Origin: Kribbella pittospori | GTDB lineage: Bacteria; Actinomycetota; Actinomycetes; Propionibacteriales; Kribbellaceae | Assembly (NCBI RefSeq): GCF_004331465.1 | Contig: NZ_SJKB01000001.1 | Span: 930,001 to 994,000, forward strand | Length of the DNA stretch: 64,000 bases | Direction: 5' to 3' | Notes under the pieces: model-generated | Databases searched by the model: none | Seen by the model: the letters and a program-made list of their open reading frames with translations, nothing else | What the model was told of the DNA's origin: nothing | Position numbers and translations under genes: made by a program | In this document: one piece after another, positions 1 through 64,000 of the stretch | How the letters are laid out: each line of letters begins with the position of its first letter | Numbering within the stretch: the first letter of the stretch is position 1

Positions 1-74
1 GCTCCTTCACTCCGCAGAGCGCGGCCGACCCGCGCTCATACCCTCGCGTCGAAGGAACCCGGCCGGACTCGACA

Positions 75-1910
75 TCAGTCAGGCGCGGACAGCGCCTCCA
101 GGACGCCCTCGCCGTACTTGGCCAGTTTGTTCTCGCCGATGCCGCTGATCGTGCCCAGCGCGGCCAGGCTGCCGGGAAGGTCGGTCGCAATCTGCCGCAG
201 CGTCGCGTCGTGGAAGATGACGTACGCCGGAACGCCCTGCTCCTTGGCGACGGCGGCACGCCAGATCCGCAGCCGCTCGAAGACCGGAGCCGCCTCAGGG
301 GAGAGGTCCGCAGCCGCCTTCTTCTTCGACCCAGAGGAGGACTTCGAGCGCACCCGCTCCGGCTCCCGGCGCATCATCACCTCGCGCCGCCGGCCGAGCA
401 CCTCACCGCTCTCGTCGGTGAGCACCAGCGTCCCGTAGTCGCCCTCGACCGCGAGCAGCCGCAGCGCCAGCAACTGCCGGATCACGCCGCGCCACTCGGT
501 GTCCTTGAGCTCGGTCCCGATGCCGAACACGCTCAGCTGGTCGTGCCGGAACTGCTTGACCTTCTCGGTCTCCTTGCCGAGCAGGATGTCGATCAGCTGG
601 CCGGCGCCGAACTTCTGGCCCCGCTCGTGCTGCAGCCGGTACACGGTCGACAGCAGCTTCTGCGCCGCGATCGTCCCGTCCCACGACTCCGGCGGGATCA
701 GGCAGGTGTCGCAGTTCCCACACGCGTCGCCGTGCTGACCGAAGTACGCGAGCAGTTGCGACCGGCGGCACTGCACGGTCTCGCACAACGCGAGCATCGC
801 GTCGAGATGCGAACTGAGCCGGCGCCGATGCGCGAGGTCGCCCTCGGACGTGTCGATCATCTTCCGCTGCTGGACGACGTCCTGCAGTCCGTACGCGAGC
901 CACGCGGTCGACGGCAGCCCGTCGCGGCCGGCGCGGCCGGTCTCCTGGTAGTAGCCCTCGACCGACTTCGGCAGATCGAGATGCGCGACGAACCGAACAT
1001 CCGGCTTGTCGATGCCCATCCCGAACGCGATCGTCGCGACCACGACCAGCCCGTCCTCGCGCAGGAACCTGGCCTGGTTGGCGGCGCGGGTCCGGCTGTC
1101 CAGGCCGGCGTGGTACGGCACGGCCTCGATCCCGTTCTGGGTCAGGAAGGCCGCGGTCTTCTCGACGCTGTTGCGCGACAGGCAGTAGACGATGCCCGCG
1201 TCGCCGGCGTGCTCGGTCCGGAGCAGGTCGAGCAACTGCCGCTGCGGGCTGTCCTTCGAGACGATCCGGTACTGGATGTTCGGCCGGTCGAAGCTCGCGA
1301 CGAAGTGCTTCGCATCCGTCAGCTTCAACCGGGTCGCGATCTCCTGATGCGTCGCCTCGGTCGCCGTCGCGGTCAACGCGATTCGCGGTACGTCGGGCCA
1401 GCGCTCGTGCAACTCCGACAGCATCAGGTAGTCGGGCCGGAAGTCGTGGCCCCACTGGGACACACAGTGCGCTTCGTCGATCGCGAACAGTGCGATCTTG
1501 CCCTGGTCGAGCAGCCGGACGGTCGACTCCACCCGCAGCCGCTCAGGGGCGAGGTAGAGCAGATCCAGCTCGCCGGCCAGGAACGCCTGCTCGACCTCAC
1601 GCCGCTGCTCGAAGTCCTGGGTCGAGTTGAGGAACCCGGCCCGGACCCCGAGCGCGGTCAGCGCGTCGACCTGGTCCTGCATCAACGCGATCAGTGGCGA
1701 GATCACCACGCCCACGCCGGATCTGACCAGCGCCGGGATCTGGTAGCACAGCGACTTGCCACCGCCGGTCGGCATCAGCACCAAGGCGTCCCCACCGGCC
1801 ACGACCGTGTCGATGATCTCGGCCTGCTGACCGCGGAAAGCGTCGTACCCGAAGACTCGGCTCAGTACTTCGACGGCTTCGGAAACGGGCAGCCCGGATG
1901 TCTCGGTCAC
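75..1910 (-). CDS. recQ: ATP-dependent DNA helicase RecQ
   Basis: A 3'-5' DNA helicase of recombination and repair, 611 aa, full length for the family. Visible in order: the helicase core with Walker A (PTGGGKS, about residues 47-53) and the DEAH box ([16 protein letters not shown], about 144-159); the second RecA lobe with [16 protein letters not shown] and GRAGRDG; the zinc-binding RQC cysteines (CRRSQLL...CGNCDTC); and a C-terminal HRDC domain ending near [19 protein letters not shown]. The GTG start is supported by a promoter -10 hexamer six bases upstream, which implies a leaderless mRNA. It stands alone; the next gene on this strand lies 59 bp upstream. Confidence 0.95.
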
Positions 1911-1916
1911 CCCGCG

Positions 1917-1922
1917 AGTCTA
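1917..1922 (-). promoter_or_regulatory. leaderless -10 element of recQ
   Basis: TAGACT on the minus strand, followed by six bases and then the GTG start of recQ. TAnnnT at this distance puts the transcription start at or next to the start codon, as in the leaderless genes common in actinobacteria. I see no good -35 box. Confidence 0.5.
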
Positions 1923-1968
1923 GTGAGATCGCCGCGCCGATGCTGGGCGTGCAGCACGAACCTGTGGA

Positions 1969-2397
1969 TTACCTGGGGATCTCGCCGCGATAGGTCCCGA
2001 CGCTCCAAAAGTTGCCCTCCGGATCTGTGACGGTGAAGCCACGGGAGCCGTAGTCGGCGTCCTCGAGTCCCCGCACGACGGCGGCGCCTGCGGCGGTGGC
2101 TCGGGCAAACAACCCGTCCGGGTCGTCGTGGACGAGATAGACCGACTGCTGCTGATCGGCGAGCTTGTCGAATTCGTTGGGCTCCTCGCTGCGGTCCGAC
2201 GAGCTGACCATCACGCCGCCACCGGTCGGCCACGCCAACTCCGCGTGCGCGATGGATCCCTCGCCGATTCCCGGATAGGAGGACACCTCCGTGAAGCCGA
2301 GAGCCTCGGTGAGGAACCTCAGTGCGGCCGGCCCGTTCCGGTAGACGAGGGTCGGCCAGACTCCGATCACGGTCTGCTGTTCAGTCGTCGTGTTCAT
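1969..2397 (-). CDS. VOC/glyoxalase-fold protein
   Basis: A 142-aa single-domain protein of the vicinal-oxygen-chelate superfamily, which includes glyoxalases, dioxygenases and antibiotic-binding proteins. The family pattern is visible: an early [21 protein letters not shown] segment and the closing [16 protein letters not shown] strand. The start ATG shares ATGA with the stop of the AraC-type regulator upstream, so the two are translationally coupled and this protein is likely a partner or target of that regulator. The ligand cannot be told from sequence. An in-frame upstream extension exists, but it lies inside the regulator gene and is not needed. Confidence 0.8.
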
Positions 2398-3236
2398 ACC
2401 TCCAACTCTTCGGCCCAGGCCGGGACGAAGTCTTGAACGTTTGGGAGCTCCTCGGCCAGCCACTGCCGCGGCGAGCAGCCCGCGATCGCCTGCCACTCCC
2501 GGGTCAGATGCGCCTGATCGGCGTACCCGAACTCCGCGGACAGGTCGGCCAGCCGGATCGTGGGCTGCCGTCGCAACCGCCCGACCGCCCGCTCGAACCG
2601 CAGCACCCGTGCCGCGACCTTGGGCGCCAGCCCGAACTCGGCGGTGAACCGATCAGTCAAATGCCGCCGGCTCCAACCCACCTCGGCCGCCAGTTGTTGT
2701 ACGCCGATCGCCCCACCGGCGTCGCGCAGTCGTCGCCAGGCCCAGCCGACCTCCGGACGCACCTCGTGCGCGGGCGTGTCCGCCATCCGTCGGAGGAACA
2801 GCGTCTCGAGCAGGTCCATGCGCTCGTCCCAACTCGGGGCCTCCCGCAGTTGCTCCGTCAGCACGCGGGCCGGCCGGCCGAGCACCTCGTCGAGGCCGAC
2901 GACGGTGGACGCGAGCTCACCGGGTGGCAGGCCGAGCAGGACGCGCGCCGCGGCCGGTGTCAGCGACAGTTGGACGCCCGCCCGGCTGGGGGTCGCGCCG
3001 ATGTGGACCGCGGTCGAGTGCAGTCCGCCGACCAGCGCGTCGTACTTCTCCACCGGACTGCCGGGCCAGGCGACGCCCAGCGGATCGTCGAGGGTGATGA
3101 CAAGCGTCAGGTACCGCGACGGCAAGCCGCGGTGCAGGTCAGGCGGATCGCCGTGGTACGCGTACCCGCTCACGTCACCGACGTACGGGCGCAAGGCAGG
3201 GTGCACCGCTCGCGTGTGGTGCTCCATCCCAGCCAT
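2394..3236 (-). CDS. AraC-family transcriptional regulator
   Basis: A 280-aa DNA-binding regulator. The N-terminal ~160 residues form a sensor domain of no recognised ligand class. The C-terminal ~110 residues hold two helix-turn-helix motifs typical of AraC/XylS proteins ([20 protein letters not shown], then [20 protein letters not shown]). It overlaps the glyoxalase-fold gene by four bases. It is divergent from ilvD, with 123 bp between the start codons. The ATG start sits six bases after a TAGCCT -10 element. The target is unknown; autoregulation or control of the coupled VOC protein is the simplest guess. Confidence 0.85.
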
Positions 3237-3242
3237 GACCTC

Positions 3243-3248
3243 AGGCTA
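3243..3248 (-). promoter_or_regulatory. leaderless -10 element of the AraC gene
   Basis: TAGCCT on the minus strand, six bases, then the ATG start. It has the same layout as recQ, the antitoxin, the LON gene, hisD, the ferritin-like lipoprotein, the LLM oxidoreductase and sir2 in this window. Confidence 0.5.
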
Positions 3249-3359
3249 GATCCGGCGTCCGACAGAATCATCCGCTCCACAATCCGGGACCCGCGTACCG
3301 CCATCCGGACGCACGTGGCAACATCGGAGGGGTCGTTCTACTGCGAGGAGAGTGCCGTC

Positions 3360-5210
3360 GTGCCAGCCCTGAGGTCCCGTACCGTCACCCACGGCCGCAA
3401 CATGGCCGGCGCCCGCGCCCTCATGCAGGCCTCCGGGGTCGCCCGGGAGGACTTCGGCAAACCGATCGTCGCGGTGGCGAACAGCTTCACCGAGTTCGTC
3501 CCCGGCCACACCCATCTGGCGCCGGTCGGCCGGATCGTGTCCGAGGCGATCCACGCGGCCGGCGGGATCGCGCGCGAGTTCAACACGATCGCCGTCGACG
3601 ACGGCATCGCGATGGGCCACGGCGGCATGCTCTACAGCCTGCCGTCGCGGGACCTGATCGCCGACTCGGTCGAGTACATGGTCGAGGCGCACTGCGCCGA
3701 CGCGCTGGTCTGCATCTCGAACTGCGACAAGATCACCCCCGGCATGCTGAACGCCGCGCTCCGGCTGAACATCCCGACCGTGTTCGTGTCCGGCGGCCCG
3801 ATGGAGGCCGGACGGGCCACGCTGGTCGACGGCAGCGTGCGCAAGCTGGACCTGATCGACGCGATGTCCGAGGCCGTCAACGAGAACGTCTCCGACGCCG
3901 ACATCCTGCGGATCGAGGAGAACGCCTGCCCGACCTGCGGCTCCTGCTCCGGCATGTTCACCGCGAACTCGATGAACTGCCTGACCGAGGCGATCGGCCT
4001 CTCGCTGCCCGGCAACGGCTCAGTGCTCGCCACCCACACCGCGCGCAGGGCCCTGTACGAGAAGGCCGGCGAGACCGTCGTACAGATCACCAAGCGGTAC
4101 TACGACAACGACGACGCGACTGTGCTGCCGCGGAACATCGCGACGAAGGAAGCGTTCGGGAACGCGATGGCGCTGGACATCGCGATGGGCGGGTCGACGA
4201 ACACGATCCTGCACCTGCTCGCGGCCGCGCAGGAGGCGGAGGTCGGCTTCGACCTGGACGACATCAACGCGGTCTCGCGCCGGGTGCCGTGCCTGGCCAA
4301 GGTCGCGCCGAACGTCGCGCCGGGCGGGACGTACTACATGGAGGACGTGCACCGGGCCGGCGGCATCCCGGCGATCCTCGGCGAGCTGCACCGGGCCGGA
4401 CTGCTGAACGAGGACATCCACACCGTGCACAGCGACTCGATCGACGAGTGGCTGAAGACGTGGGACCTGCGCGGTGGTTCGCCGTCGCCGGAGGCCGTCG
4501 AGCTGTGGCACGCGGCACCCGGGTGCAAGCGGTCGGCGACCGCGTTCTCGCAGTCGGAGCGGTGGGAGACGCTCGACACCGACGCGGCCGGCGGATGCAT
4601 CCGCGACCTCGAGCACGCGTACTCGAAGGACGGCGGCCTCGCCGTACTGAAGGGCAATCTGGCGGTCGACGGCTGCGTCGTGAAGACGGCCGGGGTGGAC
4701 GAGTCGATCTGGACGTTCCAGGGTCCTGCGGTGGTGTGCGAGTCGCAGGAGGAAGCGGTCGAGAAGATCCTGGCCAAGCAGGTCCAGCCGGGCGACGTCG
4801 TGGTGATCCGGTACGAGGGTCCGAAGGGTGGCCCGGGGATGCAGGAGATGCTGTACCCGACGTCGTTCCTGAAGGGCCGTGGCCTGGGCAAGGTTTGCGC
4901 ACTCGTCACCGATGGCCGCTTCTCCGGCGGTACGTCGGGGCTGTCCATCGGACACGCGTCCCCGGAGGCCGCGTCCGGCGGGACCATCGCGTTGGTCCAG
5001 GACGGCGACCAGATCCGCATCGATATCCCGAACCGCTCGATCGAGCTCCTGGTCGACGAGGCCGAGCTGACCGTACGCCGGGATGCCCTCGCCGGCGTCT
5101 ACGCGCCGAAGAATCGTGAGCGCAAGGTCTCGCAGGCTCTCCGCGCGTACGCCGCCATGGCGACCAGCGCCGACAAGGGCGCAGTACGCGACGTGAGCAA
5201 GCTCGGCTGA
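3360..5210 (+). CDS. ilvD: dihydroxy-acid dehydratase
   Basis: Catalyses the dehydration of 2,3-dihydroxy-3-methylbutanoate and its isoleucine analogue in branched-chain amino acid synthesis. The 616 residues match the usual length. The N terminus runs [17 protein letters not shown] as in other IlvD proteins, and the iron-sulfur cluster cysteines are seen in [11 protein letters not shown] and [14 protein letters not shown]. The GTG start at 3360 follows a GAGGAG ribosome binding site about 10 bases upstream; the long in-frame extension further upstream runs antisense to the AraC gene and is spurious. It is monocistronic, and a structured repeat lies downstream. Confidence 0.95.
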
Positions 5211-5266
5211 CTGTCCACTACCCCTCCGCCCAACTCACGGTCCCCGCGGCCAACCACCCCGCCCAC

Positions 5267-5358
5267 CGCATTCAAGCGGATCTCCCCGCGACTTGTGGGT
5301 TCTCCCTTCGAACACCAGGGGAGAACCCACAACAGAAGCGGAGATCCCCTCGAATGCG
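5267..5358. repeat. structured repeat, copy 1 (nested inverted repeats)
   Basis: Two nested stems. The inner stem is a perfect 14-bp pairing of TTGTGGGTTCTCCC (5293-5306) with its complement at 5319-5332. The outer stem pairs about 5267-5288 with 5338-5358, CGCATTC against GAATGCG plus the GGATCTCC region, with a few mismatches. The inner arm and right flank match copy 2 near 21.5 kb: GAGAACCCACAAC and ATCCCCTCG are present in both. It sits between convergent genes and is probably a mobile or REP-like palindrome that can act as a terminator on both strands. Confidence 0.7.
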
Positions 5359-5406
5359 AGGAGCGGACGCGTTGGGCTGGGGGTGGGGCGTTGTGGGGCG
5401 GGAGGC

Positions 5407-5507
5407 GTGCAGGTCGACAGGTAGTGCACCGGCGAGACGCCGTACACGGGTTGGCCCGAGCGCTCACGTGCTCTACGAAGCACCCGGCACTACCTGTCCA
5501 CCTGCAC
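5407..5507. repeat. long-armed inverted repeat, 21-bp arms
   Basis: The left arm (5407-5427, beginning GTGCAGGTCGACAGG) pairs with 5487-5507 with one mismatch in 21 positions, around a 59-base interior that contains no ORF of note. The arms are unrelated in sequence to the adjacent copy-1 repeat. It could be a second terminator, a structured RNA, or the remnant of a small inverted-repeat element. Confidence 0.6.
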
Positions 5508-5534
5508 ACCGGACCAATGGCGCGGGCGGCCGGG

Positions 5535-5837
5535 CTAGAGCTCGAGGTCGAAGGCGAGATTGATGGCCTCGGCCAGGGCGGGTTCCTGGTCGGGGAGGAG
5601 GTAACCGATCAGGCGACCCAGCTGGACCCTCGGGATGGTCTGGATGTTGTCGCAGGAGATCGCGCTCTGGTGGTCGAGCCCGTTCTCGGGGCCGACCAGT
5701 ACTTCGGTGGACAGGCCACGGATCGTGCTGGTGATCGGCGCGACCGTCACGTTGGTCAGGCGTGGGCGGATGAGTTCACGCGTCAGGACCACGACCGGCC
5801 GCGGTTTGTCGAGCCGGGCGATGTGGAGCGGCCGCAT
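5535..5837 (-). CDS. MazF/PemK-type toxin (endoribonuclease)
   Basis: A 100-aa protein with the MazF fold pattern: an N-terminal KPRPVVVLTRE strand, VTVAPITSTIRGLSTEV, and the mid-region SAISCDNIQTIPRVQL typical of PemK/MazF mRNA interferases. These toxins cleave mRNA when not bound by the antitoxin. Its ATG shares one base with the stop codon of the upstream antitoxin gene (TGATG), the standard order for this module. It is transcribed from the antitoxin promoter. Confidence 0.85.
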   Translation of the reverse strand: MRPLHIARLDKPRPVVVLTRELIRPRLTNVTVAPITSTIRGLSTEVLVGPENGLDHQSAISCDNIQTIPRVQLGRLIGYLLPDQEPALAEAINLAFDLEL

Positions 5838-6073
5838 CAGTCGAGGTCGCTGAGCACAGTGCCGGCGGCCGCGGGGGCCAGGCCCTCCAGGTCGGGGTAG
5901 TCGCCGTGTTCGGTCAGGATGGCGAGGTCGCGGGCGGCCAGCTCGCGGCGGCGCTCGCGCTCCATCGCCCGGGCGACCACGGACGCCCGGCTCGTTGCCT
6001 TGTCGGTCGCCACCAACTCGTCCATGAAGTCGACGAGCTCATCCGGCAGCCGCACGGTGATCTGCTTACTCAT
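5837..6073 (-). CDS. ribbon-helix-helix antitoxin
   Basis: A 78-aa antitoxin. The N-terminal KQITVRLPDELVDFMDELV is a ribbon-helix-helix DNA-binding motif, followed by a charged tail expected to bind the MazF-like toxin. It is the first gene of the pair. A TATGGT -10 element ends six bases before the ATG, so the mRNA is likely leaderless, and autoregulation by the complex at this site is expected from the family. Confidence 0.85.
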   Translation of the reverse strand: MSKQITVRLPDELVDFMDELVATDKATSRASVVARAMERERRRELAARDLAILTEHGDYPDLEGLAPAAAGTVLSDLD

Positions 6074-6079
6074 ACCAGA

Positions 6080-6085
6080 ACCATA
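6080..6085 (-). promoter_or_regulatory. leaderless -10 element of the toxin-antitoxin operon
   Basis: TATGGT on the minus strand, six bases before the antitoxin ATG. The region reads TATGGT-TC-TGGTATG, and a ribbon-helix-helix operator would be expected to overlap it. Confidence 0.45.
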
Positions 6086-6097
6086 CCGCGCTGGGAT

Positions 6098-6925
6098 TCA
6101 CTTCGGTAGCGCGGTCTGCTCCACGCACGTCTGCCACAGCCGCTCGGCGGTCGCCTGGTCCTGCGCCGCGGCGGACGGCTGGGTGAGTTTCTTGTCCGAG
6201 TAGTAGCCGCCGGCCTCGGCCCCAGCTCCCGCCGCCAGCCACACCAGCGTCTCGGCGCCCTGCTCCGGTGTCTTGGCGAACGGCTTGGTCATCGCCATCA
6301 TGGCCTTCATCAGCCGGCCGTTGTTGGTGTTGAACCCGGTGGAGACCAGCCCAGGCTCGAACGAGTACGCCGGAACCCCGCGCCGGGCCAGTTCCGCCGT
6401 GAGCAGGATCGTCGCGAGCTTCGTCTCGCCGTACCGGCGCAGCGGGCCGCCCGTCATCCGGGCAGTCGTGGAGTAGAACCGCTCGCCGGCCAGATCGTCG
6501 AAGTCGATGCGCTTCGCCTTCGCGTGCTCGTCCGAGACGGTCATGATCACCCGGCCGCCAGGGGCGAGGCGGTCGGTCAGGAGATTGGTGATCAGGTACG
6601 GCGCGAGCACGTTCAACGCCCAGGTCAGCTCGATCCCTTCCGCGGAGAGCTGATGGGTGCCGTAGATCGCGCCGGCGTTGTTCACCAGGACGTCGATGAC
6701 CGGCGCACGGTCCACGACGTCGGCGATCATCGTCCGGATCGAGGCCTGGGAGGTCAGATCGGCCTCGAAGACGTCCGCCCCGCCGAGGTCGGCCGCGACC
6801 TTCTCGGCCTTCGCCCGACTCCGCGCCACGAGCCCGAGGCGTGCGCCCTGCCTACTCAGCTCGCGTGCCGCCGCCAGCCCGATTCCGTTGGTTCCCCCGG
6901 TGATCAGTACGTATTTCCCGTGCAT
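6098..6925 (-). CDS. short-chain dehydrogenase/reductase
   Basis: A 275-aa NAD(P)-dependent oxidoreductase. The Rossmann motif TGGTNGIG is at about residues 9-16, NNAG is present, and the catalytic Tyr-x3-Lys appears as YGETK. The divergence around the active site and the C-terminal DKKLTQPS segment resemble the retinol-dehydrogenase-like SDRs of actinobacteria, whose substrates are mostly unknown. The ATG at 6925 was chosen because the Rossmann strand (MHGKYVLITGG) begins directly after it; the longer in-frame extension runs antisense to the LON gene. Neighbours give no substrate clue. Confidence 0.8.
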   Translation of the reverse strand: MHGKYVLITGGTNGIGLAAARELSRQGARLGLVARSRAKAEKVAADLGGADVFEADLTSQASIRTMIADVVDRAPVIDVLVNNAGAIYGTHQLSAEGIELTWALNVLAPYLITNLLTDRLAPGGRVIMTVSDEHAKAKRIDFDDLAGERFYSTTARMTGGPLRRYGETKLATILLTAELARRGVPAYSFEPGLVSTGFNTNNGRLMKAMMAMTKPFAKTPEQGAETLVWLAAGAGAEAGGYYSDKKLTQPSAAAQDQATAERLWQTCVEQTALPK

Positions 6926-6975
6926 CCCCAGCCCCTTCGAAAGATCCCCTGGGACTACTAGAACCCCGGCAGGGG

Positions 6976-7644
6976 TCAGTTCGGCGACATCGTCGACCAG
7001 CTGAGGTCGGTGTCGGGCAGCGAGGGCAGCGCGGCGATGGCGGCCAGCTCGGTGTCGAGCAGGCCGACGAGCTGGGCCAGCCGGGCCGTGGTGTCGGTGG
7101 CTTCGAGCAACTTCTGCCGGTCCGGGGTGAGCAGGGTCATCGCGGCGGACATCAGGTACGACAGGGTGTTCGGGTCGTCCGGCAGTTCGCCGATGTGCAG
7201 ACCCGGGCGGCTGATCTCGGTGACGGCCGCGGCGTACCGGCGGAACCGTTCGATCGCGATGGTCGCCGTACCGAGGGGGTCGTCGCCCAGCTCCTCGTCC
7301 ATCCACTCGACGTCGGCGACCAGGTAGTCGCCGCCGCCGTCCAGCTCGGCCACCTTGAACCGGCGGTTGCCGGTCAGGGTGAGCTCGACCGGTCCGTCGT
7401 CGTCGGCGTCCAAGGTGATCTCGGAGATCGTCGCCGCACAACCGGTCCCGTAGAGCGACCGGAACACCCGCTCACCCAGCTCGTACCCGTCCCGGACGGC
7501 CAGCGCCCCGCAGACGAGTTCACCGCCGTTCTCGACCAGGTCGCGGACTACCGCGCGGCCCTGGACATCGGTGACCGGAATGGGGAGCACCAGCCCGGGG
7601 AAGATCACCGTCTCGACAGTGAGCAGCGGCAGGCGGGAGTCCAT
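6976..7644 (-). CDS. LON substrate-binding-domain protein
   Basis: A 222-aa protein consisting only of the N-terminal LON domain, with LPLLTVETVIFPGLVLPIPV at the start and then GCAATISEI and VELTLTGNRRFKV. It has no ATPase or protease domain. Such stand-alone proteins occur next to the his operon in several actinobacteria and have no established role. It is divergent from hisD, and its ATG lies seven bases after a TACGCT -10 element. Confidence 0.85.
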   Translation of the reverse strand: MDSRLPLLTVETVIFPGLVLPIPVTDVQGRAVVRDLVENGGELVCGALAVRDGYELGERVFRSLYGTGCAATISEITLDADDDGPVELTLTGNRRFKVAELDGGGDYLVADVEWMDEELGDDPLGTATIAIERFRRYAAAVTEISRPGLHIGELPDDPNTLSYLMSAAMTLLTPDRQKLLEATDTTARLAQLVGLLDTELAAIAALPSLPDTDLSWSTMSPN

Positions 7645-7651
7645 GCTGTCG

Positions 7652-7657
7652 AGCGTA
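7652..7657 (-). promoter_or_regulatory. leaderless -10 element of the LON gene
   Basis: TACGCT on the minus strand with seven bases to the ATG. It faces the hisD promoter across a 21-bp palindrome. Confidence 0.45.
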
Positions 7658-7670
7658 GTGGACGATCACC

Positions 7671-7691
7671 CCGATCACGGCCCGTGATCGG
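7671..7691. promoter_or_regulatory. 21-bp palindrome between LON and hisD
   Basis: CCGATCACGG, one C, then CCGTGATCGG: perfect 10-base arms about a single central base. It lies in the divergent promoter region 55 bp before the hisD start and 27 bp before the LON start, the position expected for an operator read by a dimeric regulator controlling one or both genes. A transcribed hairpin is less likely, because both genes appear leaderless. Confidence 0.5.
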
Positions 7692-7733
7692 CCGCGTGGT
7701 GGATGGGGCGCAGGGACGGCGGGTCGTCACCAC

Positions 7734-7739
7734 TAGACT
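7734..7739 (+). promoter_or_regulatory. leaderless -10 element of hisD
   Basis: TAGACT, six bases (GAGGCC), then the ATG of hisD, so translation probably starts at the 5' end of the mRNA. There is therefore no room for a histidine attenuator leader. Confidence 0.55.
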
Positions 7740-7745
7740 GAGGCC

Positions 7746-9071
7746 ATGATTCGCCGCGTCGACCTGCGGGGCCGAGTGGCGGCCGGAGAGGTGTCCGACC
7801 TCCAAGCCGAAGTGCATGCCCTCGTCCCCCGAGCCGTGTTCGACGTCGAGAGGGCTCTCGACGTCGTCCGACCGATCTGTCTGGACGTCCGCCATCGTGG
7901 ACTCGAGGCGATCAAGGAGTACGGCGAGAAGTTCGACCATGTGCGCGTCAACGAGGTCCGGGTCCCGGCCGAGGCGCTGAAGACCGCGCTGGAGGAGCTC
8001 GACCCCGAGGTCCGTGCGGCGTTCGAGGAGTCGATCCGCCGGGTCCGCGAGGTCAGCCAGGACGAGCTCACCGCCGACATCGCCTCCGAGCCCGCGCCCG
8101 GCGGACGGGTCACGCAGCGGTTCGTCCCGGTCCAGCGCGTCGGGCTGTACGTCCCCGGCGGTCGTGCGCCGCTGGCGTCCAGCGTGGTGATGAACGTCGT
8201 ACCGGCGCAGGTTGCCGGCGTCCCGTCCCTCGCCGTCGCGTCGCCACCACAGAAGGACTTCGGCGGCTTGCCCCACCCGACTGTGCTCGCGGTGTGTGCG
8301 CTGCTGGGCATCGAAGAGGTGTACGCGATGGGCGGCGCGCAGGCGATCGCCGGATTCGCCTACGGCTTTGACGGATGCCGCAAGGTCAACCTGATCACGG
8401 GACCGGGCAACATCTATGTGGTCGCAGCCAAGCGGTTCCTGCTGGGTGAGGTCGGCATCGACTCCGAGGCCGGTCCGACCGAGATCGCGATCCTCGCGGA
8501 CGACACCGCGGACCCGCAGCACGTCGCCGCCGATCTGATCAGCCAGGCCGAGCACGACCCAATGGCCGCGAGTGTGCTGGTGACGCCTTCGGAGGACCTG
8601 GCAGCGAAGGTGGAGGCCGAGCTGTCGGTGCAGGTCGCAAAGACCAAGCACCAGGACCGAGTCACCGAAGCGCTCAACGGTCAGCAGTCGGCCGTCGTAC
8701 TCGTGGACGATCTGGACCAGGGGACCGCGGTGGTCGATGCGTACGCCGCCGAGCACCTGGAGATCCAGACCGCGGATGCGGAGGAGCGGGCCGGGCTGAT
8801 CACCAACGCCGGCGCGATCTTCGTCGGCGGCTGGTCGCCGGTCTCGCTGGGCGACTACTGCGCTGGGTCCAACCACGTCCTCCCGACCGCCGGCTGCGCC
8901 TGCCACTCGTCGGGCTTGTCCGTTCGCAGCTTCCTGAAGGCGATGCACGTCGTGAACTACTCGCGCGACGCGCTGCAGGAGGTGGCCGGCCACGTGGTCG
9001 CGCTGGCGCACGCCGAGGACCTGCCGGCCCACGGCGCCGCGGTGTCGGTGCGATTCCCGGGGGAGAGCTGA
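7746..9071 (+). CDS. hisD: histidinol dehydrogenase
   Basis: Catalyses the last two steps of histidine synthesis (histidinol to histidine, NAD- and zinc-dependent). It is 441 aa, the normal length. Family signatures include [20 protein letters not shown], the [12 protein letters not shown] and [14 protein letters not shown] segments, and C-terminal [13 protein letters not shown]. It is the first gene of hisD-C-B-H, and its stop overlaps the hisC ATG by one base. Confidence 0.97.
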
Positions 9072-10189
9072 TGGGCCGCTTCGACGGGCTGCCGCTCCGC
9101 GACGAGCTGAAGAGCCTCGAGCCGTACGGCGCCCCGCAACTCGACGTACCCATCCTGCTCAACGTCAACGAGAACCCGTATCCGCCGAGCGAGGAGACCG
9201 TCGCCGACATTGCAGCTTCGGTCACCGAGGCGGCCCGCGGCCTGAACCGCTACCCGGACCGCGAGTTCCTCGACCTCCGCGCGGATCTCGCGGCGTACCT
9301 GGGCCGGGAGTCCGGCGCGCAACTGACCGCCGAGCAGGTCTGGGCGGCCAACGGTTCCAACGAGGTCATGCTGCACATCCTGCAGGCCTTCGGCGGACCA
9401 GGACGTACGGCGCTCTCGTTCGCGCCGACGTACTCGATGTATCCGGAGTACGCCCGGGACACCAACACGGCCTGGGTGACCGGCCGCCGGGCCGAGGACT
9501 TCACTCTCGACCAGAGCAAGGCGCTGGCCGCGATCTCCCGGCATCACCCGTCCGTGGTGCTGCTCGCCTCGCCGAACAACCCGACCGGGACGGCGCTGCC
9601 GATCGACGTGGTCGAGGCGATCGCCGCCCGGACCGCCGCGATCGGATCCGTGCTGGTGGTCGACGAGGCGTACGCCGAGTTCCGCCGTACCGGGACTCCG
9701 AGCGCGGTGACGCTGCTGCCGTCGTACCCGAATCTCGCGGTGGCGCGGACGATGTCGAAGGCGTTCGCGCTGGCCGGCGGCCGGGTCGGATACCTTGCCG
9801 CGAGCAAGCAGTTGGTGGACGCGCTGCGGATCGTGCGGTTGCCGTATCACCTGTCCGCGGTGACGCAGGCGGTCGCGCGGGCAGCACTGCGGCACTCCGA
9901 TGAGTTGCTCGGCCGGGTCGAGCAGTTGCGGGTGGAGCGCGACGAGACGGTCGACTGGCTGCGGGCGCAGGGTCTGCGCGCGGTCGACTCGGACGCGAAC
10001 TTCGTCCTGTTCGGCACGTTCGCCGACCGGCACGCGGTCTGGCAGTCGCTGCTGGACGACGGCGTACTGATCCGCGAGACCGGGCCGGACGGCTGGCTGC
10101 GGGTCTCGATCGGCACCGGCGCCGAGATGGCCGCATTCCGCGCTTCACTGGAGCGTGTACTCAAGACCGACGTAGGAAGGCTGACATGA
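9071..10189 (+). CDS. hisC: histidinol-phosphate aminotransferase
   Basis: A PLP-dependent transaminase converting imidazole-acetol phosphate to histidinol phosphate, 372 aa. Visible: [11 protein letters not shown] near the N terminus, the ANGSNEVM segment, [15 protein letters not shown], and the Schiff-base lysine in [15 protein letters not shown]. It is translationally coupled to hisD (TGATG) and overlaps hisB by four bases. Confidence 0.96.
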
Positions 10190-10785
10190 CGCGCACCGCG
10201 CGGATCGATCGGGAGACCAGCGAGTCGAAGGTCCTGGTCGAGCTGAACATCGACGGCGAGGGCCGGGCCGAGATCTCCACCGGCGTCGGGTTCTACGACC
10301 ACATGCTCAACGCGCTGGCCAAGCACGCGCTGCTCGACCTGCACGTGAACACGGTCGGCGACCTCGAGATCGACGCGCACCACACGGTCGAGGACACCGC
10401 GATCGGCATCGGCCAGGCCTTGAAGGAAGCTCTCGGCGACAAGCGCGGGATCGGGCGCTTCGGCGATGCGACCGTGCCGCTGGACGAGGCGCTCGTGCAC
10501 TGCACAGTCGACCTGTCCGGCCGGCCGTACTGCGTCCACACCGGCGAGCCCGACGGTCAGGTCTACGCGATCATCGGCGGCGACTACGCCGGTTCGCTGA
10601 CCCAGCACGTGTTCGAGACGCTCGCGTTCAACGCCGCGATCTGCATCCACATCCGGGTGCTGTCCGGGCGCGACCCGCACCACATCGTCGAGGCTCAGTT
10701 CAAGGCCTTCGCCCGCGCGCTGAGGGCAGCCGCCGAGCTGGACCCGCGGCAGCCAGGCATTCCGTCGACCAAGGGCGCTCTGTGA
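10186..10785 (+). CDS. hisB: imidazoleglycerol-phosphate dehydratase
   Basis: A monofunctional IGPD of 199 aa, without the phosphatase domain found in enterobacterial HisB. The duplicated manganese-binding His motifs are visible in [18 protein letters not shown] and [17 protein letters not shown]. It overlaps hisC and hisH by four bases each, so the operon is tightly coupled. Confidence 0.96.
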
Positions 10786-11423
10786 GCAAGAAGGTCGTGC
10801 TGCTCGACTACGGATCGGGCAACATCCGATCGGGGGAGCGGGCACTTCAGCGCGTCGGCGCGGACGTGACCGTCACGTCCGACTTCGACGAGGCGCTGAA
10901 CGCCGACGGCCTGCTCGTCCCGGGCGTCGGGGCGTTCGAGGCGTGCATGACCGGCCTCAAGTCGGTCCGTGGTGACGTCGTGGTCGACCGCAGGCTGACC
11001 GGCGCCCGCCCGGTGCTCGGGATCTGTGTCGGTATGCAGATCCTGTTCGCTCGCGGTATCGAGCACGGCGTCGAGACCGAGGGCTGCGAGCAGTGGCCCG
11101 GCACGGTCGAGCGATTGAGGCCCCAGCACGACGAGCCGGTCCCTCACATGGGCTGGAACACAGTCGACGTACCTTCCGGGACCGGGCTGTTCGACGGCAT
11201 CGAGAAGGAACGCTTCTACTTCGTCCACTCGTACGGCGTCCGCGAGTGGCAGCTGACCGATGCCCGCGAGTCGGTGGCCCCGCTGGTGACCTGGACGACG
11301 TACGGCGACGACCGGTTCGTCGCCGCGGTCGAGAACGGCCCGCTCACCGCCACCCAGTTCCACCCCGAGAAGTCCGGCGACGCCGGCGCCGCCCTGCTGG
11401 CGAACTGGGTCCGCTCACTCTGA
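10782..11423 (+). CDS. hisH: imidazole glycerol phosphate synthase, glutamine amidotransferase subunit
   Basis: A class I glutamine amidotransferase, 213 aa, that supplies ammonia to HisF. The nucleophile cysteine is in [13 protein letters not shown], and the His/Glu pair is in [10 protein letters not shown]. The start is GTG, overlapping the hisB stop (GTGA). Its partner HisF and the isomerase (HisA/PriA), which usually follow in actinobacteria, are not next in this window; the next gene is a glutamate decarboxylase. Confidence 0.95.
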
Positions 11424-11544
11424 CCGCACCCGCGGCGTACAGCGTGTGCATCATTCGGAGCGGGTGAGGACAGCTCCGGTCCTCCCGGGGTGGGATGGGT
11501 TGCGGCGGCAAGCCGGCCGTCGTGATCGAGGGGGCGGGTCGTCG

Positions 11545-12936
11545 ATGGGCGGGATCCACAGCACGAAGAAACCGGACACCGGCGATCGCGCGGTCGTTCC
11601 GCGGTTCACCAGGGACACCGTCCTGGCGGTCCCGAAGGACCGGATACCGGCCGAGGAGATGCTGCCGCAGTCGGCGTACCAGATCATCCGGGACGAGGTC
11701 ATGCTCGACGGCAATGCCCGGTTCAACCTGGCCACGTTCGTGACCACGTGGATGGACGACGAGGCGGACCGGCTGTACGCCGAGACGGTCGACAAGAACA
11801 TGGTCGACAAGGACGAGTACCCGCAGACGGCCGAGATCGAGAGCCGCTGTGTGCGCATGCTCGCCGACCTGTGGAACGCGCCGGACGCGGAGGACGCGAT
11901 CGGGACGTCGACGACAGGCAGCTCGGAGGGGTGCATGCTCGGCGGTCTGGCGCTGAAGCGGCGCTGGCAGCACGCCCGGCGCGCCGCGGGGCTGCCGACC
12001 GATCGGCCCAACCTCGTGATGGGCCAGAACGTGCAGGTCGTGTGGGAGAAGTTCGCCGAGTACTGGGACGTCGAGCCGCGGTACGTGCCGCTGGAGGGCG
12101 ACAACCTCTACCTGACCGCCGACCGGGCCGTCCGCGCCGTGGACGAGAACACCATCGGCGTCGTCGCGATCCTCGGCTCGACGATGGAAGGCAGCTACGA
12201 GCCGGTCGCGGAGATCTGCGCCGCGCTGGACGACCTGGAGGAGCGGACCGGCCTGTCCGTGCCGGTGCACGTCGACGCGGCCTCCGGCGGATTCGTCGCT
12301 CCTTTCCTGCAGCCCGATCTGGCCTGGGACTTCCGGCTGCCCCGGGTCGCCTCGATCCAGGCGTCCGGTCACAAGTACGGCCTGGTCTATCCGGGCGTCG
12401 GCTGGGTGCTGTGGCGGCGCAGCGAGAACCTGCCCGAGGAACTGGTCTTCAAGGTGAACTACCTCGGTGGGGACATGCCGACGTTCGCGCTGAACTTCTC
12501 CCGGCCTGGTGCGCAGGTGCTGCTCCAGTACTTCCAGTTCCTGCGGCTCGGCCTGGACGGCTACCGGCGGATCCAGCAGACCTGTCAGGACGTGGCCGTG
12601 CACCTCACCGACGCGATCGCGGCGATGCCCGAGTTCGAGCTGGTCTCGGACGGTCGGGACCTGCCGGTGTTCGCGTTCCGGATGGCCGACGGTGTCACGA
12701 AGTACACCGCGTACGACGTGTCCCGGAAGCTGCGCGAGCGGGGCTGGCTGGTGCCGGCGTACACGATGCCCCCGAACCGGGAGGATTTGGTCGTCCTGCG
12801 CGTGGTCGTGCGGAACGGATTCAGCCACGACATGGCCGAGTTGTTCCTGCGTGACCTGCGGGTCGCGGTCGACTGGCTCGACGGACTGCAGGCTCCGATG
12901 CCGCCGGAGACGGCGCCGGCCGGCTTCCATCACTGA
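11545..12936 (+). CDS. gad: glutamate decarboxylase
   Basis: A PLP-dependent enzyme converting glutamate to GABA and CO2 while consuming a proton. The 463 residues match bacterial GadB. Diagnostic segments include TTGSSEGCMLGGLALKRRW, HVDAASGGFVAPF and the PLP lysine in ASGHKYGLVYPG. The ATG at 11545 gives the family N terminus (GGIHSTKK...); the in-frame upstream stretch from 11446 is Gly/Arg-rich and unlike the family. It lies 121 bp after hisH, so it could be read with the his operon or on its own. No antiporter gene lies beside it, so acid resistance cannot be assumed. Confidence 0.92.
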   Translation: MGGIHSTKKPDTGDRAVVPRFTRDTVLAVPKDRIPAEEMLPQSAYQIIRDEVMLDGNARFNLATFVTTWMDDEADRLYAETVDKNMVDKDEYPQTAEIESRCVRMLADLWNAPDAEDAIGTSTTGSSEGCMLGGLALKRRWQHARRAAGLPTDRPNLVMGQNVQVVWEKFAEYWDVEPRYVPLEGDNLYLTADRAVRAVDENTIGVVAILGSTMEGSYEPVAEICAALDDLEERTGLSVPVHVDAASGGFVAPFLQPDLAWDFRLPRVASIQASGHKYGLVYPGVGWVLWRRSENLPEELVFKVNYLGGDMPTFALNFSRPGAQVLLQYFQFLRLGLDGYRRIQQTCQDVAVHLTDAIAAMPEFELVSDGRDLPVFAFRMADGVTKYTAYDVSRKLRERGWLVPAYTMPPNREDLVVLRVVVRNGFSHDMAELFLRDLRVAVDWLDGLQAPMPPETAPAGFHH

Positions 12937-12962
12937 CGAGAAGGCGAGCCTGCAGCGCAATA

Positions 12963-12980
12963 CCAGTTGCATAGCTGGTT
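12963..12980. promoter_or_regulatory. imperfect palindrome before the liv operon
   Basis: ACCAG-TTGCATAG-CTGGT: five-base perfect arms with some further symmetry, 29 bases before the first possible start of the ABC operon. It is a possible operator for substrate-dependent control. The evidence is only its symmetry and place. Confidence 0.25.
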
Positions 12981-13008
12981 TTACTCCTGACCGGGGATCA
13001 CGGTTTGG

Positions 13009-13899
13009 GTGACAGTGTCCGATTTCCGGGCTGCCAGGCCTTCACGGATGACAGCGGTGATGTCACACTCACTCGCCAGAGCGGTGGCAACCATCGGGGA
13101 TCCGGGAGGCCGGGTGCTGGCGGCGAAGAACCTCGAGGTCGTCTACGACGACGTGATGCTGGTGCTGCGGGGCGTCGGTCTCGAGGTCCCGCAGGGACGG
13201 ATCGTCGCCCTGCTGGGCGCGAACGGCGCCGGCAAGTCCACGCTGCTGCGCGCGCTGTCCGGTCTGCTCGACGTCCACGACGGCGAGGTCCGGCGCGGGT
13301 CGATCACCCTCGACGGTGAGCCGATCCACTCGTACGGCGCCAGCCGGATCGCTGCCCTGGGCATCAAACAGGTGATGGAGGGTCGGCGGATCCTTTCCGA
13401 CCTGACGGTCGAGGACAACCTGCGGATCGGTGGACATGTCAGCCCGCGCTCGATCCGGAGCAACCTGGACCGGACCTATCAGCTGTTCCCGGTGCTGGCC
13501 GATCGGCGTCGTTCGCTGGCCGGCTACCTGTCCGGTGGCGAGCAGCAGATGCTCGCGATCGGCAGGGCGCTGATGTCCGATCCGAAGTACCTGCTGCTGG
13601 ACGAGCCGAGCCTCGGCCTGGCGCCGATGATCGTGCGCCAGATCCGGGACGTGATCGTGCAGATCAACCAGGACGGCACCACGGTGCTCCTGGTCGAGCA
13701 GAACGCGGCGATGGCGCTGTCGATCGCCGAGCACGGCTACGTGCTGGAGAACGGCGCGATGGTGATGGACAAGCCCGCCGCCGACCTGCTCGCCGACGGC
13801 GACGTTCGCGAGTTCTACCTGGGCCTCGGTGCCGAAGGCTCGACGAAGTCCTTCCGAGATGTGAAGCACTACCGCCGCCGGAAGCGGTGGTTGTCATGA
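13009..13899 (+). CDS. livF: branched-chain amino acid ABC transporter ATPase (LivF type)
   Basis: An ATP-binding subunit of a HAAT-family importer. Walker A GANGAGKST, signature LSGGEQQMLAIGRAL and Walker B YLLLDEPSLGLAP are all intact, as is the switch in VLLVEQNAAMAL. The 296 aa exceeds the usual ~235, with about 40 extra N-terminal residues if the first GTG is used and a basic C-terminal tail. The true start may be the ATG at 13048 or 13060; no convincing ribosome binding site decides it. It is the first gene of a six-gene operon, overlapping the next by ATGA. Confidence 0.88.
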   Translation: MTVSDFRAARPSRMTAVMSHSLARAVATIGDPGGRVLAAKNLEVVYDDVMLVLRGVGLEVPQGRIVALLGANGAGKSTLLRALSGLLDVHDGEVRRGSITLDGEPIHSYGASRIAALGIKQVMEGRRILSDLTVEDNLRIGGHVSPRSIRSNLDRTYQLFPVLADRRRSLAGYLSGGEQQMLAIGRALMSDPKYLLLDEPSLGLAPMIVRQIRDVIVQINQDGTTVLLVEQNAAMALSIAEHGYVLENGAMVMDKPAADLLADGDVREFYLGLGAEGSTKSFRDVKHYRRRKRWLS

Positions 13900-14720
13900 C
13901 CGCGACGGAGGCCAGGCCGGGCGAAACCACGCGAGCGGACCCGGTGCTCAACTTCGAGGACGTCGTACTCGGGTTCGACGGGGTGACCGCTCTCAACGGT
14001 GTGACCTTCCGGGTGGATCCTGGCGAACTGTTCGCGGTGATCGGACCCAACGGCGCCGGCAAGACCTCGATCTTCAACGTGCTGTCCGGCGTCTACCGGC
14101 CGCAACGCGGCACCGTCCGGTTCGGTGACGAGGACCTGATCGGGCGCCGGCCGCACGCGATCGCCCGGCTCGGCATCGCCCGGACCTTCCAGAACATCGA
14201 GCTGTTCTCGAACCTGACCGTGCTCGACAACCTGATGCTCGGCCGGCACCTCCACCGCCCGTACGGCGTCCTCGCGGCCTTCGGGTGGATCGGCAAGGCC
14301 CGCCGCAACGAACTGGCCAACCGCGAGGCGGTCGAGGAGATCGTCGACTTCCTCGAGTTGGCGCAGTGGCGGCGACTCCCGGTCGGCCTGCTGCCGTACG
14401 GCATCCAGAAGCGGGTCGAACTCGGCCGGGCGCTGGCCTCGGAGCCGAAGCTGTTGCTGCTGGACGAACCGGTCGCCGGGATGAACCTGGAGGAGACCGA
14501 GGACATGGCCCGGTTCATCCTCGACATCCGCGACGAACTCGGGCTGCCGATGGTGATGGTCGAGCACGACATGGGCCTGGTGATGGATCTGGCCGACCGG
14601 ATCATGGTGATCGACTTCGGCCGGCCGATCCGTACCGGTACGCCGAAGGAGGTGGCCACCGACCCCGATGTGGTCCGGGCCTACCTGGGTGAGGAACACC
14701 GGGTGGTGGAGCGGTCATGA
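13896..14720 (+). CDS. livG: branched-chain amino acid ABC transporter ATPase (LivG type)
   Basis: The second ATPase of the importer, 274 aa. Walker A GPNGAGKTS, the ARTFQNIELF segment and the long insert between Walker A and the signature are typical of LivG. The signature is degenerate: LLPYGIQKRVELGRAL replaces the canonical LSGGQQ, as in several LivG proteins fused into lipid-linked operons. Walker B LLLLDEPVAGMN is intact. The ATG at 13896 shares ATGA with livF, and the gene ends overlapping the acyl-CoA synthetase by four bases. Confidence 0.9.
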   Translation: MTATEARPGETTRADPVLNFEDVVLGFDGVTALNGVTFRVDPGELFAVIGPNGAGKTSIFNVLSGVYRPQRGTVRFGDEDLIGRRPHAIARLGIARTFQNIELFSNLTVLDNLMLGRHLHRPYGVLAAFGWIGKARRNELANREAVEEIVDFLELAQWRRLPVGLLPYGIQKRVELGRALASEPKLLLLDEPVAGMNLEETEDMARFILDIRDELGLPMVMVEHDMGLVMDLADRIMVIDFGRPIRTGTPKEVATDPDVVRAYLGEEHRVVERS

Positions 14721-16573
14721 CAACGGTCGCGGCTCCGGTCACGATGGCGACGATCGCCACCCGGGTACGGGATCGCGCCGCCGCGTCGCCGGACCTGATC
14801 GCCTTGCGGGAAAAGGATCTGGGCATCTGGCAGCAGGTCAGCTGGCAGGGGTACTGGGACACCGCGGAGCTCGTCGGCCACGCGTTGCTTGCCCTCGGCA
14901 TCGAACCGGGCGACCGGGTCGCGATCCACTCGGAGAACCGGCGCGAGTGGCTCTACACCGACGTCGGCACGGTCTCGGTCCGCGCTGCCACGGTCGGCCT
15001 CTACCCGACCAACCCGGTCGCCGAGGTCGGCTACCTGCTCCGCCACTCGGGCGCGAAGGTCTTGATCGCCGAGGACCAGGAGCAGGTCGACAAAGCCCTG
15101 GCCGTCGACGACCTGCCCGGCCTGACCCACATCGTGTACGTCGAGCCCCGCGGCATCCGCAATCGGTACGACGACCCGCGCCTGCTCGCCTGGCCGGACT
15201 TCCTCGCCCTCGGCGAGAAGCATCGACACGCCAACCCGGAAGCCGTGACCCAGCGGATGGACGAGTCGCGAGCGGACGACGTGGTCACGCTGATCTACAC
15301 CTCCGGCACCACCGGCCCGCCGAAGGGCGTGATGCTCACAGCGGCGAACGTCGACTTCGCCATCCAGGAACTGATCGAGCGCGGCGGCTTCACCGCACCA
15401 CCACCGTCGCCCCGCGACAGCGTGCTGTCCTACCTGCCGTTGTGCCATGTCGCCGAGCGGATCTTCAGCGGTTGGTTCGGCGCCGGCGCCGGAGTCTGCG
15501 TGCATTTCGCCGAGTCGATCGAGACCGTCGCCACCAACCTGCATGAGGTCCAGCCGACGGTCCTGTTCGGCGTACCCAGGATCTGGGAGAAGATCGCGGC
15601 CGGGGTGCAGATCCGGGTCGAGTCCGCCGACCCGGTGAAACGCGCGATCGGTGGCTTCTGGCTACGCCGAGCCGACTGGATCGGCGACGTACTGGCGGCC
15701 AACGGAGGTCGCCATACCGCTGCATCCCGAGCGGTCTACGCCGTCGGATGGCTGTTGTGCTATCGGGCACTGAAGGACCGGCTCGGCCTGCGCCAGGTCC
15801 GGTACGCCGCCTCCGGTGCCGCGCCGATCGCGCCCGAGGTACTGCGGTTCTTCATGGGACTCGGCCTGCCGATGCACGAGGTGTACGGCATGACCGAGAA
15901 CACCGCGGTGGCGACCGCGAACCGCCCGGGCCGGGTCAAGGTCGGCACGGTCGGCGAGCCGCACGACGGCGTGGAGGTGCGGATCGACGAGAGCACCGGC
16001 GAGATCCTGACCCGGCACCCGGGCACGTTCGCCGGCTACTGGCACGATCCGGACGCGACCGCCGGAGTGATCGAGCCGGACGGCTGGCTGCACACCGGCG
16101 ACGTAGGGGAGTGGGTCGACGGCACGCATCTGCGCATCACCGACCGGATGAAGGACATCATCATCACCGCGGGCGGCAAGAACGTCGCGCCGTCGGAGAT
16201 CGAGAACGCGCTGAAGGCCTCGCCGTACATCAAGGAAGCGCTCGTGGTCGGCGATCGGCGCAAGTTCCTCGCGGCATTGATCGGCATCGAACCGGACACG
16301 GTCGGCCACTGGGCGCAAATGCACCGGTTGCCCTACTCGACGTACGGCGATCTGTCCGCGAAGCCCGAGGTGATCGCGTTGGTGCAGACCGTCGTGGACG
16401 AGGTGAACGTCCGCTTCGCCACCGTCGAGCAGGTCCGGTCGTTCCGGCTGCTGCCGAAGTTGCTGGATCACGAGGACGGCGAGCTGACCGCGACCCAGAA
16501 GCTGAAGCGCAGCGCCGTCACGACTTCGTTCGCCGACCTGGTCGAGTCCATGTACGCGGGTGATGCCCGGTGA
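14717..16573 (+). CDS. long-chain acyl-CoA synthetase (AMP-forming)
   Basis: A 618-aa ANL-superfamily ligase that activates a carboxylic acid as acyl-AMP and transfers it to CoA. The P-loop LIYTSGTTGPPKGVML, VYGMTENTAV and the C-terminal hinge LRITDRMKDIIITAGGKNVAP are clear, as in FadD15-type enzymes. It lies between the two ATPases and the two permeases and overlaps both neighbours by four bases, so it is an integral operon member. This suggests that the imported compound is a carboxylic acid trapped as its CoA thioester rather than a simple branched-chain amino acid. The substrate is unknown. Confidence 0.92.
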   Translation: MTTVAAPVTMATIATRVRDRAAASPDLIALREKDLGIWQQVSWQGYWDTAELVGHALLALGIEPGDRVAIHSENRREWLYTDVGTVSVRAATVGLYPTNPVAEVGYLLRHSGAKVLIAEDQEQVDKALAVDDLPGLTHIVYVEPRGIRNRYDDPRLLAWPDFLALGEKHRHANPEAVTQRMDESRADDVVTLIYTSGTTGPPKGVMLTAANVDFAIQELIERGGFTAPPPSPRDSVLSYLPLCHVAERIFSGWFGAGAGVCVHFAESIETVATNLHEVQPTVLFGVPRIWEKIAAGVQIRVESADPVKRAIGGFWLRRADWIGDVLAANGGRHTAASRAVYAVGWLLCYRALKDRLGLRQVRYAASGAAPIAPEVLRFFMGLGLPMHEVYGMTENTAVATANRPGRVKVGTVGEPHDGVEVRIDESTGEILTRHPGTFAGYWHDPDATAGVIEPDGWLHTGDVGEWVDGTHLRITDRMKDIIITAGGKNVAPSEIENALKASPYIKEALVVGDRRKFLAALIGIEPDTVGHWAQMHRLPYSTYGDLSAKPEVIALVQTVVDEVNVRFATVEQVRSFRLLPKLLDHEDGELTATQKLKRSAVTTSFADLVESMYAGDAR

Positions 16574-17457
16574 ACGAGTTCATCGCCACGGTCGTCCGCG
16601 GGCTCGGCAACGGGTCGATCTACGCCCTGCTGGCACTGGGATTCGTGATCGTCTACAAGTCCATGCGGGTGATCAGCTTCGCCCAGCCGGCCTTCATGAT
16701 GGCCGGCGCTCTGCTGGTCAGTTACCTCGTGCTGTCGATGAACTTCTTCCTCGCCGTCGTGGTCGCGCTGCTGCTGACCGCGCTGCTCGGGGCCGGCGTC
16801 GAGCGGCTGGCGCTGCGGCCGATGATCGGCAAGCCGGTGTTCGTGATCGCGATCATCACCCTCGGCGTCGACATCGTGATCCGCACGGTGGTGAACGCGT
16901 TCATCGGCCTGGACATCCGCCAGATGGGCGACCCGTGGGGTCTGCAGCAGGTCGACGTACTCGGGGTGAAGGTCGATCAGCGGCATCTGGCCACGTTGGT
17001 GACGACACTGATCGTGGTCGCCGTACTGTTCGCCTTCTACCGCTGGTCGCGGACCGGCCTGGCGATGCGGGCGGCGTCCTCGGACCAGGAGGTCGCGCTC
17101 GCGCAGGGCGTGTCGGTCGGGCGGGTGTTCTCGCTGTCGTGGGCACTCGCGGCGGCCCTCGCCGGTCTGGCCGGTGTGTTCCTGTCGACCGGCATCGGGC
17201 TCGAGCAGAACCTCTGGCTGACCGCGCTCAAGGCTCTGCCGGTGATCATCCTCGGTGGCCTCGACTCGCTCGGTGGAGCGGTGATCGCCGGACTCTCGAT
17301 CGGCGTGGTCGAGGCGCTGGTCGGCAGCTACGGCGGCGATTTGCACCCGATCTTCGGCGGCGACTTCTTCCTGGTCGTGCCGTACCTGCTGATGCTGCTC
17401 GTCCTGCTGGTCAGACCGTACGGCCTGTTCGGGACCAAGGAAGTGGAGCGAATATGA
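16570..17457 (+). CDS. livH: branched-chain amino acid ABC transporter permease (LivH type)
   Basis: A 295-aa inner-membrane permease with about eight hydrophobic segments. The N terminus GLGNGSIYALLALGFVIVYKSMRVISFAQ is the LivH hallmark, and the EAA-like loop contains SWALAAALAGLAGVFLSTG. It is coupled to the acyl-CoA synthetase upstream (GTGA overlap) and to livM downstream (ATGA). Confidence 0.92.
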   Translation: MNEFIATVVRGLGNGSIYALLALGFVIVYKSMRVISFAQPAFMMAGALLVSYLVLSMNFFLAVVVALLLTALLGAGVERLALRPMIGKPVFVIAIITLGVDIVIRTVVNAFIGLDIRQMGDPWGLQQVDVLGVKVDQRHLATLVTTLIVVAVLFAFYRWSRTGLAMRAASSDQEVALAQGVSVGRVFSLSWALAAALAGLAGVFLSTGIGLEQNLWLTALKALPVIILGGLDSLGGAVIAGLSIGVVEALVGSYGGDLHPIFGGDFFLVVPYLLMLLVLLVRPYGLFGTKEVERI

Positions 17458-18569
17458 GCGCGCGCACCGGACGGCCGCTGCTCTACCTGTCCTACGGGCA
17501 GGACATGGCGTTGCTCAACACCTCGGCGAAGCGTGGCTGGACCTTGGTGCTGGCGATCGGTGCGGTGGCTCTGCCCTTCCTGCTCACCGACGACCTGCTC
17601 GTCGTACTGGCCACTGCGTGTGTCGCGTCGATCGGTGCGATCGGCCTGAACATCGTCACCGGGTACGGCGGACAAGTGTCGCTCGGGCACGCGTTCTTCC
17701 TCGGGATCGGCGCGTACACCGCTGCTGCGATCTCGGGTGATCCGGACAACCCCCGGCTGATCGGCTTCGGGATCACGTCGGTACCGATCTGGTTGCTCGG
17801 GGCCGGTCTGGTCGCCGGTCTGGCCGGGCTGATCGTCTCGCCGTTGGCGGCCCGGTTGCGCGGGCTGTACCTGGCCGTGGTGACGCTCGGACTGGTGTTC
17901 ATCGGGGAACACATCTTCAAGCACTGGAAGCACCTCACCGGGGGAGTCGGGGTCGGCCGTCCGGCCGCCGTACCGGAGTTGTTCGGGATCCAGTTCGCGG
18001 TCGACGGGGAGGTGTTCACGAAGGCACAGAAGCTCTATCTGCTGATGCTCGTGCTGCTGGTGATCTTCGGCGTACTGGCCCGCAACCTCGTCCGGTCCAG
18101 GGTCGGCCGGGCGCTGGCCGCCGTTCGGGACCGGGATCTGGCCGCCGAGGTGATCGGTGTCGACGTGACCCGGTACAAGATGATCGCGTTCGCGGTGTCG
18201 TCGTTCTACGCCGGCGTCGCGGGCGCGCTGCTGTACGTGATGATCGGGTTCGTCGAGCCCGGGTCGTTCAACCTCGCGCTGTCGGTGCAGTACATCGCGA
18301 TGATCCTGATCGGTGGTGTCGCCACCATCTCCGGATCGGTGCTCGGCGCCCTGTTCATCACGCTGCTACCGCGGGTCACCCGCGAGCTCCCGGCCGTGCT
18401 GCCGTTCATCAGCAGCAGCTCCGGCTCCGGGAGCATCACGGTCTTCCAGGTCGAGACGATTCTCTACGGCCTGTTGATCATCGGCTTCCTGATCTTCGAA
18501 CCGCGAGGGCTGTTCGGGATCTGGAACCGGCTGCGCACCTACTGGAAGTCGTGGCCGTTCTCGCACTGA
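17454..18569 (+). CDS. livM: branched-chain amino acid ABC transporter permease (LivM type)
   Basis: The second permease, 371 aa. It is recognised by IGAIGLNIVTGYGGQVSLGH, RGLYLAVVTLGL and the cytoplasmic loop RSRVGRALAAVRDRDLAAEVIGVDV. The ATG at 17454 overlaps the livH stop by ATGA and precedes a cytoplasmic N terminus of about 25 residues before the first membrane helix. The gene is followed after 46 bp by the binding protein. Confidence 0.92.
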   Translation: MSARTGRPLLYLSYGQDMALLNTSAKRGWTLVLAIGAVALPFLLTDDLLVVLATACVASIGAIGLNIVTGYGGQVSLGHAFFLGIGAYTAAAISGDPDNPRLIGFGITSVPIWLLGAGLVAGLAGLIVSPLAARLRGLYLAVVTLGLVFIGEHIFKHWKHLTGGVGVGRPAAVPELFGIQFAVDGEVFTKAQKLYLLMLVLLVIFGVLARNLVRSRVGRALAAVRDRDLAAEVIGVDVTRYKMIAFAVSSFYAGVAGALLYVMIGFVEPGSFNLALSVQYIAMILIGGVATISGSVLGALFITLLPRVTRELPAVLPFISSSSGSGSITVFQVETILYGLLIIGFLIFEPRGLFGIWNRLRTYWKSWPFSH

Positions 18570-18615
18570 CCCCGCGTGCCCTGGGGGCCACCGATCGGCC
18601 GGAGAAGGAGTATCG

Positions 18616-19917
18616 ATGAGCGTTCGGAAGGGAATTGCCATCGCGCTGGTAACGGCGATGGCTGCGCTGGTGGGGTGCCGCAACGACGCCCCGGAGACCC
18701 AGGAGGGTGGTTCGGGCGTCAAGTTCGACGTCGGGGTCACCAGCGAGCCGTGCCCGGGCGCGGTCGACGCGGCCAAGGGCTGCATCTACCTCGGGTCGAT
18801 CTCGGACCTGACCGAGGGCCCGTTCAAGGCACTCGGCGTACCGATCACCGAGGCCCAGAAGGCCTTCTGGAAGCGGGTCAACACGGCCGGCGGGATCGGC
18901 GACTTCGAGGTCGACGTGACCAAGTTCGTCAAGGACAACAAGTACAACCCGCAGACCCACAACGAGGTGTACGCCGAGATCAAGCCCGACGTCCTCGGAC
19001 TGGCCCAGACGCTCGGCTCACCGACCACGGCCGCCATCCTCGGCGACCTGAAGGCCAGCAACATGATCGGCGTACCGGCGTCCTGGACCTCGGCCTGGGC
19101 GTTCGAGGACGTCATCCTCGAGTCGGGCACGAACTACTGCTTCGAGTCGATGAACTCGGTCGACTTCGGGGCGGAGACGCTGAAGGCCAAGACCGTTGCC
19201 GCGGTGCACTTCCCGGGTGACTACGGTGACGACGCCGCGGCCGGGACCAAGCTCGCGGCCGAGGCCAACGGGATGACGTTCACCGACATCCCGACCGCGC
19301 CGGGGCAGGAGAACCAGGGGGCGGCGGTCCAGAAACTGCTCGCGGCCAAGCCCGATCTGGTCATCGTGTCCACCGGCCCGACCGAGGCGGCGACGATCGT
19401 CGGCGGAGCGGCCCAGAACGGGTTCAAGGGGCAGTTCATCGGCACCAGCCCGACCTGGAACGCGGCGCTGCTGAAGAGCCCGGCCGCTCCCGCATTGACC
19501 GCGCTCTACCGGCAGTCCGGACCATGGGCGCCGTACGGGACGGACACTCCGGGACACAAGGCACTGGCCGAGGCGCTGGACCCGGCGATGTTCAAGGCCG
19601 CGCCGAACGATGGTTACACGGCCGGCTGGGTCTGGTCGTACCCGATGAAGGCGGCCCTGCAGAAGGCCGTCGACTCCAAGGACCTCACCCGCGCCGGGTT
19701 GCTGGCCGCAGTGAAGTCGCTGGAGACCGTGGACTACGAAGGGATGCTGCCCGCGGAGGCCGGCAAGTTCGGCGGTACGCCGGACGAGCGGGTGTTCCGG
19801 AGCAGCATCATCTCCAAGGTGGACCCGACGGCGCCGACCGGCGTGAAGGTGGAGAAGGACTTCTTCACCGGCAAGACGGCCGAGAAGTACCAGTTCACCA
19901 AGCCCTGTTACCAGTAG
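18616..19917 (+). CDS. livK: ABC transporter substrate-binding lipoprotein (LivK-like)
   Basis: A 433-aa periplasmic-binding-protein-like lipoprotein. The signal peptide ends in the lipobox LVGC (about residues 18-21). The mature part has the type I binding fold, with an early IYLGSISDLTEGPF strand. A strong ribosome binding site (GGAGAAGGAG) lies upstream, fitting the higher expression needed for a binding protein. The ligand may be deduced from the embedded acyl-CoA synthetase: an organic acid or acyl compound is as likely as an amino acid. The operon ends here with a terminator. Confidence 0.9.
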   Translation: MSVRKGIAIALVTAMAALVGCRNDAPETQEGGSGVKFDVGVTSEPCPGAVDAAKGCIYLGSISDLTEGPFKALGVPITEAQKAFWKRVNTAGGIGDFEVDVTKFVKDNKYNPQTHNEVYAEIKPDVLGLAQTLGSPTTAAILGDLKASNMIGVPASWTSAWAFEDVILESGTNYCFESMNSVDFGAETLKAKTVAAVHFPGDYGDDAAAGTKLAAEANGMTFTDIPTAPGQENQGAAVQKLLAAKPDLVIVSTGPTEAATIVGGAAQNGFKGQFIGTSPTWNAALLKSPAAPALTALYRQSGPWAPYGTDTPGHKALAEALDPAMFKAAPNDGYTAGWVWSYPMKAALQKAVDSKDLTRAGLLAAVKSLETVDYEGMLPAEAGKFGGTPDERVFRSSIISKVDPTAPTGVKVEKDFFTGKTAEKYQFTKPCYQ

Positions 19918-19933
19918 GTCGTTGAATGTCGTC

Positions 19934-19963
19934 GTACCCGCGGGTCTGAGAGCCCGCGGGTAC
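19934..19963 (+). terminator. hairpin terminator of the liv operon
   Basis: GTACCCGCGGG, eight-base loop, CCCGCGGGTAC: a perfect 11-bp stem 16 bases after the livK stop. It has no U-tract, as usual for actinobacterial terminators. Confidence 0.75.
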
Positions 19964-19974
19964 TTCGGCGCGCG

Positions 19975-20018
19975 GTTCGCCTTGTCGTTGTCTGCCGTTC
20001 ACCATACGTTCATCGATG
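19975..20018 (+). promoter_or_regulatory. PHO box (PhoP-binding direct repeats)
   Basis: GTTCACCATAC and GTTCATCGATG are contiguous 11-base direct-repeat units (19997-20018) of the actinobacterial PHO-box type. A third unit, GTTCGCCTTGT (19975-19985), lies two 11-base periods upstream, with a degenerate unit between. It is 38 bases before the start of a PhoX-like phosphatase, which fits control by phosphate starvation. Confidence 0.7.
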
Positions 20019-20055
20019 ACCGGCAGATCTTTTCCGCCCCCGAGGAGGCCGTACC

Positions 20056-21456
20056 GTGTCCGTTGATCCCAATCCCCTGTCCCGCCGCCAGTTCGTCAGC
20101 CGTGCCGCCGCGGCAGGCGTGGCGGTCAGCCTGGCCGGCTCGGTCGAGGCGCTGTACACCGCGCAGCCCGCGCTCGGCACCTCCGGCCCGAAGATCGGCT
20201 ACGGCCCGCTGATCGAGGACCCGGACGGCATGCTCGACCTGCCGCGTGGGTTCGACTACAAGATCCTGTCCCGCGAGGGCACCGTCCGGCCGGACGGACT
20301 GAAGATTCCGAGCCGGTTCGACGGCATGGGCGTGTTCCCGGACCGCAACGGCGGGACCCGACTGGTCCGCAACCACGAATGCAGCCCGACCTCCGTGATC
20401 AAGGTGGTCGCCCCGGCCGAGCGGACCTACGACCCTGCCGGCGCCGGCGGCACCAGCACGCTGGCGGTGGACCGGCACAACGGCGCCACCAAGGAGTTCG
20501 TCAGCCTCGGCGGTACTGCGATCAACTGCTCCGGCGGCCACACGCCGTGGCGCACCTGGCTGACCTGCGAGGAGACCGAGCTCAAGGCCGGCGAGAGCGG
20601 CTACACCAAGGACCACGGCTACATCTTCGAGGTCGACCCGTACGACGACCGCCGCAACGTGAACCCGACTCCGCTGAAGGAGATGGGCCGGTTCCAGCAC
20701 GAGGCGGTGGCCATCGACCCGTCCACCGGGATCGTGTACGAGACCGAGGACGCGTTCGTCGCGCCGCTCGGTGGGTTCTACCGGTTCCTGCCGAACCGTC
20801 CGCGCGGAGGCTGGGGAACGCTGCGGGCGGGCGGCGAACTGCAGGCCATGCACATCCCGGATCTGCCCGACCTGTCCGTCGTACAGGAGGCCGGCACGCT
20901 GTTCCACGGCGTGCAGTGGGTCAAGGTGCCGGACCCGTTGGCGACGACCGAGTCGGTCCGGGCGCAGGACTACGCCAAGCCGATCACCGGCGGCTACAAG
21001 CTCGAGGGCTGCTGGTGGGGAGAAAAGGACCGCTGCGTGTACTTCGTCTCGTCGTTCGCCCGGACCGAGCTCGGTCCCAAGGTGGACCACGACGGACAGG
21101 TGTGGCGGTACGACCCGCGGAAGGAGACGCTGCGCCTCGAAGTGATCTTCACCCGGCCGAAGCCCGGCTCGGACGATCCCGAGTTCGATGCCCCCGACAA
21201 CATCACGATGTCGCCGTACGGCGGTCTGATGCTGTGCGAGGACGGGCTCGGTGAGCAGCACATCCTCGGCACCACCGAGGACGGCCAGGTGTTCAAGTTC
21301 GCCCGCAACCGGGTGAACCTCGGCACGCCGGAGGAGCCGGAGTACGGCGAACTGTCCGGCGTCGGCTTCTCCGCCGACGGCCGGACGATGTTCTTCAACG
21401 TCTACAACCCCGGCATCACCTACGCCGTCACCGGCCCCTGGCGCCGCCGCCGCTGA
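20056..21456 (+). CDS. Tat-exported PhoX-family (DUF839) phosphatase
   Basis: A 466-aa protein with a twin-arginine signal peptide (LSRRQFVSRAAAAGVAVSLAG), so it is exported folded. The mature part has the DUF839/PhoX pattern: LVRNHECSP, CSGGHTPWRTWLTCEETE, GRFQHEAVAIDP and APDNITMSPYGGLMLCEDG. PhoX enzymes are calcium- and iron-dependent alkaline phosphatases. The GTG start has a GAGGAG ribosome binding site eight bases upstream. The PHO box upstream supports a phosphate-scavenging role. It could instead be one of the DUF839 members of unknown substrate. Confidence 0.85.
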   Translation: MSVDPNPLSRRQFVSRAAAAGVAVSLAGSVEALYTAQPALGTSGPKIGYGPLIEDPDGMLDLPRGFDYKILSREGTVRPDGLKIPSRFDGMGVFPDRNGGTRLVRNHECSPTSVIKVVAPAERTYDPAGAGGTSTLAVDRHNGATKEFVSLGGTAINCSGGHTPWRTWLTCEETELKAGESGYTKDHGYIFEVDPYDDRRNVNPTPLKEMGRFQHEAVAIDPSTGIVYETEDAFVAPLGGFYRFLPNRPRGGWGTLRAGGELQAMHIPDLPDLSVVQEAGTLFHGVQWVKVPDPLATTESVRAQDYAKPITGGYKLEGCWWGEKDRCVYFVSSFARTELGPKVDHDGQVWRYDPRKETLRLEVIFTRPKPGSDDPEFDAPDNITMSPYGGLMLCEDGLGEQHILGTTEDGQVFKFARNRVNLGTPEEPEYGELSGVGFSADGRTMFFNVYNPGITYAVTGPWRRRR

Positions 21457-21472
21457 ACTCCTGACTGAACAC

Positions 21473-21558
21473 ACACGAGGGGATATCCCCGGAAGGTGTG
21501 GGTTCTCCCCTCGTACAGGAGTAGAGAACCCACAACGGCAAGGGATATCCCCTCGTGT
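21473..21558. repeat. structured repeat, copy 2 (nested inverted repeats)
   Basis: The outer stem is a perfect 17-bp pairing of ACACGAGGGGATATCCC (21473-21489) with 21542-21558. The inner stem is a perfect 11-bp pairing of TGTGGGTTCTC (21497-21507) with 21524-21534. The inner arms, the ACCCACAAC flank and the ATCCCCTCG segment match copy 1 near 5.3 kb. It sits between the convergent ends of the phosphatase gene and the biosynthetic operon and lies only two bases from the last stop codon of the latter, so it probably terminates both. Confidence 0.75.
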
Positions 21559-21560
21559 TG

Positions 21561-22802
21561 TCAGGGGGAGGGGGTGATGTGGATGCCGGACTCCATGTCC
21601 AGGACCCGGTGGTAGTCGGCGTCGAGGGTGGCCGGGTCGCTGTGGATCAGGATGACCCAGGCCAGGCAGGTGAACAGGTCCACTGTCTCCGGTACGACGG
21701 CGTCCTCGTCGTACAGGATCTTCATCCAGTGGAACGACTTCAGCGACTCGATGTCGTCGAACACCTCGCGGTTGCTGAAGTACCCCTCCCGCGGTGCGAT
21801 GACGAAGATGCCGCGCAGGTGCTGGACCAGATCGAACCCGTCCCGCACCTCGCCGCGGACCCGGTGGGCCACCGTCCGCTTGATGTGGTTGTCGCCGGTG
21901 GCCAGATCACTGACCATCTGGTGGCCGCCGCCGGCCGGCCGGGCCGCGACCTCGATCAGCCGTGGTCCGTCCGGCGTCATCATCACCTCGACATGACCGC
22001 AGCCGACCCGGATGCCGACCGCGTCGAGTACGTCGCGGGTGTACGGCCAGAGCGCCTGCACCTCCGCGTCGTCCTCGGCCAGGAAGTCGATCCGCCGGTA
22101 GATGCCGATCTTGTCGCCCCGGCCGACCTTCGTGTAGCGGCAGACGTCGACCAGCGCGTGTTTCCCGTCCACGCTGTAGGTGTCGACCAGGTACTCCGTG
22201 CCTTCGGCGTACTCCTGGATCAGGACGGCGTCGTTGGTCAGCCCCATCTTGTTGGTCCGGCCAAGGACCCGGTCGAACCGCTCCCGCCAGTCGCCGTCCT
22301 CGAAGACGACGTAGACCTCGTCGCCGGCGGCGCTCTTCGGCGGCTTGATCACCAGCCGCTTGCCGAGCAGGTCGTTCTCCTTCAGCCACCGCTCCGCCTC
22401 GACCGGATCCGCGGTCAGGAACTGGCGTAACCGTGGCACACCCGCGGCCGCGAGCGCCTGCGCCATCTCCCACTTGTCCCGCCGTGCCGACGCCAGCTCC
22501 GGGACGTTGCCGGTGCCGGGCGCCAGGAGCCCGATCAGCCGGTCGCACAGCTCGACCCCGCTCTCCGCACCAGGCACCAGGTACTCCGGCTCGTAGTGCC
22601 GCAGTTCCTCAGCCAACGCCTGTACGTCGCCGGTGAAGTAGTGCACGTGTTCGAAGTCCTCCGGATGCCAGCTCGTCGTGTACGCCGGTGGTGGCTCGGA
22701 AGCACTGAGTACGGCGACCGGCAGCCGGCCCGCCTCGCGGAACGCGGCCGCATATTCCTGTCCCGTGGACAACGGGTCCACGATGATCGTGTAGTTACTC
22801 AT
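21561..22802 (-). CDS. ATP-grasp ligase (second of the cluster)
   Basis: A 413-aa ATP-grasp enzyme, expected to join a carboxylate (as acyl phosphate) to an amine. Visible: an N-terminal pre-ATP-grasp domain, RDKWEMAQALAAAGVP (about 108-123), the ATP-binding LVIKPPKSAAGDEVYVV (about 150-166), VLIQEYAEGTEYLVD, and the metal-binding VEVMMTPDGPRLIEVAARP (about 271-289). The metal-ligand loop has EVAARPAGG where most relatives have an E-x-N-x-R pattern; Asn is replaced by Ala, which may alter metal binding. It resembles L-amino-acid ligases of dipeptide antibiotics. It is the last gene of the operon, overlapping the exporter by eight bases, with a GGAGGA ribosome binding site. Confidence 0.88.
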   Translation of the reverse strand: MSNYTIIVDPLSTGQEYAAAFREAGRLPVAVLSASEPPPAYTTSWHPEDFEHVHYFTGDVQALAEELRHYEPEYLVPGAESGVELCDRLIGLLAPGTGNVPELASARRDKWEMAQALAAAGVPRLRQFLTADPVEAERWLKENDLLGKRLVIKPPKSAAGDEVYVVFEDGDWRERFDRVLGRTNKMGLTNDAVLIQEYAEGTEYLVDTYSVDGKHALVDVCRYTKVGRGDKIGIYRRIDFLAEDDAEVQALWPYTRDVLDAVGIRVGCGHVEVMMTPDGPRLIEVAARPAGGGHQMVSDLATGDNHIKRTVAHRVRGEVRDGFDLVQHLRGIFVIAPREGYFSNREVFDDIESLKSFHWMKILYDEDAVVPETVDLFTCLAWVILIHSDPATLDADYHRVLDMESGIHITPSP

Positions 22803-24051
22803 CCTGTCCTCCTACAAGCTCTGGCTCGGCGGTGCGGGTGGTGGTCTCCTCGGCGGTCGTGGGTGTCATCCCGAAGTACGCGAGGACGACGCCGATCCCG
22901 CCGGCCAGCCCGCACAACACCCAGACCTGGGTTCCGGACGTGTTCCAGATCCACACCCCGAGGAACGGGCCGAGGGCCGAACCGAGGCCGAACATCGCGT
23001 GCGCGGATCCGACGTACCGGCCGAGTAAGGGCTTCGGTGCGGCCATGCCCGGATACGCGAACATGGTCGGGCCGCCGATGATCTCGGCCAGCGTCCAGAG
23101 CAGGGTGCCGATCACGAAGATCGCCAACCCGCCGGGCAGTGCATAGAACGCGAGGCCGCCGCCGAGCAGTACGAATCCGGTCATCGCGACGACCCGGGCG
23201 GGCCGGTTCTGCACCACCTTCGTCACCAGCAACTCGCAGGTGATCACGACGAAGCCGTTCAGCGCGACGATCGCGCTGTACCACCAGGTCGACAGCCCGT
23301 CCGCCTTCATGTGCAGCGGCAGCACGGCCAGGTACTGCATGTAGATCGCCGCGTTGATGAACATGCACAGCAGGAACAGCATGTACTTGTAGTCCCGCAG
23401 TACGGCGACGTATCCACCGGCCGACGGCTGGTCCTCCGACGTCACTTCGACGGGAGCTGCGGATCGCTTCGGCAGCGCGACGATGGCCACGGCGGCGTAC
23501 GCCAGCGCCGCGACCGCTTCGCCGATGAACAGCAGGTTCCAGGACACCGCGACGAGGGCGGCGCCGATCAGCGGGGCTGCCGTCGTACCGAGGTTCATCG
23601 CCAGCCGGTAGACCGCGAAGATCATCACCTGGCGGTTCTTCGGCGTCAGTTCGGTCAGCAAGGCAGCGGATGCCGGGCGGTAGAACTGGCCGACCGCACC
23701 GGCCAGCGCGACCACGACGACCACGGCCGCGTAGCTCGGCACGTAGGCGATCGCGAGGACGAACCCCGCCATCCCGAACATGCTGATCATCACCGCGGCC
23801 CGCGGCCCGACCCGGTCCGACAGCGATCCACCGATGATCAGGCCGATCACCGAGCCGCCGCCGTACACGCCGAGCGCGGTGCCGGCCTGGACCGGCGTGA
23901 AGCCCTTCGAGGTGGTCAGGAACAGCACCAGGAAGACCTGCAGGAACCAGCCGAGCTTGTTCACGAAGACGCCGACCAGCAGCGCCTTCACCGGCACCGG
24001 AGCATCCCGGATGGTCTCCCAGATGCCGGTGCTCTCGTCGGTCGCCGTCAT
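22795..24051 (-). CDS. MFS transporter, probable product exporter
   Basis: A 418-aa major-facilitator protein with about 12 hydrophobic segments. The loop 2-3 motif GGSLSDRVGPRAAVM is clear, and a second-half counterpart is weaker, as in drug-efflux members. Its ATG shares ATGA with the upstream ATP-grasp gene and its end overlaps the downstream one, so it is an obligate member of the biosynthetic operon. The most likely role is export of, and self-protection from, the operon's product. The start at 24051 is chosen for the coupling; the longer in-frame extension upstream is antisense-like, Arg-rich and lies inside the ATP-grasp gene. Confidence 0.9.
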   Translation of the reverse strand: MTATDESTGIWETIRDAPVPVKALLVGVFVNKLGWFLQVFLVLFLTTSKGFTPVQAGTALGVYGGGSVIGLIIGGSLSDRVGPRAAVMISMFGMAGFVLAIAYVPSYAAVVVVVALAGAVGQFYRPASAALLTELTPKNRQVMIFAVYRLAMNLGTTAAPLIGAALVAVSWNLLFIGEAVAALAYAAVAIVALPKRSAAPVEVTSEDQPSAGGYVAVLRDYKYMLFLLCMFINAAIYMQYLAVLPLHMKADGLSTWWYSAIVALNGFVVITCELLVTKVVQNRPARVVAMTGFVLLGGGLAFYALPGGLAIFVIGTLLWTLAEIIGGPTMFAYPGMAAPKPLLGRYVGSAHAMFGLGSALGPFLGVWIWNTSGTQVWVLCGLAGGIGVVLAYFGMTPTTAEETTTRTAEPELVGGQDE

Positions 24052-25295
24052 GGCGTCGGCTCCTTCGGATGACCTGACCAGCGCAACGCCTTCTCCGCCG
24101 CGTCGAGTCCGGCGCGGCAGTCGTCCACCGTGGTGGCGACGGTCGTCGCGTAGGCGATCCGGCCCCACAGCGTGCCCGCCGGCGGGGGACTGGTCGTGGC
24201 GCCGGGCTCCATCAACGGCACCAGTTGGTCGATCGTGCCCGGCAGACCGTCCGCGTCGAAGCCGACGGAGTCGAGTACCGTATCGTCTTCGTCCACGTAG
24301 AAGAAGCGGACGCCGCCGACCATCGTGCGGTCCGGCAGCAGCAGGGGCTGACGCCCGCACGCGACAGCGGCCGCCGCAAGCCCCGGATCCACGCCGGTCG
24401 CCTGCAGACCGAGGTACGGGATCAGGTCGCCGCCGATCCGGGCATTGATCTCGATCAGCTTCGGTCCGTCGGCGGTGATCATGAGCTCGGTGTGCGTCAC
24501 GCCGTCGGTGAAGGCGATCGCCTTGTGTGCGTCGACGAGCACCTGCAGCAACTGGTCGTCGGCGAGCAACGGATCCGCCGCGTCCACGATGTGCCCGATC
24601 TCCTCGGCGTACGGCGGGTAGCCGATCTCCTTGCGGGCCAGGCAGAACGGCGTCACCTGGCCCTGGTAGATCGCCGCGTCGATGCTGATCTCGTAGCCGT
24701 CGGCGAACTCCTCGACCAGCACCTTGACGTCGTAGTGCGGCGCCTCCGGCACGGTCGTGTCGTGGGCGAAGGCCCAGTTCGCCGCGAGTTCGTCGGGTGA
24801 GTTCACCTTGACCACGCCGAGGCTGGCGGCGAGGGCGCGAGGCTTGAGGATCACCGGGTAGCCGAGGTCGCACGCGACGGCCAGTGCCTCGTCGACGGTG
24901 TCCACCAGGATCGACTTCGGCTGCGGGACGCCGTGCTCGGTGAGCGCCGTACGGGTCAGGTGCTTGTCGCGGCAGCGGTTCACCATCGCGACGTCACCGC
25001 CGGGCAGGCCCAGCGCTTCGGCGATGTGGGCGGTCTGCAGGATCCGTGCCTCGTCCCAGCAGAGCACGCCGTCGATCGCTTCCTTGTCGTTGAGTTCGTT
25101 CGCCGCGGCGACGAGCGCGTCGGCGTCGAGCGTGCTCTCCAGCACGGTCCAGTTCTCGATGTAGTCGGTCTCCCAGGTGGGCTCGGCGTGCAGGAACATG
25201 TGGATCCGGTACTGCGGTGCGATCGACCGCAGGATGTACTCACGGAACAGCCGCATGCCGGTGGCGACCACCAGCAGGTGAGGTCGTTCGTTCAT
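24048..25295 (-). CDS. ATP-grasp ligase (first of the cluster)
   Basis: A 415-aa ATP-grasp carboxylate-amine ligase. It shows an N-terminal alpha/beta domain, NRCRDKHLTRTALTEHGVPQP (about 106-126), the ATP-binding lysine in YPVILKPRALAASLGVVKV (about 146-164), and canonical metal ligands in ADGPKLIEINARIGGDLIPY (about 275-294). The family includes L-amino-acid ligases of the bacilysin type. The start ATG lies one base after the preceding stop, with a GGGAGG ribosome binding site six bases away. With the second ATP-grasp gene it could build a three-unit product, or the two could work on alternative amines. Substrates cannot be read from sequence. Confidence 0.9.
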   Translation of the reverse strand: MNERPHLLVVATGMRLFREYILRSIAPQYRIHMFLHAEPTWETDYIENWTVLESTLDADALVAAANELNDKEAIDGVLCWDEARILQTAHIAEALGLPGGDVAMVNRCRDKHLTRTALTEHGVPQPKSILVDTVDEALAVACDLGYPVILKPRALAASLGVVKVNSPDELAANWAFAHDTTVPEAPHYDVKVLVEEFADGYEISIDAAIYQGQVTPFCLARKEIGYPPYAEEIGHIVDAADPLLADDQLLQVLVDAHKAIAFTDGVTHTELMITADGPKLIEINARIGGDLIPYLGLQATGVDPGLAAAAVACGRQPLLLPDRTMVGGVRFFYVDEDDTVLDSVGFDADGLPGTIDQLVPLMEPGATTSPPPAGTLWGRIAYATTVATTVDDCRAGLDAAEKALRWSGHPKEPTP

Positions 25296-25296
25296 C

Positions 25297-25686
25297 TCAG
25301 GCCTCCCTGACCGGAGCGGGGATCTGCCGGATGGCACTGATCCCGGTGGTGCCGTCGGCGCGACGGAAGTGGTCCCTGATCCGGATGTTGCCTTGAGCAT
25401 CGAACTCGGGGACGCTGTGGCACTCGCCGCTGACCAGGTCGCCGGTCGCGGTGACCAGGCAGTACGCCGCATCGAACGAGCCGTCCGGCCGCAGCAACCC
25501 GACCAGCCGCCCACTGCGCAGCGTGCCGCCGGCGTAGAACTCCGCCCAGACCAGGTCGTCCTCGCGGTGATACTGCCCGTACGGCGCTCCGCCGGCCGGA
25601 TCGTCGACCTCGAGCCGGAACCACACCCCGTCGACGTCGGGGACCAGCGGTTCCGGGACTGCCGCGGTCACCACTGCACCGCGCAC
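25297..25686 (-). CDS. small conserved beta-rich protein of unknown function
   Basis: A 129-aa protein. After a ~20-residue lead it has YGQYHREDDLVWAEFYAGG, then GRLVGLLRPDGSFDAAY and SGECHSVPEFDAQGNIRI. This pattern (YH..G.LVWAE..GG, then a CHS.PE motif) is the one I recall from short proteins often labelled N-acetylglutamate synthase without evidence; no acetyltransferase motif is visible here. The GTG start overlaps the end of the oxidase-hydroxylase gene by 19 bases (GTGs at 25674 and 25671 are alternatives). Its place inside the operon suggests a binding or accessory role in the pathway, not a known reaction. Confidence 0.65.
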   Translation of the reverse strand: MRGAVVTAAVPEPLVPDVDGVWFRLEVDDPAGGAPYGQYHREDDLVWAEFYAGGTLRSGRLVGLLRPDGSFDAAYCLVTATGDLVSGECHSVPEFDAQGNIRIRDHFRRADGTTGISAIRQIPAPVREA

Positions 25687-28016
25687 AACTCGTCGGAGAT
25701 CGGATAGATCTCCCGCTCGAACATGGAGTTCAGCACGATCGCGGCCCGGACCGGCAGTTGCGTCAGTCCGGCGTTCGTCAGCCCGTGGCTGTACCGGCTC
25801 GCGTTGAACGTGTAGATCCGGTGCCCGTTCATGCCCTTCCAGCGCACCGAGTAATCCGGCTCGACCAGCAGTTCACCGTCGTCGTCGACCTCGATTCGCT
25901 CCCGCAGGTCGTCGTCGAACGGTGCCTCCACGTGCTCCCGTCCGGCCGCAACCACCACCTGCCGTACGACGTGCTCCTCCGGCGTTGAGGTCGTCGTACA
26001 GCACAGACGGATGTTGCCGTCGGCCAGCAGTTCGGATGTCCTGACGTCGCGGCCCGGCAGCAAGGTGACCGGGAAGCGCCCGAGCGTCAGCATGCCGTCG
26101 TAGTTGGCCTGGTACAGCGCCCGCAGCCCACCGGGGGTGATGGCATCGCCGCTGTAGCGGGAGTCGTCGATCATCTCGCGGCGCTTGCCGCGGTTCAGGC
26201 CCTGCAGGTACTCGATGTGGGACGGCCGGTAGAGCTCGTTGGCCATCGGCGAGTCATCGATGCTCCGGAACCACTGGTTCCGGCCGAGCCAGCGAACGTC
26301 GGTGAAGCCGGAGCCGAGCAGCCGCAGCACACACTCCAGTCCCGTCTGGCCGCCGCCGACAACCGCCGTCGGCGCTGCCGTGTCCAGCCCGGCCATCCGT
26401 ACGCCGAGTTCGTCGGCGATGAACGCACGTTCCACGGGCAGTTCGGTGATGTACGCCGGCCGGACCGGGCGCGTGCCCAGGCCGAGGACCAGGTGCTCGG
26501 AGACGGCCGCCGGAACACCGTCGACGCTGACCTCGAAGCCGTCGTCGGTGATGGAGATCGAGTCCACCCGGGAGGTGAAGTGCACCACGCCGAGGCGCTC
26601 GGTCGCCCAGGCCAGGTAGCGCTCGTACTCGATCCGGGGGAGCGAGTCGAACTGGGAGTTGATCAGCGCATAGAGCCGCCCGGAGGTGACCAGGTAGTTC
26701 AGGAACGTCAGCTCGTGCCGCGGGTCGACCAGCGACACCAGGTCCTTCATCCAGCCGGTCTGCATCCGCACCCCGGGGTAGAGCAGGGGCGTGTGCCAGC
26801 CGGTGCCCGGTCGGGCGTCGAACAGGGCGAGCGGTTCGGTGGTGACGTTCTGGTAGAGCGCCGCCAGCGAGAGGTTGGAGGGACCGGCCCCGATACCGAT
26901 GGTGTGGTAGCGGGGCGTTCCTCGCTGCGGGCCTGGTTCCGTGATGGTCATGCGCTTGTTCTCCGTCCGCGAAGTGGTGGTGCGCGATGTGCCGATCAGG
27001 TCGCTCGCGGCCGTCCGGCTTGCGGCCAGCGCGGTTTTCACGCTGCCCCCGGACCCACCGGTGAAGGTGTAGAGCCGATGTGAGCTGCCGAGCACCGACC
27101 AGAGGGTCAGGACCGGCGGATCGGCGTAACAGTCGGCGTTGCTGACCATCAGGTCGGGCGCCGACAGCTTGAGGTGTGGCAGCCGTTCGGCGGCGATCCG
27201 GACGGCCTGGTCGGCCAGGTCCGGGATCGGCCGGCTGCTGCCGGGAGTGACGGACCAGTGATGGGTGTCCACGCCGAGCAGCAACCGGCCGTCGGCGGTG
27301 GGCCGCCCGTACAGGTCGCTGGTCTCGTCGACGAACATCGTCGGCAGGGCACCGGTGACCCGGTAGGTGGCGACCTGGATTGCCTTCGTGCGATACGGCT
27401 GCGCGGGGAGTGCGCTGCCGGTGAGCAGTCCCGGCGTCCACGGTCCGGCCGCCACGACGACAACGTCGTACCGATGGCTGGACGCGGGGAGGCGACAGCT
27501 CACCGAGCCGTCCGGGTGCGGGACGAGCCGGAGTACTGGGCCGTTGAGGACGCGGCTTGTCGGGCCGTCTGCGAGTCGGTGGATTACGGCCGTCCGGAGT
27601 TGGTCCGGCCGGATGAAGCCGGCCCGCTTCTCGAGTACGCCGACCGTGCCGTCGGGCAGGCCGTGCCAGCCGCGGCGGCGGAGGTCGGCGCCGTCGACGA
27701 TCTCGGTCGAGCCCGGGTGGGCGTGTTCGACCTCAGCGACCGCAGCCTCGAGCCCGGCGTACGACGGCAACAGGTACGTGCAGCCGGTTTCGATGTAGCC
27801 GGCCTGTTCCTGCAGACCCTCGAACAACTCGGTCAGGCTCTCGATGGCCAGGCGTCGCTGGACCGGATGGGTCTCGAACCCGCGTACGCCGCCACCCGAC
27901 GCCGCGGTCGCATCCGTCCCAGTCGAACCGGTCACGAGATCGACCTCGACGTCCTCGCTGAGGCGCCAGGCCAGCAGGGCACCGGCGATGCCGGCTCCGA
28001 TGACGCAGACTCGCAT
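25668..28016 (-). CDS. fusion ORF: FAD amino-acid oxidase-like + lysine/ornithine N-hydroxylase
   Basis: One uninterrupted 782-codon ORF with two enzymes. Residues 1 to ~345 form a glycine oxidase/DAO-family flavoprotein (FAD motif VIGAGIAGALLAWRL at 5-19; C-terminal TGGSGGSVKTALAASRTA). Residues ~370-782 form an NADPH- and FAD-dependent side-chain N-monooxygenase of the IucD/SidA type: FAD motif IGIGAGPSN (373-381), WHTPLLYPGVRMQTGWMKDL (407-426), NADPH motif VVGGGQTG (552-559), and a C-terminal NASRYSHGLTNAGLTQLP (738-755). In known hydrazine pathways these are two proteins: the hydroxylase makes N-hydroxylysine or N-hydroxyornithine, and the oxidase cleaves the hydrazine adduct. An in-frame ATG (codon 356) with its own ribosome binding site may also give a free hydroxylase. 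The start lies four bases after the MetRS-like stop, with GGAG upstream. Confidence 0.9.
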   Translation of the reverse strand: MRVCVIGAGIAGALLAWRLSEDVEVDLVTGSTGTDATAASGGGVRGFETHPVQRRLAIESLTELFEGLQEQAGYIETGCTYLLPSYAGLEAAVAEVEHAHPGSTEIVDGADLRRRGWHGLPDGTVGVLEKRAGFIRPDQLRTAVIHRLADGPTSRVLNGPVLRLVPHPDGSVSCRLPASSHRYDVVVVAAGPWTPGLLTGSALPAQPYRTKAIQVATYRVTGALPTMFVDETSDLYGRPTADGRLLLGVDTHHWSVTPGSSRPIPDLADQAVRIAAERLPHLKLSAPDLMVSNADCYADPPVLTLWSVLGSSHRLYTFTGGSGGSVKTALAASRTAASDLIGTSRTTTSRTENKRMTITEPGPQRGTPRYHTIGIGAGPSNLSLAALYQNVTTEPLALFDARPGTGWHTPLLYPGVRMQTGWMKDLVSLVDPRHELTFLNYLVTSGRLYALINSQFDSLPRIEYERYLAWATERLGVVHFTSRVDSISITDDGFEVSVDGVPAAVSEHLVLGLGTRPVRPAYITELPVERAFIADELGVRMAGLDTAAPTAVVGGGQTGLECVLRLLGSGFTDVRWLGRNQWFRSIDDSPMANELYRPSHIEYLQGLNRGKRREMIDDSRYSGDAITPGGLRALYQANYDGMLTLGRFPVTLLPGRDVRTSELLADGNIRLCCTTTSTPEEHVVRQVVVAAGREHVEAPFDDDLRERIEVDDDGELLVEPDYSVRWKGMNGHRIYTFNASRYSHGLTNAGLTQLPVRAAIVLNSMFEREIYPISDELCAVQW
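26949..26965 (-). promoter_or_regulatory. internal ribosome binding site and in-frame ATG between fusion domains
   Basis: On the minus strand GGAG lies nine to ten bases before an in-frame ATG (codon 356, reading MTITEP) exactly where the hydroxylase domain begins. This could make a stand-alone ~427-aa hydroxylase in addition to the full fusion. It also looks like the relic of two genes joined by loss of the first stop codon. Confidence 0.55.
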
Positions 28017-28020
28017 CGCC

Positions 28021-29376
28021 CTACTCCTGTTCAGACCCGGTCAGCGCCACGCGCAGTGACCCGGTCTCCTGGACGCCGCCGGCCAGCAGCGCGAGCAGAC
28101 TGCGTACCGCCAGCGGTGGGTCGAATCCGTCCGGCCGCAAGGCGCTTTCTCCGCGGGCGAGTTCGATCGCGGCAAGGTCCGGATCGAGTGGCTCGGAAAC
28201 GCGGTGGACGCCGGCCAGCAATGGCCCGACGCGGTCGGCGAAGGCGCGGAAGGAATTGAAGCTGAAATCACTGCGGAAGCGGTCCGGCCGGTCCCAGGCC
28301 AGAAACAAGCGAACGATTGACGGGTCTTCGGTCCGGAGCAATTCCGTCGCACCGGTCCCGTGTTTCCGGCTGGTGGAGAATTTCTCTCCGGCGAACGTGT
28401 AGAACTCGTTCACCACCAGGCCGGAAACGGGCAGCCGGGCGATGCCGGCAGCGGCCCAGACGGCCGGCCAGTACAGCGCGTACCAGAACGCGTTGTCCAG
28501 GCCGAGGAAGTGCCACAGCGATCCGACCTGGTCGAGTGCGGCCAGGTACGCCGGCACATCCGCGGCCTCCGGATCGATGCCGCGGGCAACGGCGTACAGG
28601 TCGGAGAGGGCGATCTCGGTGTACGGGCCGATCCGCAGACCGGTGAGCGGGCCTTCTCCTTCGAGACCCCAGTTGGTGGGGTAGGCGAGCGCGATCTCCG
28701 GCAGTCCGGCCTGCAGGGTCCGGTCGATCAGGTCGCGGACGGCGGGCGGCAGCTCGGCGCGCAACCACATCGCGATCAGGGCTTCGCGGTGATCCTCCAT
28801 CCGCAGTACAGGCACCGTCGCGGCGAACGGACGCGGCTCGCCACCGCAGCGGCCGCAGACCGGATCGACCATGGTGTCGACCTGGGTCAGGCTGCCGCAT
28901 TGCTCACACGCGCCGCCGGCCGCGGGAGCCTTGCACTCGCCGCACAGGCCGCTCAGGTAGGACTCGTGCAGGGTCCGGCCGCAGTCCGCGCAGGCGTGCA
29001 GGGTGACCTCGCGCAACGGCGTCGCCCCGGAGGTGACGAGGTGGTTCATCAGTTGGCGGATGATCGGTCCGTGCGCGTCGCCGAGTGGATCGGTGAAGAC
29101 GTCGTACCCGATCCTGGCCAGGGCGTAGGTGTCCTTGATGTCGTCGCGGAACTCGGCGGTCATCACGCCGACCTCGACGCCTTCGCGCTCGGCCCGGGTC
29201 AGCACGTAGTTCTGGTGTACGTCGAGGCCGGTGGTGACCACGACGCGTTCACCGCGGGCCCGCGCGGCTCGGGCGGCAATGTCTGCCGCGAGGTAGGGAC
29301 CGGCCAGATGGCCGACGTGCAACGGGCCGTTGACGGTTGGCTGCGGGGAAGTGAGGACCGTGACCGGATCAGCCAT
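28021..29376 (-). CDS. methionyl-tRNA-synthetase-like enzyme, probable hydrazine synthetase subunit
   Basis: A 451-aa class I aminoacyl-tRNA-synthetase-like protein. The HIGH box is HVGH (20-23) and the KMSKS loop is KFSTS (332-336), so amino-acid adenylation is likely retained. Four CxxC pairs (129/132, 145/148, 157/160, 174/177) match the MetRS zinc-knuckle insert. Only ~115 residues follow the KMSKS loop, too few for the usual anticodon-binding bundle, so it is not a housekeeping MetRS. In s56-p1-type pathways such a domain, fused to a cupin, activates glycine for N-N bond formation with N-hydroxylysine. Here the cupin is a separate gene overlapping by eight bases (ATGGCTGA). Confidence 0.88.
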   Translation of the reverse strand: MADPVTVLTSPQPTVNGPLHVGHLAGPYLAADIAARAARARGERVVVTTGLDVHQNYVLTRAEREGVEVGVMTAEFRDDIKDTYALARIGYDVFTDPLGDAHGPIIRQLMNHLVTSGATPLREVTLHACADCGRTLHESYLSGLCGECKAPAAGGACEQCGSLTQVDTMVDPVCGRCGGEPRPFAATVPVLRMEDHREALIAMWLRAELPPAVRDLIDRTLQAGLPEIALAYPTNWGLEGEGPLTGLRIGPYTEIALSDLYAVARGIDPEAADVPAYLAALDQVGSLWHFLGLDNAFWYALYWPAVWAAAGIARLPVSGLVVNEFYTFAGEKFSTSRKHGTGATELLRTEDPSIVRLFLAWDRPDRFRSDFSFNSFRAFADRVGPLLAGVHRVSEPLDPDLAAIELARGESALRPDGFDPPLAVRSLLALLAGGVQETGSLRVALTGSEQE

Positions 29377-29722
29377 GGCCGGCCTCGGCGGTGATCGGCA
29401 TCCAATACGCGCTGAAGACGGTCAGTTCGGTGTCGGCCGACCGGTTCTGTACGACGTGCGCCTCCGTGCTGCTGAGCAGGAAGGCGTTGCCTTGGGGAAC
29501 CACGTGTTCGCGGCCGCCGACGACGACGTACGCCGTCCCCGCCACGACGACTGACAACTCGAGTTCGGGGTGCTGGTCGACCGGGCTCTCCGAACCCGGC
29601 GGAACGGAGTACCACATCGCCTGGAAGGGCAGGTCCCGCTCGAGTCCGTACTGCTCCCACCGGACCACCCGAAGGTCCTTCACGTACTGGTCGTCACCGG
29701 TGCTCAGATCGAAAGTGCGCAT
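29369..29722 (-). CDS. small cupin, probable N-N bond-forming partner
   Basis: A 117-aa single-domain cupin and first gene of the biosynthetic operon. Likely metal ligands are His51 (in VDQHPELELSVVVAGTA), Glu53 or Glu55, and His89 (in LLSSTEAHVVQN). This fits a beta-barrel with one metal but departs from the classical HxH motif. In the known Spb40-type enzymes the cupin domain converts the ester between an activated amino acid and an N-hydroxylated side chain into a hydrazine; there it is the N-terminal part of the MetRS protein. The ATG at 29722 has GGAGGG ten bases upstream. Start codons further upstream, as far as 29980, would run over the promoter region and into the neighbouring gene. 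Confidence 0.85.
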   Translation of the reverse strand: MRTFDLSTGDDQYVKDLRVVRWEQYGLERDLPFQAMWYSVPPGSESPVDQHPELELSVVVAGTAYVVVGGREHVVPQGNAFLLSSTEAHVVQNRSADTELTVFSAYWMPITAEAGHG

Positions 29723-29948
29723 GCTTCGCCACCCTCCGTAGCCGGCGCCAGGCGCGGCTGAAGAAGTTGAATGACAGCGGAATGAAGTACGGAACAACAC
29801 GCTGCGATCAGCCGTGGAACGAGCCCGCGCGACGCCACCAACGTCGGCTACGTGAAAAGCTCGGCGACCCCCCAGTCTCCGTGGCCGAAAATATAAGGAA
29901 GGTCGCGCTGCGAGTAAAGAGGAATACGCAGAGAAATTTCGCCGGGAA
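29723..29948. other. AT-richer intergenic region upstream of the biosynthetic operon
   Basis: 226 bp between the cupin start and the end of the ferritin-like gene. It is less GC-rich than its surroundings, especially 29885-29945, and carries the best promoter match in the window. It leaves a predicted 5' leader of about 160 bases before the cupin ATG, in which I see no known riboswitch or T-box signature. Plus-strand ORFs crossing it have no protein-like features. Confidence 0.55.
29890..29918 (-). promoter_or_regulatory. sigma-70-type promoter of the biosynthetic operon
   Basis: Minus strand: -35 TTTACT (29918-29913), 17-base spacer, -10 TATATT (29895-29890). The -10 differs from TATAAT at one position and the -35 from TTGACA at two. 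Transcription would start near 29883. It is the only clear promoter for the seven overlapping genes downstream. Confidence 0.55.
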
Positions 29949-30359
29949 TCAGACCGCGCCGGGGAACGCGACCGGCGCACCGCCCCAAGTGAGCTGGGCG
30001 CCGGCGTTCGCGAGCAGCCCGTTGACGGCGAAAGTCCGCACCGCGGGCTTGTCCGCCGACTCGACCAGATCGCCGTACACCGCCGCCAGCCGGCGCTCGA
30101 GCAGCAGGATCAGAGCGGCCGCGGTCGCCGCGTTCGTCACGGCCTGCGGCAGGTCGTACGCCGGTTCGGCCGCGGCCGGGGTCTCGCCCGCGGCAACCAC
30201 CAGTTGGCTGAGGCGGTCGCGGTTCAGGCGGTGCTGCTCGTAGGAATCGGTCGCCGACCGGAACCGGGCGCCGCTGAGCTTGCCGCCGGCAACGCCGATG
30301 CCGTACAGCGCGGCGTGCTCGCCGGCCAGCGCGGCCTGCAGGGCCTCCACCTCGGTCAC
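29949..30359 (-). CDS. ferritin-like DUF4439 protein
   Basis: A 136-aa all-helical protein. EALQAALAGEHAALYGIGVAGG at the start and ALILLLERRLAAVYGDLVE in the middle follow the four-helix ferritin-like DUF4439 pattern, with Glu/His positions that could bind metal. No enzymatic activity is established for the family. The ATG overlaps the upstream lipoprotein gene by four bases. The pair sits upstream of and divergent from rimP, as in many actinobacteria. Confidence 0.8.
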   Translation of the reverse strand: MTEVEALQAALAGEHAALYGIGVAGGKLSGARFRSATDSYEQHRLNRDRLSQLVVAAGETPAAAEPAYDLPQAVTNAATAAALILLLERRLAAVYGDLVESADKPAVRTFAVNGLLANAGAQLTWGGAPVAFPGAV

Positions 30360-30904
30360 GATGCGTCCGCCTTCTTCTTCGCTGGGGTCAGCTTCGTCCC
30401 GAGCTGCAACTCGGACGCAGCGATCATGGCCAGCAACCGGGCCGGAGCACCCGACAGCTTGGCCGCCGCGGTGGCGTGGGCGGCCGCCGCGGCCTTCTCC
30501 TGCTTGGCCAGTACAGCGAGTGCGGCAGCCGACGTACTCGCGGCCGGCGGGGCCTTCGGAGTCGCGGCCTGCACGCCGTCCGTCTCCTTCAGCTTGGCCA
30601 GATGGCTCGCGTGGTACTTCGCCCCGGCGGCGAGCTGGGTGCGCAGGGCGGGGAACTTCCGGCTGGTGCTGGTGTAGACGAGGGACAATAGAGTCACCTG
30701 GGCCGCCGCGGCACTGAGCGCGGCGACCACGGCCGGATCGACGGTCGGCGTCTCCTCGACCGCCTGACCGGTCTTCGGGTCGATGGCGCCCGGCGTACCG
30801 GAGCCGGACTCGTCGTCCTTGCAGCCGCCCAGCGCGACGGCACCGGGCAGCACGGCGGCGGTCGCGACAACGGCGCGGCGGGACAGGCGGGGTTCGGTCG
30901 GCAC
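30356..30904 (-). CDS. Tat lipoprotein with ferritin-like helical domain
   Basis: A 182-aa protein. The N terminus LSRRAVVATAAVLPGAVALGGC combines a twin-arginine motif with a lipobox (LGGC), so it is exported folded and lipid-anchored. The Ala/Lys-rich helical remainder (YHASHLAKLKET, EKAAAAAHATAAAKL) resembles a degenerate ferritin-like bundle. It is coupled to the cytoplasmic DUF4439 gene, which may have arisen by duplication. The GTG start is six bases after a TATCGT -10 element. Confidence 0.75.
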   Translation of the reverse strand: MPTEPRLSRRAVVATAAVLPGAVALGGCKDDESGSGTPGAIDPKTGQAVEETPTVDPAVVAALSAAAAQVTLLSLVYTSTSRKFPALRTQLAAGAKYHASHLAKLKETDGVQAATPKAPPAASTSAAALAVLAKQEKAAAAAHATAAAKLSGAPARLLAMIAASELQLGTKLTPAKKKADAS

Positions 30905-30910
30905 GCCGGA

Positions 30911-30916
30911 ACGATA
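30911..30916 (-). promoter_or_regulatory. leaderless -10 element of the ferritin-like pair
   Basis: TATCGT on the minus strand, six bases, then GTG. It has the same layout as the other leaderless genes of the window. Confidence 0.45.
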
Positions 30917-31058
30917 CCCGGTGACGCGCCGGTGACCGGCCTGGGACGAGCCGGTGACGTGGACACTGCTGCGGGCCGGATATGGTGGGCTACTGCCCTC
31001 GGTCGGATCGCCGAGTGGCGGAACGGGTGCACAACTGGAGAGAGAGGCAGGTCAACCT

Positions 31059-31580
31059 GTGAGCCGAAGGACTGACCACACGGACACCACGAGCCTCGAG
31101 AACTTCCTGCGGCCGATCGTCGAGCAGTTCGGCTGCGACCTGGAGGCCGCCGACCTCGCGCCGGCCGGCCGCCGCCGGTTGCTGCGCGTGCTGGTCGACC
31201 GCGACGGCGGGATCAGCCTCGACGACGTCGCCGAGGTCACCCGAGCCATCTCCAAGGCACTCGATGCCGACGACATCATGGGCGACGGCGCCTACACGCT
31301 GGAGGTCTCCAGCCCCGGCGTCGACCGGCCACTCACTCTGCCCCGGCACTGGCGCCGCAACGTCAAGCGCCTCGTCGCGGTCACGCTGACCGCCGGCGGC
31401 AAGGTGACCGGCCGGATCAAGTCCGCCTCCGACGAGGCGGCCGAGCTGGACGTGGACGGCAAGGCCCAGACCGTCGCGTACGCCGACGTGGCCAAGGCCA
31501 AGATCCAGATCGAATTCAACCGGGCTGCCGGCAACGACGAAACAGAAACACCTGCCGACGGCACGGTGGAGGAGAACTGA
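31059..31580 (+). CDS. rimP: ribosome maturation factor RimP
   Basis: A 173-aa assembly factor for the 30S subunit. [27 protein letters not shown] and [14 protein letters not shown] are family signatures. The GTG at 31059 gives a normal N terminus; the in-frame upstream extension (to 30954) covers the promoter region. It is the first gene of rimP-nusA-ylxR-infB. The acidic C terminus ends one base before nusA. Confidence 0.93.
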
Positions 31581-31581
31581 C

Positions 31582-32574
31582 ATGGACATCGACATGGCCG
31601 TGCTGCGGTCGCTGGAGCGGGAGAAGGACATCTCCCTGGACGTGGTCGTCGAGGCGATCGAGCAGGCACTGCTGGTGGCCTACCACCGCACCGAGGGCGC
31701 CCAGCAGCACGCCCGTGCCGAGCTGGACCGCAAGACCGGGCACGTCACCGTGTTCGCCCGCGAGCTCGCCGAGGACGGCTCGCTGGCCCGCGAGTACGAC
31801 GACACCCCGGCCGACTTCGGCCGGATCGCGGCCACCACGGCCAAGCAGATCATCCTGCAGCGGCTGCGCGACGCCGAGGACGAGGTCCGGTACGGCGAGT
31901 TCTCCGGCAAGGAGGGCGACATCGTCTCCGGCGTCATCCAGCAGGGCCGCGACCCGCGCTCGGTGATGGTCGACCTCGGCAAGATCGAGGCCGTGCTGCC
32001 GGCTCCGGAGCAGGTGCCGGGGGAGAAGTACGAGCACGGCTCCCGGCTTCGGGTGTACGTCGTCGGGGTCCGCAAGGGCTTCAAGGGACCGCAGATCACG
32101 GTCAGCCGGACCCACCCGAACCTGGTCAAGAAGCTGTTCGCGCTCGAGGTCCCGGAGATCGCCGACGGCACCGTCGAGATCACCGCGATCGCCCGCGAGG
32201 CCGGTCACCGGACCAAGATCGCCGTCCGGACGCTGAACCCGTCGGTGAACGGCAAGGGCGCCTGCATCGGGCCGATGGGGCAGCGGGTGCGCAACATCAT
32301 GCACGAGTTGCACGGCGAGAAGATCGACATCATCGACCACAGCGACGATCCGGCCACCTTCGTCGGGAATGCGTTGTCCCCGGCGCAGGTTACGTCTGTC
32401 GAGGTGGTCGACGCCGCGGCACGTGCGGCACGGGTCGTCGTACCCGACTACCAGCTCTCGCTCGCGATCGGCAAGGAGGGGCAGAACGCCCGCCTGGCCG
32501 CCCGGCTGACCGGGTGGCGGATCGACATCCGGCCGGATACCGATGTGACTCGTGAGAGCGAGAAGGTAGACTGA
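31582..32574 (+). CDS. nusA: transcription termination/antitermination factor NusA
   Basis: 330 aa, the short actinobacterial form lacking the C-terminal acidic repeats of E. coli NusA. Domains in order: the N-terminal RNA-polymerase-binding domain ([20 protein letters not shown]), an S1 domain (about 130-195), and two KH domains ([38 protein letters not shown]). It begins one base after the rimP stop. Confidence 0.95.
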
Positions 32575-32619
32575 TCTCTCGGTCGGTCGACTGAGTCGCA
32601 ACCACACCCTGAGGTTCAC

Positions 32620-32976
32620 GTGACAGTGACTACAGACGCGCGCCCTGGCAAGCCCCGGGAGCGCACCTGTATCGGGTGCCGGAAGCGGTCCGGTCCGGCT
32701 GACCTGCTGCGGATGACGGTGTCCGGAGGGCTTGTCCTCCCGGATCCCGATCGTCGGGCACCCGGCCGTGGGGCGCATCTGCACCCGGTGACCGAGTGCC
32801 TCGACCTCGCCGTCCGGCGCAAGGCGTTCCCACGGGCCTTCCGGGTCCCGGGGCCGCTTGATGTGACCGGGCTGCAGGAGTACGTCGCGCAGCGTGATAA
32901 GCAAGAGGCAAGTAGTGCAGTGCAAACGGCGGCCACCCGGCCGCCCGCAGCGGTCCAGACCGCTGTGACGACATGA
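32620..32976 (+). CDS. ylxR: YlxR/RnpM family RNA-binding protein
   Basis: A 118-aa protein with the YlxR domain: ERTCIGCRKRSGPADLLRM, then GRGAHLHPVTECLDLAVRRKAF. In Bacillus the homologue modulates RNase P. The C-terminal ~25 residues are low in complexity. The GTG start follows nusA by 45 bp. Its stop codon overlaps the first of a chain of micro-ORFs that leads to infB. Confidence 0.9.
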   Translation: MTVTTDARPGKPRERTCIGCRKRSGPADLLRMTVSGGLVLPDPDRRAPGRGAHLHPVTECLDLAVRRKAFPRAFRVPGPLDVTGLQEYVAQRDKQEASSAVQTAATRPPAAVQTAVTT

Positions 32977-33053
32977 AGGCGGGTCATCGACTCATGACCA
33001 CTCGATGAGTGTCTACCGATGAGTGCAATGCGATGAGCACGTACGTCAACTAA
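32973..33053 (+). other. four chained micro-ORFs between ylxR and infB
   Basis: The ylxR stop forms ATGA with the start of an 11-residue ORF (32973-33008, MKAGHRLMTTR). Its stop forms ATGA with MSVYR (33005-33022), which does the same with MSAMR (33019-33036), which does the same with MSTYVN (33033-33053, TAA stop). The first three end in the codon pair CGA-TGA, giving the CGATGAG unit an exact 14-base period at 33003, 33017 and 33031. The peptides themselves look meaningless. The arrangement suggests stop-start re-initiation carrying ribosomes from ylxR towards infB, whose own start lies 36 bases further on. Confidence 0.55.
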
Positions 33054-33088
33054 CGGTCCGCGCCCAGGCTCGGACCAGAGGGAGAGTA

Positions 33089-36000
33089 GTGGCAAAGGTC
33101 CGGGTCTACGAGCTCGCGAAGGAGCTCGGAGTTACCAGCAAGGTCGTTCTGACCAGACTGAACGACATGGGCGAGTTCGTCCGGTCGGCATCCTCGACGA
33201 TCGAGGCACCTGTCGTCCGGCGGTTGGCGGAGGAGTTCGAGAAGAACCCGCCGAAGAAGCGCGCGGCCAAGAAGGCCGCCGCCAGTACATCTGCCGCGCC
33301 GCAGGCGACCGCTCCGGTCGCGCCTGCCGAGCCGGCCAAGAAGGCTGCCCCGGCAGCCCCGGCCGAGCGCCCAGCGCCGGCCCCGAAGTCGACCCCTGCT
33401 CCGGTCGCCGAGGCCACCGTGAGCGAGAAGGCCGAGGCCGCTCCGGCTCCGGTCAAGGCGGCGCCCGCCCCGGGAATCAAGCCGGGTCCGCGTCCAGGCC
33501 CGAAGCCGGCTCCCCGGCAGGAGGCTCCGGCAGCTCCGGTCGAGTCCGCTCCGGCGGCCAAGGTCGAGGCCCCGGCTGAGACGACACCTGCGCCTTCGTT
33601 CGAGGCTCCGGCTGCCAAGGCGGCCACCTCCGACGCGCCGGCTGCGCCTGCCCCGAGCCGTACGCCGGCTCCGAGCCGGCCGACCCCTGGTCCGGCGCAG
33701 CAGCGTCCGGCCGCCGACAGCCCGGCTCGTCCGGCATCGCCGCGTCCCGGCGGTCCGCGTCCGGGTGGTCAGGGTGGCCCCCGTCCGGGTGCTCCGCGTC
33801 CCGGCGCTCCGCGTCAGGGCGGTCAAGGTGGCGGTCCCCGTCCGGGCGCACCGCGTCCGGGTAACAACCCGTTCAGCTCCACGCAGGGCATGCAGCGCGG
33901 TGGCGCTCGCCCGGGTCCGGGTGGACAGGGCGGCGGCTCCGGCCAGGGTGCGAGCCCGGCCGGGATGGCGCCGCGTCCGCCGCAGTCCCGCGGTGACGAC
34001 CGCCGTGGTGGCAGCGACAGGCCGCGTCCGAGTGGTGTGCCCGGTGCGCCGCGCCCCAACCCGGCGATGATGCCGAAGTCCTCGGCCGGTACGTTCACCG
34101 GCCGTCCGTCCGGTCCCGGTGGTGGCGGCGGAGGCGGTGGCGGCGGTGGCCGTGGTCGCCCCGGCGGCGGTTCCGGTGGACCGGGTGCCGGCGCTCGCCC
34201 AGGTGGCGGCGGTGGCGGTGGCGGCTTCCGCCCAGGTGGCGGCGGTCCCAGCGGTCCGCCCGGTGGCGGCGGTGGCCGCCCGGGTCCGGGCAACCGTGGT
34301 CGTGGCGGGACACAGGGTGCCTTCGGGCGTCCGGGTGGTCCGGCGCGCCGTGGCCGCAAGTCGAAGCGGGCGAAGCGCCAGGAATTCGACAACATGCAGG
34401 CGCCGGCAGTCGGCGGCGTCCGCGTCAAGCACGGTGACGGCGAGGTCGTGCGCCTTGCCCGCGGTGCGTCGCTGACGGACTTCGCCGAGAAGGTCGGCGT
34501 CGACCCGGCGTCGCTGGTGCAGGTGCTGTTCCACCTCGGCGAGATGGTGACCGCGACCCAGTCGGTCAACGAGGAGACGCTGCAACTGCTCGCCACCGAG
34601 CTGAACTACGACGTCCAGATCGTGTCCCCGGAGGACGAGGACCGCGAGCTGCTGCAGTCGTTCGACATCGACTTCGGTTCGGACGAGGGCGGCGAGGACG
34701 ACCTGGTCAAGCGGCCGCCGGTGGTGACCGTGATGGGTCACGTCGACCACGGTAAGACCAAACTGCTGGACGCGATCCGGATGGCCAACGTGGTCGCCAA
34801 GGAAGCCGGTGGCATCACCCAGCACATCGGTGCGTACCAGGTGACGACCGAGGTCGACGGCGAGCAGCGGGCCATCACCTTCGTCGACACCCCGGGTCAC
34901 GAGGCGTTCACCGCCATGCGTGCCCGTGGTGCGCAGGCCACCGACATCGTCATCCTGGTGGTCGCGGCCGACGACGGCGTGATGCCGCAGACGATCGAGG
35001 CCCTGAACCACGCCCGGGCGGCGAACGTCCCGATCGTGGTCGCGGTGAACAAGATCGACGTCCCGAGCGCGGACCCGGCCAAGGTGCGCGGTCAGCTGAC
35101 CGAGTACGGCCTGGTGCCCGAGGAGTACGGCGGCGACACCATGTTCGTCGACGTCTCGGCGAAGTCCCGGATCAACATCGACGGGCTGCTCGAAGGCGTC
35201 GTACTGACCGCCGACGCGGCACTCGACCTGCGGGCCAACCCGAACATGCCGGCCCAGGGCATCGCGATCGAGGCGAACCTCGACAAGGGCCGTGGTCCGG
35301 TGGCGACCGTGCTGGTTCAGCGCGGCACGCTGCGGGTCGGCGACTCGATGGTGGCGGGACCGGCGTACGGCCGGGTCCGGGCCATGCTCGACGAGCACGG
35401 CGACCCGGTCGAGGAGGCGACTCCGTCGCGTCCGGTGCTGGTTCTCGGTCTGACCGCCGTACCAGGTGCGGGTGACAAGTTCCTGGTGGTCGACGACGAC
35501 CGGCGGGCGCGGCAGATCGCTGAGAAGCGGGAAGCCCGGGCTCGTGCGGCGGCCAACGCCAAGCGTCGTGCGCGCCGGACCCTCGAGGACTTCATGGCCT
35601 CGATGGAGAAGGGCGAGACGCAGGAGCTGCTGCTGATCCTCAAGGGCGACGTGTCCGGTTCGGTCGAGGCACTGGAAGACGCTCTGGTCCGGATCGAGGT
35701 CGGCGACGAGGTCAACCTGCGCGTCATCGACCGCGGTGTCGGTGCGATCAACGAGAACGACGTCAACCTGGCCATCGCGTCGAACGCCGTCATCATCGGC
35801 TTCAACGTGCGGCCGGCGGGCAAGGCCGGTGACCTGGCCGAGCGCGAGGGCGTCGACGTCCGGTACTACTCGGTCATCTACGCGGCGATCGACGACATCG
35901 AGGCGGCCCTGAAGGGCATGCTGAAGCCGATCTACGAGGAGGCCACGCTGGGCCAGGCGGAGATCCGCGAGATCTTCCGCTCCTCGAAGGTGGGCAACAT

Positions 36001-36235
36001 CGCCGGTTGCTGGGTGACCAGTGGCCTGATCCGCCGCAACGCCAAGGTCCGGTTGATCCGGGACGGCGCGGTGGTGGTCGACAACACCGAGCTGTCGTCG
36101 CTGAAGAGGTTCAAGGACGACGCGTCCGAGGTCCGCGAGGGCTTCGAGTGTGGTCTGACCATCAACGGCTACAACGACATCAAGATCGGTGACGTCGTCG
36201 AGGCCTTCGAGCTTCGCGAGAAGCCGCGCAACTGA
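33089..36235 (+). CDS. infB: translation initiation factor IF-2
   Basis: The GTPase that brings initiator tRNA to the ribosome. The 1048 aa from the GTG at 33089 gives the standard N terminus [20 protein letters not shown], with GGGAGAG just upstream. After it comes a long Ala/Pro/Lys-rich linker and a Gly/Arg-rich tract (about residues 340-415, including a run of eleven glycines), typical of actinobacteria but on the long side. The second IF2N domain, G1 [10 protein letters not shown] (about 550), G3 DTPGHEAF and G4 NKID follow, and the C-terminal domains are complete. The in-frame extension upstream of 33089 is not used. Confidence 0.96.
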
Positions 36236-36243
36236 TCCGCGAC

Positions 36244-36270
36244 GGTGGCCCGGCGCTGTGCCGGGCCACC
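36244..36270 (+). terminator. first hairpin between infB and rbfA
   Basis: GGTGGCCCGGC, five-base loop, GCCGGGCCACC: a perfect 11-bp stem eight bases after the infB stop. Confidence 0.7.
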
Positions 36271-36275
36271 GGAGT

Positions 36276-36309
36276 AACGTCCGGAGAGGCGGTGTTCTCT
36301 CCGGACGTT
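36276..36309 (+). terminator. second hairpin between infB and rbfA
   Basis: AACGTCCGGAGAG, eight-base loop, CTCTCCGGACGTT: a perfect 13-bp stem ending 26 bases before the rbfA ATG. Two strong stems in 66 bases suggest termination, processing or mRNA-end protection of infB, with reduced read-through into rbfA-truB. Confidence 0.65.
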
Positions 36310-36335
36310 GTTCATGAATGAGGGAGTGAGCCCTG

Positions 36336-36776
36336 ATGGGTGAAGCAAGGGCGAAGCAGCTGGCCGACCGGATCCAGGTGCTCGTCGCCGAGCTGCTCGA
36401 GCGCCGGGTCAAGGACCCCCGGCTGGGGTTCGTCACCGTGACGGACGCCCGGCTGACCGGTGACCTGCGCGAGGCGAGCGTCTTCTACACCGTGTACGGC
36501 GACGAGCAGGCGCGGGCCTCGACCGCGGCCGCACTCGAGTCGGCCCGCGGCCTGATCCGCAGCGAGGTCGGCAAGGCTCTGGGGCTGCGGCACAGCCCGA
36601 GCGTCTCGTTCTTCCTGGACGCCGTTCCGGAGAACGCCGGCCAGATCGAGGAGCTGCTGGCCAAGGCCCGGTCGGCCGACGCCGAGGTGGCCAAGGCCGC
36701 CGCGGGCGCCAAGCCGGCCGGCGACGCCGATCCGTACAAGCACCGCGAGGACGACGAGGACGAGCCGGCCGAGTGA
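36336..36776 (+). CDS. rbfA: 30S ribosome-binding factor RbfA
   Basis: A 146-aa cold-shock and assembly factor binding the 30S subunit. LLERRVKDPRLGFVTVTDARLTGDLREASVFYTVYG is the KH-like core, and LRHSPSVSFFLDA closes it. The C terminus has an Asp/Glu-rich tail. It overlaps truB (GTGA). Confidence 0.94.
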   Translation: MGEARAKQLADRIQVLVAELLERRVKDPRLGFVTVTDARLTGDLREASVFYTVYGDEQARASTAAALESARGLIRSEVGKALGLRHSPSVSFFLDAVPENAGQIEELLAKARSADAEVAKAAAGAKPAGDADPYKHREDDEDEPAE

Positions 36777-37666
36777 GCGGTCCCGTCTTCACCCCGTCGT
36801 CCGACGGCGTCGTCGTCGTCGACAAGCCGATGGGGTTGACCTCGCACACCGTCGTGGCCCGGATCCGGCGTCTGGCCGGCACCCGCAAGGTCGGCCACGC
36901 CGGCACGTTGGATCCGATGGCGACCGGCGTACTCGTCGTCGGTCTCAACCGCGCCACCCGGCTGCTGGGTCACCTGCAGCTGTCGGACAAGTCGTACGAC
37001 GCGACGATCCGGCTCGGCGCGACGACCACGACCGACGACGCCGAGGGCGAGATCGTGACCACGGCCCCGGTCGACGGCATCACGGCGGAGGCGATCGAGG
37101 CCGCGGTGGGCGGTTTCCGTGGCGAGATCTCGCAGGTCCCGTCGAAGGTCTCCGCGATCAAGGTCGACGGCCGGCGCGCGTACGAACGCGTCCGTGCCGG
37201 CGAAGAGGTCGCGCTCAAGGCCCGGGCTGTCACGGTGTCGCGGTACGACATTCTCGACGTACGACCCGGCGCGGAGTGGATCGACGTGGATGTGTCGGTC
37301 GACTGTTCCAGCGGGACGTACATCCGTGCGCTGGCACGTGACCTCGGGGCCGAGCTCGGCGTCGGCGGTCATCTCACGGCGTTGCGGCGTACCCGGGTCG
37401 GCGCCTTCGACCTGTCGACGGCACACACGCTGGAGTCCTTGGCTGAGGACTTCGTCTGGCGGCCTATCTCCGAGGTCGCCGCGGAAACCTTCCCCCGGTA
37501 CGACGCCAGCCCTGAACAGGCCGCCGCCATCCGCACCGGCCGTCCGCTGTCCGGTCTCAAACTGGCGCTTGGTCAAACCGCCATGTTCGATCCCACCGGC
37601 ACCTTCCTCGCCCTGTACGAACCCCACGGCCCCGTAGCCAAACCCACCGCCGTCTTCGTCAGCTAG
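36773..37666 (+). CDS. truB: tRNA pseudouridine-55 synthase
   Basis: A 297-aa enzyme that isomerises U55 in the tRNA T-loop. VDKPMGLTSHTVVARIRR and KVGHAGTLDPMATGVLVVGLNRATRL contain the catalytic aspartate (Asp in TLDP). KVSAIKVDGRRAYERVRAGEEV and CSSGTYIRALARDLG are further signatures. The GTG start is coupled to rbfA. Confidence 0.95.
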   Translation: MSGPVFTPSSDGVVVVDKPMGLTSHTVVARIRRLAGTRKVGHAGTLDPMATGVLVVGLNRATRLLGHLQLSDKSYDATIRLGATTTTDDAEGEIVTTAPVDGITAEAIEAAVGGFRGEISQVPSKVSAIKVDGRRAYERVRAGEEVALKARAVTVSRYDILDVRPGAEWIDVDVSVDCSSGTYIRALARDLGAELGVGGHLTALRRTRVGAFDLSTAHTLESLAEDFVWRPISEVAAETFPRYDASPEQAAAIRTGRPLSGLKLALGQTAMFDPTGTFLALYEPHGPVAKPTAVFVS

Positions 37667-37797
37667 GCGTGTTCGCCCCGCCGTTGGTGGTGCGCGTCCG
37701 TGACGCGATCTGCGGAAAGAAATCGCCGCCAGGCGACGAGAAGTTTCCGAAGAGCGCGCCGGTCTGGATGGCGACGGTTTCTGTCGGTGGGCGGTCT

Positions 37798-37803
37798 TAC
37801 CGT
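37798..37803 (+). promoter_or_regulatory. leaderless -10 element of the LLM oxidoreductase
   Basis: TACCGT, six bases (CGGAGG), then ATG at 37810. It supports this start over the upstream in-frame ATG at 37768. Confidence 0.45.
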
Positions 37804-37809
37804 CGGAGG

Positions 37810-38667
37810 ATGAGATATGGGTTCGTGTTGCCACTGGGGGATGCTCGGGATGCGGCGGAGTTGGCGGCGCTCGCCGAGGAGAACGGGTGGGACGGGTTCT
37901 TCGTGTGGGAAGCCGTCTGGGGGATCGACGCCTGGGTGATGCTCGGCGCCGCGGCGATGACCACCGAGCGGATCCGGCTGGGGACGATGCTGACGCCACT
38001 GCCGCGCCGGAAACCGTGGGACGTCGCGGGGCAGACATCGACGGTCGACAACCTCAGCAACGGCCGGGTGACACTCGCGGTCGGGCTCGGCGTCTCGGGC
38101 GACGACCGGTTCTGGCTCTTCGAGGACGATCCAGGCCGCAAGGTCCGCGCGGAACTGATGGACGAGTCGCTCGAGATGCTGCAGTACCTGTGGCGCGACG
38201 AGTCCTTCGAGTACGCCGGCAAGCACTACCGCTCCAAGAAGATCGGAGACCTCGTCCCACCCGCGCCGCCACCACCGGTGCAACAGCCGAGAATCCAGAC
38301 CTGGGTGGTCGGCGCCTGGCCCCGACCAAAGTCCATGCGCCGCGCAGCCCTCCAAGACGGCTGGCTCCCGAACTACGTCGTACCACCCGGCGAGACGCGA
38401 GGCGAATGGACACCAGACCTCCTCGCCGAAGGCGTCACCTGGATCCGCAACGAGCGAGCCACCCACGGCCTGACCATGGACGGTTACGACATAGTCGCCG
38501 AAGGCACCACAACTGCCGACGACCCCAACCCCGCCAGCACAGTCCGCCCCTGGTCAGAAGCCGGCGCCACCTGGTGGATAGACGCCGACTGGACGTCCCT
38601 GGACCCAGCCGCCGTCCGCCAAGCAGCCGAACGCCGCCTAAAAGCAGGCCCACCCCGAGTGGACTGA
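37810..38667 (+). CDS. luciferase-like (LLM-class) flavin or F420 oxidoreductase
   Basis: A 285-aa TIM-barrel oxidoreductase of the bacterial luciferase-like class. It starts MRYGFVLPLGDARDAAELA, with FVWEAVWGIDAWVMLGAAAM, LGTMLTPLPRR and NGRVTLAVGLG typical of the class. In actinobacteria many members use coenzyme F420 rather than FMN; the sequence alone does not decide. The C-terminal ATWWIDADW segment is common in this subgroup. It stands alone downstream of truB. Confidence 0.85.
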   Translation: MRYGFVLPLGDARDAAELAALAEENGWDGFFVWEAVWGIDAWVMLGAAAMTTERIRLGTMLTPLPRRKPWDVAGQTSTVDNLSNGRVTLAVGLGVSGDDRFWLFEDDPGRKVRAELMDESLEMLQYLWRDESFEYAGKHYRSKKIGDLVPPAPPPPVQQPRIQTWVVGAWPRPKSMRRAALQDGWLPNYVVPPGETRGEWTPDLLAEGVTWIRNERATHGLTMDGYDIVAEGTTTADDPNPASTVRPWSEAGATWWIDADWTSLDPAAVRQAAERRLKAGPPRVD

Positions 38668-38723
38668 AGCCTGCGCCGCCCACCATCCAGTTGAGCCCTG
38701 CCACGCCACCCGGCCAGGTCACC

Positions 38724-38756
38724 CCGGCCACCGCACCCGGCCGTCCCGGTGGCCGG
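38724..38756 (+). terminator. hairpin after the LLM oxidoreductase
   Basis: CCGGCCACCG, 13-base loop, CGGTGGCCGG: a perfect 10-bp stem 56 bases after the stop. A probable terminator. Confidence 0.5.
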
Positions 38757-38887
38757 TCACGTCGACTGCCGTAGCCATCCGTTCGCTTGATTCTGGCGCG
38801 AGCACCTCCCACCAACTGAGTTCAAGCGGCCAGGCGAGCGCGCGTAGCGGCGCGTGGGGATCCAGCGCGTGGGTGGAAGCCGCTGGT

Positions 38888-38893
38888 TACGCT
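38888..38893 (+). promoter_or_regulatory. leaderless -10 element of sir2
   Basis: TACGCT, six bases (TAAGGG), then the GTG start at 38900. Confidence 0.5.
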
Positions 38894-38899
38894 TAAGGG

Positions 38900-39781
38900 G
38901 TGCGTTCTCGTCCGACTTTGCAGTGGGCTCCTGGGCCTGAGGTGTTGGCGTTGGAGCCGGGTACGGCGGACGTCGGGCCGGTCGCGGACGTGGTCGCCGG
39001 TGGGGGAGTCGTCGTACTGAGTGGCGCAGGGATCTCCACCGAGTCAGGCATTCCGGACTACCGCGGCGAGACAGGCAGCCTCCGCACTCACACCCCGATG
39101 ACGTACGGCGATTTCACCGCAAGCGAGTCCGGCCGCCAACGCTACTGGGCACGAAGCCACCTCGGCTGGCGCACGATCGCGCGAGCAAACCCCAACACCG
39201 GCCACCGCGCAGTAGCAACCATGCAAGCCCACGGCTACCTCACCGGCGTGATCACCCAGAACGTCGACGGTCTCCACCAAGCAGCCGGCGCCCGCGACGT
39301 GATCGAGTTGCACGGGAACCTCGACCGCGTCATCTGCCTCAACTGCGGTACGATGTCCCAGCGGGAGGTCCTCGACCGTCGCCTGAGGGCCGCCAACACC
39401 ACGTTCGAGGGCGAGGCGACCCGGATCAACCCCGACGGCGATGTGGAACTGCCCGACGACATCGTCCGCACGTTCACCGTGGTCCCGTGCACCGTCTGCG
39501 GCGGCGTACTCAAACCCGACGTCGTCTTCTTCGGCGAGAACGTCCCGAAGTCCCGCGTCGAGCGCTGCTACCGCCTGATCGACGACGCGAACGCCGTACT
39601 CGTCCTCGGCTCGAGCCTGACCGTCATGTCCGGCTTCCGTTTCGTCCGGCACGCCGCGAAGGCCGGCAAATCGGTGCTGATCATCAACCAGGGCATCACC
39701 CGCGGCGACCCGTACGCCGCCCACCGCGTCAACCTCCCGCTCGGCCAGGCCCTGACCCAACTCATCGAGCAACAAAAATGA
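38900..39781 (+). CDS. Sir2-family NAD-dependent protein deacylase
   Basis: A 293-aa sirtuin. GAGISTESGIPDYRG binds NAD, ITQNVDGLHQAAG and ELHGN carry the catalytic region and histidine, and the zinc site is formed by CLNCG and CTVCGG. KPDVVFFGENVP and VLGSSLTVMSGFRFV complete the Rossmann fold. It removes acyl groups from protein lysines; targets in this organism are unknown. It is transcribed alone and followed by a strong terminator. Confidence 0.93.
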   Translation: MRSRPTLQWAPGPEVLALEPGTADVGPVADVVAGGGVVVLSGAGISTESGIPDYRGETGSLRTHTPMTYGDFTASESGRQRYWARSHLGWRTIARANPNTGHRAVATMQAHGYLTGVITQNVDGLHQAAGARDVIELHGNLDRVICLNCGTMSQREVLDRRLRAANTTFEGEATRINPDGDVELPDDIVRTFTVVPCTVCGGVLKPDVVFFGENVPKSRVERCYRLIDDANAVLVLGSSLTVMSGFRFVRHAAKAGKSVLIINQGITRGDPYAAHRVNLPLGQALTQLIEQQK

Positions 39782-39789
39782 AAACACCT

Positions 39790-39824
39790 CCGGGCCGGAC
39801 CGCGCGTGATGTGGTCCGGCCCGG
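39790..39824. terminator. terminator between sir2 and the SGNH hydrolase
   Basis: CCGGGCCGGACC, 11-base loop, GGTCCGGCCCGG: a perfect 12-bp stem preceded by A-rich sequence. It lies between convergent genes and could serve both strands. Confidence 0.8.
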
Positions 39825-39849
39825 GGGCCGCTCTACGGATTGGAAAGGG

Positions 39850-40854
39850 TCAGCGTTGCGCGCTGGTCCGTAGGCGGTTCAGGGAGGCCTTGACGGCCTG
39901 TGGGGAGGCGGCGGCTTGCCGGGCCAGCACGCGAGCCTGCGCGGCCCACTCCGACTGCTCCGCGGCGGTCACTCTAGCCGGGGCACCGGTCAAAGTCTTG
40001 AAAGTCAGCGACGCGACACCCGCCTGACCTTCGAAGCGCGGGTGGTAGTTCAGCGCCCGGAGCACGTTGATGTCCTTGCCCTGGATCCACGCCTGCCCGT
40101 CCGGCGCACAAGCGTCGTGCCCGGTCGACGGCCCGAACGTGTCCACGTACGTCGCTCCGCCCGCGGCGGCGGCCGAGGAGATCGCGGCGTTCAGCGCCTG
40201 CTCGATCGAGTACAGGTACGAGTAGTCGCCGTTGGCGAACGGCAGGATCGACGGGCAGGTGCCCTGCTCCGGCGCGATCTTCGGGTACCCGACCAGCAGG
40301 ACGGTTGCCTCCGGCGACCGTGCTTTGATGCCCTGGACAACGATCGCGATGCGCGTCTGGGTCTGCGCGATCTTCGCCCGTAGCGTGTCCACGCCGTCCA
40401 CGGTGAAGTGGGCCTTGCACGGCGCCCCGGTCGGGTCGGAGGCCCGCAGCCCGGGGCAGGTGCCGACGATGTCGCCGAACACGCCGAAGTCGTTGCCGCC
40501 GATCCCGAGCGTGACCAGATCCGTGTCCGGCGTCAGCGCGTCGAACTGCGGAGCGGCCGTCCCGAGGATGGTGCTCTGCGGCTGCGTCATGTTGGTCGTG
40601 TCGGCGCCACCGCAGCTCACGTCGGTGAACTGGTGCACCCGCAGCATCGTGGCCAGCATCTTCGGGTAGTTGCTGTACGAGCGTGCGCACCCGAGCGACA
40701 GCAGATCCGGCAGCGGCACCAGCGGCGCCGACGTGTACGAGTCCCCGAGCGCGACATACTTGTGGAAGGCGGGCTCGGCGCTGGCGTTGGACACGGGCAG
40801 CGCGGCGACCAGAACCAGCGACGCGCAGGCGGCGACCAGGCGGCGTAGCTTCAC
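39850..40854 (-). CDS. secreted SGNH-family lipase/esterase
   Basis: A 334-aa protein with an N-terminal Sec signal peptide (KLRRLVAACASLVLVAALPV, cleavage near ASA-EP). The catalytic serine is in ALGDSYTS, block III is GIGGNDF, and the C-terminal His lies in NYHPRFEGQAGVASL. The closest pattern is the Streptomyces secreted SGNH lipases with several cysteines that can pair. The GTG start has a GGGAGG ribosome binding site. It is divergent from ribF. Confidence 0.87.
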   Translation of the reverse strand: MKLRRLVAACASLVLVAALPVSNASAEPAFHKYVALGDSYTSAPLVPLPDLLSLGCARSYSNYPKMLATMLRVHQFTDVSCGGADTTNMTQPQSTILGTAAPQFDALTPDTDLVTLGIGGNDFGVFGDIVGTCPGLRASDPTGAPCKAHFTVDGVDTLRAKIAQTQTRIAIVVQGIKARSPEATVLLVGYPKIAPEQGTCPSILPFANGDYSYLYSIEQALNAAISSAAAAGGATYVDTFGPSTGHDACAPDGQAWIQGKDINVLRALNYHPRFEGQAGVASLTFKTLTGAPARVTAAEQSEWAAQARVLARQAAASPQAVKASLNRLRTSAQR

Positions 40855-40975
40855 AGGACCCTCCCCAGGCTCGGCAGTGCGGCGGCCCCACCCTAAGTTG
40901 AGTCACCGCCTGATCACAAGGGGTGATCGCGGACCTGCCGCACGGAACGCGCTCGGGACATGGAATCCTGCTGTC

Positions 40976-41938
40976 ATGCGTGTCTGGCACGGTTTGGACG
41001 AGGTGGGTGCGGATTTCGGCCCGTCGGTCGTCACCATCGGCAACTTCGACGGCGTGCACCGGGGTCACCAGGAGGTGCTCGCGCATGCCAAGGCGCGGGC
41101 GGCCGAGCTGGGCGGACTACCGGTGGTCGCGCTCACCTTCGACCCGCACCCGATGATGGTGCTGCGGCCGGATCGGGCGCCGCTGATGCTCAGCGAGCCC
41201 GAGGAGCGGGCCGCGCTGCTGGGCAAGCACGGCGCCGACGCCGTGCTGATCCTCCCGTTCAACAAGGAGGTGTCCAGCTGGCCGCCGGAGGAGTTCATCG
41301 AGCGGGTGCTGGTTCGCACGCTGCACGCCAAGGCGGTCGTGGTCGGGGAGAACTTCCGGTTCGGTCACAAGGCGGCCGGGCACGTGGACACGCTCGTTGC
41401 CGCCGGTGCCGAGGCCGGTTTCCAGGTGGAGGGTCTGAGCCTGGCCGGCGGCGAGCAGCCCTGGTCGTCGACGTACACGCGGGAGCGGATCGCCGAGGGT
41501 GACGTGGAGGCGGCGGCCGAGGCGCTCGGGCGCCCGCTGCGCGTCACCGGCGTGGTCGTCGAGGGCGACAAGCGCGGTCGCGAGCTGGGCTACCCGACGG
41601 CGAACATCCCCGCCGACCCGCGGGCCGCGGTCCCGCTGGACGGTGTGTACGCCGGGTGGCTGACCGTCCTCGAGCCCGCTCCCGGAGCTCCGGCGTACGA
41701 CGAACCGCTGCCGGCGGCGATCAGCGTCGGCAGCAACCCGACGTTCGACGGTGTGGACCGGCGGGTGGAGTCCTACGTCCTCGACCGGGACGATCTGGAG
41801 CTGTACGGCGCCCGGATCGCCGTGGATTTCGTGGCCCGGCTACGCGGCAGCCAGATCCGGTTCGACTCGATCGACGAGCTCCTCGTGCAGATGAAGGCCG
41901 ATGTCGACGGCGCGCGCCGGATCCTTACCTCGAATTAG
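40976..41938 (+). CDS. ribF: bifunctional riboflavin kinase/FAD synthetase
   Basis: Makes FMN and then FAD from riboflavin. 320 aa: an N-terminal nucleotidyltransferase domain (VVTIGNFDGVHRGHQEVL, SSTYTRERIAEGDV) and a C-terminal flavokinase (GRELGYPTANIPAD, GVYAGWL, SVGSNPTFDG). The ATG at 40976 gives the usual start (MRVWHGLDEV); the in-frame extension upstream lies over the divergent gene. It precedes rpsO in the standard order. Confidence 0.95.
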   Translation: MRVWHGLDEVGADFGPSVVTIGNFDGVHRGHQEVLAHAKARAAELGGLPVVALTFDPHPMMVLRPDRAPLMLSEPEERAALLGKHGADAVLILPFNKEVSSWPPEEFIERVLVRTLHAKAVVVGENFRFGHKAAGHVDTLVAAGAEAGFQVEGLSLAGGEQPWSSTYTRERIAEGDVEAAAEALGRPLRVTGVVVEGDKRGRELGYPTANIPADPRAAVPLDGVYAGWLTVLEPAPGAPAYDEPLPAAISVGSNPTFDGVDRRVESYVLDRDDLELYGARIAVDFVARLRGSQIRFDSIDELLVQMKADVDGARRILTSN

Positions 41939-42054
41939 GGTGACGCGTCCACGGACTGATACGCTGGCTGCTGCCGTCTGAACGGCCGCGGACAGAGAGT
42001 GCTCGGGTGAAGAATGCCCCGGTGCGCCGCGCAACGGAAATCGAGAGGAACTCT

Positions 42055-42327
42055 GTGTCATCTGTTGATGCTGCAACGAAGAAGAAGATCATCGGTGAGT
42101 ACGCCCTGACCGAGGGTGACACCGGGTCTCCTGAGGTCCAGGTCGCGCTGCTGACGCACCGCATCGCCGACCTGACCGAGCACCTGAAGGAGCACAAGCA
42201 CGACCACCACAGCCGTCGTGGCCTGCTGCTGCTCGTCGGCCAGCGCCGCCGGCTGCTGAACTACCTGGCGAAGAAGGACATCAACCGCTACCGGTCCCTG
42301 ATCGAGCGGCTCGGCCTTCGCCGATGA
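42055..42327 (+). CDS. rpsO: 30S ribosomal protein S15
   Basis: 90 aa, full length. [23 protein letters not shown] and [20 protein letters not shown] are the S15 signatures. The GTG at 42055 with GAGAGGA upstream is the start. The ~115-bp leader contains a possible -10 (TACGCT at 41960) and a small hairpin that might serve translational autocontrol, known for S15. Confidence 0.95.
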
Positions 42328-42334
42328 CCTCGCG

Positions 42335-42368
42335 AGGAGCGGCCCCCGAGTCCCGGGTGGCCGCTCCT
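42335..42368 (+). terminator. hairpin between rpsO and pnp
   Basis: AGGAGCGGCC, 14-base loop, GGCCGCTCCT: a perfect 10-bp stem eight bases after the rpsO stop. It is probably a terminator or the rpsO-pnp processing site. Confidence 0.7.
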
Positions 42369-42574
42369 GGCGTATTCGTGCCCAGGCACGAGCTCAACAA
42401 CTGAATAACAGCAAGAAAGACGAACGAGGCGACGCGAAGCGCGTGGCGGGAGGACGACCGGTCCTCGGTAGTGGCTTTCGGGAGAACTCACAGTTCACCC
42501 GCGGGCCTCGATCGAAGACCGGCACCCCGGTAGCTCGCGCCTCGCTGTCGTCCACAGTGAGAGAGGGGTATCCC

Positions 42575-44824
42575 GTGACGGGATCCACCGGTACGCCCAT
42601 GGAGGGCACCGAATTCGCCGAGGCCGTGCTGGACAACGGCAGCTTCGGCACCCGCACCATCCGCTTCGAGACGGGCCGTCTGGCCCAGCAGGCCGCCGGC
42701 TCCGCCGCCGCCTACCTCGACGGCGACACGATGGTGCTGTCGGCCACCACGGCCAGCAAGAAGCCCAAGGACCAGTTCGACTTCTTCCCGCTGACGGTCG
42801 ACTGCGAAGAGCGGATGTACTCCGTCGGCCGCATCCCCGGCTCGTTCTTCCGCCGGGAGGGCCGTCCGTCCGAGGAGGCCATCCTGACCTGCCGGCTGAT
42901 CGACCGCCCGCTGCGGCCGTCGTTCGTGTCCGGTCTGCGCAACGAGATCCAGGTCGTCATCACGGTCCTGGCGCTCAACCCGGACAAGCTGTACGACGTT
43001 CTCGCGATCAACGCCGCGTCGATGTCGACCCAGATCGCGGGATTGCCGTTCTCCGGCCCGATCGGCGGCGTCCGCGTCGCCCTGATCGACGGCCAGTGGG
43101 TGGCTTTCCCGACCCACACCGAGCTCGAGGACGCGGTCTTCGACATGGTGGTCGCGGGCCGGGTCACCGAGAGCGGTGACGTCGCGATCATGATGGTCGA
43201 GGCCGAGTCGACCCCGGGCACCTTCGAGAAGGTCGCCGCCGGAGTCCAGGCGCCGACCGAGGAGATCGTCGCCGCGGGCCTGGAGGCCTCCAAGGGCTTC
43301 ATCAAGACCCTGGTCGAGGCGCAGGCCGACCTGGCCGCGCGGTCCGCGAAGCCGACCGGTGAGTTCCCGATCTTCCCGGACTACGCCGACGACGCGTTCG
43401 CGGCGGTCGAGGCCGCCGCCTCCGAGGAGCTGGCGCAGGCGCTGACCATCGCCGGCAAGCACGAGCGCGAGTCCGCCACCGACGCGGTCAAGGCCGCCAC
43501 GGTGGACAAGCTGGCCGCCGACTTCGAGGGCCGCGAGAAGGAGCTGTCCGCAGCCTTCCGGTCGCTGACCAAGAAGCTGGTCCGGCAGCGCGTGCTGAAG
43601 GACAAGGTCCGCATCGACGGCCGCGGGCTGGCCGACATCCGGCCGCTCAAGGCGCAGGTGCGGGTGCTGCCGCGAGTCCACGGTTCGGCGCTGTTCGAGC
43701 GCGGCGAGACCCAGATCATGGGTGTCACCACGCTGAACATGCTCCGGATGGAGCAGCAGCTGGACACGCTGTCCCCGGAGACCCGCAAGCGCTACATGCA
43801 CAACTACAACTTCCCGCCGTACTCGACCGGTGAGACCGGCCGGGTGGGTTCGCCCAAGCGCCGCGAGATCGGTCACGGCGCGCTGGCCGAGCGGGCCTTG
43901 GTGCCCGTGCTGCCGTCCCGCGAGGACTTCCCGTACGCGCTGCGCCAGGTCTCCGAGGCGCTCGGCTCGAACGGGTCCACCTCGATGGGTTCGGTCTGCG
44001 CCTCCACGCTGTCGCTGCTGTCGGCCGGTGTGCCGCTGAAGGCCCCGGTCGCCGGTATCGCGATGGGTCTGATCTCCGGTGAGGTCGACGGCGAGACGCA
44101 GTACGTCGCGCTGACCGACATCCTCGGCGCCGAGGACGCGTTCGGCGACATGGACTTCAAGGTCGCCGGCACGAAGGACTTCGTCACCGCCCTGCAGCTG
44201 GACACCAAGCTGGACGGCATCCCGGCCAGCGTGCTCGCGGGTGCGCTGACCCAGGCCAAGGACGCGCGGCTGACGATCCTGGACGTGATGGCCAAGGCCA
44301 TCGACGCGCCGGGTGAGATGAGCGAGTTCGCGCCGCGGGTCATCTCGGTCAAGGTCCCGGTCGACAAGATCGGAGAGGTCATCGGCCCGAAGGGCAAGAT
44401 GATCAACCAGATCACCGAGGACACCGGCGCCGACATCTCGATCGAGGACGACGGCACCGTCTACATCGGCGCGACCGACGGTCCGTCGGCCGAGGCGGCC
44501 CGGGCCGCGATCAACGCGATCGCGAACCCGACCATGCCGGAGAAGGGTGAGCGCTACCTGGGCACGGTCGTGAAGACGACCAACTTCGGTGCGTTCATCA
44601 GCCTGCTGCCGGGCAAGGACGGCCTGCTGCACATCAGCAAGCTGCGTGGCCTGGCCGGTGGCAAGCGGGTCGAGGCGGTCGAGGACGTGCTCTCGGTCGG
44701 CCAGAAGCTGCAGGTCGAGATCGCAGAGATCGACGACCGCGGCAAGCTCTCCCTGATCCCCGTTCTCGAAGAGGACGAGAAGAAGGGCGAGGAGAAGAAG
44801 GCAGAGGCCGAGTCCGCCGAGTGA
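42575..44824 (+). CDS. pnp: polyribonucleotide nucleotidyltransferase (PNPase)
   Basis: A 3'-5' phosphorolytic exoribonuclease; in actinobacteria it also makes RNA tails. 749 aa: the first RNase PH domain ([25 protein letters not shown]), a helical linker, the second PH domain ([32 protein letters not shown]), KH ([19 protein letters not shown]) and S1 ([24 protein letters not shown]). The GTG start is preceded by GAGAGGGG. The ~205-base leader contains GAGGAC-x5-GTCCTC, a short hairpin that may be part of autoregulation. It overlaps the M16 protease by four bases. Confidence 0.95.
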
Positions 44825-46134
44825 CCCGAGCGATCACCAGCACACTGCTGAGCCCGGAGGCGGGCGGTCCGGTGAAACGGACCGTCCTGCCCTCCGGGCT
44901 TCGTGTGCTGTCCCAGTCCGTGCCGGGCTTCCGCTCGGTCACTTTCGGCGTCTGGGTCGGCGTCGGCTCCCGGGACGAACCGGAGCAGTTGGCCGGCGCG
45001 ACGCACTTCCTCGAACACCTGCTGTTCAAGGGCACCGAGCGTCGCGACGCGCTGGAGATCTCCGCCGCGATCGACGCGGTCGGCGGCGAGATGAACGCGT
45101 TCACCGGCAAGGAGTACACCTGCTACTACGCGCGGGTGCTCGACTCCGATCTCCCGCTCGCCGTCGATGTCATCTGCGACATGATCACCTCCGCCACGCT
45201 GACGAGTGCGGACGTGGAGAGTGAGCGCGACGTCATCGACGAAGAGATCGCGATGCACGCCGACGAGACGTCGGACCACATCCACGACCTCTTCGCCGAG
45301 CAACTGTGGGGCAGGTCGCCACTCGGCCGCTCGATCACCGGGACGCCGGAGTCCGTCGCCGGACTGTCCCGCCAGCAGGTGGTGGGCTGGTACCGCCGCC
45401 GCTACAAGCCGGCCAACATCGTCGTCTCGGTCGCCGGCAACGTCGACCACGCGGACGTCGTTCGCCTTGTCCGCAAGGCGTTCGAGCGCCACTGGGTCAC
45501 CACCGAGGCCGAGCCGGCTCCGGTCCGCCGTGCCGTCGCCCAGCAGGCACCGACGTACGGCGGGGTGCGCGTGCACCACCGTGACGTCGAGCAGGCGCAC
45601 CTGGTGCTCGGGATGCCGGGCCTGGTCCGCAGCGATTCACGCCGGTACGTCGCCGGCGTACTGCACGGGATCGTCGGCGGCGGCATGTCGTCGCGGCTGT
45701 TCCAGGAGGTCCGGGAGAAGCGCGGTCTGGCCTATTCGGTCTTCACATTCGGCTCGGCGTACGCGGACTCCGGGATGGTCGGGGTGTACGCCGGATGCCT
45801 GCCGAAGAAGGCCACCGAGGTGCTCGACGTGGTCCGGTCCGAGCTGCAGGCGATTGCCAGCGGCAACATTACGCCGGACGAACTGCTCCGCGGCAAAGGG
45901 CAGATGCGCGGCTCGGTCGTGATGGGCCTGGAGGACACCGGCGCCAAGATGACCCGGATCGCCAAGGCCGAGCTCGTGTACGGCGAACTGCCCACTGTCG
46001 ACGAGATCCTGCACCGGATCGACTCCGTCACCCTCGACGACGTGTCCGCACTCGCCGCCGAGCTGTACGCCGGCACCCCCGCCCTCACCGTGATGGGCCC
46101 GTTCGACGAGGACAGCACGGCCTTCACGGTCTGA
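44821..46134 (+). CDS. M16-family zinc metallopeptidase
   Basis: A 437-aa pitrilysin/MPP-like protease. The inverted zinc motif HFLEH with the distant glutamate ([13 protein letters not shown]) is intact, so it should be active. TRPSGLRV-type N terminus is present as [19 protein letters not shown]. The RG-rich substrate loop [22 protein letters not shown] is present. Its position after pnp is conserved in Gram-positive bacteria. It starts at a GTG overlapping the pnp stop. Confidence 0.93.
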
Positions 46135-46177
46135 GGTTTCCCCTCGACAGCCCCGCGGCGCAAGGGCAGACTGACGA

Positions 46178-46196
46178 GCTGGGAGGGGGTCCCAGC
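46178..46196 (+). promoter_or_regulatory. hairpin enclosing the ribosome binding site of the FAD oxidase
   Basis: GCTGGGA, GGGGG loop, TCCCAGC: a perfect 7-bp stem ending at the base before the ATG. The Shine-Dalgarno sequence (GGGAGGGGG) lies in its 5' arm and loop, so initiation should depend on melting this structure. Confidence 0.55.
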
Positions 46197-47582
46197 ATGA
46201 CCACGACAACTACATCGGCAACACAAGCATTGGCCGGCGACTTCCGCGGTGACCTGGTGTCTCCGGGCGATCCGTCGTACGACGAGCAGCGGAAAGTCTG
46301 GAACGGATCGATCGATCGACGGCCCGCACTCATCGCCCGCTGCACCGGAGCCGCCGACATCCGGGCCGCGCTGGCGGTCGCTCGCCGGACCGGCCTGCAG
46401 GTGGCGGTCCGCGGCGGCGGCCACAGCTTCCCGGGTCACTCGACCTGCGACGGCGGCATCCTGATCGATCTCGCGCGGATGAAGGGGATCCGGGTCGATC
46501 CGGTGCGCCGTACCGCGCGTGCGCAGGCAGGTGTCCTGCTCGGCGAGCTGGACCGCGAGACACAGGCCTTCGGTCTGGCCACACCGTCCGGCATCGTCAC
46601 GCACACCGGGGTCGCCGGACTCACGCTCGGCGGCGGGATCGGCTGGCTGATGCGGAAGTACGGGCTGAGCATCGACAACCTGATCTCGGCCGACGTGATC
46701 ACCGCCGAGGGCGAGCTGGTGACCGCGAGTGAAGACGCCAACGGCGATCTGTTCTGGGGGATCCGGGGTGGCGGCGGGAACTTCGGCATCGTCACCGAGT
46801 TCGAGTTCCGGCTGCATCCGGTCGGGCCGATCATCTACGGCGGCCCGATCATGTGGCCGATGGAGAAGTCGCCGGACCTGATGCGGTTCTACCGCGACTG
46901 GATCACCGGCGTACCCGACGACCTCACCACCGCGGTGATGCATCGGTGGATCCCGCCGCTGCCGTCGATTCCGGCCGAACTGCACGGGCGCCCGGTGGTG
47001 GTCGTGCTCGCCTGCTACGCCGGTTCGGTCGAGGACGGCGAGCGCGTCGTGGCGCCGCTCAAGGCGTTCGCACCGCCGCTGCTGGACATGTGCGTGCCGA
47101 AGCCGTACGTCGATCTGCAGGCGATGTTCGACCCGAGCTTCCCGCACGGCCGGTGGTACTACATGCGGTCCTCGGACGTCGGCACGCTGTCCGACGACGT
47201 GATCGACATCGCCGCCGCGCGCGGGATGGCGATCAACTCGCCGTACACGTCGTACCCGATCTTCCAGCTCGGCGGCGCCATCTCCGGGGTGAGCCCGGAC
47301 AGTACTGCGTTCGGCGCGCGATCGAGCGGACACACGTTCAACTTCGTCGGCGTGACGCTCGGTCCGGACGGATTCGAGGAGCAGCGGCAGTGGGTCCGCG
47401 ACTCCTGGAAGGCACTCGAGCCGCATCAGTCCGGGGTGTACGTCAACTTCCTCAGCGACGAGGGCACCGACCGGATCCGGTCCGCGTACGGCGCGACGAC
47501 GTACGACCGGCTGAAGGACCTCAAACAGAAGTACGACCCGGGCAACCTCTTCCACCTGAACCAGAACATCAGGCCCCATTGA
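46197..47582 (+). CDS. BBE-type FAD-linked oxidase
   Basis: A 461-aa flavoprotein of the berberine-bridge-enzyme-like class. The FAD-linking His is in RGGGHSFPGHSTCDGG, FAD-binding segments are TGVAGLTLGGGIGWLMRKYGL and WGIRGGGGNFGIVTEFEF, and the BBE C-terminal motif is YDPGNLFHLNQNI. The cysteine that gives bicovalent FAD in many members is absent (GLATPSGIVTHTGVAGL), so a single His link is expected. Such enzymes oxidise sugars, alkaloids or polyketides; the substrate is unknown. It stands alone, with a hairpin over its ribosome binding site. Confidence 0.88.
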   Translation: MTTTTTSATQALAGDFRGDLVSPGDPSYDEQRKVWNGSIDRRPALIARCTGAADIRAALAVARRTGLQVAVRGGGHSFPGHSTCDGGILIDLARMKGIRVDPVRRTARAQAGVLLGELDRETQAFGLATPSGIVTHTGVAGLTLGGGIGWLMRKYGLSIDNLISADVITAEGELVTASEDANGDLFWGIRGGGGNFGIVTEFEFRLHPVGPIIYGGPIMWPMEKSPDLMRFYRDWITGVPDDLTTAVMHRWIPPLPSIPAELHGRPVVVVLACYAGSVEDGERVVAPLKAFAPPLLDMCVPKPYVDLQAMFDPSFPHGRWYYMRSSDVGTLSDDVIDIAAARGMAINSPYTSYPIFQLGGAISGVSPDSTAFGARSSGHTFNFVGVTLGPDGFEEQRQWVRDSWKALEPHQSGVYVNFLSDEGTDRIRSAYGATTYDRLKDLKQKYDPGNLFHLNQNIRPH

Positions 47583-47681
47583 CGCGATAGTCTTCGAGCT
47601 GTTGTGTCGCGTCACCACGTGATCTGCCTCTGGATCCCTCGCTGAACGGGATCGCAAGCACTTGACGGCCCGACGTGCCGC

Positions 47682-47707
47682 ACCGCGCTGGATCGACCCA
47701 GCGCGGT
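47682..47707 (+). terminator. hairpin between the FAD oxidase and the ABC gene
   Basis: ACCGCGCTGG, six-base loop, CCAGCGCGGT: a perfect 10-bp stem ending 18 bases before the ABC start, 99 bases after the oxidase stop. A terminator of the oxidase or a 5' leader hairpin of the ABC gene. Confidence 0.5.
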
Positions 47708-47725
47708 TTGGCCTGCCGTCTGCGA

Positions 47726-49438
47726 ATGAGGATCACCGTGCTGACTCCGCTGTGGGATGCGTTCCGTACCGCCCGCGAATCCCTGTCCGACGCCGTCCGG
47801 GTCGCTCCGGGCTGGCTGCTCTTCTACTCGACCCTTGTCCTCGGCCAAGCCGTCCTTCCGGGCGCCCAGGTCGTCCTGCTGCGCCGGCTGATCGAGGGCC
47901 TGGACCGAGGTCACGCCTGGGTGCCGTTGATCGGGCTCACGGTGGTGGTGGGCCTGATGTATCCGCTCGCGCAGGTGGCGACCGGCTGTGGCCAGCGGAT
48001 GATGCTGCGGCTGAGGTTGCACTACCGCGCCGAGCTCGCCCAGGTCGCCGCCCGGCTGAGCCCGAGCCGCCTGGCCCGCCCTGACGTGACGACGGATCTG
48101 GAAGCCGCCCAGTCGGCGACGTGGCCGATGGCGGACGTGCCCGGGCGACCGGTCCAGGTGCTGGGCGCGGGCGTGACCTCGGTCGTGCTGTGCGCGGCGA
48201 TCTGGTCGATCAATCCGTGGTCCGGAGGACTCGTCCTCGCCGCGCTCGTGCCGACCGTGGTCGCGTTCACTGCGATCGCGCGGATGGAGTCCGCGAAATG
48301 GCCGAAGGTTGCGGAGAAGGACCGGGTCGCCGGGTATGCCACCGAACAGCTCATCCAGCAGCGTCCTGCGACCGAGCTGGCCGCGCTCGGCTCCGGCGTC
48401 AAGGTCGCGCGGCTGGTCGCCGAACGCCGGGCCGGCGCGACCCGGATCCAGGACGGGATGATCGGCATGGCCATGACGGCGGAGCTCGCGGCTGCCGTCG
48501 CGACGGTTCTGCTGTTCGGCGGTGCGTTGGTCGCCCTGGTGCTCGGCGGGGCGACCGGGGGAGCGGCTGCCGCGGCCGTTGCCGGAACCATCTCCGGACT
48601 GAACGCGATCCGGTTGTGCGGCTACGCGTTCGGCACGATCGTCACGGCCGCGCCGCAGGCCCGGATCTATCGCCGGTTCGTCCGGAGTGCTCCCGAGCGA
48701 GAGCCGCAGCTCGTCGTACTGCGTGTCGAGTCTGTTGCCCTGGACAACGTCACCTTCCGCTATCCGGGCGCGCCGGAGCCGGCCTTGCGGGACGTGTGTA
48801 TCGAGGCACGGCGTGGTGAGCTCGTCGCGCTGGTCGGCGTGAACGGGGCGGGCAAGTCGACCGCGGTCAATCTCCTCGTCGGCAGCCTGGCGCCGGATGC
48901 CGGGCGGGTGCTGATCGACGGGAAGGACGCTGCGGAGCTGAGCGAGAGCGAGCGGCTCGGGCACTTCGGGCTGCTCGTGCAGGAGTTCGGCCGGTTCGAG
49001 TTCACGCTCCGCGATGCCGTCGCCCTTGGCTCGCCGGAGCCGGTGACCGACGACGAGATCCGGGCCGCGCTGGCGGGCACCTTCGCGGCGGACGTTCCGC
49101 TCTGCACACAGTTGGGCCAGCAGTGGGGCGGCACCGGAATCTCCGGCGGGCAGTGGCAGCGGCTCGCGCTGGCCCGGATCCGGCTGCGGAACGCCGGCGT
49201 CTGGATCCTGGACGAGCCCACGTCCGCCATCGACGCCGAGGCGGAGCGCGAGATCTTCGCCGAACTGCGGCGTACCAAGGACACCCGGATCACGATCGTG
49301 GTCTCGCACCGCGCCTGGACCCTTCGCGAGATGGACCGCATCTACGTCATCGACGCCGGCTCGGTGGTCCAGTGCGGGACGTATCCGGAGCTGATGGCGC
49401 AGCCGGACGGTCGGTTCACGCGGCTCTTCGCGGACTGA
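47726..49438 (+). CDS. ABC half-transporter (permease-ATPase), exporter type
   Basis: A 570-aa fused exporter. About six membrane segments (roughly residues 15-300) are followed by an ATPase domain with Walker A GVNGAGKST, signature GISGGQWQRLALARI and Walker B VWILDEPTSAID. It should act as a homodimer, as no second half-transporter is adjacent. The substrate is unknown; the membrane domain is rich in small residues and only distantly like lipid or peptide exporters. The ATG at 47726 gives a hydrophilic N terminus before the first helix. No partner genes or recognisable immunity genes lie next to it. Confidence 0.87.
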   Translation: MRITVLTPLWDAFRTARESLSDAVRVAPGWLLFYSTLVLGQAVLPGAQVVLLRRLIEGLDRGHAWVPLIGLTVVVGLMYPLAQVATGCGQRMMLRLRLHYRAELAQVAARLSPSRLARPDVTTDLEAAQSATWPMADVPGRPVQVLGAGVTSVVLCAAIWSINPWSGGLVLAALVPTVVAFTAIARMESAKWPKVAEKDRVAGYATEQLIQQRPATELAALGSGVKVARLVAERRAGATRIQDGMIGMAMTAELAAAVATVLLFGGALVALVLGGATGGAAAAAVAGTISGLNAIRLCGYAFGTIVTAAPQARIYRRFVRSAPEREPQLVVLRVESVALDNVTFRYPGAPEPALRDVCIEARRGELVALVGVNGAGKSTAVNLLVGSLAPDAGRVLIDGKDAAELSESERLGHFGLLVQEFGRFEFTLRDAVALGSPEPVTDDEIRAALAGTFAADVPLCTQLGQQWGGTGISGGQWQRLALARIRLRNAGVWILDEPTSAIDAEAEREIFAELRRTKDTRITIVVSHRAWTLREMDRIYVIDAGSVVQCGTYPELMAQPDGRFTRLFAD

Positions 49439-49473
49439 CCGCGCAATTGTGTGCAACGGAGAGTTTGGCTGAG

Positions 49474-49492
49474 ATCTGACGTGACGTCTGAT
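49474..49492. promoter_or_regulatory. 19-bp palindrome upstream of the oligopeptide operon
   Basis: ATCTGACGTGACGTCTGAT: symmetric except at two mirrored pairs, with a perfect GACGT-G-ACGTC core. It abuts a possible -35 box and is a likely regulator-binding site. Confidence 0.45.
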
Positions 49493-49519
49493 GACTCGGC
49501 GCGCTTATCGGATTAAGGT
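49491..49519 (+). promoter_or_regulatory. possible promoter of the oligopeptide operon
   Basis: -35 ATGACT (49491-49496), 17-base spacer, -10 TAAGGT (49514-49519). The matches are modest. A perfect TTGACA also occurs at 49610-49615 but without a good -10. Confidence 0.35.
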
Positions 49520-49567
49520 AGCCCGGGCCTGCCCATGTGATCGCTGGTCGTCTGAGGTCTTGGGAAA

Positions 49568-49583
49568 GTAACGCCTGCGTTAC
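49568..49583. promoter_or_regulatory. GTAACGC-CT-GCGTTAC palindrome
   Basis: Perfect seven-base arms around two bases, about 50 bases downstream of the possible -10 and 104 bases before the binding-protein start. A second candidate operator, unlike the first in sequence. Confidence 0.45.
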
Positions 49584-49686
49584 GCGCCGCCGCTTTGCGC
49601 CTGACAACGTTGACATGCGCAGTTTCGACCAGAGAGCATGACGCTTGATCCGCCCGCCTAGCGGCCCTCCCGCCGAGGAAGTTGGT

Positions 49687-51300
49687 TTGACCGTGCGACG
49701 TCTGACTGGGGTTGTGGGGGTAGCTGTCAGCCTTGCGCTGGCGCTGTCCTCCTGTGGTGACGGGAACAGCAGCAATGGCAGCGGTTCCGGCGACAAGAGC
49801 GAGATCATCGCGATCGCCGCCGACCCGCTGGATTACATCAACCCGCTGAACGAGAACGGCAGCCCGGGGATCCAGGTCGCGATGGCGGTGTTCGCGCCGC
49901 TGGTGACCACGGACCCGAACACCGGCAAGCTGCAGAACGTGATGGCTGACTCGATCACGCCGGACAAGACCAGCCAGACCTGGACGATCAAGCTGAAGCC
50001 CGGGAACACCTTCCAGAACGGCCAGGCGCTGACCGCCAAGGACTACGTCGACAGCTGGAACATGACCGCGCAGGGCTCGAACGCCTGGAAGAACAACGGC
50101 TTCTTCTCCAAGGTCGACGGGTACGACGCGCTGAACCCGCCGACCCCGGACGGCGCCACTCCGAAGCCGACCTCGGTGAAGACGCTGAGCGGACTCAAGC
50201 AGGTCGACGATCTGACCTTCACGGTCAAGCTCAAGGTGCCCTTCTCGCAGTTCGGGCTGACCCTGCAGTACCTCGGCCTGGCGCCGCTGCCGGAGGAGGT
50301 CCGCAAGAACCCGGACGCCTACAAGCGCAAGCCGATCGGCAACGGCCCGTACAAGCTGGCGGCCGACTGGAACGCCGGTGACGACATCAAGCTGGCCAAG
50401 TGGGACGGCTACAAGGGCCCGAACGCGCCCGAGGCGCAGTCCATCACCTACCGGTTCATCGCGAACGCGGACACGGCGTACAACGAGTTCCTGGCCGGCA
50501 ACGTGGACTTCGTCGACGTGCCCCCGACCAAGGTGAAGACCTTCAAGAGCGACGCCCCCGACGGCTGGGTCACGGCGGTCAGCTCCGGCGCCAACTACCT
50601 GGTGATCCCGGCCTGGGACGCGCGGTACAAGAACCCGAAGCTGCGGCATGCGTTCTCGATGGCGATCGACCGGAAGGCGTTCGCCGACCTGGTCGGGCTG
50701 TCCGACCCGGCCAAGGGCCTGATCGCGCCGGACATCGACGGCTACCGCGACAACGCCTGCAAGTACTGCGACTACGACCCGGCCAAGGCCAAGCAGTTGC
50801 TCCAGGAGGCCGGTGGATTCTCCGACCCGGTCATGATCAGTTACAACACCACGTCGGCGACCGGCCAGATCTTCGCCGAGGCGATCGGCAACATGCTGCG
50901 GCAGAACCTCGGCCTGACCGTGAAGTACGCCGGCAAGGCGGGCTCGGAGATCACCACGCTGGCCGACACCCGCAAGCTGGACGGCCTGCGGTTCGGCGGC
51001 TGGGGTCACGACTACCCGTCGATCGAGGACTACCTGACGCCGATGTTCAAGTCCAACGGCGACGCGAACTTCGCCGGCTACAACAACCCGGCGCTGGACG
51101 CCGTGCTGGCCAAGGGTGACGCCGAACCGGACCAGGAGAAGGCGATCAAGATCTACCAGCAGGCCGAGGACATCGCGCTCGAGGACATGCCGCTGATCCC
51201 GCTGTACACCAAGTCGAACGCGTACCTGCACTCGGCCAAGATCGAGCCGAGGGTGTCGAAGTACGTCGGGGTGTCGGCGCTCTACGCGACGTTCAAGTGA
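49687..51300 (+). CDS. oligopeptide/dipeptide ABC transporter binding lipoprotein
   Basis: A 537-aa family-5 extracellular solute-binding protein. The signal peptide ends in the lipobox LSSC (about residues 20-23), and a Ser/Gly-rich linker follows. The mature core includes QTWTIKLKPGNTFQNGQALTAKDYVDSW and NNPALDAVLAKG. The TTG at 49687 lies eight bases after GAGGAAG; a GTG two codons later is an alternative, and the TTG at 49645 would give an unneeded extension. It is the first gene of a five-part importer plus GNAT gene. Confidence 0.9.
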   Translation: MTVRRLTGVVGVAVSLALALSSCGDGNSSNGSGSGDKSEIIAIAADPLDYINPLNENGSPGIQVAMAVFAPLVTTDPNTGKLQNVMADSITPDKTSQTWTIKLKPGNTFQNGQALTAKDYVDSWNMTAQGSNAWKNNGFFSKVDGYDALNPPTPDGATPKPTSVKTLSGLKQVDDLTFTVKLKVPFSQFGLTLQYLGLAPLPEEVRKNPDAYKRKPIGNGPYKLAADWNAGDDIKLAKWDGYKGPNAPEAQSITYRFIANADTAYNEFLAGNVDFVDVPPTKVKTFKSDAPDGWVTAVSSGANYLVIPAWDARYKNPKLRHAFSMAIDRKAFADLVGLSDPAKGLIAPDIDGYRDNACKYCDYDPAKAKQLLQEAGGFSDPVMISYNTTSATGQIFAEAIGNMLRQNLGLTVKYAGKAGSEITTLADTRKLDGLRFGGWGHDYPSIEDYLTPMFKSNGDANFAGYNNPALDAVLAKGDAEPDQEKAIKIYQQAEDIALEDMPLIPLYTKSNAYLHSAKIEPRVSKYVGVSALYATFK

Positions 51301-52223
51301 TCCGGTTCATCCTGCGCCGCATCCTGGCGGCGATTCCGATCGGCCTGATCGTCACGCTGGGGGTCTTCGCGCTCGTCTTCGCGATGCCCGGGGACCCCCT
51401 GCGGGAGCTGGCCGGCGACAAGCCGATCCCGGCCGCTGTCCTGGCGGCCAAGCGGGCGCAGTACCACCTCGACGATCCGTTCATCGTCCAGTACCTGCTG
51501 AGCATGAAGGACATGTTCACCGGCCACTTCGGTACGACGTTCGCCGGTGCGGACATCGCCGACCAGTTGCGGCTTCGGATTCCGGTCACGCTGAAGCTGG
51601 CCACGCTGGGCCTGGTCTTCCAGTGGATCGCGGGCCTGCTGTTCGGCCTGTACGCCGGCTTCAAGCGCAACGGCGTGATGGACCGGTTGTTGCTACTGGC
51701 AACACTCGTCGTACTCGCGGTGCCCGGTCTGGTGCTGTACTTCACCGGGCAGTACCTGTTCGGCGTCGAGCTGAAGTGGCTGCCGGTCTCCGGCACCCGC
51801 GACGGCTGGCCGATGTCGTACCTGCTGCCGGCGATCTGCATCGGCATCACCGGGTTCGCCGGGCTGGCCCGGCTGACCCGGACGTCGATCGTCGACACCG
51901 CGAACTCCGACTTCGTCAAGACCGCTCGGGCCAAGGGTCTCGGCGAGCAGCGGATTCTCTGGCGGCACGTGCTGCCGAACGCACTGCTGCCGGTGGTGAC
52001 GCTGATGGGCATCGACTTCGCCGGGATCTTCGCCGGCGCGGTGCTGGCGGAGAGCATCTTCAACCTGCCTGGGCTCGGCCAGTTCATGTTCCAGGCGATC
52101 AAGCTGAAGGAGGGCGGTGTGGTGGTGCTGTTGTCCACGCTGGCGTTCCTGATGTTCATCCTGATCAACCTGGCCGTCGACGTCATCTACGGCGCGATCG
52201 ATCCGAGGGTGCGCAATGTCTGA
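51297..52223 (+). CDS. dppB: oligopeptide ABC transporter permease (DppB type)
   Basis: A 308-aa permease with six membrane helices. The N terminus IRFILRRILAAIPIGLIVTLGVFAL and FVKTARAKGLGEQRILWRHVLPNALLPVVTL (EAA loop) are typical. It is coupled to the binding protein (GTGA) and overlaps the next permease by eight bases. Confidence 0.92.
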   Translation: MIRFILRRILAAIPIGLIVTLGVFALVFAMPGDPLRELAGDKPIPAAVLAAKRAQYHLDDPFIVQYLLSMKDMFTGHFGTTFAGADIADQLRLRIPVTLKLATLGLVFQWIAGLLFGLYAGFKRNGVMDRLLLLATLVVLAVPGLVLYFTGQYLFGVELKWLPVSGTRDGWPMSYLLPAICIGITGFAGLARLTRTSIVDTANSDFVKTARAKGLGEQRILWRHVLPNALLPVVTLMGIDFAGIFAGAVLAESIFNLPGLGQFMFQAIKLKEGGVVVLLSTLAFLMFILINLAVDVIYGAIDPRVRNV

Positions 52224-53109
52224 GACCTCGCAGGTCTTCGGGGCCGAGACGCAGGACCTCGAAGGCCGGACCCTGTCGAACACCCAACTACTCCGGGCGT
52301 TGCTGCGCAAACCGCAGTTCGTCATCTGCCTGGTGCTGGTGCTGACGTTCTTCCTGATGGCCGCGGTACCGCGGTTGTTCACCTCGGTCGACCCGCACTT
52401 CTGCGCGCTCGCCAAGAGCGCGCACAGCCGCGAGCCGGGGCACCCGTTCGGCTTCGACATCCAGGGCTGCGACTACTTCGCGAACGTGATCTACGGTGCC
52501 CGGCCGTCGGTGCTGGTCAGCCTGGTCGCAGGGATCGGCGGGTTCGTGGTGGCCGGCATCCTGGGCCTGCTGGCCGGCTACTTCCCGGGGCTGGTGGACA
52601 CCGCGATCTCGCGGGTCGCGGACGTGCTGTTCGCACTGCCCGGCCTGATCGCACTGATCGTGATCCTGAACTCGGTGCCGAACCGCAGCATCTGGATCAT
52701 CGTCGCGATCATCCTGGTGACCGGGTGGCCGCAGGGGATGCGGGTGATGCGCTCCACGGTGTTCTCGGTCCGCAATCGTGAGTACGTGCTGGCGGCCCGA
52801 TCGGTCGGGGTTCCACCGCTGCGGATCCTGCGCAAACACGTGTTCCCGAACGCGATGGCACCGCTGCTCGCGATGACCACGCTCGGCATCGGCGGCCTGA
52901 TCGGGCTGGAGGCCGTGCTGACCTTCCTCGGCGTCGGCCTGCAACCGCCGTCGATCTCCTGGGGATCGCAGTTCGGCGTGGCCGCGTCGTACCGGGAATC
53001 CCCGCACCTGTTCCTCTGGCCGGCGTTGTTCATCTCGACGATGACGATCTCGTTCATGATCATCGGCGATTCGATCCGCGACGCCCTGGACCCGAAGTTG
53101 CTGAGATGA
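52216..53109 (+). CDS. dppC: oligopeptide ABC transporter permease (DppC type)
   Basis: A 297-aa second permease. GCDYFANVIYGARPSVLVSLVAG and the EAA loop EYVLAARSVGVPPLRILRKHVFPNAM are family features, and GSQFGVAASYRESPHLFLWP near the end is typical of DppC. A ~40-residue cytoplasmic N terminus precedes the first helix. It is coupled to the ATPase by ATGA. Confidence 0.92.
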   Translation: MSETSQVFGAETQDLEGRTLSNTQLLRALLRKPQFVICLVLVLTFFLMAAVPRLFTSVDPHFCALAKSAHSREPGHPFGFDIQGCDYFANVIYGARPSVLVSLVAGIGGFVVAGILGLLAGYFPGLVDTAISRVADVLFALPGLIALIVILNSVPNRSIWIIVAIILVTGWPQGMRVMRSTVFSVRNREYVLAARSVGVPPLRILRKHVFPNAMAPLLAMTTLGIGGLIGLEAVLTFLGVGLQPPSISWGSQFGVAASYRESPHLFLWPALFISTMTISFMIIGDSIRDALDPKLLR

Positions 53110-54107
53110 CGACACCTGGTGAAGTACTGCTGAAGGTCGACGACCTGACCGTGGAGTTCGACACCCCACACGGCTCGGTCCGGGCCGTGGACGGAGTGTC
53201 CTGGCAAGTCAGGGCAGGGGAGACGCTGGCGATCCTGGGGGAGTCGGGGTCGGGCAAGAGCGTCTCGACCCAGGCGCTGACCGGGATCCTGGAGATGCCG
53301 CCGGGCCGGATCGTCTCGGGTACGGCGGAGTACCGCGGCGCCGACCTGATCGCGATGACCGTGAAGGAACGCCGCAAGATCGTCGGCGACCGGATCACGA
53401 TGGTGTTCCAGGACTCGCTGTCGGCGCTCAACCCGGTGCAGTCGGTCGGGACCCAGATCGCCGAGTGCTACCGGGTGCACCGCGGCCTGTCGAAGAAGGA
53501 CGCGCTGAAGCGAGCGGCCGAGATGCTCGATCAGGTGCGGATCCCGGCCGCGGCGCGACGGGTGCGCGACTACCCGCACGAGTTCTCCGGCGGCATGCGG
53601 CAGCGGGTGATGCTGGCGATGGCGCTCGCGCTGGATCCCGACGTACTGATCGCGGACGAGCCGACGACGGCGCTCGACGTGACCGTCCAGGCGCAGATCC
53701 TCGAGTTGATCGCGGACCTGCAGGCCGAGCGGGACATGGGCGTCGTGCTGATCACGCACGACCTCGGTGTGGTGTCGGACGTCGCTGACAACGTGGTGGT
53801 GATGTACGCCGGCCATGTCGTCGAGCGGGCCTCGACTGCGGAAGCGCTGGACCATCCCGTGCATCCGTACACCGAAGGTCTGCTCGGCTCGATGCCGTCG
53901 GCGGACCTGAAGGGCCAGGAACTGCCGACGATTCCCGGTACGCCGCCCTCGCTGGGGGCGATCCCGTCCGGGTGTGCGTTCCGGACCCGGTGCCCGATGG
54001 CGATCGACGACTGTGCCAAGGAGGTCCCGCCGTTGCTCACCGTCGCACCAGGACGGGACGCCGCGTGCATCCTTCGTACGTCCATCTCCGAGCGGGAGGC
54101 GGTCTGA
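53106..54107 (+). CDS. dppD: oligopeptide ABC transporter ATPase (DppD type)
   Basis: 333 aa. Walker [10 protein letters not shown], signature [15 protein letters not shown], Walker [21 protein letters not shown], and the C-terminal oligopeptide-transporter cysteines in [16 protein letters not shown]...AACI, which often hold an Fe-S cluster. Its stop shares one base with the next start (TGATG). Confidence 0.93.
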
Positions 54108-55111
54108 TGGCCGAAGAGTTGCTGGTGGCAACGGAACTGGTGAAGCACTACGACATCAGCCCGGCGCTGTCCTTCGGCGCCAAGACGCTGGTCCGGGCTG
54201 TCGACGGCGTGGATCTGACGCTGCGTAAGGGCGAGTCGCTCGGCATCGTCGGTGAATCCGGCTGTGGCAAGTCGACTCTGGTTCGGCTGCTCGCCGCCCT
54301 GGAGAAGCCGACCTCGGGCCAGATCGAGTACAACGGTGTCGACGTCAGCAGACTGCGCGGCCGGGAACTGCGCCGGTGGCGCCAGAACGTACAGGTGGTG
54401 TTCCAGGATCCGTACTCGAGCCTGAACCCGCGGATGCGCGTCGGTGAGATCGTGGCCGAGCCGCTGGAGGTTCACCCGGATGTCTCGAAGGGCATCGACA
54501 TCCGCGCCCGGGTCCGCGAGTTGCTCGACCTGGTCGGCCTGCGGGCCGAGGACGAGTCGAAGTTCCCGCACCAGTTCTCCGGCGGGCAGCGGCAGCGGAT
54601 CGGGATCGCGCGGGCGATCGCGCTCAACCCGGACGTGCTGCTGTGCGATGAGCCGGTGTCCGCACTGGACCTGTCGGTGCAGGCGCAGGTGGTGAACCTA
54701 CTGATGCGGCTGCAGCGTGAGCTCGGTCTCAGCATCATCTTCGTCGCCCACGACCTGTCAGTAGTCCGGCACGTGTCGGACCGGGTCGCGGTCATGTACC
54801 TGGGCCGTGTTGCCGAGTTGGGCGAGCACCAGCAGGTGTACGACGTACCGGCGCATCCGTACACGCAGGCACTGCTGTCCGCGGAGCCCGGACTGGCTCG
54901 GCAGGGCCGCCAGCGCATCGTCCTGGCCGGCGATCCGCCGTCTCCGGTCCTGCCTCCGTCGGGCTGCCGTTTCCACACTCGCTGTCTCCGCGCGGAGTCA
55001 CGCTGTAGCACTGAGGAACCGCAACTGCGGGAACTCACCTCGGGGCAGACTGTCGCCTGCCACTTCGCCGAGGACGCCCAGACCGCCTACGCCTCCGCGG
55101 CCTCGGTCTGA
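54107..55111 (+). CDS. dppF: oligopeptide ABC transporter ATPase (DppF type)
   Basis: 334 aa. Walker [10 protein letters not shown], signature [15 protein letters not shown], Walker [21 protein letters not shown], and the C-terminal [14 protein letters not shown] cysteine cluster. The ATG overlaps the dppD stop by one base, and the stop overlaps the GNAT start by one base. Confidence 0.93.
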
Positions 55112-55548
55112 TGCTGATCGATCCCCGGCCGTCGGACGATCCCGCGCTCACCTTGCTGCTGGATCTCGCCCTGAAGGAGCTGTTCACCCGCTACCCGGAC
55201 AGCCCCTCGACCCATTGGGTCGATCCGGCCACGAGCTTCCTCGTCGCGCTGGAAGACGGTGACGGGCTCGGCTGCATCGGGCTGATGCCGGTGCAGGACG
55301 GAGTCGGCGAGATCAAGCGGATGTTCGTGCACGAGGCCCACCGTGGCCGCGGGATCGCCCGGCGACTGGTGGCGTCGGTCGAGGCAGTAGCGAGGCACCG
55401 GGGTGCGACGTCGCTCCGCCTCGCGACTGGCACTCGCCAGCCGGAGGCGGTCGCTCTGTACGAATCGCTCGGTTACCAGGCGACATCGCCGTACGGGAAG
55501 TACGTTCACGATCCGCTGGCGCGGTGCTACGCGAAACTCCTTACCTGA
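55111..55548 (+). CDS. GNAT-family N-acetyltransferase
   Basis: A 145-aa acetyltransferase. GEIKRMFVHEAHRGRGIARRLVASVEAVA carries the acetyl-CoA-binding R/Q-x-x-G-x-G/A motif (RGRGIA), and ALYESLGYQATSPYGKY is motif B. It is coupled by TGATG to the peptide-importer operon, so it may modify an imported or released compound; no substrate is visible. Confidence 0.87.
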   Translation: MLIDPRPSDDPALTLLLDLALKELFTRYPDSPSTHWVDPATSFLVALEDGDGLGCIGLMPVQDGVGEIKRMFVHEAHRGRGIARRLVASVEAVARHRGATSLRLATGTRQPEAVALYESLGYQATSPYGKYVHDPLARCYAKLLT

Positions 55549-55572
55549 CCGCGATGGCCTAGGGTGGCCGCC

Positions 55573-58223
<2,651 letters not shown>

Positions 58224-58679
58224 GTGACCGCCAAGCGTGCGGCGATCGTGATCGCGGCGGTCTTCGTCGCGTACGCCGCTCTGCTCGGTTGGCGCGGGGT
58301 GTTGCTGATCGGAACCGGCGACCCGATCGCGGTCGGGCTCGGGATCGCGGTACTGGTGATCCCGGTGCTCGGTGCCTTCCTGGTCTGGCGGGAGCTGCAG
58401 TTCGGACGCCGTACCGAGGTCTTGGCGCGGGAACTCGAGGCGGCCGGCGGGTTGCCGGTCGACGACCTGCCACGCCGGCCGTCCGGGCGGATCGACCGGG
58501 CGGCCGCGGATGAGGCGTTCGAGAAGTACAAGGCTGAGGCAGAGGCAGCGCCGGGGGACTGGCGGGTGTGGTTCCGATTGGCGACGGCGTACGACGCGGC
58601 AGGTGATCGCAGGCGCGCCCGAGCCACCATGCGGACCGCGATCGCACACCATGACGGGCATGAAAGGCGGGTGAACTGA
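58224..58679 (+). CDS. small membrane protein with TPR-like C terminus
   Basis: A 151-aa protein with two N-terminal membrane helices (AAIVIAAVFVAYAALLGW; AVGLGIAVLVIPVLGAFLVW) and a C-terminal helical repeat (DWRVWFRLATAYDAAGDRRRARATMRTAI) like one TPR unit. The start GTG directly abuts the dapB stop. Homologues beside dapB are common in actinobacteria; the function is unknown. Confidence 0.8.
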   Translation: MTAKRAAIVIAAVFVAYAALLGWRGVLLIGTGDPIAVGLGIAVLVIPVLGAFLVWRELQFGRRTEVLARELEAAGGLPVDDLPRRPSGRIDRAAADEAFEKYKAEAEAAPGDWRVWFRLATAYDAAGDRRRARATMRTAIAHHDGHERRVN

Positions 58680-58723
58680 CCCGGGAGTTACCTGGGAGTT
58701 GGCTGTGAAGAACACCGCGGTAA

Positions 58724-58753
58724 CTGACAACGTGGTGTGGAACGGGATACTTT
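58724..58753 (+). promoter_or_regulatory. promoter of the STAND regulator
   Basis: -35 CTGACA (58724-58729), 18-base spacer, -10 TACTTT (58748-58753). One mismatch in the -35 and two in the -10. Transcription would begin near 58760. Confidence 0.45.
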
Positions 58754-58847
58754 CAGAGGGAAGTGCGTGGCAACCGCCACGTACAGGTCGGAGACTGGGT
58801 GGAGCCGTCCTGTGCCATCAGACGGGTCTCGCCGCGGCTCGGACGAC

Positions 58848-61325
58848 ATGCAGAGCGCAGGGTTCGGCGGTTTGCTGCGACGGCATCGGCGTGAGGCCGG
58901 GCTGTCCCAGGAGGGACTGGCCGAGCGCGCCGGTCTGAGTGTCGATGCGATCGCGGCCTTGGAGCGGGGACGTCGGCGTGCGCCGCGAGCACATACCTTG
59001 CGGCTGCTCGCGGATGCGCTGCGGCTCGAGGATCCCGAGCGCGCGCAACTCACCGCAGCCGCACGCCGCGACACCGAGTCGCCCCGCGGGCCGATGCGTC
59101 AGCCGCCCGCGCCGCCGAACAACCTGATCGGCCGCACCACCGAAATGACCGCAACCAAACGTTTGCTGGACCAGCGCATCACTCGTCTGCTGACGCTGAC
59201 CGGCCCAGGTGGAGTGGGCAAGACCCGGCTGACCGCAGCCCTGGCGAACGAGTTGACGGACAGCTTCCAGGACGGCGTCTGCTGGGTTCCGCTGGCAACA
59301 CTGACCGATCCGGCGGCTGTCGTTCCGGCGATCACCGCGTCTGCCGGACTGCACCAGATGGACGGCAGCCGGCCGGTGGAGGAGATCGCCGAGCAGATCG
59401 GCCGCAGTCACCTGCTGCTGGTCTTCGACAACTGCTCGCATGTCGTCGCGATGGTCGGCCAGGTCTGCGCCGTGCTGCTCGAGAGCTGCCCGAATCTGTC
59501 GATCCTCGCGTCCAGCCGGGAGTTGCTGCGAGTTCCCGGCGAGAGCGTGTACGTCGTACCTGCATTGTCACTGCCGCACGACGCGGACCACATCGAGTCT
59601 TCCGCGGCAGTTCGGTTGTTCGTCGAGCGTGCCGTCGCGCGAGGCTACGACCCGGACGGCGAACTCGACCAGGTCGCCCGAGTGGTCCGCCGGCTGGAGG
59701 GCATGCCGCTGGCCATCGAACTCGCCGCGGCCCGGACGAACGTGATGACCATCGAGGAACTGGCCGCCGAGTTGGAGACCTCGTTCGGCATCCTTGCCGG
59801 TGGCTCACGGACAGCATCGCCGCGGCAGCAGTCGATGCGCGGCGCGATCGAGTGGAGCCATGATCTGCTCTCGCCGACCGAGCGCGAGGTGTTCGCCCGG
59901 CTGTCGGTGTTCGTCGGAGGCTGGACGTTGAGTGCCGCCGCGAGGGTCATGTCGGGTCAGGCCACGCCGGGTCCGCAGGAGCGCGGCGAGGCACTCGACC
60001 TGACCGGACGCCTGGTGGACAAGTCGCTGATCCGCGTGATCCGGCGGCGCAACGTCGCGCGGTACTACATGCTCGCGGTGATCCGTGAGTTCGCCGCCGA
60101 TCGGCTCGCCGCCGACGGCGTGGTCGAGGAAGCCAAGCAGCGGCACGCGCACTTCTACGTCGCCCTGGCCGAGGAGTCGGAAGGGCAGTTGCGCGGTCCG
60201 AACCAGGAGGTGTGGCTCGAACGGCTCGACGCCGAGCTGGGCAATCTGCGCGCCGCCATGGCCTGGTCCTTGCACACCGGCTCGATCCACGAAGCGCTGC
60301 GGCTGTCCGGTGCGCTGTGGACGTTCTGCTACCTGCGCGGCCACTACTCCGAGGGCAGTCAATGGCTGGAGCGTGCGCTGAGCCTTGCGGACAACGTGCC
60401 GGCCTCCGAGCTCGACGGAATGGGCCCGTACTGTGCCAAGGCGAATCTGGGCGCCGGCATGCTCGCGTTCCTGCAGTGCGAGTACGACACCGCGACAATC
60501 CGGCTCGAGACCGCACTGACGCAATACAAGGGTCTCGACGACACGGCTGGTACGGCGCTGGTGATGCAGCGGCTCGGCGGAGTCGCGCGGGAGCGTGGTG
60601 ACTACGAGGCCGCGGAGGACCTGCACTGCCAGAGCTACGACCTGTACGAGAGCCTCGGCGACCGGTCGGGGATGGCGTGGGCGCACAACCACCTCGGGTT
60701 CGTGGCGTGGCTGCGCGGCGATCTGGACATCGGCGCTCGGCGATGCCAACGGGCGCGGGACAGCTTCCGGATGCTGGGCGATGGTGAAGGGCAGGCGTGG
60801 TCACTGATCAGTCTGGGGACCATCGCGCAGTACCGCGGCGACCTGACCGTGGCCGAGGACCTGCTGCAGGAGAGTCTGGCGCTGTCGCAGCGGCTCGGAT
60901 ACCGCGAAGGGGTCGCCTGGTCGCTGAACCAGCTCGGCATCATCGAACGGCGCCGTGGTGTGACCGAGCGCGCGGTGCATCTCCTGGACGAGAGTCTGGC
61001 TGAGCATCGCGACCTGGGTGATCGGTGGCGGTCGGCCAGTGTGCTCGAGGAGCTCGCGGCCGTCGCCCAGCAGCGGGGGAGGAGCGAGTACGCCGCCTTC
61101 CTCCTCGGTGCTGCGGACGGGGTGCGGGAAGTGATCGGCGCACCGATTCCGGAGATCGAGAAACCCGACTACCAGGCGACCCGGACGTCGATCGAGGAGT
61201 CGCTGGAGCGGCGGGCCTTCCGGACCGCGTGGTCGGCCGGGCGGGCCGCACCACTCGCCGCGGTCGAGGACGGGTATCCGCCGCCGGGATCGACCTCCAG
61301 CCCGGACCACAGCGGCCGGCTCTGA
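58848..61325 (+). CDS. HTH-STAND ATPase-TPR transcriptional regulator
   Basis: An 825-aa signal-transducing ATPase. An N-terminal XRE helix-turn-helix (GFGGLLRRHRREAGLSQEGLAERAGLSVDAI) is followed by an NB-ARC-type ATPase with Walker A GPGGVGKTRLT, Walker B LLLVFDNCSHV and RLEGMPLAIELAAAR, then a C-terminal array of about eight TPR-like repeats. Such proteins switch on gene sets after ligand binding to the repeats. The ATG at 58848 starts just before the HTH; a GTG at 58767 with AGAGGGA upstream would add 27 residues. Targets are unknown. Confidence 0.87.
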   Translation: MQSAGFGGLLRRHRREAGLSQEGLAERAGLSVDAIAALERGRRRAPRAHTLRLLADALRLEDPERAQLTAAARRDTESPRGPMRQPPAPPNNLIGRTTEMTATKRLLDQRITRLLTLTGPGGVGKTRLTAALANELTDSFQDGVCWVPLATLTDPAAVVPAITASAGLHQMDGSRPVEEIAEQIGRSHLLLVFDNCSHVVAMVGQVCAVLLESCPNLSILASSRELLRVPGESVYVVPALSLPHDADHIESSAAVRLFVERAVARGYDPDGELDQVARVVRRLEGMPLAIELAAARTNVMTIEELAAELETSFGILAGGSRTASPRQQSMRGAIEWSHDLLSPTEREVFARLSVFVGGWTLSAAARVMSGQATPGPQERGEALDLTGRLVDKSLIRVIRRRNVARYYMLAVIREFAADRLAADGVVEEAKQRHAHFYVALAEESEGQLRGPNQEVWLERLDAELGNLRAAMAWSLHTGSIHEALRLSGALWTFCYLRGHYSEGSQWLERALSLADNVPASELDGMGPYCAKANLGAGMLAFLQCEYDTATIRLETALTQYKGLDDTAGTALVMQRLGGVARERGDYEAAEDLHCQSYDLYESLGDRSGMAWAHNHLGFVAWLRGDLDIGARRCQRARDSFRMLGDGEGQAWSLISLGTIAQYRGDLTVAEDLLQESLALSQRLGYREGVAWSLNQLGIIERRRGVTERAVHLLDESLAEHRDLGDRWRSASVLEELAAVAQQRGRSEYAAFLLGAADGVREVIGAPIPEIEKPDYQATRTSIEESLERRAFRTAWSAGRAAPLAAVEDGYPPPGSTSSPDHSGRL

Positions 61326-61360
61326 CTCTCAGCCGCCTGACTCTGAGCCGGCAAAACGAA

Positions 61361-61392
61361 CCGATCAGCAGTCCACCAGGTCTGCTGATCGG
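61361..61392. terminator. terminator after the STAND regulator
   Basis: CCGATCAGCAG, 10-base loop, CTGCTGATCGG: a perfect 11-bp stem 36 bases after the stop. Confidence 0.75.
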
Positions 61393-61636
61393 AAGGTTGC
61401 CTCGCGGAGCACCACGACCTGGGGGATCGACGGTACCCCGCGAGGGATCTGGGAGCGCGGGATACGGACCCGACCGGCTGTGTCTCTGTCTGACCCCCCA
61501 GGCAGTCCCCCCACCTCACAGCCGGCCGAAGCCGTGTGGCGAATGTCCGTGCCGTCGAGCCCTCCCGGTCGACGCCCCGTTCCTCCGCGCTGACTCAAGG
61601 TTGTCGAAATCACGCTGCGTCGCACAGGGACGGAAC

Positions 61637-61668
61637 CCTGACATCGCCCTGACAAATATGTCCTGACA
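61637..61668. repeat. three CCTGACA direct repeats
   Basis: CCTGACA at 61637, 61648 and 61662, with spacings of 11 and 14 bases; the first two are in the larger identical unit CCCTGACA. The place, between convergent genes, is unusual for an operator. Confidence 0.4.
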
Positions 61669-61790
61669 ACGAAAGTCCCGGCCGGATTTCGCCGACGGTG
61701 ACCGGGAACTGCCCGTGGGTAAGGGAAATCCGCCGGAATTCCGCGCATTTCTTTGTCCCATCGGGCAACACTCAAATGCTGGTCCGGATC

Positions 61791-63521
61791 TCAGGACAGA
61801 TATCCGGAGACCGCTTTCGTGAATCCCGCGATCCGGCGCAGCGGCGCGTTGTCGCCGTACTCCGGCTGTCCGGCGCCGGTCTCGTCGCCAGGGGCCGGCA
61901 TCGACGGTGCCGGGATGCCGTGGCCGGCGCAGGTGACGTCCTTGGCCGGTGCCTTGCCGGTGGTGAGGAACGTGTTGACGATCTTGTCGGCGCACGCGTT
62001 CACGCCGCCGTACACGCCGTGGTCGCCTTCGTGGGTGACGGTGACGAGACGCGAGCCGGCGTACCTCTGGTGGGCTGAGACGGCGAGCTCGTAACCGGTC
62101 GCCGGGTCGTGGGTCGACTGCACCATCAGCGTTGTGGGCAAGCCTTTGCCGGTTGGTTGCGGCATGGTCAGGTTCGGGCGGTTCCAGAAGAAGCACGGGT
62201 TCTGGTTCATCGTCCAGCCGACCAACGGGTAGTGCGGGCCGAGTCGCGCGGCCAGTTGATCGCCGTACTCGCGACCTTGCGGCCAGGAGGTGTCGTTGCA
62301 CGTGACTGCCGTGAAGGTCGCGTCCTCGGCGTCGTCCTCGCCGACGACGCGGCCCATCGGTGGCAGGCCGACGGTTCCGCGGGCGGCGCGACGTACCAGC
62401 TCGTGCTGGCGGGTCAGAGAGAGTGCGTCGACCTGGTTCTGTGCGGCGCGTGGACCGCCCTTTGCCTGAGCCACGGAAAGGTCGCGCAGAAATGCCAGAT
62501 CGATTGCCAACGAATAGAAATCAATCTTTGTATACATGTCCCCGGAGACGATCTGGTCCAGGGTGTTCTGGTCGTAACTGATCTTCACCGTGCCGTCCAG
62601 GAACTCCTCGACCGCCGGCTGCTTTTTCAGATCCCGCCGAAGGTGTTCATAGGTCCGCAGTACCGCGCCGGCCGAGGTGCCCAGGTGCAGCTTGGAGTCG
62701 TACTTCGCGGCCCAGGTCGCGAAGTCCTCGCGGAACCGGCGCTCGAAGGCCTGCGGCTGAGCGGAGAACGTGTCCAGCCACGGCCTGGTGAAGTCGGTGT
62801 TCGAGTCCAGCACGAACCGGCCGACGTGCTCGGGGAAGTAGGTCTGGTAGTACGCGCCCATCCAGGTCCCGCCGGAGTACCCGACGAAGTCGATCTTGTC
62901 GAAGCCGAGCAGTTGCCGGATCAGATCGAGGTCCTGCACGGTCTGCGCGGTGTTCACGTACGGCAGGAGGCCGCGCGACTGCCGGTCGCAGTACGGCTGG
63001 CTGAGCTGCGACGCCTCGGCGACCAGGGCGAGGTTGGAAGGGTCTCGGTCGCGAGCGTCCATCGTGTAGCCGGGCGCGCCCTGGCACGTGACGTTGGTGC
63101 TGTCGCCGGTGCCGCGCGGGTCGAAGCCGACGGCGAGGAAGTCCTTCTGCAGCGGCGCCTGACTGGCCAGGTACGGCGCCATGCCGAGGCCGGCGCCACC
63201 CGGACCGCCCGGGTTGCCGAACACGACCCGGCTCGGCTTGCCCTTCGCCGGTGCGACCTTGCTGACGGCGAGTTGGATGTCGTTGCCCGCGTACTGGTTC
63301 GCCCAGTCGCGCGGCGCGGTGATCTTCGCGCAGTACGTCCGCAGCGACGGCTCGCCGCACTGCTTCCAGGCCGGTCTCTGCTTCAGATACTTGTTGGCCA
63401 CGGGATGCGGCCGGTCGACCGCCGTCGTCGCTTCGGTCGAGGCAGTCGCCCCCGATCCTGGGACGACGAGAACGGCGGCAGCGGAAATCCCCAGACCGAC
63501 GGCCAGGGCGAGGTACTTCAT
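61791..63521 (-). CDS. secreted tripeptidyl-aminopeptidase-like alpha/beta hydrolase
   Basis: A 576-aa exported serine hydrolase. The Sec signal peptide KYLALAVGLGISAAAVLVV is followed by an Ala/Thr-rich stretch. The oxyanion region GNPGGPGGAG, the nucleophile elbow VGYSGGTWMG, and a C-terminal TAP-like domain with STHDPATGYE and the catalytic-His region VTHEGDHGVYGG match the SlpD/SlpE/Tap family of Streptomyces, which cut peptides from protein N termini outside the cell. The ATG at 63521 has GGAG eight bases upstream. Five or more cysteines suggest disulfides. Confidence 0.92.
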   Translation of the reverse strand: MKYLALAVGLGISAAAVLVVPGSGATASTEATTAVDRPHPVANKYLKQRPAWKQCGEPSLRTYCAKITAPRDWANQYAGNDIQLAVSKVAPAKGKPSRVVFGNPGGPGGAGLGMAPYLASQAPLQKDFLAVGFDPRGTGDSTNVTCQGAPGYTMDARDRDPSNLALVAEASQLSQPYCDRQSRGLLPYVNTAQTVQDLDLIRQLLGFDKIDFVGYSGGTWMGAYYQTYFPEHVGRFVLDSNTDFTRPWLDTFSAQPQAFERRFREDFATWAAKYDSKLHLGTSAGAVLRTYEHLRRDLKKQPAVEEFLDGTVKISYDQNTLDQIVSGDMYTKIDFYSLAIDLAFLRDLSVAQAKGGPRAAQNQVDALSLTRQHELVRRAARGTVGLPPMGRVVGEDDAEDATFTAVTCNDTSWPQGREYGDQLAARLGPHYPLVGWTMNQNPCFFWNRPNLTMPQPTGKGLPTTLMVQSTHDPATGYELAVSAHQRYAGSRLVTVTHEGDHGVYGGVNACADKIVNTFLTTGKAPAKDVTCAGHGIPAPSMPAPGDETGAGQPEYGDNAPLRRIAGFTKAVSGYLS

Positions 63522-63683
63522 GGAAACTCCAGCGAATGGCCTTGCGTAATCGGACTGTCGCAATCTGTCATGCCTGCCGTTCACGGTCGAGCACCACCCC
63601 CGGCCGGTCGCGGATCCGCGAGGTGCTAAGGGACTGTCGGTGCGGGCTTCTAGGGTTCTGCCCACGAGAGACGAGGAGTCGTG

Positions 63684-64000
63684 ATGGCCGGTTGTGGTGA
63701 CCTACTGATCGGACAGCTGGAGTTCTACTGGGACGTCCACCTCTGGCCGCGATTGCAGGGGTTGACCGACGAGGAGTACCTCTGGGAGCCGGTGGACGGG
63801 ATGTGGTCCGTGCGGCCGGGCGAGGACGGGCAGACGGTTTACGAGCTGGCAGATCCGGTGCCGGATCCGCCGCCACTGACCACGATCGCCTGGCGGATGG
63901 TGCACATCGGGGTCGGGTGCTTCGCGATCCGCGTGAACGCGTTCTTCGAGGACGGTCCGGACGACGCCGACATGTTCGACCCGCGGCACATCCCGGCCGA
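63684..64000 (+). CDS. DinB-family protein (partial, runs off the window)
   Basis: The first 105 codons of a DinB/YfiT-type four-helix protein. The N terminus LLIGQLEFYWDVHLWPRLQGLTDEEYLWEP and the metal-ligand region IAWRMVHIGVGCFAIRVNAFF are typical of actinobacterial members, some of which are mycothiol-dependent. The start ATG (or the GTG one codon earlier) follows GAGGAG. Divergent from the secreted hydrolase; the C terminus is beyond the window. Confidence 0.8.
   Translation, partial: MAGCGDLLIGQLEFYWDVHLWPRLQGLTDEEYLWEPVDGMWSVRPGEDGQTVYELADPVPDPPPLTTIAWRMVHIGVGCFAIRVNAFFEDGPDDADMFDPRHIPA

Follow-up and report, generated by a model that had tools for sequence, protein, structure and literature searches.

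Organization and conservation of the operon

A compact operon of Kribbella pittospori raises the question of whether seven genes could suffice to form a hydrazine, build it into a small peptide and export the product without a carrier protein. The stretch of DNA analyzed, referred to here as the window, comprises 64,000 nt of assembly GCF_004331465.1 (contig NZ_SJKB01000001.1, positions 930,001–994,000, forward strand). The operon occupies positions 21561–29722 of the window, with all seven genes on the minus strand and adjacent genes either overlapping or separated by at most 4 bases. This compact one-strand layout, proposed in an earlier sequence-only reading, was reproduced exactly from the open reading frames and their translations, and the families named there were all matched: Cupin_2, tRNA-synt_1g, DAO with Lys_Orn_oxgnase, ATP-grasp_4 (twice) and MFS_1. 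Values of dN/dS against four Kribbella loci are 0.08–0.41 across all seven genes; together with conservation and synteny, they rule out chance open reading frames.

The only sigma-70-like match in positions 21400–30000 (0.6 expected) is TTTACT-17-TATATT at 29890–29918 on the minus strand, and this promoter-like block is conserved in nine aligned upstream regions. Just downstream, at 29866–29883 on the same strand, lies the 18-base element CACGGAGACTGGGGGGTC, which occurs as one exact copy each in 18 of the 19 operon-bearing Kribbella genomes and in none of the 19 operon-free genomes (38 searched). The two features are suggestive of the single promoter claimed earlier, and of a single transcript. 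The leader displays no folding signal (z = 1.15) and has no Rfam match, and an RNA element there was rejected on these grounds. At the opposite end, an inverted repeat with 40-base arms of 83% complementarity (21473–21558) separates the PhoX gene from the ATP-grasp 2 gene, which converge on it, and is a possible two-way terminator; the terminator scan gave only a five-pair match, at chance level.

The DAO–NMO fusion gene, used as a marker, was matched at full length in 19 of 38 Kribbella genomes. Complete reading of 15 of these 19 gave matches to all parts of the operon in every one, although the small gene of locus L033 is cut short and that of L131 is split into two matches. The gene-neighborhood comparison across actinobacteria suggested earlier bears the operon out, since Catelliglobosispora (L036) and Dactylosporangium (L045) show the same gene order. 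SARP/BTAD regulators lie upstream of both of these loci. Three Actinomadura loci (L053, L058 and L060) carry only ATP-grasp 1 and the MFS gene, divergent from the rest. The operon is located between NusA and PhoX in all 17 operon-bearing genomes in which a single contig spans both flanks, and it behaves as one unit, since DUF4439 and PhoX are directly adjacent in two operon-free genomes.

The predicted N–N bond-forming enzymes

The first gene (29722–29369, minus strand) encodes a standalone zinc-type cupin of 117 residues that is predicted to catalyze an N–N-forming rearrangement. All four zinc ligands of the RHS1 type are kept (Asp49, His51, Glu55 and His89), with the same spacing as Asp63, His65, Glu69 and His103 of RHS1, the mechanism of which has been described (PMC8664883). 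Hydrazine synthetases sometimes consist of two standalone proteins, and those of the RHS1 locus of Rhodococcus jostii RHA1 (pRHL1), which form N–N bonds, are a standalone zinc cupin and a standalone MetRS-like protein, as in the operon (PMC8664883); we recognized this locus (L122) by its Asp63 motif, and its MetRS-like protein is 31% identical to that of the window. In an alignment of 37 cupins, one from the window and 36 from other loci that gave such a match, the glutamate and both histidines are invariant, with the first ligand being Asp in 33 and His in four. The crystal structure 5j7m, which the PDB names for its fold alone as 'Cupin 2 conserved barrel domain protein', is identical in 114 of 114 aligned residues to the operon cupin of K. 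flavida (G009).

The second gene (29376–28021, minus strand) overlaps the cupin gene by 8 bases and encodes a MetRS-like protein of 451 residues, with tRNA-synt_1g (residues 7–377) as its sole Pfam match and the class I motifs HVGH and KFSTSR both present. It scores below every MetRS equivalog cut-off listed in NCBIfam, and stronger MetRS-family matches (469 and 346 bits) are found elsewhere in the genome. These scores argue against a translation enzyme and make tRNA charging, an objection raised in advance to a role in hydrazine formation, unlikely; the protein is instead predicted to activate an amino acid and form an ester independently of tRNA. In the MetRS tree (L062 and L063, on short contigs, were left out of the tree and the clade counts), the window protein falls in a clade apart from the fused s56-p1/triacsin/pyrazofurin type with support of 100/100, and the closest partly characterized relatives of this clade are probably albofungin-type enzymes. 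RHS uses Glu, and where it has Glu-Arg the window protein has Trp-Tyr, in a segment that presumably lines the amino-acid pocket in MetRS; this comparison speaks against Glu as the partner amino acid. Matsuda and co-workers are reported in a review to have identified eight residues that specify the amino acid of MetRS-like proteins.

After a gap of 4 bases follows a fusion protein of 782 residues (28016–25668, minus strand), with an FAD oxidase half (DAO, residues 2–337) and a flavin N-hydroxylase half (Lys_Orn_oxgnase, residues 370–692; NMO). The two halves share one open frame in all 19 Kribbella copies. Lys66 and Asn235 of the NMO part align with the pocket residues Lys107 and Asn293 of SidA, the meaning of which is established (PMC8009421; PMC7347517), and both are kept in all 26 loci of the clade with an NMO match (L097 was left out of the alignment), while the third pocket residue (Asn323 in SidA) is not recognizable in the window protein. 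Lys and Asn at these two positions are also common in the other clades and therefore point to amino-acid substrates generally and not to lysine specifically. The same genome encodes another hydroxylase next to an IucA/C-like gene; this protein, which we read as a DesB-like enzyme of the diamine type, has Ala and Leu at the two positions. The best-scoring solved structures are nevertheless diamine hydroxylases (142, 137 and 133 bits, against 99, 98 and 91 for lysine/ornithine enzymes). A tblastn search of plasmids gave, among the matches listed (60 of 2036 records), IucD, which is annotated as a lysine enzyme, at 29–31% identity over 97% of the query. A placement outside the amino-acid N-hydroxylases, considered earlier, thus has overall similarity on its side and the pocket residues against it, and we did not adopt a diamine hydroxylase as first choice.

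N–N-forming machinery in the operon is well supported by the cupin ligands, the MetRS-like protein, the NMO pocket and the DAO half, as the sequence-only reading had it. The part of that reading that did not survive is the kinship with the s56-p1/triacsin/pyrazofurin fused type, as the MetRS clade indicates.

The small PF26421 protein

The fourth gene (25671–25297, minus strand) overlaps the fusion gene by 4 bases. Alternative GTG starts are present at 25686, 25674 and 25671, of which the last was adopted; the nearest database copies have 124 residues. The product has no family match in the Pfam copy used. Described earlier only as a small protein, it now belongs to PF26421 and is predicted to form an eight-stranded barrel of the avidin type, with a weak Foldseek match to avidin (best E value of 1.2e-3, none below 0.001) at a sequence identity of ∼8%. 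PF26421 proteins are found in 31 of the 33 loci of the window MetRS clade and in none of the 43 other loci.

PF26421 also pairs with a MetRS-like paralog that lacks a cupin, NMO and DAO nearby. A 440-residue product encoded next to the paralogous MetRS (L040, 8455–9777) has no Pfam match and gave a pLDDT of 35 in single-sequence structure prediction; from its motifs, we read it as resembling a circularly permuted ATP-grasp protein.

Ligases, carrier proteins and a predicted exporter

The remaining genes encode ATP-grasp ligase 1 (25295–24048, 1 base after the small gene), an MFS transporter and predicted exporter (24051–22795, overlapping the ligase 1 gene by 4 bases) and ATP-grasp ligase 2 (22802–21561, overlapping the MFS gene by 8 bases), all on the minus strand; the family matches uphold the earlier placing of two such ligases and an MFS gene within the operon. 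The best PDB match of ligase 1 is the L-amino acid ligase BL00235 (3vot; 74.5 bits, residues 71–303). Ligase 2 belongs to the PRK07206 subfamily (503 bits, cut-off 302), described in NCBIfam solely as 'hypothetical protein', and is similar over its full length to an L-amino acid ligase in the PDB (30vh; 200 bits, residues 3–404). It resembles dapdiamide synthase, scoring 154 bits with the DdaF model. The kinship of ligase 2 with DdaF and the weak kinship of ligase 1 with BacD recall dapdiamide and bacilysin biosynthesis, although both ligases score below the respective cut-offs and the warhead chemistry of those compounds is different. An MFS pump is a further feature of both the bacilysin and the dapdiamide clusters. 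The MFS protein of the operon (MFS_1, 145 bits) lies below all 25 NCBIfam cut-offs shown and was therefore assigned no specific substrate.

The sequence-only reading had also noted that no carrier protein is present. The window contains no PP-binding match, and the genome has only three, the nearest on the contig being ∼469 kb from the operon, with none within 440 kb; a distant NRPS or PKS may act from elsewhere.

Comparison with known systems

As in the operon, cupin and MetRS-like protein come from separate genes in the albofungin loci (abf orfDEF and abf6; afn8/9/18), where the FAD oxidase has a gene of its own too and a lysine-type NMO is also encoded (PMC9469721; PMC11705231); unlike the operon, they belong to a type II PKS pathway. 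The six albofungin-like loci compared here gave no ATP-grasp 1 or 2 match in the fetched stretches. The albofungin proteins share the MetRS clade of the operon if loci of the L051/L052 type are albofungin-like, which we judged by shared architecture only. The logic of NMO, cupin/MetRS and FAD oxidase is shared with the s56-p1, triacsin, azaserine and N-nitroglycine pathways (PMC11705231, PMC13274452 and PMC10445470), with the difference that cupin and MetRS are fused in those pathways and are separate, overlapping genes here. Azaserine-related pathways hold the hydrazone unit on carrier proteins (PMC13061610), whereas the operon has no carrier domain nearby. NRPS-free amide-bond formation by an ATP-grasp enzyme is reported for the dapdiamides (PMC12568646), and the ligases of the operon would be analogous. 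In agreement with the earlier statement, no described cluster of this composition was found in the open-licence literature (most subscription papers fall outside it), where no paper among the matches listed brings together hydrazine synthetase and Kribbella. For one strain that carries the operon, the published antiSMASH table does not include it.

Proposed pathway and alternatives

Gene order, families, residue conservation, the fusion, presence or absence at one site and the lack of nearby carrier domains were observed directly; from the families and residues we infer all steps of the following pathway. The NMO half would N-hydroxylate an amino acid, most likely L-lysine. The MetRS-like protein would adenylate a small neutral amino acid and transfer it, without tRNA, to the oxygen of the hydroxylamine, giving a labile ester that the zinc cupin would rearrange through Glu55 to create the N–N bond. 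The DAO half would then oxidize one C–N bond of the adduct to yield, most likely, an α-hydrazino acid such as hydrazinoacetic acid, and the avidin-fold protein may bind a labile or reactive intermediate. ATP-grasp ligases 1 and 2 would form one or two amide bonds, comparable to those of dapdiamide-type warhead peptides, and the MFS protein would export the small peptide, presumably containing a hydrazine or hydrazide. We assign a probability of about 0.55 to this reading of the operon as a complete, carrier-free pathway from an N-hydroxylysine-derived hydrazine through a hydrazino acid to an exported ATP-grasp peptide.

It is improbable that both C–N bonds of the adduct are cut, with free hydrazine released and then coupled to a carboxylic acid by the ATP-grasp enzymes in the role of hydrazide synthetases. 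The MetRS/cupin/DAO set is closest to albofungin-like loci, and a review (PMC11705231) describes Afn14 of the albofungin pathway as a hydrazine transferase acting on free hydrazine. However, the six albofungin-like loci (L051, L052, L054, L057, L059 and L061, of 78) have an additional BBE-type oxidase after the DAO match that operon-type loci lack, and the sole BBE match of the window is only 34% identical and ∼17 kb from the operon.

We likewise consider it unlikely that the DAO half cuts on the α-carbon side, as Apy10 does, to supply the ligases with 6-hydrazino-norleucine (N6-amino-lysine). Regiochemistry varies within the oxidase family, Spb39 and Apy10 cleaving opposite C–N sides (PMC11705231), and no result here favors either side.

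The ligases and MFS protein could instead serve self-protection or transport, the released hydrazino acid itself being the final product. ATP-grasp and MFS genes adjoin the azaserine hydrazine genes, and the authors thought that the ATP-grasp protein AzsJ may not be involved (PMC10445470); the reduced Actinomadura loci fit this account as well. The retention of two different ligases in the operon across genera, both under purifying selection (dN/dS of 0.13–0.19), makes it a quite improbable one. Finally, a diamine substrate (cadaverine or putrescine), which would leave a diamine arm on the hydrazine, is very improbable despite the structural matches given above, considering the pocket residues, the IucD matches and the close relationship of diamine hydroxylases to E. 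coli-type lysine enzymes in any case (PMC7347517).

The carrier-free peptide pathway can be carried further, to an idea that we hold to be rather doubtful: the operon would be a movable 8 kb route to hydrazine-warhead peptides, free of ribosome, NRPS, PKS and carrier, in which PF26421 would be a third, previously unrecognized component of a distinct clade of hydrazine synthetases, keeping hold of the labile aminoacyl-hydroxylamine ester, or of the hydrazine once released, as it passes among MetRS-like protein, cupin and ligases. If this is true, PF26421 with the MetRS-like paralog that lacks cupin, NMO and DAO would mark a second system of tRNA-free amino-acid activation.

The analysis ties PF26421, a little-known family, to one clade of hydrazine synthetases and gives a probable function to 5j7m. 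With its natural hydroxylase–oxidase fusion, the operon offers a compact enzyme set for biocatalysis, and the proposed pathway would extend the known routes to N–N-bonded peptides by a minimal one of seven genes that dispenses with an assembly line.

Organization and conservation of the operon

The sequence-only reading placed a seven-gene operon at window 21561–29722 (window, C11:930001–994000 of a 9.49 Mb Kribbella-type genome), and open reading frames and translations confirm it exactly, on the minus strand and with neighbouring genes overlapping or at most four bases apart. The Pfam families are, in order, Cupin_2, tRNA-synt_1g (MetRS-like protein), DAO and Lys_Orn_oxgnase in one frame (an FAD oxidase fused to a flavin N-hydroxylase, NMO), a small protein without a match, ATP-grasp_4 (ligase 1), MFS_1 and ATP-grasp_4 (ligase 2). 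Purifying selection acts on each of the seven genes (dN/dS of 0.08–0.41 against four Kribbella loci). The full-length DAO–NMO fusion forms a single stop-free frame in 19 of the 38 Kribbella genomes searched, among which three further matches cover the NMO part alone (33–36%). Full reading of 15 of these genomes (G001, G004, G024 and G037 lie outside this set) gave matches to every operon part in all 15, with the small gene broken in L033 and L131. Identity to the window reaches 98% for the DAO–NMO protein of G006 and 95% for the MetRS-like protein of Kribbella sp. NBC_00889.

An 18-base element at window 29866–29883, just 3′ of the sole promoter-like match, is present as a single, unchanged copy per genome in 18 of the 19 operon genomes; all 19 operon-free genomes lack it, and no exact match lies elsewhere in the 38. 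It is a possible operator or leader element. The PhoX and ATP-grasp 2 genes converge on a large imperfect inverted repeat with 40-base arms (window 21473–21558) that separates them. In the nearest relative, K. capetownensis (L033), the small gene encodes only 49 residues and the MetRS-like gene is shortened (416 residues in databases), owing to either decay or assembly error; the remaining operon genes are 95–99% identical to those of the window.

The operon lies between NusA and PhoX in all 17 operon genomes with both genes on one contig, with a NusA–PhoX distance of 9.7–20.3 kb. PhoX is matched in 13 operon-free genomes, where this gap measures 1.64–1.78 kb (seven genomes) or 2.2–6.3 kb (six), and eight operon-free site stretches examined gave no match to operon proteins at E ≤ 1e-5. 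The whole cassette is missing in G016 and G025, since their DUF4439 and PhoX matches end five bases apart. In the longest operon-free gaps (G007, G023, G029 and G030; L123–L126) the DUF4439–PhoX site is filled by other genes. From their sequences we take those of L123/L124 to encode a ROK-like regulator, a solute-binding-like lipoprotein and a pair of permease-like proteins, and those of L125/L126 to include a sigma-factor-like gene among others. The site looks like a place of cassette exchange.

The predicted hydrazine synthetase

In the pathway described by Zhao et al. (PMC8664883), a MetRS-like protein or domain converts N6-hydroxylysine to an unstable aminoacyl ester in a tRNA-independent step, and a zinc cupin rearranges this ester to give the N–N bond; Asp63, His65, Glu69 and His103 are reported as essential in the standalone cupin RHS1, whose locus (L122) we recognized through the Asp63 motif. 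Asp49, His51, Glu55 and His89 of the window's cupin have the same spacing. Among the listed loci, an alignment of 37 cupins shows no variation at the Glu or at either His, and the first ligand is Asp in 33 and His in four. The best structure match (PDB entry 5j7m; 185.8 bits) shares all 114 aligned residues with the operon cupin of K. flavida DSM 17836 (G009).

The MetRS-like protein carries the motifs HVGH and KFSTSR, and tRNA-synt_1g is its sole Pfam match. It scores below each MetRS equivalog cutoff listed (best 161 versus a cutoff of 587), and two MetRS-family matches elsewhere in the genome are stronger. A tree of 80 MetRS-like proteins, in which deep forks have weak support and some branches are flagged as long, places it in a clade of 35 (the window, L029–L061 and L119; support 100/100). 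Loci outside the clade include cupin–MetRS fusions of 676–720 residues; L054, inside it, likewise reads as such a fusion.

Albofungin genes are described as comprising a cupin, a tRNA synthetase, an FAD oxidoreductase and a lysine monooxygenase (PMC9469721), and a review lists separate MetRS-like and cupin genes and a hydrazine transferase (PMC11705231). Loci of matching make-up sit within the window's clade. The six loci that we call albofungin-like share an oxidase (60–74% identical to that of L051) that from its sequence we take to be BBE-type, and this type is absent at E ≤ 1e-15 from the other 72 listed loci; because of this absence, we infer that the present pathway would end at a hydrazino acid. 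A BBE-type FAD oxidase match at window 46272–47576, ∼17 kb from the operon and 34% identical to those of the albofungin-like loci, is probably unrelated to it.

Hydroxylase substrate

Among solved structures, the top three matches of the NMO are diamine hydroxylases (142–133 bits), followed by lysine and ornithine enzymes (99–91 bits); 5o8p is labelled a lysine enzyme in the match list, and PMC7347517 gives its substrate as cadaverine. The pocket residues point away from this ranking. SidA binds ornithine through Lys107, Asn293, Asn323 and Ser469, equivalents of which are described as missing in DesB (PMC8009421), and its K107A variant is reported to abolish hydroxylation (PMC7347517). Lys and Asn occupy the first two of these positions in the window and, among the listed loci, in each of the 26 from the clade where the NMO is matched; the Asn323 equivalent is not recognizable in the window's alignment. 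Most listed NMOs of other clades also keep Lys and Asn, with Arg or Glu in some, and the hydroxylase adjoining an IucA/C-like gene in the window's own genome has Ala and Leu. The predicted substrate is an amino acid, most likely lysine.

Predicted ligases and export

Ligase 2 belongs to PRK07206, scoring above the cutoff, resembles dapdiamide A synthase below that model's cutoff and matches an L-amino acid ligase structure with 200 bits; ligase 1 resembles the L-amino acid ligase BL00235 (74.5 bits). The proposed lack of a carrier protein at the operon is borne out, with no PP-binding match in the 64 kb window and only three in the whole genome. ATP-grasp enzymes are described as taking part in dapdiamides and similar NRPS-free warhead peptides (PMC12568646). 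By description, the azaserine cluster likewise has an ATP-grasp gene (azsJ) and an MFS gene (azsK) adjoining its hydrazine genes; its authors considered that azsJ may not be involved (PMC10445470). ATP-grasp matches also occur near MetRS-like genes of other clades (E ≤ 1e-6; ligase 1 in 14 and ligase 2 in five of 43 listed loci), so that a combination of this general kind extends beyond the window's clade.

Distribution and related loci

The gene-neighbourhood comparison covered at least 78 loci gathered with the MetRS-like profile. All eight domains are matched in 13 of the listed 78 (L029–L036, L038, L043, L045, L055 and L056), ten of which keep the operon order on one strand, including Catelliglobosispora koreensis L036, where DAO and NMO are separate genes, and Dactylosporangium vinaceum L045. 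The genes are rearranged in L055/L056, and the MFS match of L043 lies ∼8.5 kb from the others. Both L036 and L045 have a SARP/BTAD regulator upstream on the opposite strand and no PKS or NRPS among the ten neighbouring genes tested. The clade is rare: in an even sample of 394 genomes of the class, two, one being the window's own, gave matches at E ≤ 1e-70.

The window's own genome encodes a second MetRS-like protein of this clade (L119; C3:157544–158839; 54–55% identical), followed by a relative of the small protein, with another MetRS-family gene (L117) within 10 kb. Similar pairs occur in L039–L042 and L047, five loci with no cupin, NMO or DAO matches; in four of them a conserved 440-residue gene, presumably from its motifs a circularly permuted ATP-grasp protein, is next upstream, on the opposite strand in L047. 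Seven Streptomyces loci (L089, L094, L096, L098, L102, L105 and L106) have two NMO and two ATP-grasp matches upstream of a MetRS-like protein, a predicted further hydrazine-synthetase/ATP-grasp combination. Outside actinobacteria, Vibrio penaeicida (L073) has a MetRS-like protein, an NMO match and an ATP-grasp match 35% identical to ligase 2 within ∼8 kb. Two metagenome-assembled genomes (L037 and L044) combine the clade's MetRS-like protein with a ligase 1 relative (58–61%) and a distant NMO (26–27%) beside another cupin, L037 additionally with an argininosuccinate-lyase-like gene; they would represent a related type of cluster that is larger.

In Kribbella sp. CA-293567 (G028) the fusion gene lies at 4,677,721–4,680,099, which none of the 19 antiSMASH regions in Table 1 of PMC9962454 overlaps; the coordinates run the same way as in that table, because the C domains located here fit its NRPS regions 6, 10 and 13. 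As far as our literature searches reach, they turned up no published cluster so composed, in line with the earlier reading. The chemistry of N–N formation is already known; new, within the same reach, is its machinery joined with two ATP-grasp ligases, a fused hydroxylase–oxidase and a partner with a predicted avidin fold.
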